Assembly: GCA_030683995.1 (NCBI GenBank)
Contig: JAUXPH010000048.1
Location: 1-64,000, forward strand
Reading direction: 5' to 3'
Origin: Lutibacter sp.
Lineage (GTDB): Bacteria > Bacteroidota > Bacteroidia > Flavobacteriales > Flavobacteriaceae
DNA: 64,000 nucleotides
The notes under the pieces were generated by a model. The model did no database searches. It had not been told where the DNA came from and saw only the letters and a program-made list of their open reading frames with translations. Every line of letters begins with the position of its first letter. Position 1 is the first letter of the stretch. Below, piece after piece: positions 1 to 64,000 of this stretch. The position numbers were made by a program, and so were the translations under genes.

Positions 1-80
1 GTCGAGTTATTTCCAGTTCAACAAGCTAAATATCAGCATTATTTTTCAAAATTAAATAATCACGTTAATAATTAAATAAA

Positions 81-115
81 AAATCTCAAGGTTCTTGAAC
101 CCCGAGATTTTTTAT
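81..115. terminator. Bidirectional intrinsic terminator
   Basis: Positions 82-94 and 97-109 form a 13-bp stem with two mismatches and a TT loop. A T-run follows on the plus strand and an A-run precedes it, so it can act in both directions. It probably ends a gene lying left of the window and may also stop minus-strand transcription from the acyl-CoA dehydrogenase. Confidence 0.75.
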
Positions 116-166
116 GTTTACACAGTTTATTGGATACTACCTAAATCCAAGATCTAAAATCTAAAA

Positions 167-227
167 TCAAGCTCCCTTTCCTTAGGAAAGTTTACCTGCT
201 GCGGTAGGGGGCTGGGGATAGGATTAG
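167..227. repeat. Dispersed intergenic repeat, family A, copy 1
   Basis: The block starts with AAGCTCCCTTTCC, contains TTTACCTGC.GCGGTA and ends with GGGGATAGGATT. Related copies lie at about 11386-11577 (interrupted by a mobile element) and 57636-57707. All three have the same orientation and abut the stop codon of a minus-strand gene; here the last bases overlap the acyl-CoA dehydrogenase stop. Confidence 0.75.
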
Positions 228-1363
228 CCTAATATTGCTCTTGAAATCACTATTTTTTGAATTTCAGAAGTACCCTCATAAATTTGGGTAATTTTGGCGT
301 CACGCATTAATCGCTCCACGTGGTATTCTTTTACAAAACCGTAACCTCCGTGAATTTGAACAGCTTCAACGGTTACATTCATCGCAGTATCCGCGGCAAA
401 TAATTTTGCCATAGCGCCGCTTAAATCGTAATTTAAGTGCTGGTCTTTTTCCCAGGCAGCTTTTATGCACAAATGTCTGGATGCTTCAATGGAAGTTGCC
501 ATATCGGCCAATTTAAAGGCAATGGCTTGGTGTTGGCTAATTTCTTTTCCGAAAGTCTTGCGTTCTTTAGAATATTTTAGCGCCAATTCATAAGCGCCAG
601 AAGCAATTCCCAACGCTTGAGCTGCAATTCCTATTCTTCCGCCGGCAAGGGTTTTCATGGCAAATTTAAATCCGAATCCGTCTTCACCAATTCTGTTTTC
701 TTTGGGAACTTTTACATCGGTAAACATAAGGGAATGTGTATCAGATCCACGAATTCCTAATTTATTTTCTTTATTTCCAACCACAAAACCTGACAATCCT
801 TTTTCAACAATTAAAGCATTGATTCCCTTATGTCCTTTTGCGACATCCGTTTGGGCAATTACAATATAAACGCTTGCATTGCTACCGTTGGTAATCCAGT
901 TTTTTGTGCCGTTTAACAAATAATAATCTCCTTTATCAATAGCTGTTGTGTGTTGTGAAGTGGCGTCAGATCCGGCTTCAGGCTCACTCAAACAAAAAGC
1001 GCCGATAATTTCGCCTGTGGCAAGCGGCACCAAATATTTTTGTTTTTGCGCTTCTGTCCCAAAAGTTTCCAATCCCCAGCAAACCAAAGAATTATTTACA
1101 GACATCACTACGGAAGCCGACGCATCAATTTTTGAAATTTCTTCCATCGCCAAAACATAAGATACCGTATCTAAACCGCTGCCGCCATACAATGGATCCA
1201 CCATCATTCCTAAAAATCCAAGTTCCCCCATTTTTTTTATTTGTTCGGCAGGAAATTGTTGTTTTTCATCACGTTCAATCACACCCGGCAAAAGCTCAAT
1301 TTGCGCAAAATCACGAGCGGCATCACGTATCATTATCTGTTCTTCGGTCAAATTAAAATCCAT
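224..1363 (-). CDS. Acyl-CoA dehydrogenase (short-chain/butyryl type)
   Basis: This is a 379-residue flavoenzyme of the acyl-CoA dehydrogenase family, the usual length for the short-chain class. It oxidises acyl-CoA to trans-2-enoyl-CoA with FAD in fatty-acid or branched-chain amino-acid breakdown. It has the helical N-terminal domain, the middle-domain motif LSEPEAGSDA, and the C-terminal IYEGTSEIQ motif whose Glu363 is the expected catalytic base. GGYGFVKEYHVERLMRDAK is the family signature before it. The ATG at 1363 gives a canonical N-terminus (MDFNLTEEQ). A TAnnTTTG box lies about 40 bp upstream. It is a single gene, divergent from the amino-acid dehydrogenase. The chain-length preference cannot be read from the sequence. 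Confidence 0.95.
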   Translation of the reverse strand: MDFNLTEEQIMIRDAARDFAQIELLPGVIERDEKQQFPAEQIKKMGELGFLGMMVDPLYGGSGLDTVSYVLAMEEISKIDASASVVMSVNNSLVCWGLETFGTEAQKQKYLVPLATGEIIGAFCLSEPEAGSDATSQHTTAIDKGDYYLLNGTKNWITNGSNASVYIVIAQTDVAKGHKGINALIVEKGLSGFVVGNKENKLGIRGSDTHSLMFTDVKVPKENRIGEDGFGFKFAMKTLAGGRIGIAAQALGIASGAYELALKYSKERKTFGKEISQHQAIAFKLADMATSIEASRHLCIKAAWEKDQHLNYDLSGAMAKLFAADTAMNVTVEAVQIHGGYGFVKEYHVERLMRDAKITQIYEGTSEIQKIVISRAILG

Positions 1364-1400
1364 AATTAATAAGAGTTTTATGTAAAATTTATTTTTTGTT

Positions 1401-1408
1401 CAAATATA
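1401..1408 (-). promoter_or_regulatory. Bacteroidota -7 box for acyl-CoA dehydrogenase
   Basis: The minus strand reads TATATTTG here, a perfect match to TAnnTTTG, 38 bp upstream of the start codon. I see no clear -33 TTTG at ideal spacing. Confidence 0.45.
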
Positions 1409-1445
1409 ATTCTTTTTTAGGTTAAATTTTACACAATTAATAAAA

Positions 1446-1562
1446 ATGGAAAAATTTGCACCTAAGAGTTGCATCAACTTTTTAGAAATGGTAGAAATGA
1501 ACCAAAAAAATGGAATTAACTGCAAATTTGGTTTCGATGATTTGTCCTTTTATAAAGATTAA
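1446..1562 (+). CDS. Possible 38-residue small ORF
   Basis: An ATG-to-TAA frame of 38 codons sits in the 450-bp gap between two divergent genes. The product is MEKFAPKSCINFLEMVEMNQ followed by 18 residues ending DDLSFYKD, with ordinary amino-acid composition. It has no signal peptide, no recognisable family and no clear promoter. It could be a small protein, a remnant of a longer gene, or chance. The codon choice is not extreme. Confidence 0.2.
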   Translation: MEKFAPKSCINFLEMVEMNQKNGINCKFGFDDLSFYKD

Positions 1563-1658
1563 GTTCTGAAAATCAATCAACTGATTTATTTTATAGGTTA
1601 AAGTAATGCGAGCAAATTGTTCCCGAAAAATCTTCGGCCATTTTGCATAAGTTTTTAT

Positions 1659-1666
1659 TATATTTG
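1659..1666 (+). promoter_or_regulatory. Bacteroidota -7 box upstream of amino-acid dehydrogenase
   Basis: The sequence is TATATTTG, a perfect TAnnTTTG. It would start transcription near 1673 and give a leader of about 140 nt containing the structured element at 1704-1804. A TTTG at 1642-1645 is closer than usual (13 nt), so the -33 assignment is uncertain. Confidence 0.45.
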
Positions 1667-1703
1667 TTGCACTTGATAAACTTTTTATTAATTATGCCTA
1701 ACG

Positions 1704-1804
1704 ACTAAATTATGACACAAATGTGACCTCCCTTTGGAGGAATTATATTTTAAACAACAGGGAAATTTTGTTACAACAAGCAAAAAATTTAAGTCATAAT
1801 TAGT
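1704..1804 (+). promoter_or_regulatory. Structured 5' leader of the amino-acid dehydrogenase gene
   Basis: The arms at 1704-1716 (ACTAAATTATGAC) and 1793-1804 (GTCATAATTAGT) pair over 12 bp with one bulge. They enclose a hairpin CCTCC-CTTT-GGAGG at 1727-1740 and a weaker AACAA/TTGTT stem. The element ends 10 nt before the start codon. It looks like a multi-stem leader that could control translation. I do not recognise a known riboswitch class, and AT-rich arms can pair by chance. Confidence 0.35.
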
Positions 1805-1814
1805 AAATATCAGG

Positions 1815-3047
1815 ATGAAAAAATTATTAAAAAAGTACGAAGATAAACAGCCGGAAATCGTTTTTCATTGGAAAGACCCAGAATCTGAAGCGGAAGGCTG
1901 GACCGTTATCAACTCTTTAAGAGGCGGTGCTGCAGGTGGCGGAACCAGAATGCGTAAAGGATTGGATATGAATGAAGTGCTTTCGTTGGCGAAAACAATG
2001 GAAGTGAAATTTACCGTTTCAGGCCCAGCAATCGGAGGCGCAAAATCGGGCATCAACTTTGACCCAAACGACTCAAGAAAAGAGGAAGTTTTAAGACGAT
2101 GGTATAAAGCTGTTACGCCTTTATTGAAACATTATTATGGCACCGGAGGCGATTTAAATGTGGATGAAATACACGAAGTGATTCCAATGACCGAAGATTG
2201 TGGCGTTTGGCATCCGCAGGAAGGTGTTTTTAACGGACATTTTAAACCAACCGAAGCAGAAAAAATCAACAGAATAGGCCAATTGCGTTTTGGCGTGATC
2301 AAGGTGATTGAAGATGCCAATTTCTCTCCCGATTTATCCAAAAAATTTACAGTTGCCGATATGTTAACCGGTTATGGCGTTGCCGAAGCCGTAAAACATT
2401 ATTATGATATTTATGGCGGTTCCATTCAAGGAAAACGAGCCATAGTGCAGGGATTTGGGAATGTTGGTTCCGCATCAGCCTATTACTTGACCCAATTGGG
2501 CGCTAAAGTGGTGGGGATTATCGACAGAAATGGCGGATTAATCAATGAGAACGGATTTACCCTGAAAGAAATGAGAACCTTATTTTTGGAAAAAGAAGGG
2601 AATCAGTTGACTGCCAAAAATATCATTCCTTTTGATGAAATCAATGAAAAAATTTGGTCGTTGCCAGCAGAAATTTTTGTGCCGGCTGCCGCGTCGCGTT
2701 TGGTAACACAGGATCAGGTGACAAAAATGGCCGCATCGGGATTGGAAGTTATTTCTCCCGGCGCAAACGTTCCTTTTGCCGATAAGGAAATTTTCTTCGG
2801 ACCCATTATGGAATTTGCCGATAAACAGGTGAGTTTGCTTCCAGATTTTATTTCAAATTGCGGTATTGCACGTGTTTTCGCCTATTTAATGGAATCGCGC
2901 GTTGAATTGCCTATGAAAGATGCCGCTATTTTTGGCGACATTTCAAATACCATTAAAAAAGCATTGGAAAACACCCATAAAAGAAATTCAGACAAAAAAC
3001 AGATTTGTAAAACAGCTTTCGAAATCGCATTGAAACAACTAATTTAA
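1815..3047 (+). CDS. Glu/Leu/Phe/Val dehydrogenase family protein
   Basis: This 410-residue protein is an NAD(P)-dependent amino-acid dehydrogenase that deaminates an amino acid to its 2-oxo acid and ammonia, or runs the reverse reaction. The N-terminal dimerisation/substrate domain has the glycine-rich stretch RGGAAGGGTRMRKG and the motif GPAIGGAKSGI, matching the lysine-containing substrate pocket of the family. The C-terminal Rossmann domain has VQGFGNVGSASAYYL for nucleotide binding, then a pairing Asp in GIIDRNGG. Its 410 residues fit the Glu and Leu dehydrogenase range (about 360-450). The exact substrate is unclear, since the pocket differs from both classical GDH and LeuDH. It is followed after 14 bp by nhaD, so the two may be cotranscribed. 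Confidence 0.9.
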   Translation: MKKLLKKYEDKQPEIVFHWKDPESEAEGWTVINSLRGGAAGGGTRMRKGLDMNEVLSLAKTMEVKFTVSGPAIGGAKSGINFDPNDSRKEEVLRRWYKAVTPLLKHYYGTGGDLNVDEIHEVIPMTEDCGVWHPQEGVFNGHFKPTEAEKINRIGQLRFGVIKVIEDANFSPDLSKKFTVADMLTGYGVAEAVKHYYDIYGGSIQGKRAIVQGFGNVGSASAYYLTQLGAKVVGIIDRNGGLINENGFTLKEMRTLFLEKEGNQLTAKNIIPFDEINEKIWSLPAEIFVPAAASRLVTQDQVTKMAASGLEVISPGANVPFADKEIFFGPIMEFADKQVSLLPDFISNCGIARVFAYLMESRVELPMKDAAIFGDISNTIKKALENTHKRNSDKKQICKTAFEIALKQLI

Positions 3048-3061
3048 ACTTTGAATAAAAA

Positions 3062-4435
3062 ATGGAAACAATCATTATAGTACTCTTTATTTTAGGGTAC
3101 GCCGCAATTGCCCTTGAACATAATTTAAAGCTGGATAAATTAATTCCCGCTTTGGCTATGATGGCAGTTTTATGGGCTTTGGTCGCTTTTGGAATTGATA
3201 CATTTCCGAATTGGTTTGACTCTGCCGGCCATAAATTAATTGAGGGTTTTGCTGGATTTTCACTTGAGGAAAGGCGTCATTTGCTGGAAGAAACTTTGCT
3301 GCATCATTTGGGCAAAACCGCTGAAATTTTGTTTTTCTTGTTGGGTGCAATGACCATTGTGGAGATTATTGATTATTTTGACGGATTTTCGACCATCAAA
3401 GATTTTGTTAAAACAAAAAGTAAAAAAAGATTGTTGTGGATTTTTGCGTTTTTGGCATTTATTCTTTCTTCCATTATAGACAATTTAACGGCTACCATTG
3501 TTTTAATTACCATTCTTCAAAAAATAATTCACGATAAAAACACACGCTTGTGGTTTGCAAGTTTAATTATTATTGCGGCAAATGCGGGTGGTGCCTGGTC
3601 TCCAATTGGAGATGTTACCACCACGATGCTATGGATTGCAAAGAAGGTTTCATCGGCTAAATTGATGGAATATTTGATTATCCCATCACTTATTTGTATG
3701 GTGGTACCGGTATTTATTGCATCATTTTTGAAACCTTTTCAGGGAAATATTGATGATAGTGCATTTGATGATTTGCCAGAAAGTAAAAATAAATATGGCG
3801 CAAGAATGTTATATTTAGGTTTGGGATCCATTATTTTTGTCCCTATTTTTAAAACTATTACCCATTTGCCGCCTTATGTGGGGATGATGCTTTCATTGGC
3901 CGTAGTGGGTATTTTTGCTGAAATTCACAGCAGAACACAGTTTAGTTTATCTAATGTTGTGGAAAATGATGGCGATGATGCCATAGGATTTCACAGTCCG
4001 GTCCACAAATCATTGTCAAGAATAGAGATGCCAAGTGTTTTATTTTTCTTTGGAATATTGATGGCAGTGGCCGCTTTAGAATCTCTGGGAATACTATTTA
4101 TTGGTGCTGAAGCTTTAAAAGCAGTGGTGCCAAATATTGATATTGTGGTGATGGCTTTGGGTGTTGGTTCAGCAGTGATTGACAATGTTCCTTTGGTGGC
4201 TGCCAGTATGGGAATGTTTAATGACCCTATCGACAGTCATTTATGGCACTTTGTGGCCTATTCTGCAGGAACTGGCGGAAGTATGTTAATTATAGGCTCT
4301 GCAGCCGGTGTTGTGGCTATGGGAATGGAGAAAATTAATTTTATGTGGTACCTAAAAAATATCGCTTGGCTGGCAGCAATAGGTTTTGTTACCGGGGCAA
4401 TTGCATTTATGTTAATTCGCAATTTTAATATGTAA
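3062..4435 (+). CDS. nhaD: NhaD-type Na+/H+ antiporter
   Basis: This 457-residue inner-membrane protein has about 12 hydrophobic segments and exchanges sodium for protons. It carries the ion-transporter-superfamily motifs of NhaD: SSIIDNLTATIVLITIL in the first half, NAGGAWSPIGDVTTTMLW next, and GSAVIDNVPLVAASMGM in the second half, giving the two inverted halves with polar breaks. A charged cytoplasmic loop lies near residues 215-240. A sodium antiporter suits a marine or brackish habitat and would pair with sodium-coupled energetics. It lies 14 bp after the amino-acid dehydrogenase on the same strand. ArsB/citrate-type transporters are distant relatives but lack this motif set. Confidence 0.92.
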   Translation: METIIIVLFILGYAAIALEHNLKLDKLIPALAMMAVLWALVAFGIDTFPNWFDSAGHKLIEGFAGFSLEERRHLLEETLLHHLGKTAEILFFLLGAMTIVEIIDYFDGFSTIKDFVKTKSKKRLLWIFAFLAFILSSIIDNLTATIVLITILQKIIHDKNTRLWFASLIIIAANAGGAWSPIGDVTTTMLWIAKKVSSAKLMEYLIIPSLICMVVPVFIASFLKPFQGNIDDSAFDDLPESKNKYGARMLYLGLGSIIFVPIFKTITHLPPYVGMMLSLAVVGIFAEIHSRTQFSLSNVVENDGDDAIGFHSPVHKSLSRIEMPSVLFFFGILMAVAALESLGILFIGAEALKAVVPNIDIVVMALGVGSAVIDNVPLVAASMGMFNDPIDSHLWHFVAYSAGTGGSMLIIGSAAGVVAMGMEKINFMWYLKNIAWLAAIGFVTGAIAFMLIRNFNM

Positions 4436-4553
4436 TGGCATAGAAGATTGATTTATACCAATATTTTTATAAAAAAAGAGATACAATTTTAAATTTTTAT
4501 TTTCGTTTAATGAAAATAAAAATAAAACTAAAAAAATAAACAACGTTTTAATT

Positions 4554-5255
4554 ATGATACAAGATCCAGCGCAAGTTATACAAGATCCAACGCAAGTTTT
4601 ACAGGAGACAGTTCCCCAAGAAAAATCGCTTTCTGTTTACAATCTTATTATGGATGGCGGTTTGGGAGGCCAAATAATCATTGCCATACTTTTAGTTTTG
4701 TTAACTGTTGCGTTGTATATTTATTTTGAACGTTATTTTGCCATAAAAGCAGCTTCAAAAACCGACAGCAATTTTATGAATCAAATCAGGGATTATGTGT
4801 CTCACGGTAAATTAGATTCTGCTAAGGTTTTATGCGCCCAGGCAAATTCTCCGGCAGCACGATTGATAGAAAAAGGAATTTCCCGCATTGGAAAACCTTT
4901 GGCCGATATCAATACCGCCATTGAAAATGCAGGACGCTTGGAAATTTACAAACTCGAGAAAAATGTAAGTGTGTTGGCCACCATTGCAGGCGCAGCACCA
5001 ATGCTAGGGTTTTTAGGAACTGTGATTGGGATGATTATCGCCATTCACCAAATAGCAAATGCCGGCGGACAAATAGACATAAAAATGCTTTCCGACGGAT
5101 TGTATACCGCAATGACCACCACGGTTGCAGGTTTAATAGTGGGAATTATCGCCTATATTCAATACAACCATTTGGTGGTTAGAACCAATAAAGTGGTGTA
5201 TGAAATGGAAGCGCATTCGGTAGAATTTTTAGATTTGCTAAACGAACCGGTTTAA
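4554..5255 (+). CDS. exbB: ExbB/TolQ/MotA-type proton channel protein
   Basis: This 233-residue inner-membrane protein couples proton flow to outer-membrane work. A long first transmembrane segment lies near residues 33-55. The paired C-terminal segments fall around GAAPMLGFLGTVIGMIIAI and LSDGLYTAMTTTVAGLIVGIIAYIQY, which is the MotA/TolQ/ExbB signature. The N-terminus holds two copies of a short repeat, IQDPAQV and IQDPTQV. It is the first gene of a three-gene set with ExbD- and TonB-like genes and should energise TonB-dependent transporters such as the SusC in this window. TolQ is the alternative name, but no TolA/TolB/Pal genes are nearby. Confidence 0.92.
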   Translation: MIQDPAQVIQDPTQVLQETVPQEKSLSVYNLIMDGGLGGQIIIAILLVLLTVALYIYFERYFAIKAASKTDSNFMNQIRDYVSHGKLDSAKVLCAQANSPAARLIEKGISRIGKPLADINTAIENAGRLEIYKLEKNVSVLATIAGAAPMLGFLGTVIGMIIAIHQIANAGGQIDIKMLSDGLYTAMTTTVAGLIVGIIAYIQYNHLVVRTNKVVYEMEAHSVEFLDLLNEPV

Positions 5256-5325
5256 TAAATAATTAGAATAGAGAAAAAGTATAACTTTTAACCTTTAACC
5301 TTTAAACTTTTTAAGCACATAGAAT

Positions 5326-5718
5326 ATGGATATAAGAGGCCGAAATAAAATAAGTCCAGAATTTAGTATGTCGTCTATGACGGACATTGTTTTTTTGTTG
5401 CTTATATTTTTTATGATCACTTCAACGTTGGTCACCACCAGTGCTTTGGATATTTTACTTCCAAAAGCAAGCGGCATTACCGAAAATAAAAAAGCCACTT
5501 CAGTGACCATTACAAAGGATCTGGCATTTTATATTGACAATGAATTGGTGGATGAAGAAATTTTGGAACAAGATTTGCTTGCATTATTGGCAGGAAAAGA
5601 GGAACCAACCATTGTTTTACGAGCAGAAGAAGGTGTTCCTATTGAAAAAGCTGTCAAAGTGATGGATATTGCAAACCGAAACAGATATAAAGTAATATTG
5701 GCCGTTCGCCCAAAATAA
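5326..5718 (+). CDS. exbD: ExbD/TolR-type biopolymer transport protein
   Basis: This 130-residue protein has one N-terminal membrane segment (FSMSSMTDIVFLLLIFFMIT) and a periplasmic domain. The Asp in SSMTDIVFLLLIFF (Asp18) is the conserved protonatable residue of the family. The C-terminal half (VLRAEEGVPIEKAVKVMDIAN) is typical of ExbD. It forms the stator channel with the ExbB upstream. The next start codon follows 5 bp after its stop, so it is clearly operonic with the TonB-like gene. Confidence 0.92.
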   Translation: MDIRGRNKISPEFSMSSMTDIVFLLLIFFMITSTLVTTSALDILLPKASGITENKKATSVTITKDLAFYIDNELVDEEILEQDLLALLAGKEEPTIVLRAEEGVPIEKAVKVMDIANRNRYKVILAVRPK

Positions 5719-5723
5719 AAAAT

Positions 5724-6572
5724 ATGTCAAATTTTTTAGATACCGATTATAAACGAAAGTCCGCAGCACTAACAAGTTTGGTAATGAGCTTGATAGTGGT
5801 GGCACTTTTTTTCTTCGGATTGACCTATTTAGATCCACCAGAAGAATTTGGGATTGCCTTAAATTTTGGAACTTCTGAAGTGGGTCAAGGCGATATTCAG
5901 CCTACAGAAGCATTACGACCGGCAGCTTCCCAAGAAGCTGTGCAAGAACAACAAGAAGCCGTTAAAGAGCAAGTAATAAAAGCTGCACCCAAAATTGCGG
6001 AAGAAGTGCTTACCAAAGATACGGAAGATGCGATTGTGATTAAAAAACAATTGGAAGCAAAGAAGATAGCGGATGAAGTTGCCCGAAAAGAGAGAATACA
6101 ACGAGAAGCGATTGCAAAACAGCAAGCGGAAGAGCTTGAAAAAAGAAAAAAACTGGATGCTTTAATTGGAGGCGTGAGCAATTCGAACGGAACGGCTACG
6201 GGCGGACAAGGAAATGACAATACTGCCGGAGACAAAGGAAAAATAACAGGCGATCCAAACGCAAATGGCTACTATGGAAATGGCGCAGGTGGCGGCGGCG
6301 GCGATTATCAATTGGGTAACCGAAAACCCATCAGCAGGCCAAAGCCTGATTATATTTGTGATGAAGAAGGATTGGTGGTGGTGAGTATTGAAGTCAACGT
6401 TTCCGGACGGGTGATTAACGCAACGCCAGGCGTAAAGGGATCTACCAATACCGCCGCGTGTTTGCTTTCGCAGGCAAAAGAAGCTGCTTTAAAAACCACT
6501 TGGCAACCCGATCCAAATGCGCCTTCCAAACAAATTGGCGTTATAAAATACAGATTTTCCTTATCTCAATAA
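5724..6572 (+). CDS. TonB-like energy transducer
   Basis: This 282-residue protein has one N-terminal transmembrane helix (about residues 14-33). A long Ala/Glu/Lys-rich, likely coiled-coil, spacer follows at about 60-145, then a Gly-rich linker (GNGAGGGGGDY). The C-terminal TonB-like domain at about 205-282 includes GLVVVSIEVNVSGRVINATPG and ends in a beta-strand KYRFSLSQ. It should span the periplasm and pull on TonB boxes of outer-membrane receptors using the ExbBD motor encoded upstream. The spacer is helical rather than the Pro-rich one of enterobacterial TonB, a pattern that also resembles TolA; I prefer TonB because of the C-terminal domain. Confidence 0.82.
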   Translation: MSNFLDTDYKRKSAALTSLVMSLIVVALFFFGLTYLDPPEEFGIALNFGTSEVGQGDIQPTEALRPAASQEAVQEQQEAVKEQVIKAAPKIAEEVLTKDTEDAIVIKKQLEAKKIADEVARKERIQREAIAKQQAEELEKRKKLDALIGGVSNSNGTATGGQGNDNTAGDKGKITGDPNANGYYGNGAGGGGGDYQLGNRKPISRPKPDYICDEEGLVVVSIEVNVSGRVINATPGVKGSTNTAACLLSQAKEAALKTTWQPDPNAPSKQIGVIKYRFSLSQ

Positions 6573-6578
6573 TTTTTA

Positions 6579-7796
6579 ATGGATTATTCAAACACCCTAA
6601 AGTGGATGTTTTCACTATTGCCTATGTATCAAAGGCAAGGCGAAATAGCCTTCAGAAAAGATTTAACCAACAGCATAGCACTTTCCAAACACCTTAATTT
6701 CCCTGAATCTGCTTTTAAAAGCATTCATGTGGCAGGAACCAACGGAAAAGGTTCCACAAGCCATATGCTGGCTTCTGTATTGCAGGAAGCGGGCTACAAG
6801 GTTGGTTTGTATACCTCACCGCATTTAAAAGATTTTAGGGAGCGCATTAAAATCAATGGCAAACTCATCAAGAAAATGGAGGTCGTACATTTTATAAAAA
6901 ACAACAAATCTTTTTTTGAGGCCAACAATCTTTCATTTTTTGAAATGACCGTTGGTTTGGCTTTCGCGTGTTTCGCCAACCATAAAGTGGATGTTGCCGT
7001 TGTGGAAGTCGGGCTGGGAGGAAGGCTTGATTCCACAAATATTATCACCCCCGAAGTTTCAGTAATTACGAACATAGGCTATGACCATACACAATTTTTG
7101 GGAGAAACTTTGCCTGAAATTGCTTTTGAAAAAGCAGGAATCATCAAAAATAATATTCCGGTAGTTATTGGTGAATACCAAGCAGAAACATTTCCTGTTT
7201 TTGAGAAAATTGCTTCAGAAAAATTGGCGCCTTTATTTTTGGCCGCAAACAACAAGGATATTGTTTATACTTCCGATTTAAAAGGATCTTATCAAATCCA
7301 CAACATTAAAACGGTGATTCAGACCATCGAAGTTTTAAAAACGAAAGGCTATGACATTTCAGAAAAAAATAGTAGAAACGGATTGCAAAAAGTGGTTAAA
7401 AACACCGGACTTTTAGGCAGATGGCAGGTTTTAAACGATAAGCCAAAAGTAATTTGCGACACCGCCCACAATGCCGAAGGATTGCGATATGTGCTCAAAC
7501 AACTTCAGGAAGAAACATTTGAGCAGCTTCACATTGTTTTGGGGGTTGTAAATGATAAAGATTTAAAATCGGTGCTGCCGTTATTTCCTAAAAATGCCAC
7601 CTATTATTTTTGCAGGCCAAATATTCCCAGAGGTTTGGATGAAGATGAATTTCAACAGCAATGCGCCAAATTTCAATTAATGGGCAAAGCCTATAATGCT
7701 GTTCAAACCGCTTATGAAACAGCATTAGATAATGCAGGGAAAAACGATTTAATTTTTATCGGTGGCAGCACTTTCGTGGTCGCTGAGGTGGTGTAA
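6579..7796 (+). CDS. folC: Folylpolyglutamate synthase / dihydrofolate synthase
   Basis: This 405-residue Mur-ligase-family enzyme adds glutamate to dihydropteroate or folates using ATP. The P-loop is GTNGKGST at residues 53-60. It is followed by GLYTSPHLKDFRERI, the folate-binding signature, and VVEVGLGGRLDSTN. The C-terminal ligase domain carries ICDTAHNAEGLR, the family DxAHN motif. Length and motif order match FolC. The gene starts 6 bp after the TonB-like stop, so it is likely read from the same transcript. Confidence 0.93.
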   Translation: MDYSNTLKWMFSLLPMYQRQGEIAFRKDLTNSIALSKHLNFPESAFKSIHVAGTNGKGSTSHMLASVLQEAGYKVGLYTSPHLKDFRERIKINGKLIKKMEVVHFIKNNKSFFEANNLSFFEMTVGLAFACFANHKVDVAVVEVGLGGRLDSTNIITPEVSVITNIGYDHTQFLGETLPEIAFEKAGIIKNNIPVVIGEYQAETFPVFEKIASEKLAPLFLAANNKDIVYTSDLKGSYQIHNIKTVIQTIEVLKTKGYDISEKNSRNGLQKVVKNTGLLGRWQVLNDKPKVICDTAHNAEGLRYVLKQLQEETFEQLHIVLGVVNDKDLKSVLPLFPKNATYYFCRPNIPRGLDEDEFQQQCAKFQLMGKAYNAVQTAYETALDNAGKNDLIFIGGSTFVVAEVV

Positions 7797-7889
7797 AATA
7801 ATTTATGTAAATTCCTGTTTCTTGGTAAATTTTTTTCTGTTTTTTTGTTTTATATCCCAAAAATATTATATTTATAAAATAATTGCAGC

Positions 7890-7950
7890 ATTGTTACTGG
7901 TTCAGTAACCGACCTTTATAGCAAATTTGGCCCCAAATTGCTATTGTAAA
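7890..7950. other. Two adjacent hairpins in the folC downstream gap
   Basis: GTTACTG-GTT-CAGTAAC at 7893-7909 is a perfect 7-bp stem. A second long hairpin follows from ATAGCAAATTTGG to CCAAATTGCTAT (about 7918-7944) with one bulge. Neither has a T-run, so they are not classical terminators. They could be a processed 3' end of folC or a leader of the gene at 8071. Confidence 0.35.
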
Positions 7951-8070
7951 CCTCATTTATTGCTTATCATTTTTAATCATTTTAATGTATTATTTTTTTT
8001 CATTTAACTTGGCATATTATGCTGAATTGAAATTCTGATTTAATTATTTACTAACTAAAATTATCTACTT

Positions 8071-8874
8071 ATGAAATTATTAAAAAACTTTTCGTTTGGA
8101 ATACTTGTATTCCTATTTATTTTTACTTCAAAAGCCATTGGCCAACAAACCCAAACTACCGAATTTAAACCTGTTTTTTTAACCATTACAACGCTGCATA
8201 GGAGCAGTGACCCCAATGTGGACTTTACCGATTGGAGAAAAACCGAGGAAGAATATTACAATAAAGTGACCGCCAAAAACGATTTAATTATTGGCTCAGG
8301 TTATTATATGCATTATTTTACGCCAGATGATTCTGAAATTTTATCGGTATCGGTTTACAATTCTTGGGAAGATATTGAAAAAGCAAACGAGATTACCAAC
8401 AAATTAGTGATGGAAGCTTGGCCGGATGAAGTCAAAAGAACCGCATTTTTCGAAAAACAAAACAGCTATTATGCACCCAAACACAGCGATGAGATTTATG
8501 CTTCAATGAATTATACCAAACCGGTAAAAACCGATTCAAAAGAGCCATTGATTTATTATGTAAAGAAGAATAAAGCGGGTACAGGCGGTTCTGGTTACAA
8601 GGAATATTTTGACAATGTAACTATGAAAAATTCTTATGTCAAAGGGTTTTATACGATGAGACACAGATATGGATCTAACAGCCAGGATCTTATAGAAGTA
8701 TCCGTTTTCAATAATTTGGCGGACATAGAGAAAGCTTTTGCCGAAAACACAAAGTTGGAAGATGCACATTGGACTGATAAAGCTAAAGGAGATGAATTTT
8801 TTAAAAAATATGCTAAATTATTTGCCGGACACGGCGATGCCATTTACAGAAATATTCCAAGTTTGGAAAAATAA
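8071..8874 (+). CDS. Exported protein with two ferredoxin-like (ABM-type) repeats
   Basis: This 267-residue protein has a signal peptide (about 1-24, cleavage near IGQ). It has two similar halves, about residues 33-145 and 160-262. Each has a beta-start, a YYNKVTAKN or YFDNVTMKN-like helix, a segment ending in SVSVYNSWEDIEKA or EVSVFNNLADIEKA, and a final FFEKQNSYYAPKHSDEIYASM or FFKKYAKLFAGHGDAIYRN motif. This suggests an internal duplication of a dimeric alpha/beta-barrel fold. I do not recognise a defined function; binding of a small molecule or haem-like ligand is only a guess. It stands alone with a strong terminator. Confidence 0.75.
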   Translation: MKLLKNFSFGILVFLFIFTSKAIGQQTQTTEFKPVFLTITTLHRSSDPNVDFTDWRKTEEEYYNKVTAKNDLIIGSGYYMHYFTPDDSEILSVSVYNSWEDIEKANEITNKLVMEAWPDEVKRTAFFEKQNSYYAPKHSDEIYASMNYTKPVKTDSKEPLIYYVKKNKAGTGGSGYKEYFDNVTMKNSYVKGFYTMRHRYGSNSQDLIEVSVFNNLADIEKAFAENTKLEDAHWTDKAKGDEFFKKYAKLFAGHGDAIYRNIPSLEK

Positions 8875-8891
8875 TATTTAATTAAATTAGT

Positions 8892-8923
8892 GGCGCTGAA
8901 CTTATTGGTTCAGCGCCTTTTTT
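8892..8923 (+). terminator. Intrinsic terminator
   Basis: A perfect 10-bp GC-rich stem (GGCGCTGAAC / GTTCAGCGCC) with a 6-nt loop is followed by six Ts. It ends the gene at 8071-8874. Confidence 0.92.
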
Positions 8924-8992
8924 ATGTTGTTTCTTGCAAATGGTGCTATTTGATGAAATCTAATAAATATTTTATTATTTTTCTAAAAAAGC

Positions 8993-9024
8993 TTTGCTTT
9001 AAACAAAAACTCGTCATATATTTG
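8993..9024 (+). promoter_or_regulatory. Promoter of tRNA-Val (TTTG-N20-TATATTTG)
   Basis: The -33 element TTTG is at 8993-8996 and the -7 element TATATTTG at 9017-9024, separated by 20 nt. This is the Bacteroidota sigma-A consensus. It ends 10 nt before the tRNA 5' end. Confidence 0.75.
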
Positions 9025-9034
9025 CAACCGCTTA

Positions 9035-9112
9035 GGGCAATTAGCTCAGCTGGTTCAGAGCACCTCGTTTACACCGAGGGGGTCGGGGGTTCGAACCCCT
9101 CATTGCCCACCA
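9035..9112 (+). tRNA. tRNA-Val (anticodon TAC)
   Basis: The cloverleaf is complete. The acceptor stem GGGCAAT pairs with ATTGCCC, the D stem is GCTC/GAGC, and the anticodon stem CCTCG/CGAGG has loop TTTACAC and anticodon TAC at 9070-9072. The T arm is GGGGGTTCGAACCCC and CCA is encoded. It has a consensus promoter upstream and a terminator at once downstream. The 3' end is the left copy of a 17-bp direct repeat (see 9718). Confidence 0.97.
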
Positions 9113-9115
9113 AAG
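9099..9115 (+). repeat. Direct repeat, left copy (tRNA-Val 3' end)
   Basis: CTCATTGCCCACCAAAG covers the end of the acceptor arm plus CCA. It is identical to 9718-9734. Confidence 0.8.
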
Positions 9116-9118
9116 GAA

Positions 9119-9148
9119 AATCCTACAAGAAATTGTGGGATTTTTTTT
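9119..9148 (+). terminator. tRNA-Val terminator
   Basis: A 10-bp stem (AATCCTACAA / TTGTGGGATT, one G-T wobble) with a GAAA tetraloop is followed by six Ts. Confidence 0.88.
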
Positions 9149-9152
9149 ATGG

Positions 9153-9578
9153 TTATAATGGTACTATTAAAGAAACACTCCAACAGTTAAAATTTCTGTT
9201 CTGAGAAAAATTAATTTTTGAGATAGAATTATTTAAGTACATTTTTGCTTTTCTTTTATTTTTGCCAGAAGAAATAAAGAAAGGAACACTTGCAATTGTT
9301 GTAGCACCCCCTAAATAGGAAAGCCACAAACCCTTATCATTATTGGTTGAATCACCATCAAGAATTCCACCAGACATGTTAATGCCTATTCCCGCAATAG
9401 TCATTCCTATTCCCGCACCTAACATAACCCAAGCAGTTGTTTTATTCTTCCTTTGCTTTAAAAGGTAAAAATCAAATAACTCTTGTGAAGACTTATCAGT
9501 TGTAGGCTCTATTACCTGACTCTGTATCATTTGAAATGAAAAAAATATCAAAAAAAGTGATGAGAAAATAAGTTTCAT
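9153..9578 (-). CDS. Small exported or membrane protein of unknown function
   Basis: This 141-residue protein has a signal peptide (about 1-20, cleavage near IQSQ). Two hydrophobic stretches follow, around AWVMLGAGIGMTIAGIGINM and LSYLGGATTIASVPFFIS, with a lysine-rich segment (SGKNKRKAKMYLN) after the second. I do not recognise the family by function. The gene lies alone between the tRNA-Val gene and the repeated tRNA 3' end, on the opposite strand, and its DNA looks more AT-rich than the neighbouring core genes. It may be cargo of a tiny insertion, or simply a resident gene trapped by a tRNA duplication. Confidence 0.65.
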   Translation of the reverse strand: MKLIFSSLFLIFFSFQMIQSQVIEPTTDKSSQELFDFYLLKQRKNKTTAWVMLGAGIGMTIAGIGINMSGGILDGDSTNNDKGLWLSYLGGATTIASVPFFISSGKNKRKAKMYLNNSISKINFSQNRNFNCWSVSLIVPL

Positions 9579-9717
9579 AATAATATAAATTTAGGAATTA
9601 TAAGATAAATATAATTAAAAAATACATAAATACCTATATTTCAATAATTTAAAATGATTTTAAATAAAATTTATTTTCATTTTGTTAATTTTTAAAAGGG
9701 AAGAATCTAGTTAATCT

Positions 9718-9734
9718 CTCATTGCCCACCAAAG
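9718..9734 (+). repeat. Direct repeat, right copy (tRNA-Val 3' end remnant)
   Basis: An exact 17-bp copy of the tRNA-Val 3' end lies here without the rest of a tRNA. It is followed by the same kind of GAAA-loop terminator as the real tRNA. It is either an attachment-site duplication or the 3' stump of a deleted second tRNA gene. Confidence 0.8.
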
Positions 9735-9736
9735 TT

Positions 9737-9764
9737 AATCCTACTAGAAATAGTAGGATTTTTT
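9737..9764 (+). terminator. Intrinsic terminator, paralogue of the tRNA-Val terminator
   Basis: A perfect 10-bp stem (AATCCTACTA / TAGTAGGATT) with a GAAA loop and a T-run lies here. It is nearly the same sequence as the terminator at 9119-9148. Confidence 0.85.
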
Positions 9765-10022
9765 GTTTATATAATTATTTAATCTGCTTATTTTACGGCA
9801 TTTCTCAGATTTTTATAAATAGTGGCATTATATAATTTCAATACAAATAAGGTGTCAAAAAAGGGAACTCTTTATTTTTTTGGACAGCAATTTTTTTAAC
9901 AGGTTTTCTTTCTTTGGAATTTCCATTTTAAATAAAAAAAAGTCCCACCGAAGCAAGTCTAAATATTTTTATGAATAATATTCAGCCAATTATTTATAAA
10001 TTTATCGGATAAAATAAAATCT

Positions 10023-10529
10023 ATGTTTGAAGATACCCGTTATGACCGTTTAAAGAAAATGCCACTTTTTAAAAAGGCACAGGAAATTATGGAAATTAGC
10101 CTTAAAATTAGTGAAAGTGTTTCAATGCACGATATTGAAAATCTGGATGAAGCTGAAGGTGCTATGTTAGAGGGTTATGCCCAATATATCAGAGAAAATG
10201 CCACCATTATTCCCGCAAAGATTTCGGGTGCCGAAGCGGTTGAAATTTATGATTTGAAAATGGAAAATGCCGCAATTATCCGCAAAGCAGCCCGAGAGCT
10301 CTCAACGTATTGCACGGGTTTGGCAATGTGCGGTTATAAAAATACCGATTATCTGCAATTGTTAAGAAATGAAGTGGAAGAATTCAGGGTTTTGTTCGCC
10401 GAATGGGTAAAAACATTTGACCAATGGAACTATATCATTGATCGCTGGGGCTTGTTCAATCCGCCGGGAATTGACTATGATACCCACGATCCGGACGATG
10501 ATATTCCTTTTGATCGTGACGAATTATAG
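10023..10529 (+). CDS. Hypothetical cytoplasmic helical protein
   Basis: This 168-residue protein has no signal peptide or membrane segment. It is predicted mostly helical (KKAQEIMEISLKISESVS, then LDEAEGAMLEGYAQYIRENATIIPAKISGAE, then two further helices). It ends in an acidic tail rich in Asp (DPDDDIPFDRDEL). The layout suggests a four-helix bundle, but I do not recognise a family. It is a single gene flanked by AT-rich gaps. Confidence 0.75.
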   Translation: MFEDTRYDRLKKMPLFKKAQEIMEISLKISESVSMHDIENLDEAEGAMLEGYAQYIRENATIIPAKISGAEAVEIYDLKMENAAIIRKAARELSTYCTGLAMCGYKNTDYLQLLRNEVEEFRVLFAEWVKTFDQWNYIIDRWGLFNPPGIDYDTHDPDDDIPFDRDEL

Positions 10530-10646
10530 ATAAATTGCCTTATTGAAATTCATCTCTTAACGTATAAATTCTGGGATATTTGATTAATACTCTGATTTTT
10601 AATCATTCAAAATTGTATTTTAGCAAATCAATTTAATATAACACCA

Positions 10647-11273
10647 ATGATGAAAATACAACTCATTACAATTATAGCCTTATCTTTTATAATTTCATCG
10701 AATACCTGCTTCAAAAATGAAGTGAAAGACAATCTTCCTGAAAAAGTAATTGTTGAAAATGACAGCACAGCGGCTAAAGAATTTTGGAATAAGTTAAAGG
10801 CTTTAAACGGAAAAGCTTTTGAAGGACAATTGACGAGCGCTCCTGCCAACGATGATTTTGCCGGCAAAAAATTGGTGATGCACGTGCTTTTTGCTGACGA
10901 AGAAACCATCTTAATTCCATTTAACGTGGGCGACAATCGTTCAAGAACCTGGATTTTGAAATACAAAAACGGACGCATTGAATTAAAACACGATCACCGA
11001 CATGAAGATGGCAGCTATGATGAAGTAACCATGTACGGCGGAACATCCACAAATTCAGGAACACCCAATATGCAAGTATTTCCGGCCGATCAAGAAACTG
11101 TATCAGTGATTCCTGCTGCTTTTTCAAATGCTTGGTGGATTACCGTTGACGCCACTGCTTATACTTACAACTTAAGACGCTTGGGCTCCGACAGGGTATT
11201 TACCGTTTCTTTCGATTTAACCAAGGAAGTTGAAATTCCAAAACCATCTTGGGGATGGGAAAAATTTAAATAA
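10647..11273 (+). CDS. Hypothetical exported protein
   Basis: This 208-residue protein has an N-terminal signal sequence (about 1-20). A Cys after SSNT could be a poor lipobox, so export as a lipoprotein is possible but uncertain. The rest is beta-rich with many Trp and Tyr (NVGDNRSRTWILKYKNGRI, VIPAAFSNAWWITVDATAYTYNLRRLG). I do not assign a function. It is a single gene facing the starch locus, followed by short repeats. Confidence 0.75.
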   Translation: MMKIQLITIIALSFIISSNTCFKNEVKDNLPEKVIVENDSTAAKEFWNKLKALNGKAFEGQLTSAPANDDFAGKKLVMHVLFADEETILIPFNVGDNRSRTWILKYKNGRIELKHDHRHEDGSYDEVTMYGGTSTNSGTPNMQVFPADQETVSVIPAAFSNAWWITVDATAYTYNLRRLGSDRVFTVSFDLTKEVEIPKPSWGWEKFK

Positions 11274-11385
11274 AGTTAAAAGTTAGAAGTTAAAAGTTAT
11301 TAAATGTTGGATGTTGGATGTTGAATTTTGAATAAAAATAACTTTAAAAGTTAAGGAATATTTTCCTTTGATAACCAAATCAACC

Positions 11386-11577
11386 CCCCTTTCCTTTGGG
11401 AAGTTTACCTGCCGCGGTAGGGGAAGGGGCAATGTCATTAAGTTAAGGAAATATTTGTCATTCCGACAAAGGAGGAATCGCAACAAATGAGCACGTATGA
11501 TGAGATTCCTCGTGCCTCGGAAGGACAAAAAAAGGAGTAAATCTCTTAACTTAATGACATTGGGGGAAGGGGATAGG
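11386..11577. repeat. Dispersed repeat family A, copy 2, split by a mobile element
   Basis: Left part 11386-11429 holds CCCTTTCCTTTGGGAAG, TTTACCTGCCGCGGTA and GGGGAAGGGG. The right part from 11563 holds GGGGAAGGGGATAGGA. Removing 11430-11572 restores a sequence collinear with copy 1 at 167-227. The repeat abuts the stop of the minus-strand lipoprotein gene at 11585. Confidence 0.75.
11430..11562. mobile_element. 133-bp miniature inverted-repeat (MITE-like) element
   Basis: The termini are perfect 18-bp inverted repeats: CAATGTCATTAAGTTAAG at 11430-11447 and its reverse complement at 11545-11562. Exact 10-bp direct repeats GGGGAAGGGG flank them at 11420-11429 and 11563-11572. The interior is also a near-palindrome (TTTGTCATTCCGA against TCGGAAGGACAAA; GGAGGAATC against GATTCCTC). 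No coding capacity is present, so it must be mobilised in trans. Confidence 0.82.
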
Positions 11578-11584
11578 AAATATT

Positions 11585-12286
11585 TTAATCCGTAGTAAAA
11601 CTCCAAACCTGGCCAACTGTTTGTCCGCCTTTGTTGTCTTTCACCGTCACTTTCCAGTAATAATTTTTTGAAGCCAAAAGCGATGCCGAATATGTTTTTG
11701 CGCTTTGGCTTGACGATACTATTGACAAGTTGTTTTTGTCCGTGCCAAAATAAACATCATACGTTAAAATATCACTTGTATCAACATCACTTGCTGTCCA
11801 GGTTAGCGCCAATATTTTTGGAGCGCCGTGCACAATTTCATTTAATGTTGGACTCACCAATTCCGGTGAAAATGGCAAATGGTTTGTGATGCCAACGCCT
11901 TCTGTGTATAAATTAAATGTTGATGAATAATTGCTTGACGCATTTTTACTGTCGGTTGCTTTCACCCTCCAATAATAGGCAATTCCTTTTTCCAAAGTAA
12001 TTGATTTGCTGGTGGTGGTTGAGGTTTGTGTATGTGAAACCGGTGAAAATGAAGTGTTTTTGGCCACTTGTATTTCATAGGTAATAACGCCGCCTTCAGC
12101 ATCCGTTGAAGCGTTCCAGGTAAAATTCAACACATTGTCTGTGCACAATGAATTGTTTACAGGCAAAGCCAAAGTTGGAACGGTTGGCGCTGTGTTTACA
12201 ACTGGTGGAGGTGTTGGATCGCTGCCGCCGCCGCCGCATGATCCTAAACTGATACTTAATATTGCAATATATAAAAGATTTCTCAT
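11585..12286 (-). CDS. Lipoprotein with two fibronectin III-like domains
   Basis: This 233-residue lipoprotein has a lipobox ending LGSC with Cys17, then a Gly/Pro linker (GGGGSDPTPPP). Two fibronectin type III-like domains follow, about residues 32-128 and 135-233. They share the pattern LPVNNSLC..LNFTWNASTDAEGGVITYEIQVA..YYWRVKATD and LVSPTLNEIV..LALTWTASDVDTSDILTYDVYFG..YYWKVTVKD. It is the last gene of the minus-strand starch operon, 4 bp after the secreted amylase gene, so it probably sits on the cell surface and binds or scaffolds there. Binding to glycan is inferred from position only. Confidence 0.85.
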   Translation of the reverse strand: MRNLLYIAILSISLGSCGGGGSDPTPPPVVNTAPTVPTLALPVNNSLCTDNVLNFTWNASTDAEGGVITYEIQVAKNTSFSPVSHTQTSTTTSKSITLEKGIAYYWRVKATDSKNASSNYSSTFNLYTEGVGITNHLPFSPELVSPTLNEIVHGAPKILALTWTASDVDTSDILTYDVYFGTDKNNLSIVSSSQSAKTYSASLLASKNYYWKVTVKDNKGGQTVGQVWSFTTD

Positions 12287-12290
12287 TGGT

Positions 12291-15200
12291 TTATTGTTTA
12301 ATAATTTTCAGGGTTACGGGTTGGTCTAAAAGCACTTTTGCGATATACACGCCTGTTGGTTTGTTCGCTAAACTTAACTGCACTTTTCCGTATACAACCG
12401 GGTATTTTTTTGTTGAAATCAATTGCGAATTGAAGTTGTACAATTCAACAATTACTTCTGTTTCAGATGTTGGAACCGTAATATAAAAAATATCTTTGGT
12501 TGGATTTGGATACGCAAAAACACTTTCAAAACCATCGATGGTTTTTGCATAAACTCCTTCACAGGAAACGGCCGTTTTAACTTCCAAAATATCACCACTT
12601 TTTACATCAACAGAAAATATAGGAGCCATTGTTTCAAATTGTTCCAGTCCGTTTACATACACGATAAATGGCGCAGTCCCTTTTTCAATTTCAACGGAAG
12701 CTTTGCCTGAGACAACACTCGATTTTCCTGAAACTGTAGTTCCTGCAACAACAGTAACGGCATAACATTGCGTGTAAGTTTGCCCTGTAACCCCAATACA
12801 GAAATTATACGTTCCCGGTGCCAAATTTGCGGAGGTTGCCGTTGTACTTGTAAAATTATACGGAATATTGTTAATTGTTACGGTATAGTTTAAAGCTGCC
12901 ACTGCCGTAATTTTAATTTGTCCGTTCTTTTTGTCCTTACAAGTTTCACCGATGACTTCCACATTAAAATTATTGGCAGGCAAGGTGAATATTGGGCAAC
13001 CAGTGCTGTTTACGCTTGTTCCGGGAAAGGTGTTCGGGCATAAATCTATGCTATCCGCAACGTTGTCGCCGTCGCTGTCGTCTGATGCCGTTCCGCCTCT
13101 TGGATCCAGTAATTTTACGGTAGAATACAATTTATATTCTCCCGGGTTTAGCGTAATTGCTGTTGAAGTATTGGTGATGTTTTTTTCTTCACCGGTAAAA
13201 TATTCATACCAAGTTCCTGTTTTTGAAAACTGCACCGTTATGGTTTTTGAAGTAATGTCGAAATTTCCAGCCACAACAACATCCATACTGGCGTGTTTTA
13301 AAAGGATGGATTTTGTCAATGTTCCCACATTTAGGGTAAAATCAGTGGTGTTAAAAACAGGTTGATTCTTTTTAAATGCGGCCAGAGTTGCCCAGGTATT
13401 GTAAATTTGTTTCCTGTTGGCGTTGTCAAAATAGTCCCAACGAATTGGTTTTTTTGACAATCGGCAATCGTTGCTTACTGTGCCATTTGTGCAGGTGTTA
13501 ATTGAAAAATCATAACCCAATTCCCCAAACTGCCAGATCATTTTTGGTCCGGGAATGGTAAAAAAGAACATTCCGGCAAGTTCTTGACGAGACAAAGCAG
13601 TGTTTAAATTTTTAACATTGTAGGTGGCGTTGCTGTTACCAAATTGGAGGTTTTTATACATCAAACGTTCTTCATCGTGGCTTTCCATATAGCCAACAAC
13701 ATTTGGCTGGTTCCAGTTTCTTTGTTTGTAGGATATCCAATTGATATTGGCATCGGTAGCGAAACCCATCGTGTTTTGGTTGTAACTGTGATTCATATTT
13801 CCCCAAAGCATAATGCCGTAATTTGCCAACACGGTTTCTTCAGAATTTTCTGACAAATGTTCAAAAATCACATAGGGTTTGTTGGTCAGGTTGTTGCTCC
13901 AAACGTGATCGGCATAATTTTTTAGAATGGTAATGCGCGAAGCATCATAAGCACTTGCCCAATTTTCGGCACCATAATAAAGCGTATTCGAAAAACCTTT
14001 GGTGAAATCAAATCGAAATCCGTCAATTTTATATTCATTCATCCAATAACTTAAAACATCATTAAAAAACGCTTTGGTATAAGCCGATTCGTGGTCAAAA
14101 TCGTAACCCCAGTGTGCATTGGTGTTGTCGACCAAATTATGATTTACGTTGTACCACGGATTGTTTGCGGCCGGTTTGTTTGCAGCGTTGTCCCAGTACA
14201 TTTGAAGTAAGGGCGATTGACTGTAAGAATGGTTAAAAACAACATCGGCAAGCACGGCAATACCGCGTTGGTGGCATTCGTCCACAAATTTTTTAAAATC
14301 GTTTTTGGTTCCGTAGGCTTTATCCAGGGCCATATACAAGGCCGGATTGTAACCCCAGCTGTCGTTTCCTTCAAATTCATTTACTGGCATCAATTCAATG
14401 GCATTTACGCCAAGGGATTGCAGATAATCTAAATGAGTCAGGGCTTCATTATAAGAATCAGATTCCGTAAAATCACGGATATGCAATTCGTATATGATTA
14501 AATTGTTTTGCCCTGGTTTTATAAAATTAGTTACATTCCAAGTGTATGCAGGCTCATTTATTAAAAATGTTGAAACAAAGCCAGTGGTTAAATTGGTGGG
14601 GTAGGCCTTAAGGTTTGGATAATTTCCGGGTTTTATATATTGGTCATTTGAAGGATCCAATATTTTTTCTGAATAAGGATCGGCCACTTTAATGCTGTAA
14701 TCTATAAAATATTGATAGGCATATTCTGTGTTGATGTCTAAAGCGGGAACTGTTAGCCAAAAATCCTCCCCGTCTTTTTTCATTTGGTAGGTGGCATTTA
14801 ATGTCCAGTTGTTAAAATCCCCTAAAATTAACACGTCTGTTTTTAGTGGCGCTTTGAGCAGGAAAGTAACTGAATTGTCGGGGTTTTTATTGAAGCCATA
14901 TTTTAAACCAGCAGGCTTTGTGGCATTCACTGTTGGTGTTTTTACGAAGATGTTGATCGTTGTTTCTTTTACTTCAGTGCCATTAGTGGCAACAGCTTTA
15001 AGGATTTGATTTCCTGCTGTGGCCAATAAATAAGAAGTTGAAATAACGGTGGCATTGGTCGCTGTTTTTATGGAGGTGCCATTCACAAAAAGTACTAAGT
15101 TGGAGGCTACAGAAGCTTCCGCTGAAATAGTGATGCTGCTGTTTAGGTTATAAGCGCTGTTGTTTGCAGGGTTGGTAAAAGTAACATTCAATCCTGCTGC

Positions 15201-15605
15201 ATAAATGGGTATAAAAATATCTGGTCCATTTTTTGTGCTTCCGTCTGAAGATCTAAAAACAAAATTTAATTCTGTAATGGTAACAGTTGTAGCAACGCCG
15301 TAAAATCCATAAACCGTTGGCGTAATCACCAAGGTGTATAAATTGGCATTTGAAGTTGACCGGGTAAGTTTTGGCTGGGTGGTATTTGTGCCCCATGTTC
15401 CAATAACATTTGACCATCTAACGCCATTTGCCGTCACCCCTGTATGTGCGTAAACGTCACCGGTATAGCCGGCTAACGGAGTGCCTACAGCATTAAAAGT
15501 AACCGTAATTTGACTGTTTGCCGTAGGAATTGTTGGCACCGTGCTCACTTGTGAGAATAATAAGCCGGTACAACTTAAAAGAATAAAAAATACTATTTTT
15601 TTCAT
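12291..15605 (-). CDS. T9SS-secreted GH13 alpha-amylase (multidomain)
   Basis: This 1104-residue extracellular amylase has several domains in order. A signal peptide (1-19) is followed by beta-sandwich domains to about residue 225, then a CBM48-like module near 228-320 (VLILGDFNNWTLN). A GH13 barrel follows with region I ADVVFNHS, nucleophile Asp533 in GFRFDF, acid/base Glu582 in VIFEH and Asp644 in ESHDEER. After the barrel come a thrombospondin-3-like DSDGDN segment near 840-870, a Cys-containing domain, and a type A Por/T9SS sorting domain at 1030-1104 (AYPNPTKDIF to LKIIKQ). It should be exported by the type IX system and cut starch outside the cell. It is fourth in the susC operon, but a terminator-like hairpin precedes it. 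Confidence 0.93.
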   Translation of the reverse strand: MKKIVFFILLSCTGLLFSQVSTVPTIPTANSQITVTFNAVGTPLAGYTGDVYAHTGVTANGVRWSNVIGTWGTNTTQPKLTRSTSNANLYTLVITPTVYGFYGVATTVTITELNFVFRSSDGSTKNGPDIFIPIYAAGLNVTFTNPANNSAYNLNSSITISAEASVASNLVLFVNGTSIKTATNATVISTSYLLATAGNQILKAVATNGTEVKETTINIFVKTPTVNATKPAGLKYGFNKNPDNSVTFLLKAPLKTDVLILGDFNNWTLNATYQMKKDGEDFWLTVPALDINTEYAYQYFIDYSIKVADPYSEKILDPSNDQYIKPGNYPNLKAYPTNLTTGFVSTFLINEPAYTWNVTNFIKPGQNNLIIYELHIRDFTESDSYNEALTHLDYLQSLGVNAIELMPVNEFEGNDSWGYNPALYMALDKAYGTKNDFKKFVDECHQRGIAVLADVVFNHSYSQSPLLQMYWDNAANKPAANNPWYNVNHNLVDNTNAHWGYDFDHESAYTKAFFNDVLSYWMNEYKIDGFRFDFTKGFSNTLYYGAENWASAYDASRITILKNYADHVWSNNLTNKPYVIFEHLSENSEETVLANYGIMLWGNMNHSYNQNTMGFATDANINWISYKQRNWNQPNVVGYMESHDEERLMYKNLQFGNSNATYNVKNLNTALSRQELAGMFFFTIPGPKMIWQFGELGYDFSINTCTNGTVSNDCRLSKKPIRWDYFDNANRKQIYNTWATLAAFKKNQPVFNTTDFTLNVGTLTKSILLKHASMDVVVAGNFDITSKTITVQFSKTGTWYEYFTGEEKNITNTSTAITLNPGEYKLYSTVKLLDPRGGTASDDSDGDNVADSIDLCPNTFPGTSVNSTGCPIFTLPANNFNVEVIGETCKDKKNGQIKITAVAALNYTVTINNIPYNFTSTTATSANLAPGTYNFCIGVTGQTYTQCYAVTVVAGTTVSGKSSVVSGKASVEIEKGTAPFIVYVNGLEQFETMAPIFSVDVKSGDILEVKTAVSCEGVYAKTIDGFESVFAYPNPTKDIFYITVPTSETEVIVELYNFNSQLISTKKYPVVYGKVQLSLANKPTGVYIAKVLLDQPVTLKIIKQ

Positions 15606-15649
15606 GAGGTTTAATTTAATGATTTCTTTTCAGAAATTCTAAAAAAAAG

Positions 15650-15690
15650 AAAAAATCTGCACAGAAAATTTACTGTGCAGATTTTTTTTA
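15650..15690. terminator. Terminator or attenuator between susE-like and amylase genes
   Basis: ATCTGCACAG (15655-15664) pairs perfectly with CTGTGCAGAT (15673-15682), with A/T runs on both sides. On the minus strand it lies between the SusE/F-like stop and the amylase start. It may lower transcription of the last two genes of the operon, since I see no -7 box in the 114-bp gap. Confidence 0.8.
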
Positions 15691-15719
15691 AAATGTTTTA
15701 TATGCAATATTCATTATAA

Positions 15720-17015
15720 TTAAAGTGCAGTCAACGTGTACTTTGGTGCTGAAGAATTGCTAAAATCTAAAACAATTTTATAAGTTCCAGCAGCAACAGG
15801 AATATCAGCACCACCAACTTCTAAAGTTCCATCCAATCCATTATCTCCATAATTTAAATCCCAACTGTCATTGGTTCTAAATTTAATTTTACCGGTTGTT
15901 AATGTAACACGGTTTATTACCCAAACATCATCTTTACTGAAGTCTAACGTAAAACGTACATTTGGTCCATCCCATCCATTAGGTGCGGCATCGCCAACAA
16001 GTCCCCAGATATTAATAGGAGTAATGGTATATACCAAGTTTTTCAAATCAAACACCACCAAATAATTTCCGGCAGTAACTGCAATATCTGCACCATTATT
16101 ATCTAGCTTTCCATCAGCCCCGGTATCTCCGTAATTAAGTCCCCAGTTGTTATTGAATCTAAATTTCACTTTCCCGGCTTTCAAGGTTACAATTGCTTTC
16201 CAAGTATCAGAGAATGAGTCATACGCCATTGGCATATCAGGTCCATCCCAACCATTTGTTGTGGCATCACCAACCAATCCCCAAGTATAAGCTTCAATAG
16301 TGTATGTTAAAGCACTTAAATTGAAAGTGATTTTATAGGTACCCGCAGTAACTGGGATATCTGTTCCACCTTCATCTAATTTCCCGTCTAAACCAGTATC
16401 ACCGTAATTAAGTGCCCATGAATTATTAGATCTGAATTTTATATGACCATTGCTTAGAGTCACATAGGCAACAAATACGTCAGCAATGCTTGTTGTATAA
16501 AACGGCATATCCGGTCCATTCCATCCATTAACGGTCGCACTTCCTACAACTCCCCAAATGGTAGATAAATCCAATTTATCTTCATAAGCGGTTGCCATAA
16601 ATGAAGTGCTATTTGAACTCAAACTATGGTAAACGCTTAAAACCGCCTCTATTTGAACAGAAACCTGAGCTGGAGTACCTCCTTTTAGACCCAAATTAAG
16701 TAAAATTTTATTTAATTGAACGGTTTCAAAAACTTTAGATAAATTGGTTCCTGCAGCAACGGTTACACTTTTTTCACCTGCCGTGAAAACAATTTTATAG
16801 CCAGCTGCAGCATCAAAGCCATAGTCAGGATCAGTCCAAGAAACGGTTAACACATCTTGTCCAGCATTGTCTTTATCCAAAACTACATTACTTACAGACA
16901 AGCTAACTGTGGTTTCAGCATTTGGATTAAGGACCGTTAATTCTTCCTTGTCGCACGAAGCTAAAAATGTAGCGGCAACAATAAGAAGCAGTATTTTATT
17001 TAATATTATTTTCAT
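15720..17015 (-). CDS. SusE/SusF-like starch-binding outer-membrane lipoprotein
   Basis: This 431-residue lipoprotein has a lipobox LASC with Cys21. A SusE-type N-terminal Ig-like domain spans about 30-145. Three tandem starch-binding modules of about 91 residues follow at 154-244, 245-336 and 337-431. Each begins WG(L/V)VG.A..NGW(N/D)GP and contains (K/I)KFR.N..W.LNYGD.G.DG.L and the end (V)TAG.Y. The repeats are strikingly alike, suggesting recent duplication or gene conversion. It should sit on the cell surface beside SusCD and hold starch. The same module occurs inside the SusD encoded just upstream. SusE versus SusF cannot be decided. Confidence 0.92.
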   Translation of the reverse strand: MKIILNKILLLIVAATFLASCDKEELTVLNPNAETTVSLSVSNVVLDKDNAGQDVLTVSWTDPDYGFDAAAGYKIVFTAGEKSVTVAAGTNLSKVFETVQLNKILLNLGLKGGTPAQVSVQIEAVLSVYHSLSSNSTSFMATAYEDKLDLSTIWGVVGSATVNGWNGPDMPFYTTSIADVFVAYVTLSNGHIKFRSNNSWALNYGDTGLDGKLDEGGTDIPVTAGTYKITFNLSALTYTIEAYTWGLVGDATTNGWDGPDMPMAYDSFSDTWKAIVTLKAGKVKFRFNNNWGLNYGDTGADGKLDNNGADIAVTAGNYLVVFDLKNLVYTITPINIWGLVGDAAPNGWDGPNVRFTLDFSKDDVWVINRVTLTTGKIKFRTNDSWDLNYGDNGLDGTLEVGGADIPVAAGTYKIVLDFSNSSAPKYTLTAL

Positions 17016-17032
17016 TTTTCCTTAGTTTAGAA

Positions 17033-18916
17033 TTAATATCCAGTGTTTTGTTTCAAATTAGGATTTGCATTCAAATCTGTTGCAGGTATAGGGAAAAGGT
17101 TTAAATGACTAGAAGTAGAAACACCTTCTTTTACGCCACCTTTCCAAGGCCATACATAATTTCCGTCAGAAAATTTTCCAAACCTGATTAAATCTGTTCT
17201 TCTGTGTCCTTCCCAATACAATTCTCTCGCTCTTTCATTAAGAATAAAATCTAAGTTAATTGAGGTCACTTTGCCAAAATTATTGGCTCTGTTTCCCCTT
17301 AAGAGATTCATATAAGAAATTGCAAGCGCTTCACTTCCTCCGCCACCTTGTAAAGTTGCTTCAGCATACATTAAATAAACATCGGCAATTCTAAATAATG
17401 GGAAATCAGTATCGGTAAATTCTCCACTTGAACCTTTCATGCCATTTTTATCCAAGTTTTTAAATTTAGCCACGGCATATCCGTCGGTAAAAGTTGAAAT
17501 GGACTCAATTTCAAGTTTTTGTCCATCAGTATGGAATATTGCTCTTGGATCTTTTTCAATGGTATAAGTGCCTGCAGCTAGATTAAAAGTAATTTTATAC
17601 AAACCTTTTGCCACTTTTATGTTCGAACCACCATCATCTATAGTTCCGTTAGCCCCATTATCACCATAATTAACTCCCCAGTCGTTATCTCTTCTGAATT
17701 TAATTTCACCTTCATTTAGATTAAAGAAACCGGCATAAACATTGGTGCTTCCAATTTTGTGAAGCGGCATGTCAGGACCGTTCCAACCATTTACGGTTGC
17801 AGATCCTACCAACCCCCAATTAGATGCAACTCCAATAGCATTGTTTGAAGCACTGATATCAATTCCAGAGTTAAAAGTTTTTATTAACGAGCTGGTAGTT
17901 CTAGTGCCACCCCAACCGCCGTTGACACCAAAAGCAGCTGGACTCATGCTTCCGCCAATTGCAGCGTGGATTAAAAATGTAGTTCCGCCATAACTTTGAG
18001 TTCTTAAACCATCAAAAGCAATAGGAAAAATTACACCATCAGCAGTATGATTGTCAGCCAAAAATAAGTTTTTATAAGGTGAATCCATACCATAACCTGC
18101 GCTAATTACTTTATTTGTGTAAGTTATACACTCAGTGTATTTGGCTGTACCTGTATACACTTTTGCATTTAAGTACAATTTAGCCAATAAAGTCCATGCT
18201 GCAGCTTTGTCAGCTCTTCCGTATTCATTTGATTTTGGCGCAGCTAAACCATTCTCTATATCTTTTAATTCCTTTTCAATCCATGTAAATAGATCGGCCC
18301 TGCTTTTTTGTTGAGGGAAGAAAAATCCAACCTCATCATTTTCAGTTACAAAAGGAAAATTGCCATATAAATCCAATGCATGATAGTAGCTTAAGGCTCT
18401 TAAAAAACGAGCTTCCTTTTTATAAAGTTCAATATCAGCCAATAATTGTCCGGAAACGCCTCTGCCTGCCAATTTAGCATCGGTAGTTTCTCTTAAGAAC
18501 GCATTACAAGAAGTTATTTGGTAAATAATCCTATTGTACAAGGCTGTTACAAATTCGTTGCTTGATGTCCAATCTTGTTCATGGTAATCAGGCAAACTGC
18601 CATCTGCCCATCCAATTACAGCTTCGTCAGTTGTTACTTCCTGCGCCAACCAATATTGTCTTAGGTATTGACTAAATCCTTCATCAATTCCCGTAATATC
18701 AGGCATTCCTGCAGGCCCTTGTTGTCCGCTAATGGCCAATCCGGCATATAGTTTGGCCAATACTTGTTTATATGCAGCAGGGTCGTTAAATAACTGATCT
18801 GCCAATATAACATCTTTATCTTGTGGAACGGTATCTAAATCCTTTAGACACGAGGTCAATGTAAACAACGTTACAATGGTTCCCAGCAATAATAATTTAA
18901 AAGAATATTTTTTCAT
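17033..18916 (-). CDS. susD: SusD-like starch-binding lipoprotein with an inserted SusE/F-type module
   Basis: This 627-residue surface lipoprotein (lipobox LTSC, Cys23) caps the SusC channel and binds maltodextrin. The SusD fold is visible in the N-terminal TPR-rich part (ARFLRALSYYHALDLYGNFPF) and the C-terminal part (DFPLFRIADVYLMYAEA, then FILNERARELYWEGHRRTDLIRFG). Around residues 366-455 it carries an extra segment beginning WGLVGSATVNGWNGPDMPL, with KFRRDNDWGVNYGDNG. This is the same module as the three repeats of the next gene, placed just before the usual SusD block DPRAIFHTDG. The rest is collinear with SusD, so this looks like an in-frame domain insertion rather than a fusion error. 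Its 627 residues exceed the usual SusD length of about 500-550. Confidence 0.95.
   Translation of the reverse strand: MKKYSFKLLLLGTIVTLFTLTSCLKDLDTVPQDKDVILADQLFNDPAAYKQVLAKLYAGLAISGQQGPAGMPDITGIDEGFSQYLRQYWLAQEVTTDEAVIGWADGSLPDYHEQDWTSSNEFVTALYNRIIYQITSCNAFLRETTDAKLAGRGVSGQLLADIELYKKEARFLRALSYYHALDLYGNFPFVTENDEVGFFFPQQKSRADLFTWIEKELKDIENGLAAPKSNEYGRADKAAAWTLLAKLYLNAKVYTGTAKYTECITYTNKVISAGYGMDSPYKNLFLADNHTADGVIFPIAFDGLRTQSYGGTTFLIHAAIGGSMSPAAFGVNGGWGGTRTTSSLIKTFNSGIDISASNNAIGVASNWGLVGSATVNGWNGPDMPLHKIGSTNVYAGFFNLNEGEIKFRRDNDWGVNYGDNGANGTIDDGGSNIKVAKGLYKITFNLAAGTYTIEKDPRAIFHTDGQKLEIESISTFTDGYAVAKFKNLDKNGMKGSSGEFTDTDFPLFRIADVYLMYAEATLQGGGGSEALAISYMNLLRGNRANNFGKVTSINLDFILNERARELYWEGHRRTDLIRFGKFSDGNYVWPWKGGVKEGVSTSSHLNLFPIPATDLNANPNLKQNTGY
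17550..17820 (-). other. Inserted starch-binding module within susD
   Basis: About 90 codons (approximately residues 366-455) encode a SusE/F-type starch-binding repeat closely matching repeat 1 of the neighbouring SusE/F-like protein. Both read GSATVNGWNGPDMP, a phrase that repeats 2 and 3 do not share exactly. Confidence 0.85.
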
Positions 18917-18926
18917 TTCTGTTTAA

Positions 18927-21899
18927 TTAAAAGTTTAAGTTAACGCCAACCATATAAATTCTTGGTCGTGGATAAATGTTATAATCAATACCGCTTCCTG
19001 TTGATGTAGATCCAACTTCTGGGTCTAATCCAACATAGTCAGTTATGGTCAATACATTTTGAACAGAACCTGTTATTGAAAAGTTTGATGTTGCTCCAAA
19101 TAAGCTGCCAAAATTGTATCCAACACTTACGTTGTCTAATTTTACATATGATGCTTCCTGAACGTAATAATCAGATAAGTATCTTTCTGCACCGCCATTT
19201 ATAAATTGCGTTTCCAAAACATTTTCAACACCATTTGCAATTACATTAGGGAATCCAGCGTTCAATAATTGATGATTGAACCCTAAATTAGAATCAACAT
19301 TATTATAAACATAGTTACCAACACTTCCTCTCCAGGCCATATTGAAGTTCCATTTTTTGTAATTTAGGTCTGTGGTAAATCCAACAGTAAAATCAGCCGA
19401 TGGTTTTTCAAATCTGTATTTATCTGCATTTGTAATATCGCCATCATTATTTCTGTCTACATAAACACCTTCTAAAGGTTTTCCATTTACGTCATAAACT
19501 TGTTGATAGACAAAAAATGTATTAGGAGCGTATCCTACGGAATGTCTTTGGACATAGTTACCTACACCCCCGCTAAATAAACCAACAGGAACACCTTCAT
19601 AGTCAGGTCCGTCATTTGTTGTTAATTGGGTAATTTCGGTATCGTTATAAGTGAAGTTCAAACCTAAATTTAAATTTACATCATCGGTTGAAATTGCTTT
19701 GGTGCTTAACATAAGTTCAATACCTTTATTTTCCATTTTTCCAATGTTCGCGTTACCTGCGTTAGACAATGAAGATCCGCCCGGGAAAGGAATAAAGTTT
19801 AATAAATCTTTTGTTTTTCTAAAATAAGCATCAATAGATCCGCTTACTACATTATTTAAGATTCCAAAATCAAGACCGGCATTATAAGTTTCCGTTTCTT
19901 CCCATTTTAAAGTTGTATTAAATGGCTCAGCTCTAAAAGTGCTAATAAAATTACTTCCAAATTGATATTGAGCGGTATTGGTACTTCCTAAATAGGTCGC
20001 AATTGCCGGGTAGTAACTACCAATATCTTGCTGACCTGTAAGACCCCAGCTTAATCGAAGTTTTAAGTTAGTGACAGCGGTAGAATTTTTCATAAACTCT
20101 TCTTCATAAATTTTCCAGGCAAAAGCTGCTGAAGGGAAATTACCCCATCTGTTATCTTTGCTAAATCTTGAAGATCCGTCACGTCTGTAAGTCAATGTCA
20201 ATAAATACTTATCGGCTAAAGAATAGGTAAGTCTGCTAAAAAATGATTGTAAGTTTAATTCATTAAAATAGTCAAAAGTTTCGGTTAACGTTTTATCTTG
20301 AATATTGTCTGTATTAAAGCCTTCATTTTTAAAGTTTTGGTATGAATAACCAGCCATAAAATCAACGGTACTGTTAATCGCTTTTAAGTCTGTGCCATAA
20401 TTAAGATAAAAATCCATCAACACATTTTTTTTATCTTGCTCATAATGACTGATACTGCCTAATTTTGCTTTTTCAATGCTACTTAAGGTAGCAGAATTAA
20501 ATATTGTATTGTCACCAATACTGTTTGAAATATCATACCCTAAGTTAAGGTTGGCTTTTAATTCAGGCAAGAAGTGCATTTTATAATCAAATTGAATATT
20601 TCCAATGCTTCTGCTCGAATTGGCCGAATTATCGCGCAATTCCAATAAAGCCACAGGGTTTTTAGGGGCTCCAACTGTAACCGGATTTCCGTTAGGCTGT
20701 AACCATTCCCAATATCCTCCATAATTTGGATTGCTGTCGTAAACCGGTTTTGTAGGGTCAAACCCAATGGCATTGCCAATGGCGCCCCAATCTGCAAAAT
20801 CGGTGTTAATCATAGAAATTTTACTGTTTAAGTCTATTTTTAAATGGTCATCAAATAGTTTTGAACCAATACTTACGGAATAGGTTACTCTTTCAAGATT
20901 TGAAGTCAACAAAGTACCCGATTGGTCTGTGTAACCTATTGATCCCCTAAAATTAAAATTTTTGGTACCTCCCTGTAAACTTAAGTTATGGTCTGTTCCA
21001 TAGCCAGTTCTAAAAATCTCATCTTGCCAATTGGTATTTGCTGTTCCCAATAATGCAATATCCGATGGCAAGCCATTCGCATTAACATAATCTCTAAATT
21101 GGTCAGCAGATAACGCATCAACTGTTTTAAGATTTTCATTTACTGAAAAGTTTGCGGTGTAAGATCCTTTAAAACCGTCGCTATTTCCCTTTTTTGTGGT
21201 AATGATAATAACCCCGTTTGATGCTCTTGAACCGTAAATAGCGGTTGCAGAGGCATCTTTTAAAATAGTGTAAGATTCAATGTCATTAGGGTTAATGGTG
21301 TTTAACGGATTGCTTACCCCAGAAATGCCCTCTTTATCAACAGGAACGCCGTCAATCACAAATAAAGGGTCATTTGTGGCATTTAGTGATGCTCCACCTC
21401 TAATTCTAATAGTAGATCCGCCTCCTGGCTCTCCACCATTTGAGGTAATTTGAACCCCTGCAACTTTACCCGTAAGCATTTGGTCAGGTGAAATTATGGC
21501 ACCTTTGTTTAAATCTTTAGCTTTAATAGAGGTCACCGATCCGGTTGCATCTTTTACGGTAGTGGTACCATAACCAATGATCACAACTTCATCTAACGAC
21601 TCAGCGCTTTCGGTTAAAACAACGTTGATAGTGTTTCTGGCTCCAACAGTAATTGATTGGGTATTAAATCCAACATAAGAGAAAACCAAGACATCTGCCG
21701 GTTTCACATTTTCTAAGGTATAGTTTCCGTCAAAATCTGTTGCGGCACCTATAGTGGTTCCTTTAATAATAACGCCAACTCCAGGCAGTGCTGTACCGCC
21801 TGCGGCTTCTGTAACTTTTCCTTTCACGGTTTGCTGGGCAAACATCACTAAAGGCAAAAGAAGCAAGACATTAAACAAAAAAATTTTAAAATTTTTCAT
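18927..21899 (-). CDS. susC: SusC-type TonB-dependent maltodextrin transporter
   Basis: This 990-residue outer-membrane protein has a signal peptide (about 1-21). A carboxypeptidase-regulatory-like domain follows at about 23-100 (VKGKVTEAAGGTALPGVGVIIKG..FDGNYTLENV), then the SusC signature SLDEVVIIGYGT. The plug domain carries LTGKVAGVQITSNGG, STIRIRGGASLNATNDPLFVIDG and SRASNGVIIITTKKG. The beta-barrel ends in an aromatic residue (VGVNLNF), as barrel proteins do. It imports maltooligosaccharides across the outer membrane using TonB energy, together with the SusD encoded 10 bp downstream. Operator-like sites lie 125-170 bp upstream of its start. Confidence 0.97.
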   Translation of the reverse strand: MKNFKIFLFNVLLLLPLVMFAQQTVKGKVTEAAGGTALPGVGVIIKGTTIGAATDFDGNYTLENVKPADVLVFSYVGFNTQSITVGARNTINVVLTESAESLDEVVIIGYGTTTVKDATGSVTSIKAKDLNKGAIISPDQMLTGKVAGVQITSNGGEPGGGSTIRIRGGASLNATNDPLFVIDGVPVDKEGISGVSNPLNTINPNDIESYTILKDASATAIYGSRASNGVIIITTKKGNSDGFKGSYTANFSVNENLKTVDALSADQFRDYVNANGLPSDIALLGTANTNWQDEIFRTGYGTDHNLSLQGGTKNFNFRGSIGYTDQSGTLLTSNLERVTYSVSIGSKLFDDHLKIDLNSKISMINTDFADWGAIGNAIGFDPTKPVYDSNPNYGGYWEWLQPNGNPVTVGAPKNPVALLELRDNSANSSRSIGNIQFDYKMHFLPELKANLNLGYDISNSIGDNTIFNSATLSSIEKAKLGSISHYEQDKKNVLMDFYLNYGTDLKAINSTVDFMAGYSYQNFKNEGFNTDNIQDKTLTETFDYFNELNLQSFFSRLTYSLADKYLLTLTYRRDGSSRFSKDNRWGNFPSAAFAWKIYEEEFMKNSTAVTNLKLRLSWGLTGQQDIGSYYPAIATYLGSTNTAQYQFGSNFISTFRAEPFNTTLKWEETETYNAGLDFGILNNVVSGSIDAYFRKTKDLLNFIPFPGGSSLSNAGNANIGKMENKGIELMLSTKAISTDDVNLNLGLNFTYNDTEITQLTTNDGPDYEGVPVGLFSGGVGNYVQRHSVGYAPNTFFVYQQVYDVNGKPLEGVYVDRNNDGDITNADKYRFEKPSADFTVGFTTDLNYKKWNFNMAWRGSVGNYVYNNVDSNLGFNHQLLNAGFPNVIANGVENVLETQFINGGAERYLSDYYVQEASYVKLDNVSVGYNFGSLFGATSNFSITGSVQNVLTITDYVGLDPEVGSTSTGSGIDYNIYPRPRIYMVGVNLNF

Positions 21900-22023
21900 C
21901 TATTTTAAGTTAATTAATAATTAAGTTTGTTTTAAATTGTTGTACTATTTTTTTTACATTTCACTTTGTGAAGTTAGGGACTTAACATTTATTTAACAAC
22001 GATGCGTAAAATAAAAATAGTTT

Positions 22024-22037
22024 CGCAAACGTTTTCG
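22024..22037. promoter_or_regulatory. LacI-type operator, site 1
   Basis: CGCAAACGTTTTCG is a palindrome around a central CG with 6 of 7 positions symmetric. This is the usual shape of LacI-family operators. Confidence 0.65.
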
Positions 22038-22050
22038 TGTTTACAACTTT

Positions 22051-22068
22051 TTTACGCAAACGTTAGAG
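22051..22068. promoter_or_regulatory. LacI-type operator, site 2
   Basis: TTTACGCAAACGTTAGAG shares the core CGCAAACGTT with site 1, exactly 31 bp away. It matches 14 of 17 positions of the site at 23687-23703 upstream of the MFS gene. Confidence 0.65.
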
Positions 22069-22190
22069 TTTAGCAGCCAATTTTCAAGGTTATCTCGAAA
22101 ATCTCCCAAAAAAATTATTTTTTTTAATTTTTAAGTAACTTTTAGGGGATGGTTCTTTTTAAAATTACTTCGTTTTTTAAGGATAAAGTT

Positions 22191-22198
22191 TATATTTG
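22191..22198 (+). promoter_or_regulatory. Bacteroidota -7 box for lacI
   Basis: TATATTTG is a perfect TAnnTTTG, with a weak TTCG 18 nt upstream as -33 element. It implies a leader of about 255 nt that includes the TAACATA array. Confidence 0.45.
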
Positions 22199-22337
22199 TG
22201 GAGAATAGCGATTTTAGTTATTTTTTTTGAAAAAATTATTGAAAATATATGCGTTAAATCAGGTTGATAAATGAATTCAGAATTACGATTTTCACTTCGA
22301 CTCAGTACCTGTTTTTAACTTTTAAAATTTCTATTAT

Positions 22338-22450
22338 TTATAACTTACAACATATAACTTTTAACATATAACATATAACACTTAACATATAACTTATAAC
22401 ATATAACATATAACTTATAACATATAACATATAACATTTAACTTTTCAAC
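22338..22450. repeat. Quasi-tandem TAACATA/TAACTTA array
   Basis: About fifteen short A/T-rich units (TAACATA, TAACTTA, TAACACT) follow one another up to 11 bp before lacI. Similar arrays occur at 23488-23645, 52785-53085 and elsewhere between genes. Confidence 0.7.
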
Positions 22451-22461
22451 CATAATAACAA

Positions 22462-23484
22462 ATGAAACCAAGAATTACCCTGAAAAAAATTGCAAAAGAA
22501 TTTGGCGTATCCATTTCTACGGTTTCAAAAGCACTGAAAGACAGTCATGAAATTAGTGAAGAAACAAGAGGGAAAATAAAGGCATTTGCCGATTATTATC
22601 ACTACAAGCCCAACAGCCTGGCTTTGCAGCTCCGCAGTCAAAAGACCTCAGTTATTGGCGTGATTGTCCCTGAAATTGTGCATCATTTTTTTTCTACGGT
22701 CATTAATGGCATTGAAAAATACGCCACAGAAAAGGGATACAATGTAATGGTATGCTTGTCTAATGAATCTTATGAAAAAGAAGTTTCAAATATGAGCGTC
22801 CTCACCAACGGAAGTGTTGACGGATTGATTGTTTCCATTTCACGTGAAACCCAGCAAAATCAGAATTTCAAACATTTTGAAGCCATTATTAAAGACGATT
22901 TTCCGCTGGTTTTGTTCGACAGAATTAATGATGCTATTGAATGTGACAAAGTGATTATTGATGATGTTGGCGGCGCATTTAAGGCTACAAACCATTTGGT
23001 TGAAATAGGTGCAAAAAGAATTGCTTTGTTAACAACCCAAGATTTTATTACGGTTGGGTCATTGCGAAAAAAAGGCTATATAAAGTCGTTAAGTAAAAAT
23101 AAGATTTCTGTTGATGAAAGCCTGATTTACAAAATTGATGACAATTTGGATTTATATGATCAAATAAAAGAGGTGTTCGCCGTTAAAAATCCGCCCGATG
23201 CCATTTTAGCGGTAAATGAAATATATGCCGCCATCGCTTTAAAAATAGCCAAAGAAAGCGGTTTAAAAATACCCGAAGATATTGCCATTATTGGTTTTAC
23301 CAGTGGTTTAATTTCGGAATATACCGATCCGCCATTGACTTGTGTTGAACAACACGGATTTTTAATGGGCAAACAAGTCGCAGAATTGTTAATCAACAGA
23401 ATTGAAAGCACAGCACCTGCCGAGTTTCAGAAAGTGGTAATTTCACCCAATTTAAAAATTAGAAGATCAACACTTGATAATTGA
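22462..23484 (+). CDS. LacI-family transcriptional regulator
   Basis: This 340-residue regulator has an N-terminal helix-turn-helix (ITLKKIAKEFGVSISTVSKALKD) and hinge (KPNSLALQLRSQKT). A periplasmic-binding-protein-like sugar domain follows (IGVIVPEIVHHFFSTVINGIE to GFTSGLISEYTDPPLTCVEQHG). It lies between the susC operon and the MFS/maltose-phosphorylase operon, so it very likely controls both in response to a maltodextrin or glucose signal. Operator-like sites sit upstream of both operons. Whether it represses or activates is not certain: the site near the MFS promoter lies upstream of the -7 box, which would suit activation. Confidence 0.95.
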   Translation: MKPRITLKKIAKEFGVSISTVSKALKDSHEISEETRGKIKAFADYYHYKPNSLALQLRSQKTSVIGVIVPEIVHHFFSTVINGIEKYATEKGYNVMVCLSNESYEKEVSNMSVLTNGSVDGLIVSISRETQQNQNFKHFEAIIKDDFPLVLFDRINDAIECDKVIIDDVGGAFKATNHLVEIGAKRIALLTTQDFITVGSLRKKGYIKSLSKNKISVDESLIYKIDDNLDLYDQIKEVFAVKNPPDAILAVNEIYAAIALKIAKESGLKIPEDIAIIGFTSGLISEYTDPPLTCVEQHGFLMGKQVAELLINRIESTAPAEFQKVVISPNLKIRRSTLDN

Positions 23485-23686
23485 AATAGTTAAAAGTTAA
23501 GAGTTAAAAGTTAAAAGTTTTCAGTGTAAGCTAAAAATTAAAAAATAATCTTTTGGCTCTCAGAAAATAACATATAACATTTAACAAATAACAGATAACG
23601 AATAACTGAAACTTGAAACCTGAAACTTGAAACCAGAAACCAGAAACCCAACAACTCCAACGTTGTAGTGCCTAATTGTTGATTTC

Positions 23687-23703
23687 TTTACGCAAATCTT
23701 AGG
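23687..23703. promoter_or_regulatory. LacI-type operator, site 3
   Basis: TTTACGCAAATCTTAGG matches site 2 at 14 of 17 positions and lies 32 bp upstream of the MFS -7 box. Confidence 0.55.
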
Positions 23704-23734
23704 CCAAAAAACACTGAACTTGAATTTTTATTTA

Positions 23735-23742
23735 TATATTTG
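23735..23742 (+). promoter_or_regulatory. Bacteroidota -7 box for the MFS-to-GH13 operon
   Basis: TATATTTG matches TAnnTTTG exactly. The -33 element is weak (ACTG 18 nt upstream), as expected for a promoter that needs an activator. Confidence 0.5.
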
Positions 23743-23833
23743 ACCCGTACTATTTTTCACACTTCACACAAAAACAATTAATTAAAGCCTTTCGGCTGTT
23801 GATTGTATTTATTATTTTTTTAACACTTACATT

Positions 23834-25186
23834 ATGGAAAAACGGAAACTAAGTTTCTGGGATATCTGGAACATGAGTTTCGGTTTCCTTGGAATTCAAA
23901 TGGGTTTTGCGCTGCAAAATGCCAATGCCAGCAGAATATTGCAAATTTTTGGCGCAGATGTCCATGAACTCTCTTGGTTTTGGGTGGTGGCGCCTTTAAC
24001 GGGTTTAATAGTACAGCCCATTATTGGTTATTATAGCGACAGAACCTGGACAAAACTAGGAAGAAGACGGCCTTACTTTTTAGCCGGTGCGCTATTGGCG
24101 TCGATGGGATTGATTTTAATGCCAAATGCCGATATGTTTACTGCTTTTTTACCGGCATTATGGGTTGGGGCAGGGATGTTAATGATTATGGATGCTTCAT
24201 TTAATGTCGCCATGGAACCATTTAGGGCTTTGGTGGCCGATTTATTGCCATCCGATCAAAGAACACTCGGATTTAGCGTGCAAACCATCTTAATTGGTAT
24301 TGGTGCCGTAATTGGATCTTGGTTGCCTTATGCTTTATCAAATTGGTTTGGCGTTGCAAATAGCGCTGCAGAAGGCGAAGTTCCGCTAAACTTATTACTG
24401 TCATTTGTGATAGGCGCAGGGGTTTTGGTCGCCAGTATTTTGGTGACCGTATTTACCACCAAAGAATATACTCCTGAAGAAACCGCGCAATTTAGCGCTC
24501 CAGAAAGCGAAGAAGAAATAGCCGCTGAGGAAAAATCAAGCCTATTGGACATTTTTTCCGATTTCAAAAAAATGCCTTTAACGATGAGGCAATTGAGCTC
24601 GGTTCAGTTTTTCTCCTGGTTTGGGTTGTTTGGGATGTGGGTATTTTCAACGCCTGCAATTGCGCATCACATTTATGGTTTGTCGTTAGATGATCACGGA
24701 GATGCGTATCAAATTGCGGGTGACTGGGTAGGTATTTTATTTGGTGTTTACAATGCTGTTTCAGCGGTATATGCCTTCTTTTTACCTGCAATCGCTAAAA
24801 AACTTGGCCGAAAATTAACCCATGCCGTTTCATTGGCTTTTGGTGGTTTAGGTCTTATTTCCATTTATTTTGTGCCAAATGAAAACTGGTTATTCTTATC
24901 CATGTTTGGTATTGGAATCGCATGGGCAAGTATTTTAGCCATGCCTTATGCCATTTTGGCGGGATCGATTCCTGCTAAAAAAATGGGTGTTTATATGGGG
25001 ATTTTCAATTTCTTTATTGTGCTTCCACAAATCATAAATGCCATTATTGGCGGCCCAATCGTAAAATATTTTTATGGAGGGAACCCAATATACGCTTTGT
25101 TAATTAGTGGTATTTCATTATTAATTGCGGCCATTTTGGTGGTAAGGGTAAAAGATGTTGATGATGTAGTTGTAATAAAAATTTAA
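23834..25186 (+). CDS. MFS sugar transporter (SLC45/GPH-like, probable maltose importer)
   Basis: This 450-residue inner-membrane protein has about 12 transmembrane segments. It carries the loop 2-3 motif IIGYYSDRTWTKLGRRRPYF, typical of the SLC45-like and glycoside/pentoside MFS group. ASFNVAMEPFRALVADLLP lies in the next conserved block. A charged cytoplasmic loop spans about 215-240 (PEETAQFSAPESEEEIAAEE). It is the first gene of the plus-strand starch operon, directly before beta-phosphoglucomutase and maltose phosphorylase. Import of maltose or glucose from the periplasm is therefore the likely role. The stop codon is immediately followed by the next ATG. Confidence 0.9.
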   Translation: MEKRKLSFWDIWNMSFGFLGIQMGFALQNANASRILQIFGADVHELSWFWVVAPLTGLIVQPIIGYYSDRTWTKLGRRRPYFLAGALLASMGLILMPNADMFTAFLPALWVGAGMLMIMDASFNVAMEPFRALVADLLPSDQRTLGFSVQTILIGIGAVIGSWLPYALSNWFGVANSAAEGEVPLNLLLSFVIGAGVLVASILVTVFTTKEYTPEETAQFSAPESEEEIAAEEKSSLLDIFSDFKKMPLTMRQLSSVQFFSWFGLFGMWVFSTPAIAHHIYGLSLDDHGDAYQIAGDWVGILFGVYNAVSAVYAFFLPAIAKKLGRKLTHAVSLAFGGLGLISIYFVPNENWLFLSMFGIGIAWASILAMPYAILAGSIPAKKMGVYMGIFNFFIVLPQIINAIIGGPIVKYFYGGNPIYALLISGISLLIAAILVVRVKDVDDVVVIKI

Positions 25187-25843
25187 ATGAAAAAAGAAAT
25201 CGCATTTATATTCGATTTAGACGGTGTAATTGTGGATACGGCAAAGTACCATTATTTAGCCTGGAAAAATTTAGCAAACGCTTTGAGCTTCGATTTTACC
25301 GAAGAACAAAATGAATTGCTGAAAGGCGTTAGCCGGATTCAATCGCTCGAAATTTTATTGTCTATAGGGAAAGTAAATTTATCCGAAGAAAAAAAACAAG
25401 TGTTGTTGCTTCAAAAAAACAAAGAATATTTAGAGTATGTCAATAAAATGACTTCCGAAGAAATTTTGCCCGGCGTGAATGATTTATTGAATTTTTTAGA
25501 GATCAACGACATCAAATACGCCTTGGGTTCGGCCAGTAAAAATGCGCCGTTGATTTTGGATAAAGTGGGTCTTTTAAACAGATTTACGGCCATTGTGGAC
25601 GGGAATGATGTTTCTAAAGCAAAACCGGATCCGGAAGTTTTTTTAATAGGCGCTAAAAAGTTAGGGATAAATCCTGAAAACTGCGTGGTTGTAGAAGACG
25701 CCATCGCAGGAATAGAAGCTGCAAATGCGGCAAAAATGATCAGTATTGGAATTGGAGATGCGAACGTGTTGTATGAAGCGGATTATGTTTTTAAAGATAT
25801 GACAGCGATAACGCCCGATTTTTTAAAAAATCTAATGAATTAA
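25187..25843 (+). CDS. pgmB: Beta-phosphoglucomutase
   Basis: This 218-residue HAD-family enzyme interconverts beta-glucose-1-phosphate and glucose-6-phosphate. Motif I is FDLDGVIVDTAKYH with nucleophile Asp10 and acid/base Asp12. The cap contains KGVSRIQSLEILL. Motif II-III are ALGSASKNAP and KAKPDPEVFL, and motif IV is VVEDAIAGIEAA. The KGVSR cap motif is diagnostic for beta-PGM. It starts on the base after the MFS stop and precedes maltose phosphorylase, whose product is its substrate. The two enzymes form the cytoplasmic maltose phosphorolysis pathway. Confidence 0.95.
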   Translation: MKKEIAFIFDLDGVIVDTAKYHYLAWKNLANALSFDFTEEQNELLKGVSRIQSLEILLSIGKVNLSEEKKQVLLLQKNKEYLEYVNKMTSEEILPGVNDLLNFLEINDIKYALGSASKNAPLILDKVGLLNRFTAIVDGNDVSKAKPDPEVFLIGAKKLGINPENCVVVEDAIAGIEAANAAKMISIGIGDANVLYEADYVFKDMTAITPDFLKNLMN

Positions 25844-25849
25844 AATAAG

Positions 25850-25927
25850 ATGAAACGAGCATTACAAATGTTGATACATCAAGTAATGATTAATGGCGAA
25901 CAGCAGCTGTTACCGCTAAAAAAATAA
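25850..25927 (+). CDS. Possible 25-residue small ORF in the duplicated element
   Basis: The frame encodes MKRALQMLIHQVMINGEQQL followed by LPLKK and a stop. It starts 6 bp after the pgmB stop and ends 11 bp before the GH65 start. In the second copy (37176 onwards) codon 5 is a stop, but a shorter in-frame ATG keeps EQQLLPLK. It could be a leader peptide, or only an accident of a regulatory repeat. I cannot decide. Confidence 0.25.
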   Translation: MKRALQMLIHQVMINGEQQLLPLKK

Positions 25928-25938
25928 AATTTAAACAG
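25850..25938 (+). repeat. Duplicated 88-bp intergenic element, copy 1 (upstream of GH65)
   Basis: This block is nearly identical to 37176-37263, aligned with only a one-base length difference in an A-run. It contains the inverted repeat AACAGC-A-GCTGTT and runs into the start codon context TTTAAACAGATGAATAA shared by both downstream genes. Confidence 0.85.
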
Positions 25939-28245
25939 ATGAATAAAGATTATATTAAGCCTTACGAATGGTCAATCATTGAAGAAGGTTTTGATCCCGA
26001 AAATGTGGAAGCCTCAGAAAGTCTGTTCTCTATTGGAAACGGATCAATGGGCCAACGCGCCAATTTTGAGGAAAAGTATTCAGGAAAAACCTTTCAGGGA
26101 AGTTATATTGGTGGTATTTATTATCCTGATAAAACCCGAGTTGGATGGTGGAAAAATGGTTATCCGGAGTATTTTGCCAAAGTGCTGAATGCACCAAACT
26201 GGATTGGCATTGACATCCAAATCAATGAAACGGAACTGGATTTAAACACCTGTAAAGTTTCAAATTTCAAAAGAGAATTGAATATGAAAGAAGGCTGGCT
26301 TAGCCGATCTTTCAACGCAATTCTTGAAACCGGCGAGGAAATTCAGGTAGAAACAAAACGCTTTATAAGTCTGGAATACAATGAAACAGGCGCCATTGAA
26401 TACGCTGTAAAAGCCATCAATTTTTCAGGAGAAATTACTTTTTCTCCTTATATTGATGCCGGCATCAAAAATGAAGATTCCAATTATGATGAATATTTTT
26501 GGGAAATCTTAAAAATTGTCAACGGCAAAAATAACGGTTGCATACTGTCAAAAACCTTAAAAACTGCATTTCACGTGGCTACCGCCATGGAAGTTTCTTT
26601 TGAGGTAAACAATGAAAAATTTGATGCTTTACAACAAACTGAAGTTGAAGAGAAATCGTTGCATTATACTTACAAACTAAATGTTTTGGAAGGTGACACC
26701 GCCAAAATTCATAAGTTTGGAAGTTGCGTAAGTTCTTTAAATTATCCAAAAGAGGATTTGATTGAAGCGGCTTTTGACAATGTTAAAAAAGCATACAAAC
26801 TTGGATTTTCGAAACTTTTGGAAAGCCAGAAGGAATCATGGTCGAATATTTGGCATACAGCCGATATTATTATTGAAGGCGACATTAAAGCGCAACAAGG
26901 CATCCGATTCAATATTTTTCAGTTAAACCAAACTTATTTGGGAACAGATGCAAGACTAAATATTGGTCCGAAAGGCTTCACCGGCGAAAAATACGGCGGA
27001 AGCACTTATTGGGACACGGAAGCTTATTGCATCCCTTTTTATATGGCAACTAAAGATGCCAGCGTTGCGAAAAATTTATTGTTGTATCGCTACAATCAGC
27101 TTGACAAAGCCATTGATAATGCCAAAAAACTTGGATTCAAAAACGGGGCAGCATTGTATCCGATGGTGACGATGAATGGCGAAGAATGCCACAACGAATG
27201 GGAAATCACTTTTGAGGAAATCCACAGAAACGGAGCAATGATTTACGGTATTTACAATTATGTAAATTACACCCAGGATTTTGAATACGTTCCAAAATTC
27301 GGATTGGAAGTGATGATTGCCGTTGCACGTTTTTGGCATCAGCGCGCTAATTTTTCAGAAGCAAAAGGCCAATATATGGTTTTAGGCGTTACCGGGCCAA
27401 ATGAATATGAAAACAACGTAAACAATAATTTTTACACCAATTATTTGGCGAAATGGTGCATTCAATATGCTGTGGAATGTTTGGATAGGGTTGCACAAGA
27501 CTATCCTGCAGATTTTAAACGCGTAATGGATAAAACCAATTTGACCAATGAAGAAACCAAAAAATGGCTGCAAGTTGCCGAAAATATGTATTTTCCTTTT
27601 AGTTTGGAACACAATGTTTATTTGCAGCAGGACGGATTTTTGGACAAAGAATTAATTCCGGTTGCTGAATTGCCAACCTCAGAGCGGCCAATCAACCAAA
27701 AGTGGTCTTGGGATCGCATTTTGCGTTCTTGTTATATCAAACAAGCCGATGTTTTGCAGTGTTTGTTCTTTTTTGAAAACAAATTTGACAAAGAAGATTT
27801 AGAACGTCATTTCGATTTTTATGAGCCTTTAACGGTTCACGAATCTTCATTGTCTCCTTGCGTGCATTCAATTTTGGCGGCTTCCATAGACAGAATGCCA
27901 AAAGCCTATGAGCAATATGTAAGAACATCGCGATTGGATTTGGATGATTACAACCACGAAGTTCACGAAGGTTGCCACATTACCAGCATGGCAGGAACCT
28001 GGATGTCTATTGTGCAAGGATTTGGCGGTATGCGCGTTTGGGAAGACGGCGTATTAACCTTCAATCCGCAAATTCCCAAAGAATGGAAATCATATTCGTT
28101 TACCATCAATTTCAGGGGAAATATCATCAAGGTTTACAAAAGCCAAACCGAATGCAAATTCTTTAATGAATCAGGAAATGAAATTCATATGATTGTGAAC
28201 AAGAATAAAATTTTAATTCCTTCAAATCAATTAGTTACAATATAA
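25939..28245 (+). CDS. Maltose phosphorylase (GH65)
   Basis: This 768-residue cytoplasmic enzyme lacks a signal peptide. It splits maltose with phosphate into glucose and beta-glucose-1-phosphate. The GH65 layout is clear: an N-terminal beta-sandwich, a linker, an (alpha/alpha)6 barrel from about residue 320, and a C-terminal beta-domain. The barrel motif YMVLGVTGPNEYENNVNNNF contains the expected catalytic acid Glu489. The C-terminal sequence HEGCHITSMAGTWMSIVQGFGGMR is the phosphate-site region. It follows pgmB, the enzyme using its product. Trehalose or kojibiose phosphorylases are close relatives; the starch context favours maltose. Confidence 0.93.
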   Translation: MNKDYIKPYEWSIIEEGFDPENVEASESLFSIGNGSMGQRANFEEKYSGKTFQGSYIGGIYYPDKTRVGWWKNGYPEYFAKVLNAPNWIGIDIQINETELDLNTCKVSNFKRELNMKEGWLSRSFNAILETGEEIQVETKRFISLEYNETGAIEYAVKAINFSGEITFSPYIDAGIKNEDSNYDEYFWEILKIVNGKNNGCILSKTLKTAFHVATAMEVSFEVNNEKFDALQQTEVEEKSLHYTYKLNVLEGDTAKIHKFGSCVSSLNYPKEDLIEAAFDNVKKAYKLGFSKLLESQKESWSNIWHTADIIIEGDIKAQQGIRFNIFQLNQTYLGTDARLNIGPKGFTGEKYGGSTYWDTEAYCIPFYMATKDASVAKNLLLYRYNQLDKAIDNAKKLGFKNGAALYPMVTMNGEECHNEWEITFEEIHRNGAMIYGIYNYVNYTQDFEYVPKFGLEVMIAVARFWHQRANFSEAKGQYMVLGVTGPNEYENNVNNNFYTNYLAKWCIQYAVECLDRVAQDYPADFKRVMDKTNLTNEETKKWLQVAENMYFPFSLEHNVYLQQDGFLDKELIPVAELPTSERPINQKWSWDRILRSCYIKQADVLQCLFFFENKFDKEDLERHFDFYEPLTVHESSLSPCVHSILAASIDRMPKAYEQYVRTSRLDLDDYNHEVHEGCHITSMAGTWMSIVQGFGGMRVWEDGVLTFNPQIPKEWKSYSFTINFRGNIIKVYKSQTECKFFNESGNEIHMIVNKNKILIPSNQLVTI

Positions 28246-28275
28246 GTTGTAGTCTGTTTAAAAAGATGATTTTTC

Positions 28276-28302
28276 GTCATTCTGAATGAACTTCAGAATG
28301 AC
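28276..28302. repeat. Small palindromic intergenic element
   Basis: A perfect 11-bp stem GTCATTCTGAA / TTCAGAATGAC with a 5-nt loop lies here. It resembles the interior of the miniature element at 11430-11562 (GTCATTCCGA). It sits between GH65 and the codon-deviant GH13 gene and could also weaken transcription. Confidence 0.7.
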
Positions 28303-28349
28303 TATTCAAGTGCTTTTTTGACGACTTTGAGTTAAAAAATATTAAAAAT

Positions 28350-30221
28350 ATGATAAATAATTTATTGATTAGGATGAAACGTATGATATTGGGAACTTTT
28401 CTTATCTTTTTTATGGTAGGCTGTAATCAATTTTTAAAAAAAACAAATCAACCCGTTAAACAAGAAGAATTCGTTCCTCAATGGTCAAAAACAGTAGTAT
28501 GGTATCAAATATTTCCTGAACGATTTAGAGATGGAGACACTACTAATAACCCTACTTTAGCGGATATTGAGGGGGCAGACCCTCAGGAAGCTCCTAAGTC
28601 TTGGCAAATTCATCCTTGGGAAAGCGATTGGTATGAACTTCAGGATTATGAAAAAATTAATGGCGAACCAGAAATGTGGAAACATATTTTAAGAAGAAGG
28701 TATGGTGGAGATATTCAAGGAGTTATCAATAAACTAGATTATTTACACGATTTAGGAATTACGGCTATTTATTTAAATCCTGTTTTTCAATCTCCATCGC
28801 TACATAAATATGATGGAGAAAGTTATCACCATATCGACCCAAATTTTGGTCCAGACCCTGAAGGCGATAGAAAATTGATAGCCACCGAAAATCCATTAGA
28901 TCCATCAACATGGGTTTGGACAAGTGCAGATGAATTAGTATTAAAGCTTATTAGCGAGGTACATAAAAGAGGTATGAAAATTATTTTTGATGGCGTATTT
29001 AACCATTTGGGGTATAATAGTTTTGCTTTTCAGGATGTATTAAAAAACCAACAAAACTCGGCTTATAAAGACTGGTTCATTATCAATTCTTGGGATAATT
29101 CTAAAACCGGCTCAACATTTGATTATGAAGGCTGGTTTGGTGTAAAATCACTTCCTGAATTAAAAGAAGACAGCAATGGAATAGTTGAAGGTCCTAAAAA
29201 ATATATTTTTAATGCCACCAAAAGATGGATGAATCCAAAAAATGAAGGTATTGAAAAAGGAATTGATGGTTGGAGACTAGATGTAGCTTATTGTATTGGA
29301 CATTCTTTTTGGAAACAATGGAGAAAACATGTGAAAGCAATCAATCCAGAAGCATATATAACCGCAGAAATTATAGATATTCCTAACAAAGTAATGCCCT
29401 ACATGCAAGGTGATGAGTTTGATGGAGAAATGAATTATAATTTTGCTTTTGCTTCAGCTGAATTCTTTTTTAATCCTGATTCTACAAGTATATCGGCTAC
29501 TGAATATGATATTAAACTTAAAGAACTTAGAGGATTATACCCTAATGGAGTAGCTCATGCTTCTCAAAACCTTTTCGGAAGTCACGATTCTAATAGAATT
29601 GGTTCACATATTGTTAATAGGGGTATCGGAAATTTCAGAAACTGGAGCAAATATTTTAATACCTCTAATGCACTGAACAATTCAGAATATTCTACTCGTA
29701 AACCTCAAAATAAAGATATAGAATTACAGAAATTATTTGTAGTTATGCAAATGACGTATGTAGGAGCTCCTATGATTTATTATGGGGATGAGGTTGGAAT
29801 GTGGGGAGCTAATGATCCAGATTGTAGAAAACCAATGCTTTGGGATGATATTAATTATAAAGATGAAGTTTTCAGTGTAAACGGATCTATGCATGAACCA
29901 GATAAAGTGAAAATTAATCAGTCTTTATATGCTCATTACAAAAAGCTCATTCATATTAGAAATGAAAATTTAACATTACAATTAGGTACATACAAAACAT
30001 TATTAACAGATGACAAGAAAGGTGTTCTTATATTTGAACGAGAGTACGAAAATCAAAAATTAATTGTAGTTATTAATAACAGTAACAACAAGCAAACAAT
30101 AGAGATACCCGAACTAAAAGGGAAATGTTTTAAAGATCTTTTAAGTTCTATTGTATTTGAGAGTGGTGACCAAAAAGTAGTTGCTAAAAAAAGCGGATTA
30201 ATATTAAAAGTGTGTCCATAA
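28350..30221 (+). CDS. GH13 amylase/cyclomaltodextrinase-like lipoprotein
   Basis: This 623-residue lipoprotein has a lipobox FMVGC with Cys25. ATG codons at 28350 and 28374 are both possible; the second gives a tighter signal peptide. The GH13 barrel starts at VVWYQIFPERFRDGD, with region I DGVFNHL, nucleophile Asp311 (GWRLD), acid/base Glu340 (ITAE) and Asp413 (GSHDSNR). An extra loop near 63-118 lies before YGGDIQGV, as in neopullulanase-type enzymes. The catalytic set is complete. Codon use differs by eye from all neighbours: TTA and CTT replace TTG, GCT replaces GCC, AGA dominates and GGC is rare. This suggests separate, later acquisition within the operon. Confidence 0.9.
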   Translation: MINNLLIRMKRMILGTFLIFFMVGCNQFLKKTNQPVKQEEFVPQWSKTVVWYQIFPERFRDGDTTNNPTLADIEGADPQEAPKSWQIHPWESDWYELQDYEKINGEPEMWKHILRRRYGGDIQGVINKLDYLHDLGITAIYLNPVFQSPSLHKYDGESYHHIDPNFGPDPEGDRKLIATENPLDPSTWVWTSADELVLKLISEVHKRGMKIIFDGVFNHLGYNSFAFQDVLKNQQNSAYKDWFIINSWDNSKTGSTFDYEGWFGVKSLPELKEDSNGIVEGPKKYIFNATKRWMNPKNEGIEKGIDGWRLDVAYCIGHSFWKQWRKHVKAINPEAYITAEIIDIPNKVMPYMQGDEFDGEMNYNFAFASAEFFFNPDSTSISATEYDIKLKELRGLYPNGVAHASQNLFGSHDSNRIGSHIVNRGIGNFRNWSKYFNTSNALNNSEYSTRKPQNKDIELQKLFVVMQMTYVGAPMIYYGDEVGMWGANDPDCRKPMLWDDINYKDEVFSVNGSMHEPDKVKINQSLYAHYKKLIHIRNENLTLQLGTYKTLLTDDKKGVLIFEREYENQKLIVVINNSNNKQTIEIPELKGKCFKDLLSSIVFESGDQKVVAKKSGLILKVCP

Positions 30222-30270
30222 TATTTATTAAACAGATAAAATAATTAGGACTAAATAAAAATAATAAAAC

Positions 30271-32133
30271 ATGAAAAAAATAATTTTACTTTTTGTAATT
30301 GTTTTTAATTTAAGTTGTTACGCCCAAAAAATAGAAAGAATTGAACCGCCATTTTGGTATGTTGGGATGAATCAAAATCAGTTGGAACTGTTGATTTACG
30401 GAAAAGATATTTCCCAATTTACAGTTTCAATTGACAATAAAAATATTGAGATTTTAGACATCAAGAAAACGGAAAACAGCAATTATTTATTTCTGAATTT
30501 GGATTTGTCCAAAGCAGTTTCCGGGAAATTCAACATCAACTTTTCAAAAAAAGGAAAACGCATTGATTTTTCTGTTCCTTATGAATTGAAGGAAAGAAAT
30601 CAAGATTCAAAATTAAAGGAAGGTTTTAACAGCTCGGATGTAATTTATTTGATAACGCCCGATCGTTTTGCAAATGGCGATGTTGCCAATGACCTTGTAA
30701 AAACGATGAATGAAAAAACCGTAGACAGAAAAAATGATTATGGACGACACGGCGGGGATATCAAAGGAATCACCAACCATTTGGATTATATTGATGAAAT
30801 GGGATTTACGGCTGTATGGCCAACGCCTGTGTTGACCAATAATATGAAAAGAGCCTCATATCACGGTTATGCGATGACCGATTTTTATCAGGTTGATCCG
30901 CGTTTTGGAACGATGAAAGATTATGTAGATTTGGCGCAACAAGCTAAAAATAGAGGAATTAAATTGATTATGGATCAGGTTGCGAATCATATCGGACTTG
31001 AACATTGGTGGATGAAAGATTTACCTGCCAAAGATTGGGTGAATTATCAAGATGAATTTCTGAAAAATAATATGGTCACCACAAATCACCGAAGAACCAC
31101 AAACCAGGATGCTTATGCTTCGGTTAAAGATAAGAATTTAATGAGCGAAGGCTGGTTTGTAGATACAATGCCCGATTTAAACCAACGCAATCCTTTATTG
31201 GCAAATTACCTCATTCAAAACAGTATTTGGTGGATAGAAACCCTCGATTTGGGCGGTATCAGACAAGATACTTATCCGTATCCAAACAAACAATTTATGT
31301 CCGATTGGGCCGGTGCTATTATGAATGAATATCCGAATTTCAGCATTGTAGGCGAAGAATGGAGCGTAAATCCGCTTTTGGTTGGTTATTGGCAGCAAGG
31401 CGCAAAAACAAAGGACGGCTATGTTTCCAATTTATCGTCCACTATGGATTTTCCAATGCAAAAAGCCATTGTTGATGCCTTAAATGAAGCAGAAAGTTGG
31501 GACAATGGTTTTGTGAAAATGTATGAAGGTTTGGCAAACGATTTTTCTTATGCCAACCCAAGCAATATCATGATTTTTCCGGACAACCACGATATGGACC
31601 GCATTTTTACCCAATTAAAAGAAAATGTGGTGAATACCAAAATGGCGCTGGGCTATATGCTTGCATTGCCAAGAATTTCGCAATTGTATTACGGAACAGA
31701 AATTTTAATGCAAAATTCAGCGAAACCCGGCGATCACGGATTGATCAGAACCGATTTTCCTGGAGGATGGATTGGAGATACTTCAAATGCTTTTACAGGT
31801 GAAAACTTAACCGCCGACCAAGCTGAAATGCAGTCGTTTTTGAAGAAAGTATTGAATTATCGTAAAAATAGCGAGGCCATCCATTCAGGTAAAACAATTC
31901 ATTTTGCGCCTGAAAACGGGGTTTACACACTTTTCAGAATTAAAAATGATGAAATTGTTACGGTGATCTTGAATAAAAATGACAAACCGATCTCCTTAAA
32001 TTTAAACCGATTTGAAGAGGTAGGCTTAACCGGAAAGCAAGTCAAAAATATAATTACCGATGAAGCGTTTATGTTTGAAAACAACTTAGAAATTGGTTCA
32101 AAAGGCGTTTTAATGTTCACCACCAAAAAGTAA
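30271..32133 (+). CDS. susA: SusA-like neopullulanase/cyclomaltodextrinase (GH13)
   Basis: This 620-residue periplasmic enzyme has a signal peptide (about 1-19). An N-terminal cyclomaltodextrinase-type beta-domain spans about 20-105, then the GH13 barrel starts at DVIYLITPDRFANGD. Catalytic residues are Asp333 in GGIRQDTYPY, Glu362 in IVGEEW and Asp441 in FPDNHDMDR. The MDQVANHIG region I and the C-terminal beta-domain are in place. It matches SusA, which cuts maltodextrins in the periplasm. It is cotranscribed with the esterase-like gene 4 bp downstream. Confidence 0.93.
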   Translation: MKKIILLFVIVFNLSCYAQKIERIEPPFWYVGMNQNQLELLIYGKDISQFTVSIDNKNIEILDIKKTENSNYLFLNLDLSKAVSGKFNINFSKKGKRIDFSVPYELKERNQDSKLKEGFNSSDVIYLITPDRFANGDVANDLVKTMNEKTVDRKNDYGRHGGDIKGITNHLDYIDEMGFTAVWPTPVLTNNMKRASYHGYAMTDFYQVDPRFGTMKDYVDLAQQAKNRGIKLIMDQVANHIGLEHWWMKDLPAKDWVNYQDEFLKNNMVTTNHRRTTNQDAYASVKDKNLMSEGWFVDTMPDLNQRNPLLANYLIQNSIWWIETLDLGGIRQDTYPYPNKQFMSDWAGAIMNEYPNFSIVGEEWSVNPLLVGYWQQGAKTKDGYVSNLSSTMDFPMQKAIVDALNEAESWDNGFVKMYEGLANDFSYANPSNIMIFPDNHDMDRIFTQLKENVVNTKMALGYMLALPRISQLYYGTEILMQNSAKPGDHGLIRTDFPGGWIGDTSNAFTGENLTADQAEMQSFLKKVLNYRKNSEAIHSGKTIHFAPENGVYTLFRIKNDEIVTVILNKNDKPISLNLNRFEEVGLTGKQVKNIITDEAFMFENNLEIGSKGVLMFTTKK

Positions 32134-32137
32134 CAAG

Positions 32138-33112
32138 ATGAAGCTGTTCAACTATATTTTTGTAATGATGCTGCTATTGATTTCTTGCAAAGAAGTCAAA
32201 AAAGACGAAAAGAACATTACCGAAAATAATTTGGTTGCAAAAACTTTGGACAGCATCAAACTATCAAGCGGAATCCTTAAAAGAATTGATAGTTTTCCTT
32301 CGAAATATGTTAGACCTCGAAATGTTGATATTTGGTTGCCAAGTGATTATGACGAGACTAAAAAATATGCTGTTTTGTATATGCACGACGGACAAATGTT
32401 GTTTGATGCCGAAAAGACTTGGAACAAACAAGAGTGGAAAGTGGATGAAATTATGGGCAGTTTAATAGATTCTTCAAAAATAAAAGACTGTATCGTGGTA
32501 GCAATCTGGAATCATTCAGACATTCGCCACACCGATTATTATCCGAAAAAACCATTTGATTTATTGCCGCAAAAATTTAAGGATTCTGTCTTTGAAACCG
32601 CAACAAAGCAATTTGGAACCGATTTTAAAGGGTTAAATTCCGACAATTATTTAAAGTTTATTGTTGAAGAAGTGAAACCATTTATCGACAGTAATTTTTC
32701 GGTCTACACAAATATAGAAAATACCTTTATTGCCGGTTCAAGTATGGGCGGCTTAATTTCAATGTATGCCTTGTGCGAATATCCAAAGGTTTTTGGAGGT
32801 GCAGCTTGTTTATCAACTCATTGGATTGGGTTTTCCCCACAGGAAAATTCTCCGGTTCCGGAAACTTTTTTCACCTATTTAGCTCAAAATTTGCCTTCGC
32901 CAAAAACGCATAAAATTTACTTTGATTACGGAACACAAACTTTGGACGAATTTTATTTGCCATACCAACATCGGGTAGCGGAGGTTTTGAAGCAGAAAGG
33001 TTACGATGAATCCAATTCTAAAAACTTAAAATTTGATGGCGACAACCATTCCGAAAATTCTTGGAATCAGCGTTTTCAAATCCCGGTTCAATTTTTATTA
33101 AATACAAAATAA
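32138..33112 (+). CDS. Alpha/beta-hydrolase (esterase D-like) lipoprotein
   Basis: This 324-residue lipoprotein has lipobox LISC with Cys17. It has an alpha/beta-hydrolase fold of the putative-esterase family: strand and oxyanion region YAVLYMHDGQMLFD, nucleophile elbow AGSSMGG with Ser202, and a C-terminal His304 in GDNHSENSW. The catalytic Asp is probably in IYFDYGTQTLDE. It stands between SusA-like GH13 and GH31 genes with 4-bp and 0-bp spacing, so it belongs to the starch pathway. It might remove acyl groups from substituted glucans or act on maltodextrin-linked esters. The substrate cannot be read from the sequence. Confidence 0.85.
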   Translation: MKLFNYIFVMMLLLISCKEVKKDEKNITENNLVAKTLDSIKLSSGILKRIDSFPSKYVRPRNVDIWLPSDYDETKKYAVLYMHDGQMLFDAEKTWNKQEWKVDEIMGSLIDSSKIKDCIVVAIWNHSDIRHTDYYPKKPFDLLPQKFKDSVFETATKQFGTDFKGLNSDNYLKFIVEEVKPFIDSNFSVYTNIENTFIAGSSMGGLISMYALCEYPKVFGGAACLSTHWIGFSPQENSPVPETFFTYLAQNLPSPKTHKIYFDYGTQTLDEFYLPYQHRVAEVLKQKGYDESNSKNLKFDGDNHSENSWNQRFQIPVQFLLNTK

Positions 33113-35485
33113 ATGAAGTTATCTAAAATTTTTCTCTTTTTTCTTCTTGCAGGAAGTTCATTTCTGCATGCGCAAAATGCTGACAGAAAATTTGTTTCCC
33201 TAAATCAAAAAAATGCAACTGTTGAAATAAAAACCAATGATGGCGTTTTTCAAATAAAACCCTATTCAACCAAAATTGTGGAAACTTCGTTCATTCCAAA
33301 CGGGGAAGTTTACAATGCCAATTCGCATGCAGTGGTTTTAAAACCTGAAAATGTGCAATTTAAAGTTACGGAAAACGAAAATTCAATTCAGTTAACTACT
33401 GAAGGAATCTCGGTTCAAATCACAAAAACACCTTTCCAAATTGCCTATTTTTATAAAAACAAATCTATAATTTCTGAACGAAAAGGCTATGTTAAAACAG
33501 CTGAATTTGAGACATTGGATTTCAATTTAACGGCCGATGAAATTTTATTTGGCGGTGGTGCCCGCGCTTTGGGAATGAACCGACGCGGCAACCGATTACA
33601 ATTGTATAACCGTGCGCATTACGGCTATGAAACACGATCTGAGTTGATGAATTTCACGATGCCTTTGGTGTATTCTTCCAATTTATATGCGGTTCATTTT
33701 GACAATGCGCCCATTGGCTATTTGGATTTGGACAGCAAAAAAGACAATTCCTTAATCTATGAAACTATTTCAGGCAGAAAAACCTATCAGGTGGTTGCGG
33801 GCGATTCCTGGAAAGATTTAATTGATCAATATACCAGTTTAACTGGGAAACAACCGATGATTCCGCGTTGGGCTTTGGGAAATTTCTCCAGCCGTTTTGG
33901 TTATCATTCACAACAGGAAACCATCAATACGATTGATAAATTTCTGGAAGAAGAAATTCCGGTTGATGCCATTATTTTGGATTTATACTGGTTTGGAAAA
34001 GAATTAAAAGGCACGATGGGGAATTTGGAATTTTTTAAAGATTCATTTCCTGATCCGAAAAAAATGATTGCCGATTTAACCAAAAAAGGTGTCAAAACCA
34101 TTTTAATTACCGAGCCTTTTGTGCTGACCACTTCCGGCAAATGGGATGAAGCGGTAGCGAAAGATATTTTGGGAAAAACCAAAGAAGGGAAATTTTATGC
34201 GTACGATTTTTACTTCGGAAACACAGGCATCATCGATATTTTTAAGCCTGAAGGAAAACAATGGTTTTGGGAAGTTTACAAAAAATTTGCCGGTTATGGC
34301 GTTGCCGGTTGGTGGGGCGATTTAGGCGAGCCTGAAGTGCATCCTTCAGATTTGCAGCATGCAACTGGTTCGGCCGATGAGGTTCACAATATTTACGGCC
34401 ACAATTGGGCAAAACTCATTTTTGAAGGCTATGAAAAGGAGTTTCCAGATCAGCGTCCGTTTATTTTAATGCGCGCCGGTTATTCAGGTTCCCAGCATTA
34501 CGGAATGATTCCGTGGTCGGGCGACGTAAACAGAACTTGGGGCGGATTGCAGTCGCAACCCGAAATTGCCTTACAAATGGGCATGCAGGGAATGGCATTT
34601 ATGCATTCCGATTTGGGCGGATTTGCTGGCGCCAATTTGGATGATGAATTGTACACGCGTTGGTTGCAATATGGTGTTTTTCAGCCTATTTATCGTCCGC
34701 ACGCTCAAGAAGACGTTCCGTCTGAACCTATTTTTAGAGAACCAAAAACCATGGCATTGGCCAAAAAATCCATCGAATTACGCTACAGTTTATTGCCTTA
34801 CAATTACACCTTGGTATTCGACAACAACCAAAAAGGAACGCCTTTAATGCGTCCGTTATTTTTTGATGATGCCAGCGAATCTACATTCATAAACGATAAA
34901 ACCTATTTGTGGGGCGACAGTTTTTTGGTGAGTCCGGTTGTAAAACAAGGAGTTTCTGAGCAAGAAGTTTATTTTCCTGCAAATTCAAATTGGTATCATT
35001 TTTATACCGATGAAAAAGTTGGGGGCGGACAAACAAAAACAGTTTCCTTAAATGAAGAAAGTATTCCAGTGTTTGTTCGCGGCGGTGCTTTTATTCCGAG
35101 GATTCAATCCATTCAAAATACCCAATTGTATCAATTAAAATCATTCGATTTGCATTTTTATTTCGATGAAACCGTAAAAGAAAGTGAAGGACATTTGTAC
35201 AATGATGATGGCGAAACGCCAGATGCTTTTGAAAAAGGAAAGTATGAAATGCTGACTTTTGAAAGTGAATTCAAAAACAATCGTTTGCAGATTGAAATTG
35301 CACAAAAATTGGGTAAAAATTTCGAATTTTCATCAAAAGAAATTAAATTGATTGTTCATAATATTTCATCAAAACCCAAAAAAGTTAAAGGGCATAACTT
35401 TGAATGGAATAAACAAAATAAAACCATGACTGTTTTAATTTCACTAAAAAACAGCGAATCTAAAAACTTAAAAATAAAATTCTGA
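33113..35485 (+). CDS. GH31 alpha-glucosidase
   Basis: This 790-residue protein has a signal peptide (1-20, LHAQ). An N-terminal beta-sandwich leads into the GH31 barrel from PRWALGNFSSRFGYHS. The nucleophile is Asp403 in WWGDLGEPE and the acid/base is Asp471 in WSGDVNRTWGGL. The barrel also has HSDLGGF and LMRAGYSGSQ, and two C-terminal beta-domains follow (FVRGGAFIPR). It should release glucose from the non-reducing ends of maltodextrins in the periplasm. Its ATG follows directly on the stop of the hydrolase gene. GH31 also contains alpha-xylosidases, but the starch locus argues for alpha-glucosidase. Confidence 0.93.
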   Translation: MKLSKIFLFFLLAGSSFLHAQNADRKFVSLNQKNATVEIKTNDGVFQIKPYSTKIVETSFIPNGEVYNANSHAVVLKPENVQFKVTENENSIQLTTEGISVQITKTPFQIAYFYKNKSIISERKGYVKTAEFETLDFNLTADEILFGGGARALGMNRRGNRLQLYNRAHYGYETRSELMNFTMPLVYSSNLYAVHFDNAPIGYLDLDSKKDNSLIYETISGRKTYQVVAGDSWKDLIDQYTSLTGKQPMIPRWALGNFSSRFGYHSQQETINTIDKFLEEEIPVDAIILDLYWFGKELKGTMGNLEFFKDSFPDPKKMIADLTKKGVKTILITEPFVLTTSGKWDEAVAKDILGKTKEGKFYAYDFYFGNTGIIDIFKPEGKQWFWEVYKKFAGYGVAGWWGDLGEPEVHPSDLQHATGSADEVHNIYGHNWAKLIFEGYEKEFPDQRPFILMRAGYSGSQHYGMIPWSGDVNRTWGGLQSQPEIALQMGMQGMAFMHSDLGGFAGANLDDELYTRWLQYGVFQPIYRPHAQEDVPSEPIFREPKTMALAKKSIELRYSLLPYNYTLVFDNNQKGTPLMRPLFFDDASESTFINDKTYLWGDSFLVSPVVKQGVSEQEVYFPANSNWYHFYTDEKVGGGQTKTVSLNEESIPVFVRGGAFIPRIQSIQNTQLYQLKSFDLHFYFDETVKESEGHLYNDDGETPDAFEKGKYEMLTFESEFKNNRLQIEIAQKLGKNFEFSSKEIKLIVHNISSKPKKVKGHNFEWNKQNKTMTVLISLKNSESKNLKIKF

Positions 35486-35490
35486 TTTCA

Positions 35491-37173
35491 ATGAAAAAAT
35501 ATTTAACTTTATTACTGTTAGTGACAATTTTTATGGGCTGTTCTGAAACAAAACAAAATAAAAATGATGAATTGGCCGCTTTAAACGGCGCTAAAAAACC
35601 ATTTCTTTGGGAAAGCGCAAACATTTATTTTTTGCTCACCGACCGATTTTACAATGCGGATACTTTAAACGACATCAATTTTAACCGTACAAAACCAACA
35701 GCGAAATTACGAGGTTTTGAAGGCGGAGACATTAAAGGAATCACCAAAAAAATTGAAGAAGGCTATTTTACGGATTTGGGAATCAACGCTATCTGGTTTA
35801 CGCCAATTGTGGAACAAATTCACGATGCTGTTGATGAAGGAACAGGTTTAACCTATGCTTTTCACGGTTATTGGACAAAAGACTGGACCGCTTTGGATCC
35901 AAATTTCGGCACCATGGAAGATTTGAAAAATATGGTGGAACTTGCCCATAAAAAAGGCATCAGGATTGTGCTTGACGGTGTTATAAACCATACCGGACCC
36001 GTAACTGCCATTGATGTGGTTTGGCCATCAGAATGGGTGAGAACCGGTCCGCAATGCGATTATCAGACTTATGAATCTACCACCGCCTGTACTTTGGTTA
36101 AAAATCTTCCGGATATAAAAACAGAAAGCAACGAAAGTGTTGAAATTCCGAAGCATTTGGCAGATAAATGGAAAGCGGAGGGAAGATACGACCAGGAAAT
36201 GAAAGAATTGGATGATTTTTTCAAAAGAACCGGCTATCCGAAAGCCCCAAAATATTACATCATAAAATGGCTGACAGATTACATTACCGATTTTGGGATT
36301 GACGGATACAGAGCTGATACCGTAAAACATACCGAAGAAAGTGTGTGGGGCGAGTTTAAAAAGGAATGCAACTATGCTTTCAATTTATGGAAAGAAAACA
36401 ATGCCGACAAAGTGTTGGATGCCAATGATTTTTATTTGGTGGGCGAAGTTTATAATTATAATATTTCCAACGGACAAACATTTGAATTTAGCGACAAAAA
36501 AGTGAACTATTTTGAGAACGGGTTTAACAGTTTGATCAATTTTGAATTCAAATGGAATGCCGCGCAACTGCCTTCTTATGAAGCGCTTTTTTCAAAATAC
36601 AACACCATTTTACACAATGATTTAAAGGGATTTGGCGTTTTAAACTACATCAGTTCACACGATGATGGAGCGCCATTCGACAAAGAAAGAACCAAAACTT
36701 TTGAATCGGCCACCAAATTATTGTTATGTCCAGGAACTTCCCAAGTGTTTTACGGCGATGAATCAGCCCGTACATTAATAATTGAGGGCACCGAAGGCGA
36801 TGCCACGTTGCGTTCCAATATGAACTGGAACGATATTAAAAATAATAGTCAAACCAAAGAGATTTTGGCACATTGGCAAAAGTTGGGGAAGTTTAGAATT
36901 AACCATCTTTCCGTAGGTGCAGGAATCCATAAAATGATCAGTGAGCAACCTTATGTTTTTCAAAGAACCTATTCAAAAGGAGATTTTAAGGATGCGGTGG
37001 TTGTTGGATTGGATTTAAATATCGGTGAAAAGCAACTTAAGGTAGGTGCCGAATTTGTTGAAGGCACTGTTTTGGTTGATGCTTATTCTAACACAGAAGT
37101 TGTGGTTAAAAATGGAATGGTGAATTTAAACACGCCATTTTCCATGGTGTTATTAGAAAAGAAAAATCAATAA
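35491..37173 (+). CDS. GH13 alpha-amylase lipoprotein
   Basis: This 560-residue lipoprotein has lipobox FMGC with Cys17. The GH13 barrel begins at NIYFLLTDRFYNAD, with region I LDGVINHTG, nucleophile Asp276 in DGYRADTVKH, acid/base Glu319 in YLVGEVYN and Asp391 in ISSHDDG. Two Cys near 189 and 200 (PQCDYQTYESTTACT) may form a disulphide. Its acylated anchor suggests it sits in the outer membrane, possibly on the surface in the role of SusG. It starts 5 bp after GH31 and is followed by the second copy of the 88-bp element. Confidence 0.92.
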   Translation: MKKYLTLLLLVTIFMGCSETKQNKNDELAALNGAKKPFLWESANIYFLLTDRFYNADTLNDINFNRTKPTAKLRGFEGGDIKGITKKIEEGYFTDLGINAIWFTPIVEQIHDAVDEGTGLTYAFHGYWTKDWTALDPNFGTMEDLKNMVELAHKKGIRIVLDGVINHTGPVTAIDVVWPSEWVRTGPQCDYQTYESTTACTLVKNLPDIKTESNESVEIPKHLADKWKAEGRYDQEMKELDDFFKRTGYPKAPKYYIIKWLTDYITDFGIDGYRADTVKHTEESVWGEFKKECNYAFNLWKENNADKVLDANDFYLVGEVYNYNISNGQTFEFSDKKVNYFENGFNSLINFEFKWNAAQLPSYEALFSKYNTILHNDLKGFGVLNYISSHDDGAPFDKERTKTFESATKLLLCPGTSQVFYGDESARTLIIEGTEGDATLRSNMNWNDIKNNSQTKEILAHWQKLGKFRINHLSVGAGIHKMISEQPYVFQRTYSKGDFKDAVVVGLDLNIGEKQLKVGAEFVEGTVLVDAYSNTEVVVKNGMVNLNTPFSMVLLEKKNQ

Positions 37174-37175
37174 AA

Positions 37176-37263
37176 ATGAAACGAGCATAACAAATTATGA
37201 TACACAAACGAATGATTAATAGCGAACAGCAGCTGTTACCGCTAAAAAATAAAATTTAAACAG
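37176..37263 (+). repeat. Duplicated 88-bp intergenic element, copy 2 (upstream of GH97)
   Basis: It matches 25850-25938 with a perfect core GCGAACAGCAGCTGTTACCG and the same TTTAAACAG approach to the start codon. It starts 2 bp after the GH13 stop. The small ORF of copy 1 is interrupted at codon 5. Confidence 0.85.
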
Positions 37264-39348
37264 ATGAATAATAGTTTTAAATTAAGCATTGTATTTTTAA
37301 GTATTTTGCTGCTTTCCTGTTCAAAAAAGAACGATTGGCAAACAACGGTAACTTCACCCGATGAAAACGTTAAAGTTGAATTTAAGCTGACCGAAAAAGG
37401 AGAACCAACCTATTTGGTGACTTTCAAAAACAAGGAAGTCATAAAAACATCAACTTTGGGCGGTTTCGACTTAAAAGATTTGACGTCCTTAAAAGACAAC
37501 TTTGAAATTATAAATGCAACATCAAGCGACTTCAACGAAGTTTGGGAAATGCCTTGGGGCGAACAAACCAAAGTTGAAAATAATTACAAAGAATTAAAAA
37601 TTGAGCTTCAGGAAAAAGCGGATTTAAAGCGAAAACTGACCATTGTTTTCAGGGTTTATAATGACGGACTGGGATTTCGATATGAATTTCCTGAACAGGA
37701 AAATCTTTCCGAAGTAATCATTACTGATGAAAATACGCAGTTTAATCTAACGGGAAATCATACCGTTTGGTGGGCTCCCGGCGATTGGGATATTTATGAG
37801 CATTTGTACAATACGTCAAAATTTACGGAAATTGATGCGCTTTCAAAAGCCAACCATCCAAATTTAGCGCAAACCTATATTCCTGAAAATGCCGTAAATA
37901 CACCCGTTACCATGAAAACGGAGGAAGGTTTGTATTTGAGTTTTCATGAAGCTGCTTTGGTGGATTATTCGGATATGACCTTAAAAATTGATAAGGAAAA
38001 TTTGGCGATGACCAGCGAATTGGTTGGATCAGAACGCACTGGCTATAAAGTAAAGAGAGCAGTTCCTTTTCATACGCCTTGGAGATCGCTTCAAATTGCT
38101 GAAAAAGCGGGTGATTTAATTGAATCCCGATTGATTGTTAACCTGAATGAACCTAACAAAATTGGCGATGTTTCGTGGTTTAAACCAACAAAATATACAG
38201 GAATTTGGTGGGAAATGCATTTAAATAAATCATCTTGGGATATGGCTTCCGGAAAACACGGAGCCACTACTGAAAACGCAAAAGCGTTTATAGATTTCTC
38301 GGCAAAAAACAATATTGGGGCTGTTTTGGTTGAAGGCTGGAATACTGGCTGGGAACATTGGATTGGTTTTGAAGATCGTGAAGGCGTATTCGATTTTGTG
38401 ACACCTTACCCTGATTATGATTTAAAAGAAGTGGTGCGCTACGGAAAAGAAAAAGGCGTGGAAATTATTATGCACCACGAAACATCAGCTGCAACAGAAA
38501 CCTACGAAAAACAGCAAGATACCGCATATGCATTGATGCAAAGTTTGGGTATTCACGCCGTTAAAACCGGTTATGTAGGTAAAATATTGCCAAAAGGCGA
38601 ATACCATCACGGACAATATATGGTGAACCAATATAACAATGCGGTGATTAAAGCTGCGAAATATCAGGTTGCCATTAATGCGCATGAGCCAATAAAAGCA
38701 ACCGGTTTGCGCAGAACATATCCTAACACCATTTCTCGTGAAGGTTTGCGCGGACAAGAATTTAACGCATGGGCTTCAGATGGCGGAAATCCACCAGAAC
38801 ATTTACCTATTGTGGCCTTTACAAGAATGTTGGCAGGACCAATTGATTTCACTCCGGGAATTTTCGACATTAAATTTGACAATTGGAAAAAAGAAAATCA
38901 GGTCAATACCACTATTGCACAACAATTGGCATTGTACGTTGTCATTTACAGTCCAGTGCAAATGGCGGCCGATTTAATAGAAAATTATGAAGGAAATCCG
39001 GCCTTGCAATTCATTAAAGATGTTGGTGTCGATTGGCAAACCACCAAAGTATTGAATGGCGAAATAGGCGATTTTGTCACCATTGCCAGAAAAGAACGAA
39101 ATACCGATAATTGGTTTGTGGGCGGAATTACCGATGAAAATGCCAGAGAAATGGACCTAAAATTTGATTTTTTAAGTCCGAATGTAACCTATGAAGCCAT
39201 TATTTATGAAGATGGAAAAGATGCACACTGGGATAATAATCCGACCGCCATCAACATCAGAAATTTTGAAATCACAAATCAAACAAATCTAAAATTAAAA
39301 TTGGCTCCGGGAGGCGGATTTGCCATAAGTTTAAAAACCAATAAATAA
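37264..39348 (+). CDS. susB: GH97 alpha-glucosidase (SusB-like)
   Basis: This 694-residue lipoprotein has lipobox LLSC with Cys19. The N-terminal beta-super-sandwich (about 25-300) and the barrel with WWEMHLNK are typical of GH97. Glu406 (MHHE), Glu475 (INAHE) and Glu499 (LRGQE) have exactly the spacing of the Glu439, Glu508 and Glu532 set known in Bacteroides SusB. This marks an inverting alpha-glucosidase rather than a retaining alpha-galactosidase. It finishes maltodextrins to glucose in the periplasm, in parallel with GH31. Its upstream 88 bp copies the region before GH65. Confidence 0.95.
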   Translation: MNNSFKLSIVFLSILLLSCSKKNDWQTTVTSPDENVKVEFKLTEKGEPTYLVTFKNKEVIKTSTLGGFDLKDLTSLKDNFEIINATSSDFNEVWEMPWGEQTKVENNYKELKIELQEKADLKRKLTIVFRVYNDGLGFRYEFPEQENLSEVIITDENTQFNLTGNHTVWWAPGDWDIYEHLYNTSKFTEIDALSKANHPNLAQTYIPENAVNTPVTMKTEEGLYLSFHEAALVDYSDMTLKIDKENLAMTSELVGSERTGYKVKRAVPFHTPWRSLQIAEKAGDLIESRLIVNLNEPNKIGDVSWFKPTKYTGIWWEMHLNKSSWDMASGKHGATTENAKAFIDFSAKNNIGAVLVEGWNTGWEHWIGFEDREGVFDFVTPYPDYDLKEVVRYGKEKGVEIIMHHETSAATETYEKQQDTAYALMQSLGIHAVKTGYVGKILPKGEYHHGQYMVNQYNNAVIKAAKYQVAINAHEPIKATGLRRTYPNTISREGLRGQEFNAWASDGGNPPEHLPIVAFTRMLAGPIDFTPGIFDIKFDNWKKENQVNTTIAQQLALYVVIYSPVQMAADLIENYEGNPALQFIKDVGVDWQTTKVLNGEIGDFVTIARKERNTDNWFVGGITDENAREMDLKFDFLSPNVTYEAIIYEDGKDAHWDNNPTAINIRNFEITNQTNLKLKLAPGGGFAISLKTNK

Positions 39349-39362
39349 AAAAACATATAATA

Positions 39363-40724
39363 ATGAAAAAAGCACTTTTTATTGTATCGCTAATTCTTTT
39401 GGCATCATGCAAAACTGAAACCAAAGAAGTTAAATTAAATGAAAACAACCAGGATTCCATTGCGCCAATTTCAAATGAGGCTTTGGAAAATGCCATAATT
39501 TATGAGGCCAACATCCGTCAATATTCACCTGAAGGAACTTTCGAAAAATTTACGGAAGACATTCCTAAGTTAAAGGAATTAGGCGTAAAAATCATTTGGG
39601 TCATGCCAATCTATCCAATCTCAACCACAAAAAGCAAAGGCAGTTTGGGAAGTTATTATGCAATTTCCGATTATACCAAAGTAAATCCCGAATTTGGAAA
39701 TATTGACGATGTGAAAAATTTGGTAAAAACCGCTCACGACAATGGAATGTATGTGATTTTGGATTGGGTTGCTAACCATACAGGCTGGGATCACGTATGG
39801 TTAAAAAGCCATCCTGAATATTACACAAAAAACGAAAAAGGAGAAATTACCCACACTGTTGGAACCGACTGGACAGATGTGGCGGATTTAAATTACGACA
39901 ATCTGGAAATGCGTGCAGAAATGCTTAAAGACATGAAATATTGGTTGGAAGAAGCCAATGTAGATGGATTTAGATGTGATGTTGCCGGAATGGTTCCACT
40001 TGATTTTTGGCAACATACTATTGCTGAATTGAAAAAGATAAAACCTGTTTTTATGCTGGCAGAAGGCTGGGAACCCAATTTATTTGAGAACGCTTTTGAT
40101 ATGGGTTACGGTTGGGATACGCACCATAGAATGAATGCCATTGCCCAAGGCAAAGAAACAGTTAAAAACTGGGATGACAGAATGTCCCAAATTAACACTC
40201 TTTATAAAAAAGACAACATCTTAATGAATTTCATAACCAACCATGATGAAAATTCCTGGAGCGGAACGGTAAAAGAACGAATGGGCGATGCCTCAGAAGT
40301 GATGTTGGCTTTATCTTATTTAACTCCGGGAATGCCCTTGATTTATAGCGGACAGGAATATGATATGAACAAGCGCCTACGTTTTTTTGAAAAAGACACC
40401 ATTTTAAAAATAAAAGGAAAAGTATGGCCATTAATGGTAAAATTAGGGGAACTAAAAATCAAAAACAAAGCATTAAACGGCGGAAAAAATGCGGCGTCAT
40501 ATCTTAAAATTCCTTCTTCTGATAATAAAAATATTTTAATTTTTTCAAGAGAAAAAGAAGGAAATAAAGTCACTTTTTTAGCCAACCTTTCTAACAAAGA
40601 GGTCACTTTTAAAGTTGAAAAAGAAGGAGAATCAACCGATTTTTTTACCAATGAAAAATTTATGATTTCTAAAGAAAAAGCAATGACTTTTAAACCTTGG
40701 GAATACAAAATTTTGATTGATTAA
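39363..40724 (+). CDS. GH13 alpha-amylase lipoprotein (compact)
   Basis: This 453-residue lipoprotein has lipobox LASC with Cys16. The GH13 barrel starts with AIIYEANIRQYSPEGTF, with region I LDWVANHTGWD, nucleophile Asp206 in DGFRCD, acid/base Glu234 in MLAEGWEPN and Asp295 in TNHDENSW. A short C-terminal beta-domain follows. The protein is smaller than the other GH13 members here and lacks extra modules. It is the last gene of the plus-strand operon, 14 bp after GH97, and is followed by a long hairpin terminator. Confidence 0.93.
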   Translation: MKKALFIVSLILLASCKTETKEVKLNENNQDSIAPISNEALENAIIYEANIRQYSPEGTFEKFTEDIPKLKELGVKIIWVMPIYPISTTKSKGSLGSYYAISDYTKVNPEFGNIDDVKNLVKTAHDNGMYVILDWVANHTGWDHVWLKSHPEYYTKNEKGEITHTVGTDWTDVADLNYDNLEMRAEMLKDMKYWLEEANVDGFRCDVAGMVPLDFWQHTIAELKKIKPVFMLAEGWEPNLFENAFDMGYGWDTHHRMNAIAQGKETVKNWDDRMSQINTLYKKDNILMNFITNHDENSWSGTVKERMGDASEVMLALSYLTPGMPLIYSGQEYDMNKRLRFFEKDTILKIKGKVWPLMVKLGELKIKNKALNGGKNAASYLKIPSSDNKNILIFSREKEGNKVTFLANLSNKEVTFKVEKEGESTDFFTNEKFMISKEKAMTFKPWEYKILID

Positions 40725-40805
40725 TTTATTGGAAAAAAGTTAAAAGTTCAATTCATTTAAAACAAAAAAAAGTGAATAAAATTTAACGAATAACACCTAA
40801 CAATT

Positions 40806-40848
40806 AAAGCAAGATAAGGAGTTTATTTTAAACTCTTTATCTTGCTTT
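40806..40848 (+). terminator. Terminator of the starch operon
   Basis: The arms at 40806-40824 and 40830-40848 pair over 19 bp with one G-T wobble (AAAGCAAGATAAGGAGTTT on the left). A short T-rich end closes the right arm. It separates the starch operon from the glycolytic genes. Confidence 0.85.
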
Positions 40849-40851
40849 ATA

Positions 40852-40890
40852 CAACGAAATCGTTTTAGTGAATATTATGCGGTTTCGTTG
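40852..40890. promoter_or_regulatory. Inverted repeat overlapping the pfkA promoter
   Basis: CAACGAAATCG at 40852-40862 and CGGTTTCGTTG at 40880-40890 are inverted copies (10 of 11). The left arm lies within the palindrome AACGAAATCGTT and the right arm overlaps the -33 element. It could be a regulator-binding site. Confidence 0.5.
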
Positions 40891-40918
40891 GCGGAAAATG
40901 CATTTAAAAGTAACTTTG
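40887..40918 (+). promoter_or_regulatory. pfkA promoter (GTTG-N20-TAACTTTG)
   Basis: The -7 box TAACTTTG at 40911-40918 fits TAnnTTTG, and TTG at 40888-40890 is spaced 20 nt upstream. Transcription would start near 40925. This rules out the start codon at 40868 and supports ATG 40937. Confidence 0.7.
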
Positions 40919-40936
40919 TACTATATTTTTTTACCC

Positions 40937-41923
40937 ATGAATGAACCCATAAAAAAGATAGCAGTTTTAACGTCGGGAGGCGATGCGCCTGGAATGAATG
41001 CTGCAATTAGAGCTGTTGTAAGAGCCTGCACTTATTATAGAATTGAGTGTGTTGGCGTTTACAGAGGTTATCAAGGTTTGATTGAAGGCGATTTTGAAAT
41101 GCTTTCCGCACGCCACGTAAGCAATATTATCAATAAAGGAGGCACTATTTTAAAATCTGCACGATCCAACGAGTTTAGAACGGTTGAGGGAAGAGTAAAG
41201 GCACATAACAGTTTAAAGGAAGCCGGTATCGGCGCTTTGATTGTCATTGGCGGAGACGGAACTTTTACAGGAGGCCTAAGGTTTATTGAAGAGTTTAATT
41301 TTCCGATTGTTGGGATTCCCGGCACCATTGACAATGATATTTACGGAACGGATAACACGATTGGCTACGACACTGCGCTAAACACCGTTGTGGAAGCGAT
41401 TGATAAAATTAGAGATACCGCAAGTTCCCATAACCGATTGTTTTTTATTGAAGTGATGGGCCGTGATGCAGGGTTTATCGCTTTAAACTCGGGAATTGGA
41501 GCCGGTGCCGAGGAAATTTTGATCCCTGAAAAGGATTTGGGATTGGACAGGTTGGTGGAGTCTCTTAAAAACAGTAAAGAAAAAGGAAAAACAAGCAGTA
41601 TTATTGTGGTTTCCGAAGGCGATAAAATAGGCAAAAGCGTATTTGAATTGGCTGATTATATCAACGAAAATTTTCCTTATTACGACATCAGGGTTTCTGT
41701 TTTAGGACATATGCAGCGAGGCGGTTCGCCAAGTTGTTTTGACCGTGTTTTGGCAAGCAGGCTGGGTGTTGCGGCTGTAGAAGCTTTATTGGACAGGTCA
41801 ACTGGAATTATGGTTGGTGTCACAAACAATCAAGTAACTAAAGTCGATTTGGACAAAGCCATTAAAATGAATAACGACATTAGCTTAGAGCTGCTTAAAG
41901 TGGCAGAAATAACATCAATATAA
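40937..41923 (+). CDS. pfkA: ATP-dependent 6-phosphofructokinase
   Basis: This 328-residue enzyme phosphorylates fructose-6-phosphate in glycolysis. VLTSGGDAPGMNAAIRA and IGGDGTFTG form the ATP site; Gly in GGDG, not Asp, marks ATP rather than pyrophosphate use. The catalytic TIDND motif has Asp132, and EVMGRDAGFIA binds substrate. I chose ATG 40937 over an in-frame ATG at 40868 because it gives the family's length and N-terminus and lies downstream of a consensus promoter. It heads an apparent operon with gapA and a sugar kinase, directly after the starch operon. Confidence 0.95.
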   Translation: MNEPIKKIAVLTSGGDAPGMNAAIRAVVRACTYYRIECVGVYRGYQGLIEGDFEMLSARHVSNIINKGGTILKSARSNEFRTVEGRVKAHNSLKEAGIGALIVIGGDGTFTGGLRFIEEFNFPIVGIPGTIDNDIYGTDNTIGYDTALNTVVEAIDKIRDTASSHNRLFFIEVMGRDAGFIALNSGIGAGAEEILIPEKDLGLDRLVESLKNSKEKGKTSSIIVVSEGDKIGKSVFELADYINENFPYYDIRVSVLGHMQRGGSPSCFDRVLASRLGVAAVEALLDRSTGIMVGVTNNQVTKVDLDKAIKMNNDISLELLKVAEITSI

Positions 41924-41963
41924 AATCAATATAAAAACGAGTATCAAAAATTAAAAATTATAG

Positions 41964-42971
<1,008 letters not shown>

Positions 42972-42998
42972 GAAATAACCGTTTTAAAAAATAAAAAA

Positions 42999-43856
42999 AT
43001 GATTCTAATAGCAGATGGAGGTTCAACAAAGGCTGACTGGATTTTACTGGATAAAGAAGGAAATCAGGTATTTAAAACAAGAACCGAAGGATTAAATCCG
43101 GAGATCTTGTCTGCCGATTTACTAAAAGTCAGAATTCAGGCCAATGAGGAAATCACCAGTCACAAAGACAAAGTGACTGAGGTTTATTTTTATGGCGCCG
43201 GATGTGGAACAAAGAGATTGACATCGCTTTTGAAATCTATATTTGAATCATTTTTTAAAAATGCTGAAATTGTTGTTAAGGAAGATACTTTTGCGGCCGT
43301 TTATGCCGTAACCACAAAACCTGGCATTGTTTGTATTTTGGGAACTGGATCAAACAGTTGTTATTTTGACGGAAAAAAGGTGGATGTGAGGGTTCCTTCA
43401 TTGGGCTATATTTTAATGGATGAAGCCAGCGGCAATTATTTCGGAAAAAAATTAATACGGGATTATTATTACGATAAAATGCCAAAATCGATTGCAAAAC
43501 TGTTTGAAGCGCAATTCGATTTGGATGCCGATGTCATTAAAAGAAATATTTATAAAGAACAAAATCCGAATGCTTATTTGGCACATTTTGCCGAATTCAT
43601 TTTTAAAAACGACCGCACGCCTTATTTTAATAAAGTGTTGCAAAAGGGCATCAAGGAATTTTTTGTCAATAGAATATTGCCTTATCAGGAATCAGCCAAT
43701 GTCCCTATTCATTTTGTAGGTTCAATAGCCTTCTTTTCCCAAGATATCATCAACGATGTCGCAAGATATTTTATGGTTGATATTGGTAAAATTATCAGAC
43801 GGCCAATTGATGGTTTGATTGAATATCACAGAGAAAAAATAAAACAAGCGAGATGA
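42999..43856 (+). CDS. BadF/BcrA-type sugar kinase (N-acetylglucosamine kinase-like)
   Basis: This 285-residue protein of the ASKHA superfamily has the phosphate-1 motif IADGGSTKADWILLD and a second phosphate motif VCILGTGSNSCYFDG. Mid-domain YFYGAGCG and EASGNYFGKKL are typical of the BadF/BadG/BcrA/BcrD family members annotated as glucosamine or N-acetylglucosamine kinases. It lies 27 bp after gapA in the glycolytic operon. A role in phosphorylating glucose or an amino sugar is plausible; free glucose made by GH31, GH97 and maltose phosphorylase needs a kinase. The substrate is inferred, not shown. Confidence 0.85.
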   Translation: MILIADGGSTKADWILLDKEGNQVFKTRTEGLNPEILSADLLKVRIQANEEITSHKDKVTEVYFYGAGCGTKRLTSLLKSIFESFFKNAEIVVKEDTFAAVYAVTTKPGIVCILGTGSNSCYFDGKKVDVRVPSLGYILMDEASGNYFGKKLIRDYYYDKMPKSIAKLFEAQFDLDADVIKRNIYKEQNPNAYLAHFAEFIFKNDRTPYFNKVLQKGIKEFFVNRILPYQESANVPIHFVGSIAFFSQDIINDVARYFMVDIGKIIRRPIDGLIEYHREKIKQAR

Positions 43857-44007
43857 TTGCTAAATTCCCTAACTATTTTCACCACTCTTTTTCCTTTCTG
43901 CTTCGTTAAAATTTTTAATCTTAGCTATGGCTATGCTTGCAAATTTTGCCTATCACAAAGAAAAAATAGCAGCAAAAATTTAGTTAGTTAATTTAACAAT
44001 CACTACA

Positions 44008-45270
44008 CTAGAGAAGGTCTAACAACCTTTCTAAAGCCATACCGCGAGATCCTTTGATAAGAATTGTGGCATTGTTAATGTTTGAATAATTAATTGAATT
44101 TTTGAAAGATTCAAAACTTTCAGAAACAAAAGCATTTTTTGCATTGGTTGCAGAAAATGCTTTTCCTATTAAAAAAACTTTCGAAAAGTGATAGGAATCT
44201 ACCAAATCGGCTATTTTTTTATGTTCCGCTTCACTGTCGTTTCCCAACTCAAACATATCGCCTAAAAACACCACTTTATTTTCGTCCTTTAATTGGGCAA
44301 AATTTTCAAGTGCTGCCTGCATACTGGTCGGATTTGCATTATAGGCATCTAAAATTATTTTATTGCTGCCTTTTTGAATGAGTTGCGAACGGTTATTTGC
44401 CGGGATATAATTTTCAATGGCCATTTTAATGTCGGTTTCAGGAACAATAAAATGATCGCCAACAGCAACGGCAACGGCAATATTGTTGTAATTGTACTTT
44501 CCGATGAGGTTGCTTTCAATCATTGTGTTTTTGAATTGCATTTTTACGAACGGATTGGCATCCATAAATTTAACGACAGTGTTGTTAAATTCAATGGCAT
44601 TGATGCCTGCCGACTGTTTTACCTGCAGTTCGTCATCGGTATTAATAAAAACTGTTTTGTTATTCACTCTTAAAAAATCATACAATTCCGATTTTCCTTT
44701 AACAACGCCTTCAAAACTTCCAAATCCTTCTAAATGTGCTTTTCCAAAATTGGTTATTAAACCAAAATCGGGTTCGGCAATTTTGCATAAAAATGCAATC
44801 TCTTTTAAATGATTTGCGCCCATTTCAACAATGCCAATTTCTGTTTTTGGCGTCATCGACAAAAGGGTAAGCGGCACGCCAATATGGTTGTTTAAATTGC
44901 CTGCGGTGGCAGCAGTGATATATTTTTTGGATAAAACTGCATTAATTAATTCTTTGGTGGTGGTTTTACCGTTGCTTCCCGTTAATGAAATAACAGGAAT
45001 GGAAAGATGTTTTCTGTGAAAATTTGCCAGTTTCTGAAGCGTTTCTAAAACATTTTCCACCAAAATGGCATTGAGGTTCGTTTGGTATTTTTCTTCATCA
45101 ATAACCACATAATTTGCGCCTTTTTTTAGCGCTTCTTCGGCAAATTCATTTCCATTGAAATTATCACCTTTCAGGCAAAAAAACATACTGCCTTTTCTTA
45201 TTTTTCGAGTATCGGTATCCACCAAATAAGTTTGGCTGTATAACTGATATAATTGTGCAATATTCATCAT
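44008..45270 (-). CDS. murF: UDP-N-acetylmuramoyl-tripeptide:D-alanyl-D-alanine ligase
   Basis: This 420-residue Mur ligase adds D-Ala-D-Ala to the UDP-MurNAc tripeptide in peptidoglycan synthesis. The N-terminal substrate domain has FFCLKGDNFNGNEFAEEALKKGA. The P-loop is TGSNGKTTT at residues 97-105, then NLNNHIGVPLTLL, and the C-terminal domain has LDAYNANPTSM and VFLGDMFELG, all MurF markers. It is convergent with the sugar kinase gene and separated from gldJ by a perfect terminator palindrome. Confidence 0.96.
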   Translation of the reverse strand: MMNIAQLYQLYSQTYLVDTDTRKIRKGSMFFCLKGDNFNGNEFAEEALKKGANYVVIDEEKYQTNLNAILVENVLETLQKLANFHRKHLSIPVISLTGSNGKTTTKELINAVLSKKYITAATAGNLNNHIGVPLTLLSMTPKTEIGIVEMGANHLKEIAFLCKIAEPDFGLITNFGKAHLEGFGSFEGVVKGKSELYDFLRVNNKTVFINTDDELQVKQSAGINAIEFNNTVVKFMDANPFVKMQFKNTMIESNLIGKYNYNNIAVAVAVGDHFIVPETDIKMAIENYIPANNRSQLIQKGSNKIILDAYNANPTSMQAALENFAQLKDENKVVFLGDMFELGNDSEAEHKKIADLVDSYHFSKVFLIGKAFSATNAKNAFVSESFESFKNSINYSNINNATILIKGSRGMALERLLDLL

Positions 45271-45274
45271 TTAA

Positions 45275-45310
45275 CTATAAAAAAGCCTCACTGAAATTTC
45301 AGTGAGGCTT
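45275..45310 (-). terminator. gldJ terminator
   Basis: AAGCCTCACTGAAA (45283-45296) and its reverse complement (45297-45310) make a perfect 28-bp palindrome. On the minus strand it is followed by TTTTTT. It ends gldJ before murF. Confidence 0.9.
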
Positions 45311-45331
45311 GGGTTTATTTTAAAAATAGTT

Positions 45332-47038
45332 TTAATACCTAATTTTTGTGGTTGTCGGTTTTCTTTTTTTATAGGTCATTGGGCCAATCCTGTCCGATGC
45401 GCATCTAAATCCAATATAATTGGTTGCCATATATTCCGGCAAATGTCTTCGTTGCGATGGATCAAGCCAATATTCCATATCTTTCCATGAACCGCCTTTG
45501 TAAACACGCGATATATCGCTTATTAAAGTGGTTCTCTTTTCAACATCATATTCTTGCATCAATAAGCCGCTTTCGCCAATAACCCGAGGTTTTATAGGTG
45601 AATTGTACATACGGGGTTTGGTTTCTAGCTCGTCCTCATTTTTATTGTACATTTTTGTTGAAGCCAGATCACCATCTTTCACATCTACATTATATGCTTT
45701 CTCATAATTATTTCTCATATAGGCATCGCGCTTGGTAATTGGCTGGAATTTAACGCTTCCCGGCAATTCCTTCGGAACTATTTTCCCATTGTCTAAGGTG
45801 TCGTATTGAACAGAAAGGTCATTCGCAATCACCACATTTCCTTCGGCATCAATCATTTTTTTTGTAAAAATATTCCCCCTGAAATAGCTAAAATCATTGG
45901 CCTCATTATCAATAATTGGTCGGTAAACATCCGCAACCCATTCTGCAACATTGCCAGACATATCATACAAACCAAAAGCATTTGGGTCGTAGGATTTAAC
46001 TTGAATTGTAATATCCGCACCATCATTACTCCATCCCGGAACCCCGCTGTAATCTCCTTTTCCTTGTTTAAAGTTGGCCAATTGGTCGCCTTTATATTTT
46101 TTCGATTTGTTACGGGTATATTTTCCTTTCCAGGCATATTTTTTTCTTCCGCGGGTATTGTTATATTCACGGTCTTCAACAACCGCTTTTGCCGCATATT
46201 CCCATTCAACTTCTGTAGGAAGTCTAAATCTCGAACTCAATATCCCGTCGGAAACCTTAACTTGCCTTCCTGTAAAAGAACCTCTAGTTGGTTTGGCTTC
46301 TCCTTTTTTAAGTTGCTTATTGGATGGCAATCCTTTTCTGTAGATGGAAGAATCTCCGTCAAAAAGTGTATATGGATTGTTTAAATAGGTATCTGTATTA
46401 AAATTATTTTGGCCTCTAACCTCTAATGAATCCAAACGGAAAAGTGGTTTTAAAATACCCTTTTCCATTAATATTTTTTCATTCACTCTGTCGGTTCTCC
46501 ATTTACAATATTGTGTGGCCTGTATCCAGCTGACACCAATGACCGGATAATCTGCATAACCTGGATGTCTTAAATAATTTTCTGTCAGTTGTTCATTGAA
46601 TCCCAAAACATCGCGCCAAACTAATGTGTCGGGAACTGCTGAAGTATAAATATGTTCGTAATTTGGATCGCTTGGAGGAAAAACTTTTTCCATCCAATCT
46701 AAATAAAAGATATATTCAGAGTTGGTCACTTCTGTTTCATCCATATAAAATGAACGCACTTGCTGCTGAACGGGTGTTGTATTCCAGTCGAACAGCACAT
46801 CATCCTGTACGTGTCCCATTGTAAAAGAGCCGCCTTCAATCAAAACCATTCCCGGAGGCGCTTCCTGCCCTTTATATTTTGTGTCTCCCGCAAAACCACC
46901 AGCTTTTTTGTCTTTTGAACTCCAACCGGTAAGTGATACGTTATTTCTTGGATTTCTATTATGGCAACTCACAAAGAAAACAACAGTAATAGTTAATAAG
47001 ATTAACTTATAAATGTTATTTAGATTTTTCAAGTTCAT
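45332..47038 (-). CDS. gldJ: Gliding motility lipoprotein GldJ
   Basis: This 568-residue lipoprotein has lipobox FVSC with Cys25. The body is a formylglycine-generating-enzyme/sulfatase-modifying fold (PGMVLIEGGSFTMGHV, YMDETEVTNSEY, VIGVSWIQATQYCKWR, FRLPTEVEWEYAAKA, YDMSGNVAEWVADVY, GGSWKD). The ending YMATNYIGFRCASDR is typical of GldJ and GldK. GldJ is needed for gliding and supports GldK and the type IX machinery on the outer membrane. The length matches GldJ. It diverges from porV across a 653-bp gap where porU would be expected. Confidence 0.94.
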   Translation of the reverse strand: MNLKNLNNIYKLILLTITVVFFVSCHNRNPRNNVSLTGWSSKDKKAGGFAGDTKYKGQEAPPGMVLIEGGSFTMGHVQDDVLFDWNTTPVQQQVRSFYMDETEVTNSEYIFYLDWMEKVFPPSDPNYEHIYTSAVPDTLVWRDVLGFNEQLTENYLRHPGYADYPVIGVSWIQATQYCKWRTDRVNEKILMEKGILKPLFRLDSLEVRGQNNFNTDTYLNNPYTLFDGDSSIYRKGLPSNKQLKKGEAKPTRGSFTGRQVKVSDGILSSRFRLPTEVEWEYAAKAVVEDREYNNTRGRKKYAWKGKYTRNKSKKYKGDQLANFKQGKGDYSGVPGWSNDGADITIQVKSYDPNAFGLYDMSGNVAEWVADVYRPIIDNEANDFSYFRGNIFTKKMIDAEGNVVIANDLSVQYDTLDNGKIVPKELPGSVKFQPITKRDAYMRNNYEKAYNVDVKDGDLASTKMYNKNEDELETKPRMYNSPIKPRVIGESGLLMQEYDVEKRTTLISDISRVYKGGSWKDMEYWLDPSQRRHLPEYMATNYIGFRCASDRIGPMTYKKRKPTTTKIRY

Positions 47039-47691
47039 TTCAAATTAGTTAGGGTTATATTTTCCCGCAATTTACATTAATTTAATTTTTTTGCAAGAAA
47101 TAATTATAATAAATATTCATTACGCTTTTACTAACGACAGTTTTCAATCTTTAGTATGCTAAATGTTATAATATATTTCAATGATACTGCTATTTTTTGA
47201 ATGAAGTACCTTGCTTATTGTAATTATTTTCATATTTCTTTGGGACGAAATCACTTTATTTTGCTGCGATTTATACATTTTTTATGGCAATCACCATCAT
47301 TTAAAAACAAACAACTATTCACAATATCGTTAATTTGAGGATATTTTACGGGAAAAATAAACCTGATTTTCTGACATAAATAACTCAATATCAAGTACAT
47401 ATAAAATTGAAAAACATCGCAAAAAGCCCAGTTTACGGATGGCTGGGTTATTTAATGAAATATGATCTCAAATTGTGGGGTTTTAAAAGTATTGGAAGCC
47501 TACAATAATATGATTAAACCAACGTTTTTTCTGTGAAGTTGTTAGCTTGTAAATTCAAATATTTTTTGATAAAACAAAAAGTGTTTTGGAATATTGACGA
47601 ATATATTTAGAGCTGTTATTTATAAAAGATTGTAAAATCAGGATACTTCAATAAAAAATATGATATTTGTTCCTTTAAAAATATATAATTA
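47039..47691. other. 653-bp gene-free gap between gldJ and porV (porU absent)
   Basis: This is AT-rich sequence with no long frame on either strand and no tRNA. A weak hairpin GCCCAG/CTGGGT lies at 47424-47450 and a TATATTTA box at 47602-47609. In Flavobacterium johnsoniae porU (over 1100 codons) lies here. I see no recognisable porU remnant by eye. Confidence 0.6.
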
Positions 47692-48825
47692 ATGAAAAAG
47701 ATAATAGGTTTTACATTAATGGTTTTTTTGATCGTTATAAAAATTGATGCACAGGAAAATCCAAATCCAATCACAACTGCCGCTCCTTTTTTATTGATTG
47801 CACCTGATGCTCGTGCAGGCGGAATGGGCGATGTTGGCGTTGCAACTTCCCCAGATGCCTATTCACAACACTGGAATGCCTCAAAATTTGCATTTATGGA
47901 TGCGCAATTTATGGTGGGCATTGTTTATACGCCTTGGTTGCGGGAATTGACAAATGACGTTTTTTTAGGCGGATTTTCATTTGCCAACAAAATAGATGAC
48001 AGAAGTGCTTATGCAGCGAGTTTAAAGTATTTTAGTCTTGGTAAAATTGATTTGACCGATATCAATGGACTTGAGCTTGGAACCGAAAATTTAAATGAAT
48101 TTTCTTTAGACGGTTCTTATGCTTTAAAACTGAGTGAAACTTATTCAATGGGTGTTACTTTACGTTATATCCGCTCAGATTTAGGCATTAAATCAAGTGA
48201 TACACCTTTGGAAGTGGTAAATACTTTTGCCGTTGATGTTTCTGGGTATTATGAATCCAGAGAACAGCGTTATGGCAACATTAACGGTATTTGGCGAGGT
48301 GGTTTTAATGTTTCAAATATTGGCCCAAAAGTTTCATACTCAAATGACGGACAAGAAAACTATATCCCGACAAATTTAAAACTTGGGGGTGGATTTGATT
48401 TTATTTTAGACAGAAGCAACAATGTAAGCATCAATTTGGAATTCAATAAATTATTGGTTCCAACGCCAAGCGTTTCTCAGTCTGAGAATGGTGGACCGCC
48501 ATACAAACAAGAAGATGTGAATTTTTTTAATGGTATTTTTAAATCTTTTAATGATGCTCCAGACGGATTTAGCGAAGAACTTAAAGAAGTTACCTGGGGT
48601 TTGGGCGCAGAATATATGTATGACAATGCTTTTGCATTGAGAGCCGGATTTTTTAATGAAAGTGATTTAAAAGGTGCCCGTAAATATTTTACGGTTGGTA
48701 CCGGATTTAAATTTAAAAGTTCTAAACTCGATATTTCCTACTTATTCAATGCATCAGAAATTAAAAACCCATTGGAAAATACGCTTCGATTCTCCTTGTC
48801 TTTTGATTTTGGAAATTCATATTAA
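47692..48825 (+). CDS. porV: Type IX secretion outer-membrane protein PorV (LptO)
   Basis: This 377-residue protein has a signal peptide (1-21, DAQE). The N-terminal signature NPITTAAPFLLIAPDARAGG is typical of PorV, followed by MGDVGVATSPDAYSQHWN. The remaining beta-rich sequence fits a 14-strand FadL-like barrel and ends in the aromatic-rich FSLSFDFGNSY. PorV carries substrates from the SprA translocon to the attachment complex and is needed for secretion of many cargo proteins, such as the amylase at 12291-15605. It lies 30 bp before cdd on the same strand. Confidence 0.95.
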   Translation: MKKIIGFTLMVFLIVIKIDAQENPNPITTAAPFLLIAPDARAGGMGDVGVATSPDAYSQHWNASKFAFMDAQFMVGIVYTPWLRELTNDVFLGGFSFANKIDDRSAYAASLKYFSLGKIDLTDINGLELGTENLNEFSLDGSYALKLSETYSMGVTLRYIRSDLGIKSSDTPLEVVNTFAVDVSGYYESREQRYGNINGIWRGGFNVSNIGPKVSYSNDGQENYIPTNLKLGGGFDFILDRSNNVSINLEFNKLLVPTPSVSQSENGGPPYKQEDVNFFNGIFKSFNDAPDGFSEELKEVTWGLGAEYMYDNAFALRAGFFNESDLKGARKYFTVGTGFKFKSSKLDISYLFNASEIKNPLENTLRFSLSFDFGNSY

Positions 48826-48855
48826 GCACTAACTAAAAGCCTGAACTAAAAATTT

Positions 48856-49341
48856 TTGATGAAGAAAATTGAACTTAAAATCCAGATCACCACTTTTGAT
48901 TCCATAGAAGAATTGCCAGCCATCGTAAATGGTTTGATGAAAAAAGCCATTGAAGCCAAACAAAATGCCTACGCGCCTTATTCTAAGTTTAAAGTTGGCG
49001 CAGCGTTGCTTTTGGATGATGGTAGCATTATCACCGGAAACAATCAGGAAAATGCAGCATATCCTTCCGGAATATGTGCTGAGCGTGTCGCAATCTGGAA
49101 AGTTTCTTCCGAATTTCCAACCAAAAAAATATTGAAGCTGGCCATTTCGGCAAGCTCTTCCTCCCAAATTCTTAAAGAACCTGTGGCACCTTGCGGCGCT
49201 TGCAGGCAAACTTTGTCGGAATATGAAATAAAACAAAAAGACAAAATTGAAGTTTATTTTATGGGTGAAGAAGGTGAAATTATTAAAACCGATTCGGTTT
49301 TAGATTTGCTTCCAATCGCTTTCGATAAAACTTTTTTATAA
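48856..49341 (+). CDS. cdd: Cytidine deaminase
   Basis: This 161-residue enzyme deaminates cytidine and deoxycytidine to uridine. The substrate motif is YAPYSKFKVGAALL. The zinc motif of the three-cysteine, tetrameric type is ICAERVAIW with the later PCGACRQTLSE, and Glu of CAE is the proton shuttle. The order porV-cdd is common in flavobacteria. The start could also be the second Met, one codon later, since the gene begins ATGAAG after a TTTTTG leader. Confidence 0.95.
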   Translation: MMKKIELKIQITTFDSIEELPAIVNGLMKKAIEAKQNAYAPYSKFKVGAALLLDDGSIITGNNQENAAYPSGICAERVAIWKVSSEFPTKKILKLAISASSSSQILKEPVAPCGACRQTLSEYEIKQKDKIEVYFMGEEGEIIKTDSVLDLLPIAFDKTFL

Positions 49342-49347
49342 AACTGG

Positions 49348-49734
49348 ATGATGAATGATATAAGAAACCGCGAGGATATTTACTTGCTGGTAAAAGAGTT
49401 TTACGTAAAATTAATGAATGATGATTTAATGCATCATTTTTTTGTAGATTTTTCCAATCCGAAATTGCTTGAGGAGCATCTGCATATTTTGGTCGATTTT
49501 TGGGATAATATCCTTTTTTATTCAGGAACCTATCAAAAAAACGCGATGAAACCTCATTTGGATTTACAGCCGGCAAAACCATTTAAAGTCGAACATTTTA
49601 AGCAATGGCTTTTGCATTTCAACCAAACAATCGATGAACATTTTGAGGGTGAAATTGCCCATACGGCCAAATCTCGTGCACTTTCTATCGCAACAGTGAT
49701 GCAAATTAAAATAGCGGAAATGGACAAGCAATAA
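49348..49734 (+). CDS. Group III truncated haemoglobin
   Basis: This 128-residue protein has the 2-on-2 globin pattern of group III: VKEFYVKLMNDDLMHHFF, then LVDFWDNILFYSGTYQKNAMKPH with His70 as likely proximal haem ligand, then HFKQWLLHFNQTIDEHFEG. Group III members bind oxygen or nitric oxide and often guard respiration. The frame begins 6 bp after cdd and could start at either of two adjacent ATG codons. It is probably cotranscribed with porV and cdd. Confidence 0.9.
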   Translation: MMNDIRNREDIYLLVKEFYVKLMNDDLMHHFFVDFSNPKLLEEHLHILVDFWDNILFYSGTYQKNAMKPHLDLQPAKPFKVEHFKQWLLHFNQTIDEHFEGEIAHTAKSRALSIATVMQIKIAEMDKQ

Positions 49735-49769
49735 AAAAACTTGTTATCTTTACCTTTTAAAAAAAAACA

Positions 49770-50840
49770 ATGGCAATTAACTCAGTAATTACAGGAACAG
49801 GAAGCTATATTCCTACAGTGGTTAAAAGAAATTCTGATTTTTTAACCAATCAATTTTTAAATGAAGACGGGACACCTTTTGGCTATGAAAATGAAATTAT
49901 AATAGAAAAATTTAAAGGAATTACCGGCATCGAAGAAAGACGTTACGCAAGTCCGGAATTAAACTCCTCCGATTTGGCATTTTTTGCAGCCGAAAAAGCA
50001 ATTGCAGATGCCAAAATTGACCAGGAAGATATAGATTATATTATTTTGGCGCATAATTTTGGAGACGTAAAAAGCGCCGCTAACCAAAGCGATATTTTGC
50101 CAAGTTTGGCTTCAAGGGTAAAACATAGATTGGGAATTAAAAATCCGAATTGTGTGGCTTACGATATTCTTTTCGGATGTCCGGGATGGATTCAGGGAAT
50201 GATACAGGCGGAAGCTTACATCAAATCGGGAATGGCGAAAAAATGTTTGGTGGTTGGCACTGAAACACTTTCAAGAGTTTTAGATGACCACGACAGGGAT
50301 TCTATGATTTATTCTGATGGCGCAGGCGCGTGTATGGTTGAGGCTGCAGAAAGCGATGACCAAATAGGCATTTTAAGTTATGCCGCACAAACCTATACTT
50401 TTGAAGAATGCTTTTACCTGTTTTTTGGGAAATCGTATGATAAGACCGATGATGAGCACACACGTTATATAAAAATGTATGGCAGAAAAATTTATGAATT
50501 CGGATTAAACTTCGTGCCAACGGCGATGAAAGAGGCATTGGACAAAAGTGGTGTGGATATTTTAGATGTCAAGAAAATATTAATCCACCAGGCCAATGAA
50601 AAAATGGATGAGGCCATCATTAAACGATTTTACCGATTGTATAAAACAGAAATTCCGGAAGCGGTGATGCCAATGAGCATCCATACGTTGGGAAATAGTT
50701 CTGTGGCTACTGTGATTACCTTGTATGATTTAATCAAACACGGAAACCTGAAACCTCACAGCCTTCATAAAGGAGATGTGATATTGATGGCGTCGGTGGG
50801 TGCCGGAATGAATATAAACGCGATGGTTTATAAATATTAG
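49770..50840 (+). CDS. 3-oxoacyl-ACP synthase III family protein (FabH-like)
   Basis: This 356-residue thiolase-fold ketosynthase condenses an acyl-CoA with malonyl-ACP or a related unit. The catalytic triad is Cys137 in LFGCPGWIQ, His273 in ILIHQANEKM and Asn309 in HTLGNSSVATV. It is longer than housekeeping FabH (about 320-335) and has an inserted segment near 210-230 (ECFYLFFGKSYDKTDDEH). It may therefore serve a special lipid such as sulfonolipid or flexirubin precursors rather than primary fatty-acid initiation. It is a lone gene ending at a bidirectional terminator. Confidence 0.9.
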   Translation: MAINSVITGTGSYIPTVVKRNSDFLTNQFLNEDGTPFGYENEIIIEKFKGITGIEERRYASPELNSSDLAFFAAEKAIADAKIDQEDIDYIILAHNFGDVKSAANQSDILPSLASRVKHRLGIKNPNCVAYDILFGCPGWIQGMIQAEAYIKSGMAKKCLVVGTETLSRVLDDHDRDSMIYSDGAGACMVEAAESDDQIGILSYAAQTYTFEECFYLFFGKSYDKTDDEHTRYIKMYGRKIYEFGLNFVPTAMKEALDKSGVDILDVKKILIHQANEKMDEAIIKRFYRLYKTEIPEAVMPMSIHTLGNSSVATVITLYDLIKHGNLKPHSLHKGDVILMASVGAGMNINAMVYKY

Positions 50841-51232
50841 TGTAAATGAGTATTTAATTGCCTAAAGTATGGAGTACTTAAAGTTATAAAAAAAACAATA
50901 CGACAAGAAAAGGGAATTTCATATTAAATATGGGTGAAATTTTTAAATATATTAATGATTCTTATCTGAATTTAATAAGTCATTCATCTTTGTGAGTCTT
51001 TATTTTTTTTTCTTTGTGTGACTCTGTGTAAAAGTTATTGCACAAAGTTACACCAAGAATCACAAAGTTACACGGAGAAAAATTTCATTTATGATAAACA
51101 ATTTAATTATGTCTTTTAACCGCAATCCCGAATCTATCGGGACGCAAAGTTTTTTCGCAAGTTACGCAATTAGATTAGTGATTTTGGGTGTTAAAAAGCG
51201 GAACTCAGGAGTGCTTAGCGTTTAAAATATAT
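50841..51232. other. Repeat-rich gene-free gap
   Basis: This stretch contains inverted versions of a CTTTGTG..CTGTGT phrase (about 50990-51085) and a degenerate CCCGAATCTATCGGG palindrome (51127-51141) within ACCGCAATCCCG..CGGGACGCAAAG. No coding frame or RNA gene is evident. Confidence 0.6.
51127..51141. repeat. Palindrome family B, degenerate copy
   Basis: CCCGAATCTATCGGG differs slightly from CCCGATAGCTATCGGG. Its flanks (ACCGCAAT and ACGC) match, inverted, those of the copy at 59451. Confidence 0.6.
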
Positions 51233-51257
51233 AAAAGTCCGTTTTCGGACTTTTTTT
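51233..51257. terminator. Bidirectional terminator between fabH-like and nnr genes
   Basis: AAAAGTCCG-TTTT-CGGACTTTT is a 9-bp stem with Ts on the plus side and As on the other. It serves the convergent genes. Confidence 0.88.
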
Positions 51258-52770
51258 ATGCCTCTTTTTTGATGGAAACTTCTAAAATGGCTGCTGCCAA
51301 ATACTCAAAAATAGTGGTGGCAGTAAAAGTTTCATAACCAGTTTTAGGCAATGCAATATCGGCAGTTCTTCCGTGAAGATAAATGGCTAAAATTGCTGCA
51401 TTTAATGGTTTATAATCTTGGGCAATCAATCCGGTAATCATTCCGGTCAACACATCGCCGCTTCCGCCAGTCGCCAATGCTTGATTTCCTGTGGAATTGA
51501 AAAATAGTTGATCATTATTGACAATTACGGTATGTGCCCCTTTTATGACCACAATTGCTTGGTGCTTTTTTGAAAATTCAACTGTTTTTTCAAGTTTTTC
51601 ATAATCGTTTTTCCAAGCGCCAATGAGTCGTTCCAACTCCTTCGGATGCGGCGTTAAAATGGTATTTTTTGGCAAATAGTTGAGCAATAATTGGTTTTTG
51701 GAAAGCAAATTAATGCCATCGGCATCAATCACCAAAGGAAGTTGATTGTCTTTGATGAAATTTTCAAAACCTTGCGCTGTTTTTTCAGAGGTTCCCATTC
51801 CCGGACCTATGCCAATAACGGTTGGGGTTGTCTTAAAATTGAAATAGGTCAATTCGTCATCAGTATCCACTTCTGCCATCACTTCGGGCACCGATATTTG
51901 TAAAATTTCATAACCACACTTTGGAATATACGCAGAAACCAATCCGCTCCCAATTTTTAATGCTGCTTTTGAAGCCAGTGTTATGGCGCCCATTTTTCCA
52001 AAACTTCCGCCAATCAACAGGGAATGGCCATAAGTGCCTTTGTGATCCCATTTTTTGCGGGTTTTGTATAAGGGAATAATATCTGTGAATGTGATATAAT
52101 GGCTTTTTGGCTTTAAACTTTCAATATAATTTTGATCCAATCCAATATCAATAACTTCCCAAGTATTTACGAAATCTTTATTTTCCGGCAACAAAAAAGC
52201 CAATTTTGCTGTTTGAAAAGTGAGAAGATGGCTCGATTTTAATACAGAAACACTGTCGGTAACAGTTTTGTCTCCAAACAATCCCGACGGAATGTCGATG
52301 GCCAAAGTAAAAACCTTTTTATTATTAAGATATTGTATTAATTTTTTGGTAAAACCTTCCGGATTTCTGGTAAGTCCGTTTCCGAAAATAGCGTCAACCA
52401 GTATATCAGTGGCATTAATTTCAGGAAAGTCATTTTCGTTATTCAGCTCAATAGGGGTTAAACCAATTTCTTTTAATCTGTTGTAATTAACTATAAATTC
52501 TTCACTGCGTTTATCGCTAAAATTAACAATATGGCATTTTATCTTATAGTTATGTTTGTATAAAAGTCGTGCAATGACCAAACCGTCACCGCCATTATTT
52601 CCAACACCACAAAACACGTGAATTTTAATATTTTCCCCCTGCAATTTGTTGTGCAGCCACTGAAAGCACTTGGTAGCGGCCGTTTCCATTAAATCAACAG
52701 AAGATATTCCAGCCAATTTAATGGTGGCCTTGTCGGCTTTTGCGGTTTGTTTCGGAGAAAGAATGTACAT
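51256..52770 (-). CDS. nnr: Bifunctional NAD(P)H-hydrate epimerase / ADP-dependent dehydratase
   Basis: This 504-residue repair enzyme restores damaged NAD(P)HX. The N-terminal YjeF_N epimerase domain (about 1-215) has HVFCGVGNNGGDGLVIARLL and VDAIFGNGLTR. The C-terminal ribokinase-like dehydratase domain (about 225-495) has HKGTYGHSLLIGGS, IGIGPGMG, LTPHPKELERL and the anion-hole motif TGGSGDVLTGMI. The fused arrangement is standard in bacteria. The upstream region is a long quasi-tandem array rather than a clear promoter. Confidence 0.95.
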   Translation of the reverse strand: MYILSPKQTAKADKATIKLAGISSVDLMETAATKCFQWLHNKLQGENIKIHVFCGVGNNGGDGLVIARLLYKHNYKIKCHIVNFSDKRSEEFIVNYNRLKEIGLTPIELNNENDFPEINATDILVDAIFGNGLTRNPEGFTKKLIQYLNNKKVFTLAIDIPSGLFGDKTVTDSVSVLKSSHLLTFQTAKLAFLLPENKDFVNTWEVIDIGLDQNYIESLKPKSHYITFTDIIPLYKTRKKWDHKGTYGHSLLIGGSFGKMGAITLASKAALKIGSGLVSAYIPKCGYEILQISVPEVMAEVDTDDELTYFNFKTTPTVIGIGPGMGTSEKTAQGFENFIKDNQLPLVIDADGINLLSKNQLLLNYLPKNTILTPHPKELERLIGAWKNDYEKLEKTVEFSKKHQAIVVIKGAHTVIVNNDQLFFNSTGNQALATGGSGDVLTGMITGLIAQDYKPLNAAILAIYLHGRTADIALPKTGYETFTATTIFEYLAAAILEVSIKKEA

Positions 52771-52784
52771 AGCATTTAATAATA

Positions 52785-53085
52785 AAAGTTAAATGTTGAT
52801 ATGTTAAATGTTGAAATGTTAAATGTTATATGTTAAATGTTATATGTTGAAATGTTGATATGTTAAATGTTGAAATGCTGATATGTTAAATGTTGATATG
52901 TTAGAAGTTAAATGTTAAATTCAAATAACCAATAACCAATAACCAATAACCAATAACCAATAACAATAACCTATAACAAATAACGTATAACCAATAACTT
53001 ACAACCAATAACGTATAACCAATAACGTATAACCAATAACCAATAACCAATAACCTATAACTTATAACTTATAACAAATAACTAC
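52785..53085. repeat. 300-bp two-part quasi-tandem array
   Basis: Positions 52785-52920 consist of GTTAAATGTTGATAT-like units. Positions 52925-53085 consist of AATAACC and ATAACGTATAACC units, roughly the complement of the first half. The two halves could pair. The spacing is irregular (7-9 bp) without distinct spacers, so it is not a CRISPR. It fills the whole gap between nnr and accA. Confidence 0.75.
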
Positions 53086-54035
53086 CCTTTAAAAACACCC
53101 ATTTCGGCGTATTTTTCCATCCGTTTTTTTACGAGTTCTATTGGCGTTAGTTTTTTTAATTCGTCAAATGCTTTCAGAATGGTTTTTTCAACTTCCTTAA
53201 AAGCGGTTTCTCTGTCAAAATGAGCGCCACCCAGCGGTTCTTTAATGATTCCGTCTATCAATTTTTGCTTTTTCATGTCTTCGGCAGTTAGTTTTAAAGC
53301 TTCTGCGGCCTCTTCCTTGTGTTCCCAGCTTCTCCATAAAATAGAAGAACAAGATTCAGGAGAAATAACGCTGTACCAGGTATTTTCCATCATATAAACA
53401 CGGTCTCCAACACCAATTCCCAATGCACCTCCCGATGCACCTTCACCAATTACTACGGTAATAATAGGCGTTTTTAAACGGGTCATTTCAAAAATATTGC
53501 GGGCAATGGCTTCTCCTTGTCCGCGTTCTTCCGCTTCCAATCCCGGATAAGCGCCAGGCGTGTCTAAAAAAGTGACTACAGGGATACTGAACTTTTCAGC
53601 CATTTTCATCAAACGCAATGCTTTTCTGTAGCCTTCTGGATTCGACATACCGAAATTTCTGTATTGTCGTGTTTTGGTGTTATATCCTTTTTGTTGGCCA
53701 ATAAACATAAACGATTGATCTCCTATTTTTCCCAATCCGCCCACCATCGCTTTGTCGTCTTTAAATGTACGGTCGCCGTGTAATTCCATAAAATTTTCTC
53801 CGGAAAGCGCTGTAATATGGTCTAAGGTATAAGGTCTGCTAGGATGGCGGGAAAGTTGCACTCGTTGCCAGGCAGTCAGGTTTTTATAGATTTCAGTTTT
53901 GGTCTTCAGCAATTTTTTTTCAATGTTTTTACAACTTTCGGTCATATCAACATCGCTTTCTTTTCCAATTAACACACATTTATCATATTGTTCCTCTAAT
54001 TCTTTAATTGGCAATTCAAAATCTAAATATTCCAT
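53082..54035 (-). CDS. accA: Acetyl-CoA carboxylase carboxyltransferase subunit alpha
   Basis: This 317-residue subunit transfers the carboxyl group from biotin to acetyl-CoA at the start of fatty-acid synthesis. Markers include [73 protein letters not shown] in two blocks, and [31 protein letters not shown]. The length is usual for AccA. It is the last of a minus-strand run with tgt, the LptF/G-type permease and a DMT transporter. Confidence 0.97.
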
Positions 54036-54087
54036 ATTTTAAAGTTTGGTTGAACTACAAATATAACAACTAATCAATTTTAGAAAG

Positions 54088-54972
54088 TTATATTAGCGTC
54101 TTTTTTTTATTTTTTAAAATTCCGTTGACCACAACAATCAATAAAATTATGGTGGCTCCAACGTAAAACTGTGTGCTCATTTTTTCTTTTTCGCCAAATA
54201 TAAGCACCGCTAAAATGATTCCGTAAACAGGCTCTAGATTTAAGGTGAGTATGACGGTAAAAGGCGTTAAATGCCTCATTATTTTTACCGAAACAATAAA
54301 AGCATAAGCGGTGCAAATACTGCTCAGTATCAATAAATAGGTAAAATCTGATGGTTTTAACGCAAATTGCTCAAAGGTGAAGCCAGTTGTGAACAAAACG
54401 TAAACTGTTATGAAGCCAACGCCAAATAACAATTGATAAAAGGAAATCACTTCGGCTTCATATTTTCTTATGTATAAACCGTTTAGGACTGTAAACAGTA
54501 CCGATAAGAATGATGCGATCAGGGCATAAATAATTCCCAAAGTATAATCTCCTTCAACATTTAAAATGATGTATAATCCGGCAATTACGATCAATCCGAA
54601 CAGCAATTCCAGAAAATTAATGCGTCTTCTGAAAAATAGCGGTTCTATAAATGAAGTGAACAAAGCGCCGGTGCTCAAGGCGATTAAGGCAACAGAGACA
54701 TTGGCGACTTTAATTGCCGAGAAAAAAAAGATCCAATGAATGGCTATGATAACACCTCCAATAAAAAATTTTAAAAGCGCTTTTGGCCCTATGCTTAACG
54801 GTTTTTTTTTAATGATAAAATAGATGAATACCAAAATTACTGCGAAGAGCATTCGATACCAAACTAAAGGAATGGCATCAATGCTTATTAAGGCGCCTAA
54901 AATGGCGGTAAATCCCCAAATAAATACCAAGAAATGGAGATGAAGGTAGTTTTTTAGCTCAGTTTTTGGCAT
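54088..54972 (-). CDS. DMT-superfamily (EamA) transporter
   Basis: This 294-residue inner-membrane protein has ten predicted transmembrane helices formed by two EamA repeats, about residues 9-140 and 150-285. FIWGFTAILGALISIDAIPLVWYRM is typical for helix 1-2. It exports a small metabolite or amino acid, but the substrate cannot be told. Its start codon overlaps the end of the LptF/G-like gene by 14 bp, which shows translational coupling. Confidence 0.9.
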   Translation of the reverse strand: MPKTELKNYLHLHFLVFIWGFTAILGALISIDAIPLVWYRMLFAVILVFIYFIIKKKPLSIGPKALLKFFIGGVIIAIHWIFFFSAIKVANVSVALIALSTGALFTSFIEPLFFRRRINFLELLFGLIVIAGLYIILNVEGDYTLGIIYALIASFLSVLFTVLNGLYIRKYEAEVISFYQLLFGVGFITVYVLFTTGFTFEQFALKPSDFTYLLILSSICTAYAFIVSVKIMRHLTPFTVILTLNLEPVYGIILAVLIFGEKEKMSTQFYVGATIILLIVVVNGILKNKKKTLI

Positions 54973-56047
54973 TTTTAAGGTATAAATAGATGGTTAAAGC
55001 TCCAAATACAATATTGGGCAACCAAACCACAAAGAATGAATTTTTTTCGGCTCCGGCACCCAATACTTCCGCAATTTTCAGTAAAAATACATAGACAAAC
55101 ATAAGCGATATGCCAATTGCCAAATTTACGCCCATACCGCCCCGTCGTTTTCTTGAGGCCAGGGAAACTGCTAAAAATGTCAATATATATGAAGAGACCG
55201 GCAAGCTGGTTCGTTTGTGGAGTTCAACCAAGTACACATTTAAATTGCTGACGCCTCTGTCTCTTGAGGTATTGATAAATTCATTCAATTTTATGGAATT
55301 CATTTCTTTGGCCATATAATCGACATAAATTAAATCTTCGTCGGTGAAACTAAACGTCGTATCTAATCTGGTACCCGATTCTATAATGTCCCGCTCTTTT
55401 AAAATAAATCTTTTTTTATAGTTGATTAATTGAAAAGTGCTGTCTTTATCCTGCCAACGAATATTGTCTGCAAACAGTTTATATTTTAGTTTGGTACCTT
55501 CAAATTTTTCATAAGAAAAAAAATAGCCAACTTTGGTGTCAACCGTATAACTATTTAAAAACACATAATCATTTGGCCCTAATTGCAAATTAATATTGGT
55601 TAAATAATTTTCGTTAAACTGTGCTTTTTTTAAATATTTCCTATGAAATTCCTCGTATGTTTTGTTGCTGTTCGGCACCACAAAATGATTCATGATTAAA
55701 GCAAATACGGTCACAATGGTTGCCCCGATAAAATAAGGTTTTAAAAATCGCGTAAAGGATATTTTAGCTGAATGTATGGCAATAACTTCTGTATTTCCTG
55801 CAAGTTTTGAGGTAAAGAATATGACCGCAATAAACAACGCCAAAGGCATAAAGGTATTGCCATAAATGATGATAAAATTGAAGTAATAGTCTTTAATAAT
55901 TTCCGGCAACTTTAAATCGGCGTGGCGCAAAAATTTATCGACTTTTTCCGACACGTCAATAGCTATTGCGATTGGAATCAATAACATTAATACCAGCAAA
56001 AAGGAGCTTAAATATTTTTTTAATATGTATTTGTCGAGAATTCTCAA
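54959..56047 (-). CDS. LptF/LptG (YjgP/YjgQ) family permease
   Basis: This 362-residue inner-membrane protein of the lipopolysaccharide export ABC transporter works with LptB. The N-terminal ILDKYILKKYLSSFLLVLMLL, the second segment with FMPLALFIAVIFFTSKLAGNTEVIAI, a periplasmic beta-jellyroll (about 125-265) and C-terminal helices (LPVSSYILTFLAVSLASRKRRGG) match LptF/G. Whether it is F or G cannot be decided. It lies in the run tgt-lpt-DMT-accA. Confidence 0.9.
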   Translation of the reverse strand: MRILDKYILKKYLSSFLLVLMLLIPIAIAIDVSEKVDKFLRHADLKLPEIIKDYYFNFIIIYGNTFMPLALFIAVIFFTSKLAGNTEVIAIHSAKISFTRFLKPYFIGATIVTVFALIMNHFVVPNSNKTYEEFHRKYLKKAQFNENYLTNINLQLGPNDYVFLNSYTVDTKVGYFFSYEKFEGTKLKYKLFADNIRWQDKDSTFQLINYKKRFILKERDIIESGTRLDTTFSFTDEDLIYVDYMAKEMNSIKLNEFINTSRDRGVSNLNVYLVELHKRTSLPVSSYILTFLAVSLASRKRRGGMGVNLAIGISLMFVYVFLLKIAEVLGAGAEKNSFFVVWLPNIVFGALTIYLYLKNAKN

Positions 56048-56203
56048 GTTAATTGTTTAATCGTTGAACTTTTTAATCGTTTAATCGTTGAATTGTTTCA
56101 CTTCGACTTGCTTCGGTTTGCTTCGGCTCCACTTCGGCTACGCTCAGTGACCGCGCTCAGTGACCCACTTTTGGCTTCCGTCTTTCGGTCTCCGGTCTTC
56201 CGT

Positions 56204-56219
56204 CCCGATAGCTATCGGG
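56204..56219. repeat. Palindrome family B, copy 1
   Basis: CCCGATAGCTATCGGG is a perfect 16-bp palindrome; identical copies lie at 56261, 57651 and 59451. Confidence 0.9.
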
Positions 56220-56260
56220 ATCCGTCTTCTGACTTCGGTCTTCCATCTTCCGTCTTCCGT

Positions 56261-56276
56261 CCCGATAGCTATCGGG
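56261..56276. repeat. Palindrome family B, copy 2
   Basis: This is an identical 16-bp palindrome 57 bp from copy 1. It sits just after the tgt stop and may also act as its terminator. Confidence 0.9.
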
Positions 56277-56282
56277 ATCTGA

Positions 56283-57413
56283 CTACATTCTGTTATCCAT
56301 TTGTTTCACCATCCTGTTTTTCCATGGCGTAAAATCTCCGGCTAATATATGCTTTCTTGCTTCACGAACCAACCATAAATAAAATCCTAAATTATGGATG
56401 GAAGCGATTTGTTTTCCAAGCAATTCTTTCGAAATAAATAAATGGCGCAAATAAGCTTTTGAATACATTTTATCCACAAAAGTGATGTCCATTTCATCAA
56501 TGGGCGAAAAATCATTTTCCCATTTTTTATTTTTGATGTTGATGGTGCCGTTGGCTGTAAATAACATTCCGTTTCGCGCATTTCTGGTTGGCATCACACA
56601 GTCGAACATATCAATTCCCAAGGCGATATTTTCCAAAATGTTGGCTGGTGTTCCAACGCCCATTAAATAACGCGGTTTGTCTTCGGGTAAAATTGCGGTC
56701 ACAACTTCGGTCATTTCATACATTTCATCTGCAGGTTCTCCCACTGACAATCCGCCGATGGCATTTCCTTCCGCACCAACAGATGCAATGAACTCTGCCG
56801 ATTGTTTTCTCAAATCTTTATAGGTGCTTCCTTGTACAATAGGGAAAAAAGCCTGGGTGTATCCGTATTTAAATGGTGTTTTTTCCAAATGTGTGATGCA
56901 GCGATTTAACCAGCGATGCGTTAAATGCATCGACCGTTTTGCATAACCGTAATCACAAGGATAAGGAGTGCATTCATCAAATGCCATAATAATGTCGGCA
57001 CCGATTGTGCGCTGAATTTCCATCACATTTTCAGGTGTGAAAGTATGGTAGGAGCCATCAATATGGCTTTTAAATTTAACGCCTTCTTCCTTAATTTTTC
57101 GGTTTTCTGACAGTGAATACACTTGGTATCCGCCGCTGTCTGTCAAAATATTCCGGTCCCAATTCATAAATTTATGCAAACCGCCGGCTTGCTCTAAAAT
57201 GGTTGTTTGCGGACGTAAATATAAATGGTAGGTGTTTCCCAGGATGATATCAGGGTTAATTTCGTCTTTTAATTCGCTTTGATGTACGCCTTTTACCGAG
57301 CCTACGGTGCCAACGGGCATAAAAATAGGCGTTTCAATTTCTCCGTGATCAGTTGTAATTACACCAGCTCTAGCCTTGCTTTGCGGGTCGGTTGTTTTTA
57401 ATTCAAATTGCAT
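56283..57413 (-). CDS. tgt: tRNA-guanine(34) transglycosylase
   Basis: This 376-residue enzyme swaps guanine for preQ1 at the wobble base of tRNAs, leading to queuosine. ILTDSGGYQVYSL has Asp92, and GIDMFDCVMPTRNARNG carries the nucleophile region. I chose ATG 57413 (MQFELKTTD) over the TTG three codons upstream. The zinc-binding C-x-C-x2-C of most bacterial Tgt is missing: the region DEMDITFVDKMYSKAYLRHL has no Cys, although the later His in SIHNLGFY remains. The barrel residues for catalysis are intact, so activity without zinc is likely. Confidence 0.95.
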   Translation of the reverse strand: MQFELKTTDPQSKARAGVITTDHGEIETPIFMPVGTVGSVKGVHQSELKDEINPDIILGNTYHLYLRPQTTILEQAGGLHKFMNWDRNILTDSGGYQVYSLSENRKIKEEGVKFKSHIDGSYHTFTPENVMEIQRTIGADIIMAFDECTPYPCDYGYAKRSMHLTHRWLNRCITHLEKTPFKYGYTQAFFPIVQGSTYKDLRKQSAEFIASVGAEGNAIGGLSVGEPADEMYEMTEVVTAILPEDKPRYLMGVGTPANILENIALGIDMFDCVMPTRNARNGMLFTANGTINIKNKKWENDFSPIDEMDITFVDKMYSKAYLRHLFISKELLGKQIASIHNLGFYLWLVREARKHILAGDFTPWKNRMVKQMDNRM

Positions 57414-57532
57414 AGTCGGCAAAGATACTGATTAGAATTAATGTTTTAAAGTTAAATGTTAAAAGTTGAAATGTTAAATGTTAAAAGTTAAAAGTTAGAA
57501 AGTTTGGATGTTTAAGGAATTTTAGTTGAGTC

Positions 57533-57600
57533 TGAAGACGGAAGCTTGCCCGCCGGAGGCAGGACGGAAGACGGAAGTCCGAAGACGGAAGACAGAATAC
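57533..57600. repeat. GACGGAAG short-unit array
   Basis: Units of GAAGACGGAAG lie in the opposite orientation to the CTTCCGT units at 56093-56282. The two arrays flank tgt as an inverted pair. Confidence 0.65.
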
Positions 57601-57635
57601 CGAAGTTTTAATTGTAAATATGTTATCAACCATAA

Positions 57636-57707
57636 TCAAGCTCCCTTTCTCCCGATAGCTATCGGGAGGGAAAGGGCTGGGGATAGGATTAGGCTGGGGA
57701 TAGGATA
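57636..57707. repeat. Dispersed repeat family A, copy 3
   Basis: AAGCTCCCTTTCT and AGGGAAAGGGCTGGGGATAGG are separated by a perfect family B palindrome (57651-57666). The tail GGCTGGGGATAGGAT is doubled. It abuts the rluF stop at 57711 in the same orientation as the other family A copies. Confidence 0.75.
57651..57666. repeat. Palindrome family B, copy 3
   Basis: CCCGATAGCTATCGGG here replaces the centre of the family A repeat. Confidence 0.85.
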
Positions 57708-57710
57708 TTC

Positions 57711-58472
57711 CTACTTCTTTTTATGCGCATCCTTTGAAGCTTCTTCTGTTTTGGAGGAATCTGCAATCATTTTATTGATTTCAATCATCTCTTTTTCGGT
57801 TAATTCTCGCCATTCGCCCACTTTTATACCTTCTAAATTCACATTCATAATTCGGGTGCGTTTTAGGCTGGTGACATCATAATTTAAATAGTCGCACATT
57901 CTGCGAATTTGGCGGTTTAATCCTTGGGTCAACATAATTTTAAAGCTGTAATCGTTTAATTTTATGACCTTACACTTTTTTGTGATGGTGTCCAAAATTG
58001 GAAGTCCGCCACCCATTTTATGAATAAATTCTGAAGTAATTGGTTGCCGCACAGAAACGATATATTCTTTTTCGTGGTTGTTTCCGGCTCTTAAAATTTT
58101 ATTGACAATATCGCCGTCGTTGGTTAAAAAGATCAATCCTTGCGAGGGTTTGTCCAACCTTCCAACAGGAAAAAGTCGTTGCGGATGCTTGATAAAATCG
58201 ACAATGTTTTTGGGTTCTTTTATATCGGTGGTGCAAACAATGCCAACAGGTTTGTTAAAAGCAATGTACAAAGTTTTGGGTTTTGTGTTTAAAGGTTTGC
58301 CCTTTATTTTTACCACATCACCTTCAAAAACACGGTTTCCCAATTGTGTGGGCTGATCGTTAATGGTTACAAAACCGTCAACAATTAATTTTTCGGCTTC
58401 CCTGCGAGAGCAAATTCCGGTGCTGCTGATGTATTTGTTTAAATTAACCGAATTTTCGTTTGATTTTTCCAC
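57711..58472 (-). CDS. rluF: 23S rRNA pseudouridine synthase RluF-like
   Basis: This 253-residue enzyme isomerises a uridine in ribosomal RNA. An N-terminal S4 RNA-binding domain ([22 protein letters not shown]) is followed by the synthase domain with [19 protein letters not shown], Asp107 being catalytic. [28 protein letters not shown] follows and is typical of the RsuA/RluB/E/F group. The match to RluF (U2604) rests on these motifs; RluB is the alternative. The C-terminus is Lys/Glu rich. Confidence 0.9.
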
Positions 58473-58578
58473 AGAAATATTAGTAAGGCAGTAAAGTTAC
58501 TAAATAAAATAATTTAAGTGTTCCCTAAAAGTTAAAATGGAAATGAGCAATTTACTTAAATGATTCAAATTTTCAACT

Positions 58579-58586
58579 TATCTTTG
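58579..58586 (+). promoter_or_regulatory. Bacteroidota -7 box upstream of the DUF502 gene
   Basis: TATCTTTG matches TAnnTTTG and lies 42 bp upstream of the first ATG. The -33 element is weak. Confidence 0.45.
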
Positions 58587-58627
58587 AAGTGTGCAAATAC
58601 TGCCAAATACCAATCAAATTATAAAAT

Positions 58628-59215
58628 ATGATGATGAAAAGAATAGCCAATTATTTACTGGAAGGTTTATTGTATATCGCGCCATTAAGTATTACAGCTT
58701 ATATTATTTACGCGGTTTTTATGTTTATGGATAATTTATCCCAAGATTTAATTTTTGAATTATTTGCGATCAAAATTCCGGGTTTGGGCGTTTTGACCTT
58801 GCTCTTATTTTTAATTTTTGTTGGTTTTATTGGAAGAACTTTTATTGCGCAGCCTTTAAAACAGGTGTTTCAAAATGTGATTGGCAGAATTCCTTTGGTG
58901 AAATTTGTGTATTCGGCATTTAACGATTTATTTTCGGCTTTTGTGGGAAAAGAAAAAAAATTCAACCAACCGGTTTTGGTGAAAGTGAATTTAATTTCCG
59001 ATCTCGAAAAAATAGGTTTTATCACCGAAGAAAATTTAGCAATTTTGGGTGAAACAGATAAAGTGGCGGTTTATTTTCCGCATTCCTACAATTTTTCGGG
59101 CGAGTTGTTTATTGTGCCAAAAGCCAATATAAAACCATTGAATATCAGCTCAAGCGATGTAATGAAATTTGTGATTTCTGCCGGATTGACAGGGTGGGAA
59201 AAGCCCACGATTTAA
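58628..59215 (+). CDS. DUF502 family membrane protein
   Basis: This 195-residue protein has two N-terminal transmembrane helices (about 7-30 and 46-68). The conserved FIGRTFIAQPLKQVFQNVIGRIPLVKFVYSAFNDL stretch lies after them in two blocks. A soluble domain follows with VAVYFPHSYNFSGELFIVPKANI and VMKFVISAGLTG. This is the DUF502 pattern; the function is unknown. Three consecutive ATG/ATG/ATG-AAA codons make the start uncertain by two codons. Diverged partial copies of its 3' end follow at 59500-59660. Confidence 0.88.
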   Translation: MMMKRIANYLLEGLLYIAPLSITAYIIYAVFMFMDNLSQDLIFELFAIKIPGLGVLTLLLFLIFVGFIGRTFIAQPLKQVFQNVIGRIPLVKFVYSAFNDLFSAFVGKEKKFNQPVLVKVNLISDLEKIGFITEENLAILGETDKVAVYFPHSYNFSGELFIVPKANIKPLNISSSDVMKFVISAGLTGWEKPTI

Positions 59216-59450
59216 ATTGTGGGTTATGAATTAAATGTATAATTATTTTTTAAAATTTAACAACGAAACTGGCTAAAAGAATCCGTTTTTTTAACCGCAA
59301 GGAAGGTTTTTCGCAAGGAACCTTTAGATTTGAAAATCAAATATAAATATAATTATTACAATAATAGGGGTGTTGAAAAGAGGGGTTTTTCGCAAGGAAG
59401 GCATTGATTTTAAAAACTTAAAATTTGCGAACTTTGCGCCTTCTTAGCGT

Positions 59451-59466
59451 CCCGATAGCTATCGGG
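59451..59466. repeat. Palindrome family B, copy 4
   Basis: CCCGATAGCTATCGGG lies between AGCGT and ATTGCGGTTAAA. It shares inverted flanks with the degenerate copy at 51127. Confidence 0.88.
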
Positions 59467-59500
59467 ATTGCGGTTAAATCTTTTTAATGAATAATTATCT

Positions 59501-59660
59501 TATGTTTATTGTACCAAAACCTAAGATGCATTTAATGATTTCTGCAGGATTGACAGCTATGAATTAAATGTATAATTTTTGAAATTAACAGCCCACGATT
59601 TAAATCATGGGCAATGAATTAAATGAATAATTTTTGAAATTAACAACGAAACTTCCTTAA
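59501..59660 (+). pseudogene. Degraded copies of the DUF502 gene 3' end
   Basis: TGTTTATTGTACCAAAACC (59503-59521) and GATTTCTGCAGGATTGACAG (about 59537-59556) repeat the codons for LFIVPK and ISAGLTG of the DUF502 gene, with an internal deletion. They run on into the same ATGAATTAAATGTATAATT tail. A further copy of the tail with AGCCCACGATTTAAAT lies at 59590-59650. These look like relics of a tandem duplication. Confidence 0.6.
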
Positions 59661-59679
59661 AAAATCCTTGCGGTTAAAT

Positions 59680-60318
59680 TTATTTCTTCACCGCCTTAAC
59701 CACCACAAAAGAACCTTTTCCAAAGCCTTGTTTTGGGAGTTGCACTTCCTTAATTTCATCCAATTCGCCAAAAAGCGTTTGGTTGTATTCAAAGTCTTTA
59801 AACCCGGCTTCCTTTAATAATTTAGTGACATAAGGGACCGAATAAAAATTTGCATACCTAAAAAAAGTGCTTCGCATTTTGTTTTCTTCATAGGTTTTTC
59901 CAATTTTTTGATCTTTATCAATAAAACCAACAATAACGCTGCCTTTGGGTTTTAAAATCCGATATGCTTCTTTAAAAGTCCTTTTAACATTGTTTAAATG
60001 ACAAATGGTGACAAAAAGCACAAAATCGAAATTCAAATCTTTAATGGGAAGATTTTCTGCATTGCCATTTATTACTTCAATACCTCTTTTTAAGGCAATT
60101 GCGGCCATTTCGTTTGCTGGCTCAACACCTTCTTTGATGCCCAAAACTTTAGCAAATCTTCCAGTTCCAAGTCCAACTTCAAGGCCTTTTATGTTTTCTG
60201 GCAGTTTCAACATTTGTTCTTTAATGGCTGCAACCTCAGAAAGGTAAACTTCAGGATATTTCTCATACCAAGCCTCATAGGCCTCCACATTTTCGTTAAA
60301 TATTTTTATTTGATTCAT
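59680..60318 (-). CDS. Class I SAM-dependent methyltransferase
   Basis: This 212-residue enzyme has the Rossmann methyltransferase motif I IKGLEVGLGTGRFAKVLG. An acidic loop (GVEPANEMAAIA) and VINGNAENLPIKDLNFDFVLFVTICHLNN follow, then the post-motif FKEAYRILKPKGSVIVGF. This matches the Methyltransf_11 type. The substrate is unknown. It is a single gene, downstream of dodecin on the same strand but separated by a long hairpin. Confidence 0.88.
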   Translation of the reverse strand: MNQIKIFNENVEAYEAWYEKYPEVYLSEVAAIKEQMLKLPENIKGLEVGLGTGRFAKVLGIKEGVEPANEMAAIALKRGIEVINGNAENLPIKDLNFDFVLFVTICHLNNVKRTFKEAYRILKPKGSVIVGFIDKDQKIGKTYEENKMRSTFFRYANFYSVPYVTKLLKEAGFKDFEYNQTLFGELDEIKEVQLPKQGFGKGSFVVVKAVKK

Positions 60319-60458
60319 GTTTTTAATTTTTAGAATATTAATTTGATTGGGCTAACATCATTTTTTAGGGAACAATGATTTGGATTATTTTGAACTAAGA
60401 AGAGCAATAATTACTTAAACATTGTAATTGATTAAAGTTTGAAAAATTTTACAATACA

Positions 60459-60535
60459 TAAGATGAGGTATTTTGATAGGCCAGTTTGCAAATTTACCGG
60501 TTTAGGAAAAAATCCTATAAAAATACCCCGTCTTA
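60459..60535 (-). terminator. Long hairpin downstream of dodecin
   Basis: The arms 60459-60480 and 60514-60535 pair over 22 bp with three mismatches. A small inner hairpin AGGATTTTTTCCT carries a T-run on the minus strand. It probably terminates the dodecin gene. Confidence 0.7.
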
Positions 60536-60553
60536 CTAATTAACTCAAAATAA

Positions 60554-60760
60554 TCAATCATCTAAAATTCCGAAAGTTAGTTTTGTTGTAACCCGAAATT
60601 GTGATATTTTATTGCTGTTTACAGTCACTTGCATATCTTTTATATAAACAGACTTAATGTTTTTCACCGTTTTTGATGCTTCATTAACTACATTTTGAAC
60701 GGCATCCTCAAAACTGATGGTGGAATTCCCCATGAGTTCAATCACTTTTAATACTGACAT
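60554..60760 (-). CDS. Dodecin family protein
   Basis: This 68-residue protein matches dodecin in length and pattern: KVIELMGNSTISFEDAVQNVV, then NEASKTVKNIKSVYIKDMQV, then a final beta-strand. Dodecins form hollow dodecamers that store flavins or CoA-like ligands and buffer stress. The Trp of the flavin site in archaeal dodecin (S-W-E-D) is Phe here (SFEDA), so the bound ligand may differ. The next gene upstream is the baeRF-like gene across a 240-bp mobile element. Confidence 0.9.
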   Translation of the reverse strand: MSVLKVIELMGNSTISFEDAVQNVVNEASKTVKNIKSVYIKDMQVTVNSNKISQFRVTTKLTFGILDD

Positions 60761-60855
60761 AATGTTGGATTTTATGGTTAATAATTCTTGTTGAAATTAG
60801 CAGTTATCTTTTTTTGTTAAAATGATATTGCTCAACAAGTTTTTTGTTTTTAAAT

Positions 60856-61095
60856 CATTATTGTCCGGTTAAATTTAGCAAAACTTATAGGTCGCCCTGA
60901 AGGGGCTTTAAATACTGAATTTTTCTATTTTTCTACAAACATTTCGCTCCTACGGAGCTTTTTTAGTCCCAGAGGGACGACCTGTCTGTAGAAAATAGAT
61001 TTTCAAAAAAACAAGCCCCATCGGGGCGACCTGTTTGTTAAGTCACCTAATATTATGATTATTGAATTGCAAAGAACTTTTACCGGACAACAATG
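60856..61095. mobile_element. 240-bp miniature inverted-repeat (MITE-like) element
   Basis: The termini are 18-bp inverted repeats with two mismatches: CATTATTGTCCGGTTAAA at 60856-60873 and the complement of CATTGTTGTCCGGTAAAA at 61078-61095. Exact 9-bp direct repeats TTTTTAAAT flank them at 60847-60855 and 61096-61104. The interior has REP-like hairpins (GCTCC-TAC-GGAGC, GTCCC-AGA-GGGAC, GCCCC-ATC-GGGGC) and no gene. It lies in the gap between dodecin and the baeRF-like gene. Confidence 0.85.
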
Positions 61096-61118
61096 TTTTT
61101 AAATGATATTTAAACGTT

Positions 61119-62288
61119 TTAATACCGCAGCAAGGCATTCATTGGGTGGCCGGGATAAGGCATTTCTTCCGGCGCTAAAAAATATACTTTTCCGCCTTGC
61201 AAAAAAGTGGATACTGCACTTAAATCGCTTAAAGAAGCGTTATTTAATTCCGTTTTTTTACGAAATATCAAACGATTGGTTTGTTGGTCGAAAACACCAA
61301 ATTCAGCTGCCCCATTTTCAACAAAAAGCGTGTCTATTTTTCCGTTTATTGCTGCGGGCACTATTTCTGAAATTTGATAAGAGGTTTTAGGTGTATGGTA
61401 TAATTCATTGTATTGAAGCAATTTAGTTTCTTTTATTTTTTCAAAATAGGGGTGAACCAGTTTCCAGGATTTCTGGTGAAGTCTTGTTTTGTTTTTAAAT
61501 TCCGAATCACCTGCAATATAATTTTCAAGCAAATTTGGATAGGTGTTTGCTTCTTTATAAAGTCCGAATACGGGATCGGCGCAAGCAATAACAAGCGGTG
61601 CTTTTTTATTTTCAATGACTTTGTTGATGCCGTTGTCTATCGCTCTGAAAAAAGTAAAAAGCTCTTTTTTTAGATCATCGTTTCCGGGATTCTTTCCGTG
61701 AAATGTTCCGGTTGTTTGAGCATTTTGCCCGCCCCTGAATTGCAGCATATTTTGCTTAAAGTCAAAACCCACAGCTTCTTCCAATTGCGCTGGCGCAAAA
61801 TCTTCAATATAAATATCCTGATAGCCATATTTATTGGCTTCATAAAGTTTTACGTAATCCTGACTCAATTCCAACAAATAATATTCGTCATCTTCATGAT
61901 ATAAAGGCAATAACGGCATAAGATAAAAATGATCGCTCACGTTTGTTTTTATTTCAAATGAAATAGGAAGCGTGTAATAATTCATCTCGTTTTTATCCAA
62001 AAATATGGCCAATCCATCCGATGGATTTCGCCACAATTCAATATCGGATATTAACGCTTCAACAGGCTTCAAATAATTTTTGATTTCTTGGGAATCCATT
62101 TCATGGCGCTCTAGATCTTTAGAAACTTCTTTTAAACATTGTTTTAAAGTTGCTTGCGCAATGCGTGCATTTTGCTCTTTACCGTCCTTGTGCATCGGAA
62201 GATACATGGAAACGCAATGAAGTCCGTGCGTATTAACTAAGTTTTCAAAAATTGTTTTTGGTAACGGATGTTTTATGGCTACTGACAT
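61119..62288 (-). CDS. baeRF-type (archaeo-eukaryotic release-factor-like) protein
   Basis: This 389-residue protein matches the bacterial relatives of eRF1/Pelota, probably family baeRF7. Features are the N-terminal GLHCVSMYLPMHKDGKEQNARIAQ, the middle-domain GLAIFLDKNEMNYYTLPISFE, and APLVIACADPVFGLYKEAN in the third domain. VENGAAEFGVFDQ lies near the end, followed by LAPEEMPYPGHPMNALLRY. The GGQ-like motif of true release factors is only partly present (FRGGQNAQTTGTFHG, containing GGQ). Such proteins are thought to act on stalled ribosomes or in stress, but this is a family-level inference. Its surroundings (dodecin, UspA) are also stress related. Confidence 0.85.
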   Translation of the reverse strand: MSVAIKHPLPKTIFENLVNTHGLHCVSMYLPMHKDGKEQNARIAQATLKQCLKEVSKDLERHEMDSQEIKNYLKPVEALISDIELWRNPSDGLAIFLDKNEMNYYTLPISFEIKTNVSDHFYLMPLLPLYHEDDEYYLLELSQDYVKLYEANKYGYQDIYIEDFAPAQLEEAVGFDFKQNMLQFRGGQNAQTTGTFHGKNPGNDDLKKELFTFFRAIDNGINKVIENKKAPLVIACADPVFGLYKEANTYPNLLENYIAGDSEFKNKTRLHQKSWKLVHPYFEKIKETKLLQYNELYHTPKTSYQISEIVPAAINGKIDTLFVENGAAEFGVFDQQTNRLIFRKKTELNNASLSDLSAVSTFLQGGKVYFLAPEEMPYPGHPMNALLRY

Positions 62289-62489
62289 AATGAAGAATTT
62301 TGTTCTAAATTAAAAACAGTTTGCGATAATTAAAATGATATTCCTCAAAATGGGATAATTGTTTTACTGTTTATTCGTTTGAAACTATTATTTCAAACAT
62401 CCGTCTTCCGTCTCCCGTCTCCCCCCAAAACTGATATTAATCAATTCGAACAGTTGATATTTCTCAAGGCAAAAGAAAAACTGGATTTA

Positions 62490-62497
62490 TAACTTTG
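62490..62497 (+). promoter_or_regulatory. Bacteroidota -7 box
   Basis: TAACTTTG matches TAnnTTTG, 17 bp upstream of the lipoprotein gene ATG at 62515. The -33 element is not clear. Confidence 0.4.
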
Positions 62498-62514
62498 AAA
62501 TAAAACTTACTGAT

Positions 62515-63153
62515 ATGAAAAAAATTGGGTTATTTATAGGAATAATACTATTAGTGGCTTGTTCTTCAGCCCGATTTGTGGACAGCTGGAAAAACAAGGA
62601 AATTATTTCTTTTGAACCCAAAAAAATGTTGGTGGTTGGCATTGCTGATAACCTGGCTGCCCGAAAAATACTTGAAGAAAAATTGAAAAATGCCTTGATT
62701 ATTCGAAATATTTATGCGGTGGAAAGTATGGCTGTTTTGGACAATGGATTTACCGGTTCCAAAAAAAATGAAGAAGAAATTGATGAAATGGTCAAAAAAA
62801 TTGCCGACGAAGGTTTTGATACCGTGGTAATTACCTCAGTGAAAGGCGTTGATGAACGGGTCAATTATCACACAGAATATTATCCGACTATTGGTGACCG
62901 CTGGTCGCAATTTGGACGTTATTATTATTGGAATCAAGAAATTTATTACACCCCGCGATATTACAATTCCTATAAAGTTTATAATGTTGAAACGGTTATT
63001 TATACGATCAGCCAAGACGACAGCAAATCGCTTGTTTGGGTAGGTGCCTTTAATTTGGCGGATCCGCAAACAATTATTGCGAGCGTCAACAATTATGTCA
63101 ACAACATCATAAAACAGCTTGAACGTGAAAAGTTGATTAAAACGCTACGATAA
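62515..63153 (+). CDS. Hypothetical lipoprotein (DUF4136-like)
   Basis: This 212-residue lipoprotein has lipobox LVAC with Cys16. The N-terminal SARFVDSWKNKE and following KKMLVVGIADNLAARKILEEKLKNAL resemble DUF4136-type lipoproteins. A Tyr/Trp-rich mid-section (RWSQFGRYYYWNQEIYYTPRYY) stands out, and the C-terminus is helical. The function is not known. It is convergent with the universal stress gene, only 8 bp apart. Confidence 0.75.
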   Translation: MKKIGLFIGIILLVACSSARFVDSWKNKEIISFEPKKMLVVGIADNLAARKILEEKLKNALIIRNIYAVESMAVLDNGFTGSKKNEEEIDEMVKKIADEGFDTVVITSVKGVDERVNYHTEYYPTIGDRWSQFGRYYYWNQEIYYTPRYYNSYKVYNVETVIYTISQDDSKSLVWVGAFNLADPQTIIASVNNYVNNIIKQLEREKLIKTLR

Positions 63154-63161
63154 TGTTAACA

Positions 63162-64000
63162 TTAATAATTAGCTTCGTTAAAACTTAACAAAGGAATTTT
63201 TCCGAAGGATTCCATTTCTTTGACCATATCGCGTTGAAACAACTTTTTTAGAAATCCGCTTTTTTCACGTTCCAACATTGCAACCATATCTATTTTATTG
63301 CTGTCTAAATAGGCTTTAAGCGCTCCAAATATTGTTTCAGAAAACAATACCTTAAATTTAATTTTTTGATAGGTCACTTTTTGCTCCACCATTTCTTTAA
63401 ACCAATCCATTTTTATGTTTGCGTCGCCAATTATGCTTGGCGCGATATGGACGACGGTAATTTTTGCACCGAACTTTTTGGCAATTTGGGATAATTTATA
63501 AATAGCGCCAATATCTTCCTGTTCAAAATCGGTTGCGTAAACTATTTTTTTAAGATTTTCGCTTGCGCTTTTAGGAACCAACAAAACCGGACAAGGCGCT
63601 TTTTCAATAAGGCTCATAGAAGTGTCGCCCATAAAAAGCTCTTTAATGGCGCTTTCTTTTTTCATCCCAATAACAATCATAAAGGCTTTGTTTTCCGCCG
63701 CTTTTGCAAGAATTCCGTGCGATACGGACAAATTTTCAAATGCTTCTGTTTTTACATTCATCCCGGCCAAATCTTTTCCCAAGTGTTTTTTGCAGAAATT
63801 TTTTAGCTTTGTGTTGTGTTTCTTAAGCGTTGTTTTTTCGAGTTCATCGTAAAAAATGTCAAATTCCAATCCCAACATCATCGGCAGGCTGTAAATATGG
63901 ATTACCAACAAATTGGTGCCCAATTTTGAACTTAACCCAGATGCATATTTTAAGGCGGTTACAGCATTTTTTGAATAATCTGAAGCAAAAATTATTGTTT
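63162..64000 (-). CDS. Universal stress protein, tandem domain (5' end beyond window)
   Basis: This is a UspA-family protein. The reading frame stays open to the right edge: the codons for TIIFASDYSKNAVTALKYAS lie upstream of position 63923, so the true start is outside the window. Two Usp domains are present. The second begins PCPVLLVPKSASENLKKIVYATDFEQEDIGAIYKL. The first ends GILAKAAENKAFMIVIGMKKE, with MGDTSMSLIEKAPCPVLLVP as the G-x2-G-like region. Usp proteins help survival under starvation or redox stress. The TTG at 63923 is not a sensible start. Confidence 0.9.
   Translation of the reverse strand, partial: TIIFASDYSKNAVTALKYASGLSSKLGTNLLVIHIYSLPMMLGLEFDIFYDELEKTTLKKHNTKLKNFCKKHLGKDLAGMNVKTEAFENLSVSHGILAKAAENKAFMIVIGMKKESAIKELFMGDTSMSLIEKAPCPVLLVPKSASENLKKIVYATDFEQEDIGAIYKLSQIAKKFGAKITVVHIAPSIIGDANIKMDWFKEMVEQKVTYQKIKFKVLFSETIFGALKAYLDSNKIDMVAMLEREKSGFLKKLFQRDMVKEMESFGKIPLLSFNEANY

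Follow-up and report, generated by a model that had tools for sequence, protein, structure and literature searches.

The susD gene of a likely alpha-glucan locus in the window (the whole stretch of DNA analysed, 64,000 nucleotides) encodes a SusD lid lipoprotein that carries a complete SusE/F-type (X25-like) module within its scaffold. Our leading reading, to which we give a probability of roughly 0.7, is that the module provides a second, lid-borne alpha-glucan site beside the classic SusD site, on the lid of an alpha-glucan SusCD importer. The textbook Sus system keeps these roles on different proteins, with SusD as the lid and SusE/F as the main capture proteins.

The locus and the SusD scaffold

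The features of the locus, with their positions in the window and the basis of each assignment, are as follows.

11585-12286, minus strand: small protein with a SusE-type domain (Pfam)
12291-15605, minus strand: GH13 with CBM48 and a type IX secretion (Por) tail, 1104 aa (ORF, Pfam)
15720-17015, minus strand: susE, an Ig-like N-terminal SusE domain and three modules (residues 154-244, 245-336 and 337-431) (ORF, Pfam)
17033-18916, minus strand: susD with inserted module, 627 aa (ORF; SusD_RagB and SusD-like_3 matches)
17033-17551, minus strand: C-terminal part of the SusD scaffold, from residue 456 (DPRAIFHTDG), the last 3 bases being the stop codon
17552-17818, minus strand: inserted SusE/F (X25-like) module, residues 367-455 (SusE repeats, Pfam, AlphaFold2, Foldseek)
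17819-17863, minus strand: linker between scaffold and module, residues about 352-366 (AlphaFold2, alignment)
17864-18916, minus strand: N-terminal part of the SusD scaffold, residues 1-351 (alignments to solved SusDs, 18-row alignment)
18927-21899, minus strand: susC, TonB-dependent transporter, 990 aa (ORF, Pfam)
22462-23484, plus strand: LacI-type regulator, 340 aa, divergent from susC (ORF, domain scan)
25939-28245, plus strand: GH65 enzyme of the same gene cluster (ORF, domain scan)
28350-30221, plus strand: second GH13 (ORF, Pfam)

A 10-base gap separates the end of susC from the start of susD downstream of it, and susE follows 17 bases after susD. Since the cluster combines two GH13 proteins, a GH65 enzyme, a LacI-type regulator and SusE-type proteins, an alpha-glucan is the likely substrate. 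The Pfam scan of the small SusE-type protein (11585-12286) returned no starch-module match. The same genome holds a second alpha-glucan-like locus (C44, L195) with a module-free susD (533 aa), a GH31, a GH13 with a SusG C-terminal domain and a 975-aa frame in the place of susC; no frame of 150 aa or more lies there between susD and the GH31.

By its domain, fold, lipobox and adjoining susC, the 627-aa protein is a SusD/RagB lid lipoprotein. It matches Pfam SusD_RagB with 117 bits (curated cut-off 23.1) and SusD-like_3 with 34.7 bits, and the NCBIfam SusD exception model NF033071 in two stretches with E 1.5e-130 and 436.1 bits, below that model's cut-off of 725 bits. The lipobox LTSC contains Cys 23, which is invariant in 18/18 aligned insert-type SusDs. 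The full-length AlphaFold2 model (pLDDT 85.5, pTM 0.82) finds its best structural matches in 3jys (Foldseek E 1.2e-36) and Bt SusD (3ck7-3ckc).

The equivalents of the classic site, D78, R86, W103, Y309 and W335, all lie in the N-terminal part of the scaffold. We compared six positions of Bt SusD (D73, R81, W96, N101, Y296 and W320), which we take to be its ligand contacts. Four are identical (D78, R86, Y309 and W335 correspond to D73, R81, Y296 and W320) and two are changed (W96 to I101 and N101 to G106). At these two positions W or N is uncommon in the relatives, the exception being N at the first of them (4/59 no-module rows, 1/27 two-module rows). We looked for contact residues in PMC13354076 and found none there.

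The inserted module

The module comprises 89 residues (WGLVGSATVNGW...YTIEK) and can be aligned over its full length to each of the three repeats of the neighbouring SusE. Its identity to repeats 1, 2 and 3 is 51/89 (57%), 41/89 (46%) and 40/89 (45%) at the protein level and 63, 55 and 55% at the nucleotide level; the repeats themselves are 56-60% identical to one another. A 97-residue piece containing the insert scores 32.6 bits against Pfam SusF_SusE (PF16411, cut-off 27.5) and a 147-residue piece 31.6 bits, so that the resemblance to SusE is far above chance. The Pfam scan of the full-length 627-aa protein did not report SusF_SusE, and the excised insert (19.5 bits) did not reach the 27-bit cut-off of PF22058 (X25_BaPul_like).

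Among solved SusD structures, PDB 3jys covers residues 40-350 and 455-627 of our protein, with 11 residues between them at the insert site, and Bt SusD (3ck7) covers residues 50-352 and 465-627, with 55 residues between. On these alignments the module is a clean insertion relative to both proteins. The preliminary description of this DNA had proposed an inserted SusE/F-type module at residues about 366-455, most similar to repeat 1 of its own SusE, between collinear SusD flanks that resume at DPRAIFHTDG; it gave no strand for the gene, which is on the minus strand. The repeat identities and the excised-piece Pfam score confirm the module and its closest repeat, and the limits and the flanks proved correct in the alignments to the SusE repeats and to 3jys and 3ck7, both of which can be aligned on either side of the insert.

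The same description had named independent folding as a point on which it could be refuted, and AlphaFold2 folds the module both alone and within SusD. Alone, with 60 aligned modules, the prediction has eight strands, a pLDDT of 95.4 and a pTM of 0.86. Within the full-length model, blocks 361-450 have a mean pLDDT of 86-95 and the module borders are lower (71-72 for blocks 341-360, 68 for block 451-460); the linker contains a predicted helix at 353-360 in model numbering, which runs one below the residue numbering used elsewhere. The three top Foldseek matches of the module are X25-2 of R. bromii Sca5, Bacillus pullulanase and Bt SusF, each with probability 1.00 and TMq 0.60-0.67, and E reaches 0.001 or less for Sca5 X25-2 only (E 1e-3). 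The predicted fold is that of a beta-sandwich like the SusF and X25 modules. In sequence, the best PDB match of the module profile is BT3088 SGBPdex (9sje, 9sji; E 2.8e-08), and widening this search to E 10 returned nothing further.

SusE-like module matches were also seen near the N-terminus of a leucine-rich-repeat protein that is open at the contig end (G000 C62, L196, 1389-5357; Pfam SusF_SusE 21.1 bits, below cut-off) and, in G021 and G024, within frames of about 2500 aa.

Occurrence in related SusDs

To describe the distribution of the module we counted 183 of 185 distinct SusD reading frames spanning the site, two having been dropped as partial. No module is present in 101 frames, one in 54, two in 27 and three in a single frame (L159, 860 aa), in a sample that tilts towards insert types because the queries were of this type. 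The group of 101 includes six frames with another extra stretch. Thus, many related SusDs lack the module, and it is not an integral part of the SusD fold; its presence as part of the fold in close homologues of all flavobacteria, which the preliminary description had named as a refuting result, was not found. Full-length Pfam scans of L127, L131 and L159 report one, two and three SusF_SusE stretches, and L127 also passes PF22058 with 31.2 bits.

Among genomes of the genus that are at least 90% complete, 24/30 have a SusD match at E <= 1e-45. Full-length insert-type matches, with open frames of 619-635 aa as read from the rows, were found in 11 of these 24. Apart from the genome of the window, nine genomes of the genus carry a full-length insert-type match with an identity of 73-89%, and for a further three the identity is 51-53%. 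In the family sample, 188/395 genomes match and at least 32 are insert-type, as read from the rows; with three candidates scored per genome, 32 is a lower bound among the matches listed, and 30 of these 32 loci have one module each by HMM. The class-level search returned two-module SusDs of 730-739 aa, and the phylum sample contributes candidate insert-type matches of 639-646 aa from six genomes, all of a single family that lies outside the class. When a profile of 18 insert-type SusDs was used, the best 80 of 593 loci included Saprospiraceae, Bacteroidales, Prolixibacteraceae and Gracilimonas amylolytica (Balneolaceae). G582 and G565 can be aligned throughout, yet they carry another insert and not the module. 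An assembly or gene-model artefact is refuted: nothing was found in its favour, and all listed full-length insert-type matches are stop-free open frames in separate genomes.

None of the six rows with other extra stretches shows a module match, and L129, L137, L166, L067 and L085 have no Pfam domains other than SusD ones. L129 (5965-7962, Chitinophagales) has 134 extra residues at the module site (insert at about ORF residues 366-486). L066, L067 and L085 have about 54-78 extra residues there, which are alike by eye and are not the starch module; the stretch in L085 was gained or lost recently, since L085 is placed next to L072, a SusD without the stretch, and its branch is short. The extra sequence of L137 starts further downstream and is therefore not at the module site.

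We also counted the modules of the next gene, which could be read in 99 of 141 loci (42 unreadable). Behind a one-module SusD the next gene has three modules in 32/46 readable loci, and behind a two-module SusD it has two in 13/17, so that SusD and the next gene add up to four modules in 45/63 one- and two-module loci. For no-module SusDs, other inserts included, the next gene has 2, 1, 3 or 0 modules in 18, 8, 5 and 4 of 35 loci. The frequent sum of four may reflect shared descent only.

History of the insertion

With the exception of two rows, the left-hand break that the inserts make in the scaffold falls within profile positions 355-363 of 538. On a scaffold tree from which the inserts had been cut out, built on the 141 of 182 rows left by thinning, 18 changes of the no-module label are required; starred branches force at least 12 of them (SH-aLRT only). 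The 318-aa L030, counted as full and without a module, was excluded from the trees by the length rule. A single clade of module-bearing SusDs was rejected with p-AU 4e-96 on a further thinned tree of 70 rows (37 vs 33; eight named rows left out), the group for this test having been chosen after viewing the larger tree. The module trees are based on 88 columns and on 244 and 130 of 371 modules, the larger one having 20/241 branches starred and mostly weak support. On the smaller one, a common clade for every SusD insert is rejected (p-AU 0.0007), and one clade of single inserts together with second modules is borderline (p 0.049). In the larger tree, with weak support, first modules of two-module SusDs group with first SusE modules and second with second, and Flavobacteriaceae-type single inserts group with three-module SusEs.

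One recent absence is clear. In a small clade in which L056, L011 and L013 have the module, L015/L197 (G031) encodes a 525-aa SusD without it beside L056 (SH-aLRT 91). G031 has the same susE-susD-susC order as the window. Next come two plus-strand genes, of 344 and 445 aa, which match in size the 340-aa LacI gene and a 450-aa gene of the window, and in the module tree the first SusE module of this locus is paired with the one of L056.

The preliminary description had further suggested that the insert arose by local shuffling from the neighbouring susE. In the 32 retained single-insert loci that find their best own-locus match in a three-repeat protein, this match is repeat 1, 2 or 3 in 18, 12 and 2 cases. 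For the window, too, repeat 1 is the best own-locus match, and in the thinned module tree, from which closer SusD inserts had been removed by thinning, own repeat 1 (0.93) is second-nearest after another SusD insert (0.79). The window insert is, however, 84% identical to the SusD insert of another genome, against 58% for repeat 1 of the neighbouring SusE, and for most inserts the closer relatives are inserts in other SusDs and not modules of their own locus. Recent shuffling within the locus is therefore not supported here. Module 1 of the two-module SusD L151 stands out as the clear exception, with 76% identity to module 1 of the SusE in its own locus vs 54% to the best other SusD insert. This case could be an exchange between neighbouring genes, though an old one, because synonymous divergence between the two modules is saturated (dS 2.2). 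Together with the spread of insert-type matches through the genus described above, these comparisons make a recent origin from repeat 1 of the neighbouring susE very improbable, in spite of L151 and of the order in which first and second modules group with those of SusE.

The source of the module is SusE-like, and the insertion event in this lineage looks old. Our reading of these comparisons and trees is that several acquisitions from SusE-like donors, plus losses, would account for the pattern. We see about even odds for a wider joint reading, in which the SusD-lid loop beside the starch site would be a phylum-wide evolutionary acceptor for binding modules. SusE/F-type modules would have entered and left this loop many times, as single, tandem and triple insertions, the tandems probably copied from a two-module susE of the same operon kind, and other stretches would occupy the site in some SusDs. 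The lid would then be an integrated surface glycan-binding protein, and the module numbers of lid and SusE may be jointly constrained.

Putative sugar site and selection

The putative site residues of the module are W378, K406, R408, W413 and N432, and W335 (W320 in Bt SusD) precedes the start of the insertion by about 17 residues. According to the accessible text of PMC9112005, the sugar contacts of maltotriose-bound Sca5 X25-2 include W620, K654, W661, N684 and N687; the K-x6-W spacing of K406 and W413 equals that of K654 and W661, and the other spacings differ. All five residues are invariant in 18/18 aligned inserts, and in 48 retained single inserts the equivalents of W378, K406, R408, W413 and N432 are kept in 46, 48, 47, 48 and 46 cases. 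Across the 27 two-module SusDs, 19, 20 and 19 first modules and 23, 23 and 22 second modules retain W, K and W, respectively. An extra starch site in the module is thus plausible at the level of sequence.

The module is under purifying selection: dN/dS is 0.039-0.208 over 12/12 pairs, and 0.045-0.135 for the scaffold. These values (0.04-0.21 in all 12 pairs) and the almost full retention of W/K/R/W/N over the 48 single inserts argue against a relic or neutral passenger, copied in and without a role. We regard such a passenger as quite improbable, even though it would agree with the clean absence in L015 beside L056, with the shortening of some inserts by about 8-10 residues and with those first modules that are without site residues.

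Shorter module variants are found in L005, L007, L008, L009, L040, L041 and L042; the aligned ones among them lack about 8-10 residues of the GDNGANGTIDDG loop and retain the W, K and W. The GDNGANGTIDDG loop resembles a motif that we take to be a possible calcium-binding loop.

Proposed role of the module

In the mechanism we propose, the lid of an alpha-glucan SusCD importer would have taken up one SusE/F-type (X25-like) module in the loop past W335, keeping most of its own site (D78, R86, Y309, W335) and acquiring a second putative site built from W378, W413, K406 and N432. The module would catch alpha-glucan chains near the lid, thereby enriching them locally around the SusD site and the SusC mouth, and the lid would do part of the work otherwise left to separate SusE/F lipoproteins. 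The loop is a recurrent acceptor site, with 0, 1, 2 or 3 modules in related SusDs. Starch binding, an outer-rim position on the lid and hand-over to SusC are what we infer for the module.

The accessible text of PMC9112005 cites a Kd of about 300 uM for SusF modules and reports that individual Sca5 X25 modules failed to bind alone, only the tandem having bound. A single module may therefore bind weakly, and two-module SusDs could, by analogy, form a clamshell like Sca5.

Alternatively, the module may bind little sugar and serve mainly in assembly, by binding SusE or SusC and either stabilising SusCDE or tuning how the lid opens. A fixed complex could be reflected in the sum of four modules in 45/63 loci, a sum that is perhaps a lineage effect only, and the linkers have lower model confidence. 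On the other hand, the sugar-site residues are invariant in the 18 aligned inserts and kept in 46-48 of 48, and the no-module locus of G031 retains susE and susC in the same order. We consider this explanation unlikely and prefer a second alpha-glucan site on the lid.

Related SusDs offer a graded natural series of lids with 0, 1, 2 and 3 embedded modules in otherwise comparable importers. Because this series includes close relatives with and without the module, the contribution of SusD binding to transport becomes directly testable. SusD annotation and substrate prediction should also check for embedded modules; the whole-protein Pfam scan missed the one here.

Comparison with known systems

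Among the open-access matches listed (titles and abstracts, with subscription papers and preprints mostly outside), no description of a starch module inside SusD was found, and none appears in the accessible text of PMC11093988, PMC10316084, PMC9112005 and PMC9599597. The architecture is built from two known domains, and their combination is apparently undescribed in the open-access literature searched.

Two types of SusD described in these sources are among the closest known systems. The 'looped' alpha-glucan SusDs of marine Flavobacteriia (PMC11093988) likewise belong to alpha-glucan loci with GH13s and a SusE-like protein; however, in the accessible text they are defined by a loop of about 17 residues, no inserted domain is described and CBM is absent from the main text. 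The F5_SusD-like protein of uncultured gut Bacteroides (PMC9599597), taken by title to be PDB 7nek, is likewise enlarged, its additional regions having coils and some beta-sheet. It differs in that, in the accessible text, it belongs to a xylooligosaccharide system, is non-binding and has no starch module described.

For the scaffold, the closest known structures are Bt SusD (3ck7-3ckc) and B. vulgatus SusD (3jys), which share it at 30-33% structural-alignment identity and TMt 0.82-0.89; both are without the module and have 55 and 11 residues at the site, respectively. For the module, the X25 modules of R. bromii Sca5/Sas20 (7rpy) and Bacillus pullulanase (2wan) share the fold and the K-x6-W pattern, and the tandem arrangement in Sca5/Sas20 resembles that of two-module SusDs; they differ in sequence (17-19% alike) and in their hosts, which are scaffoldins and enzymes. 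BT3088 SGBPdex (9sje, 9sji) is, by its PDB listing, a separate dextran surface glycan-binding protein. Bt SusE/SusF (4fe9; PF16411 SusF_SusE) has modules of the same family and fold, but carries them on a separate lipoprotein, whereas here the module sits in the SusD lid.
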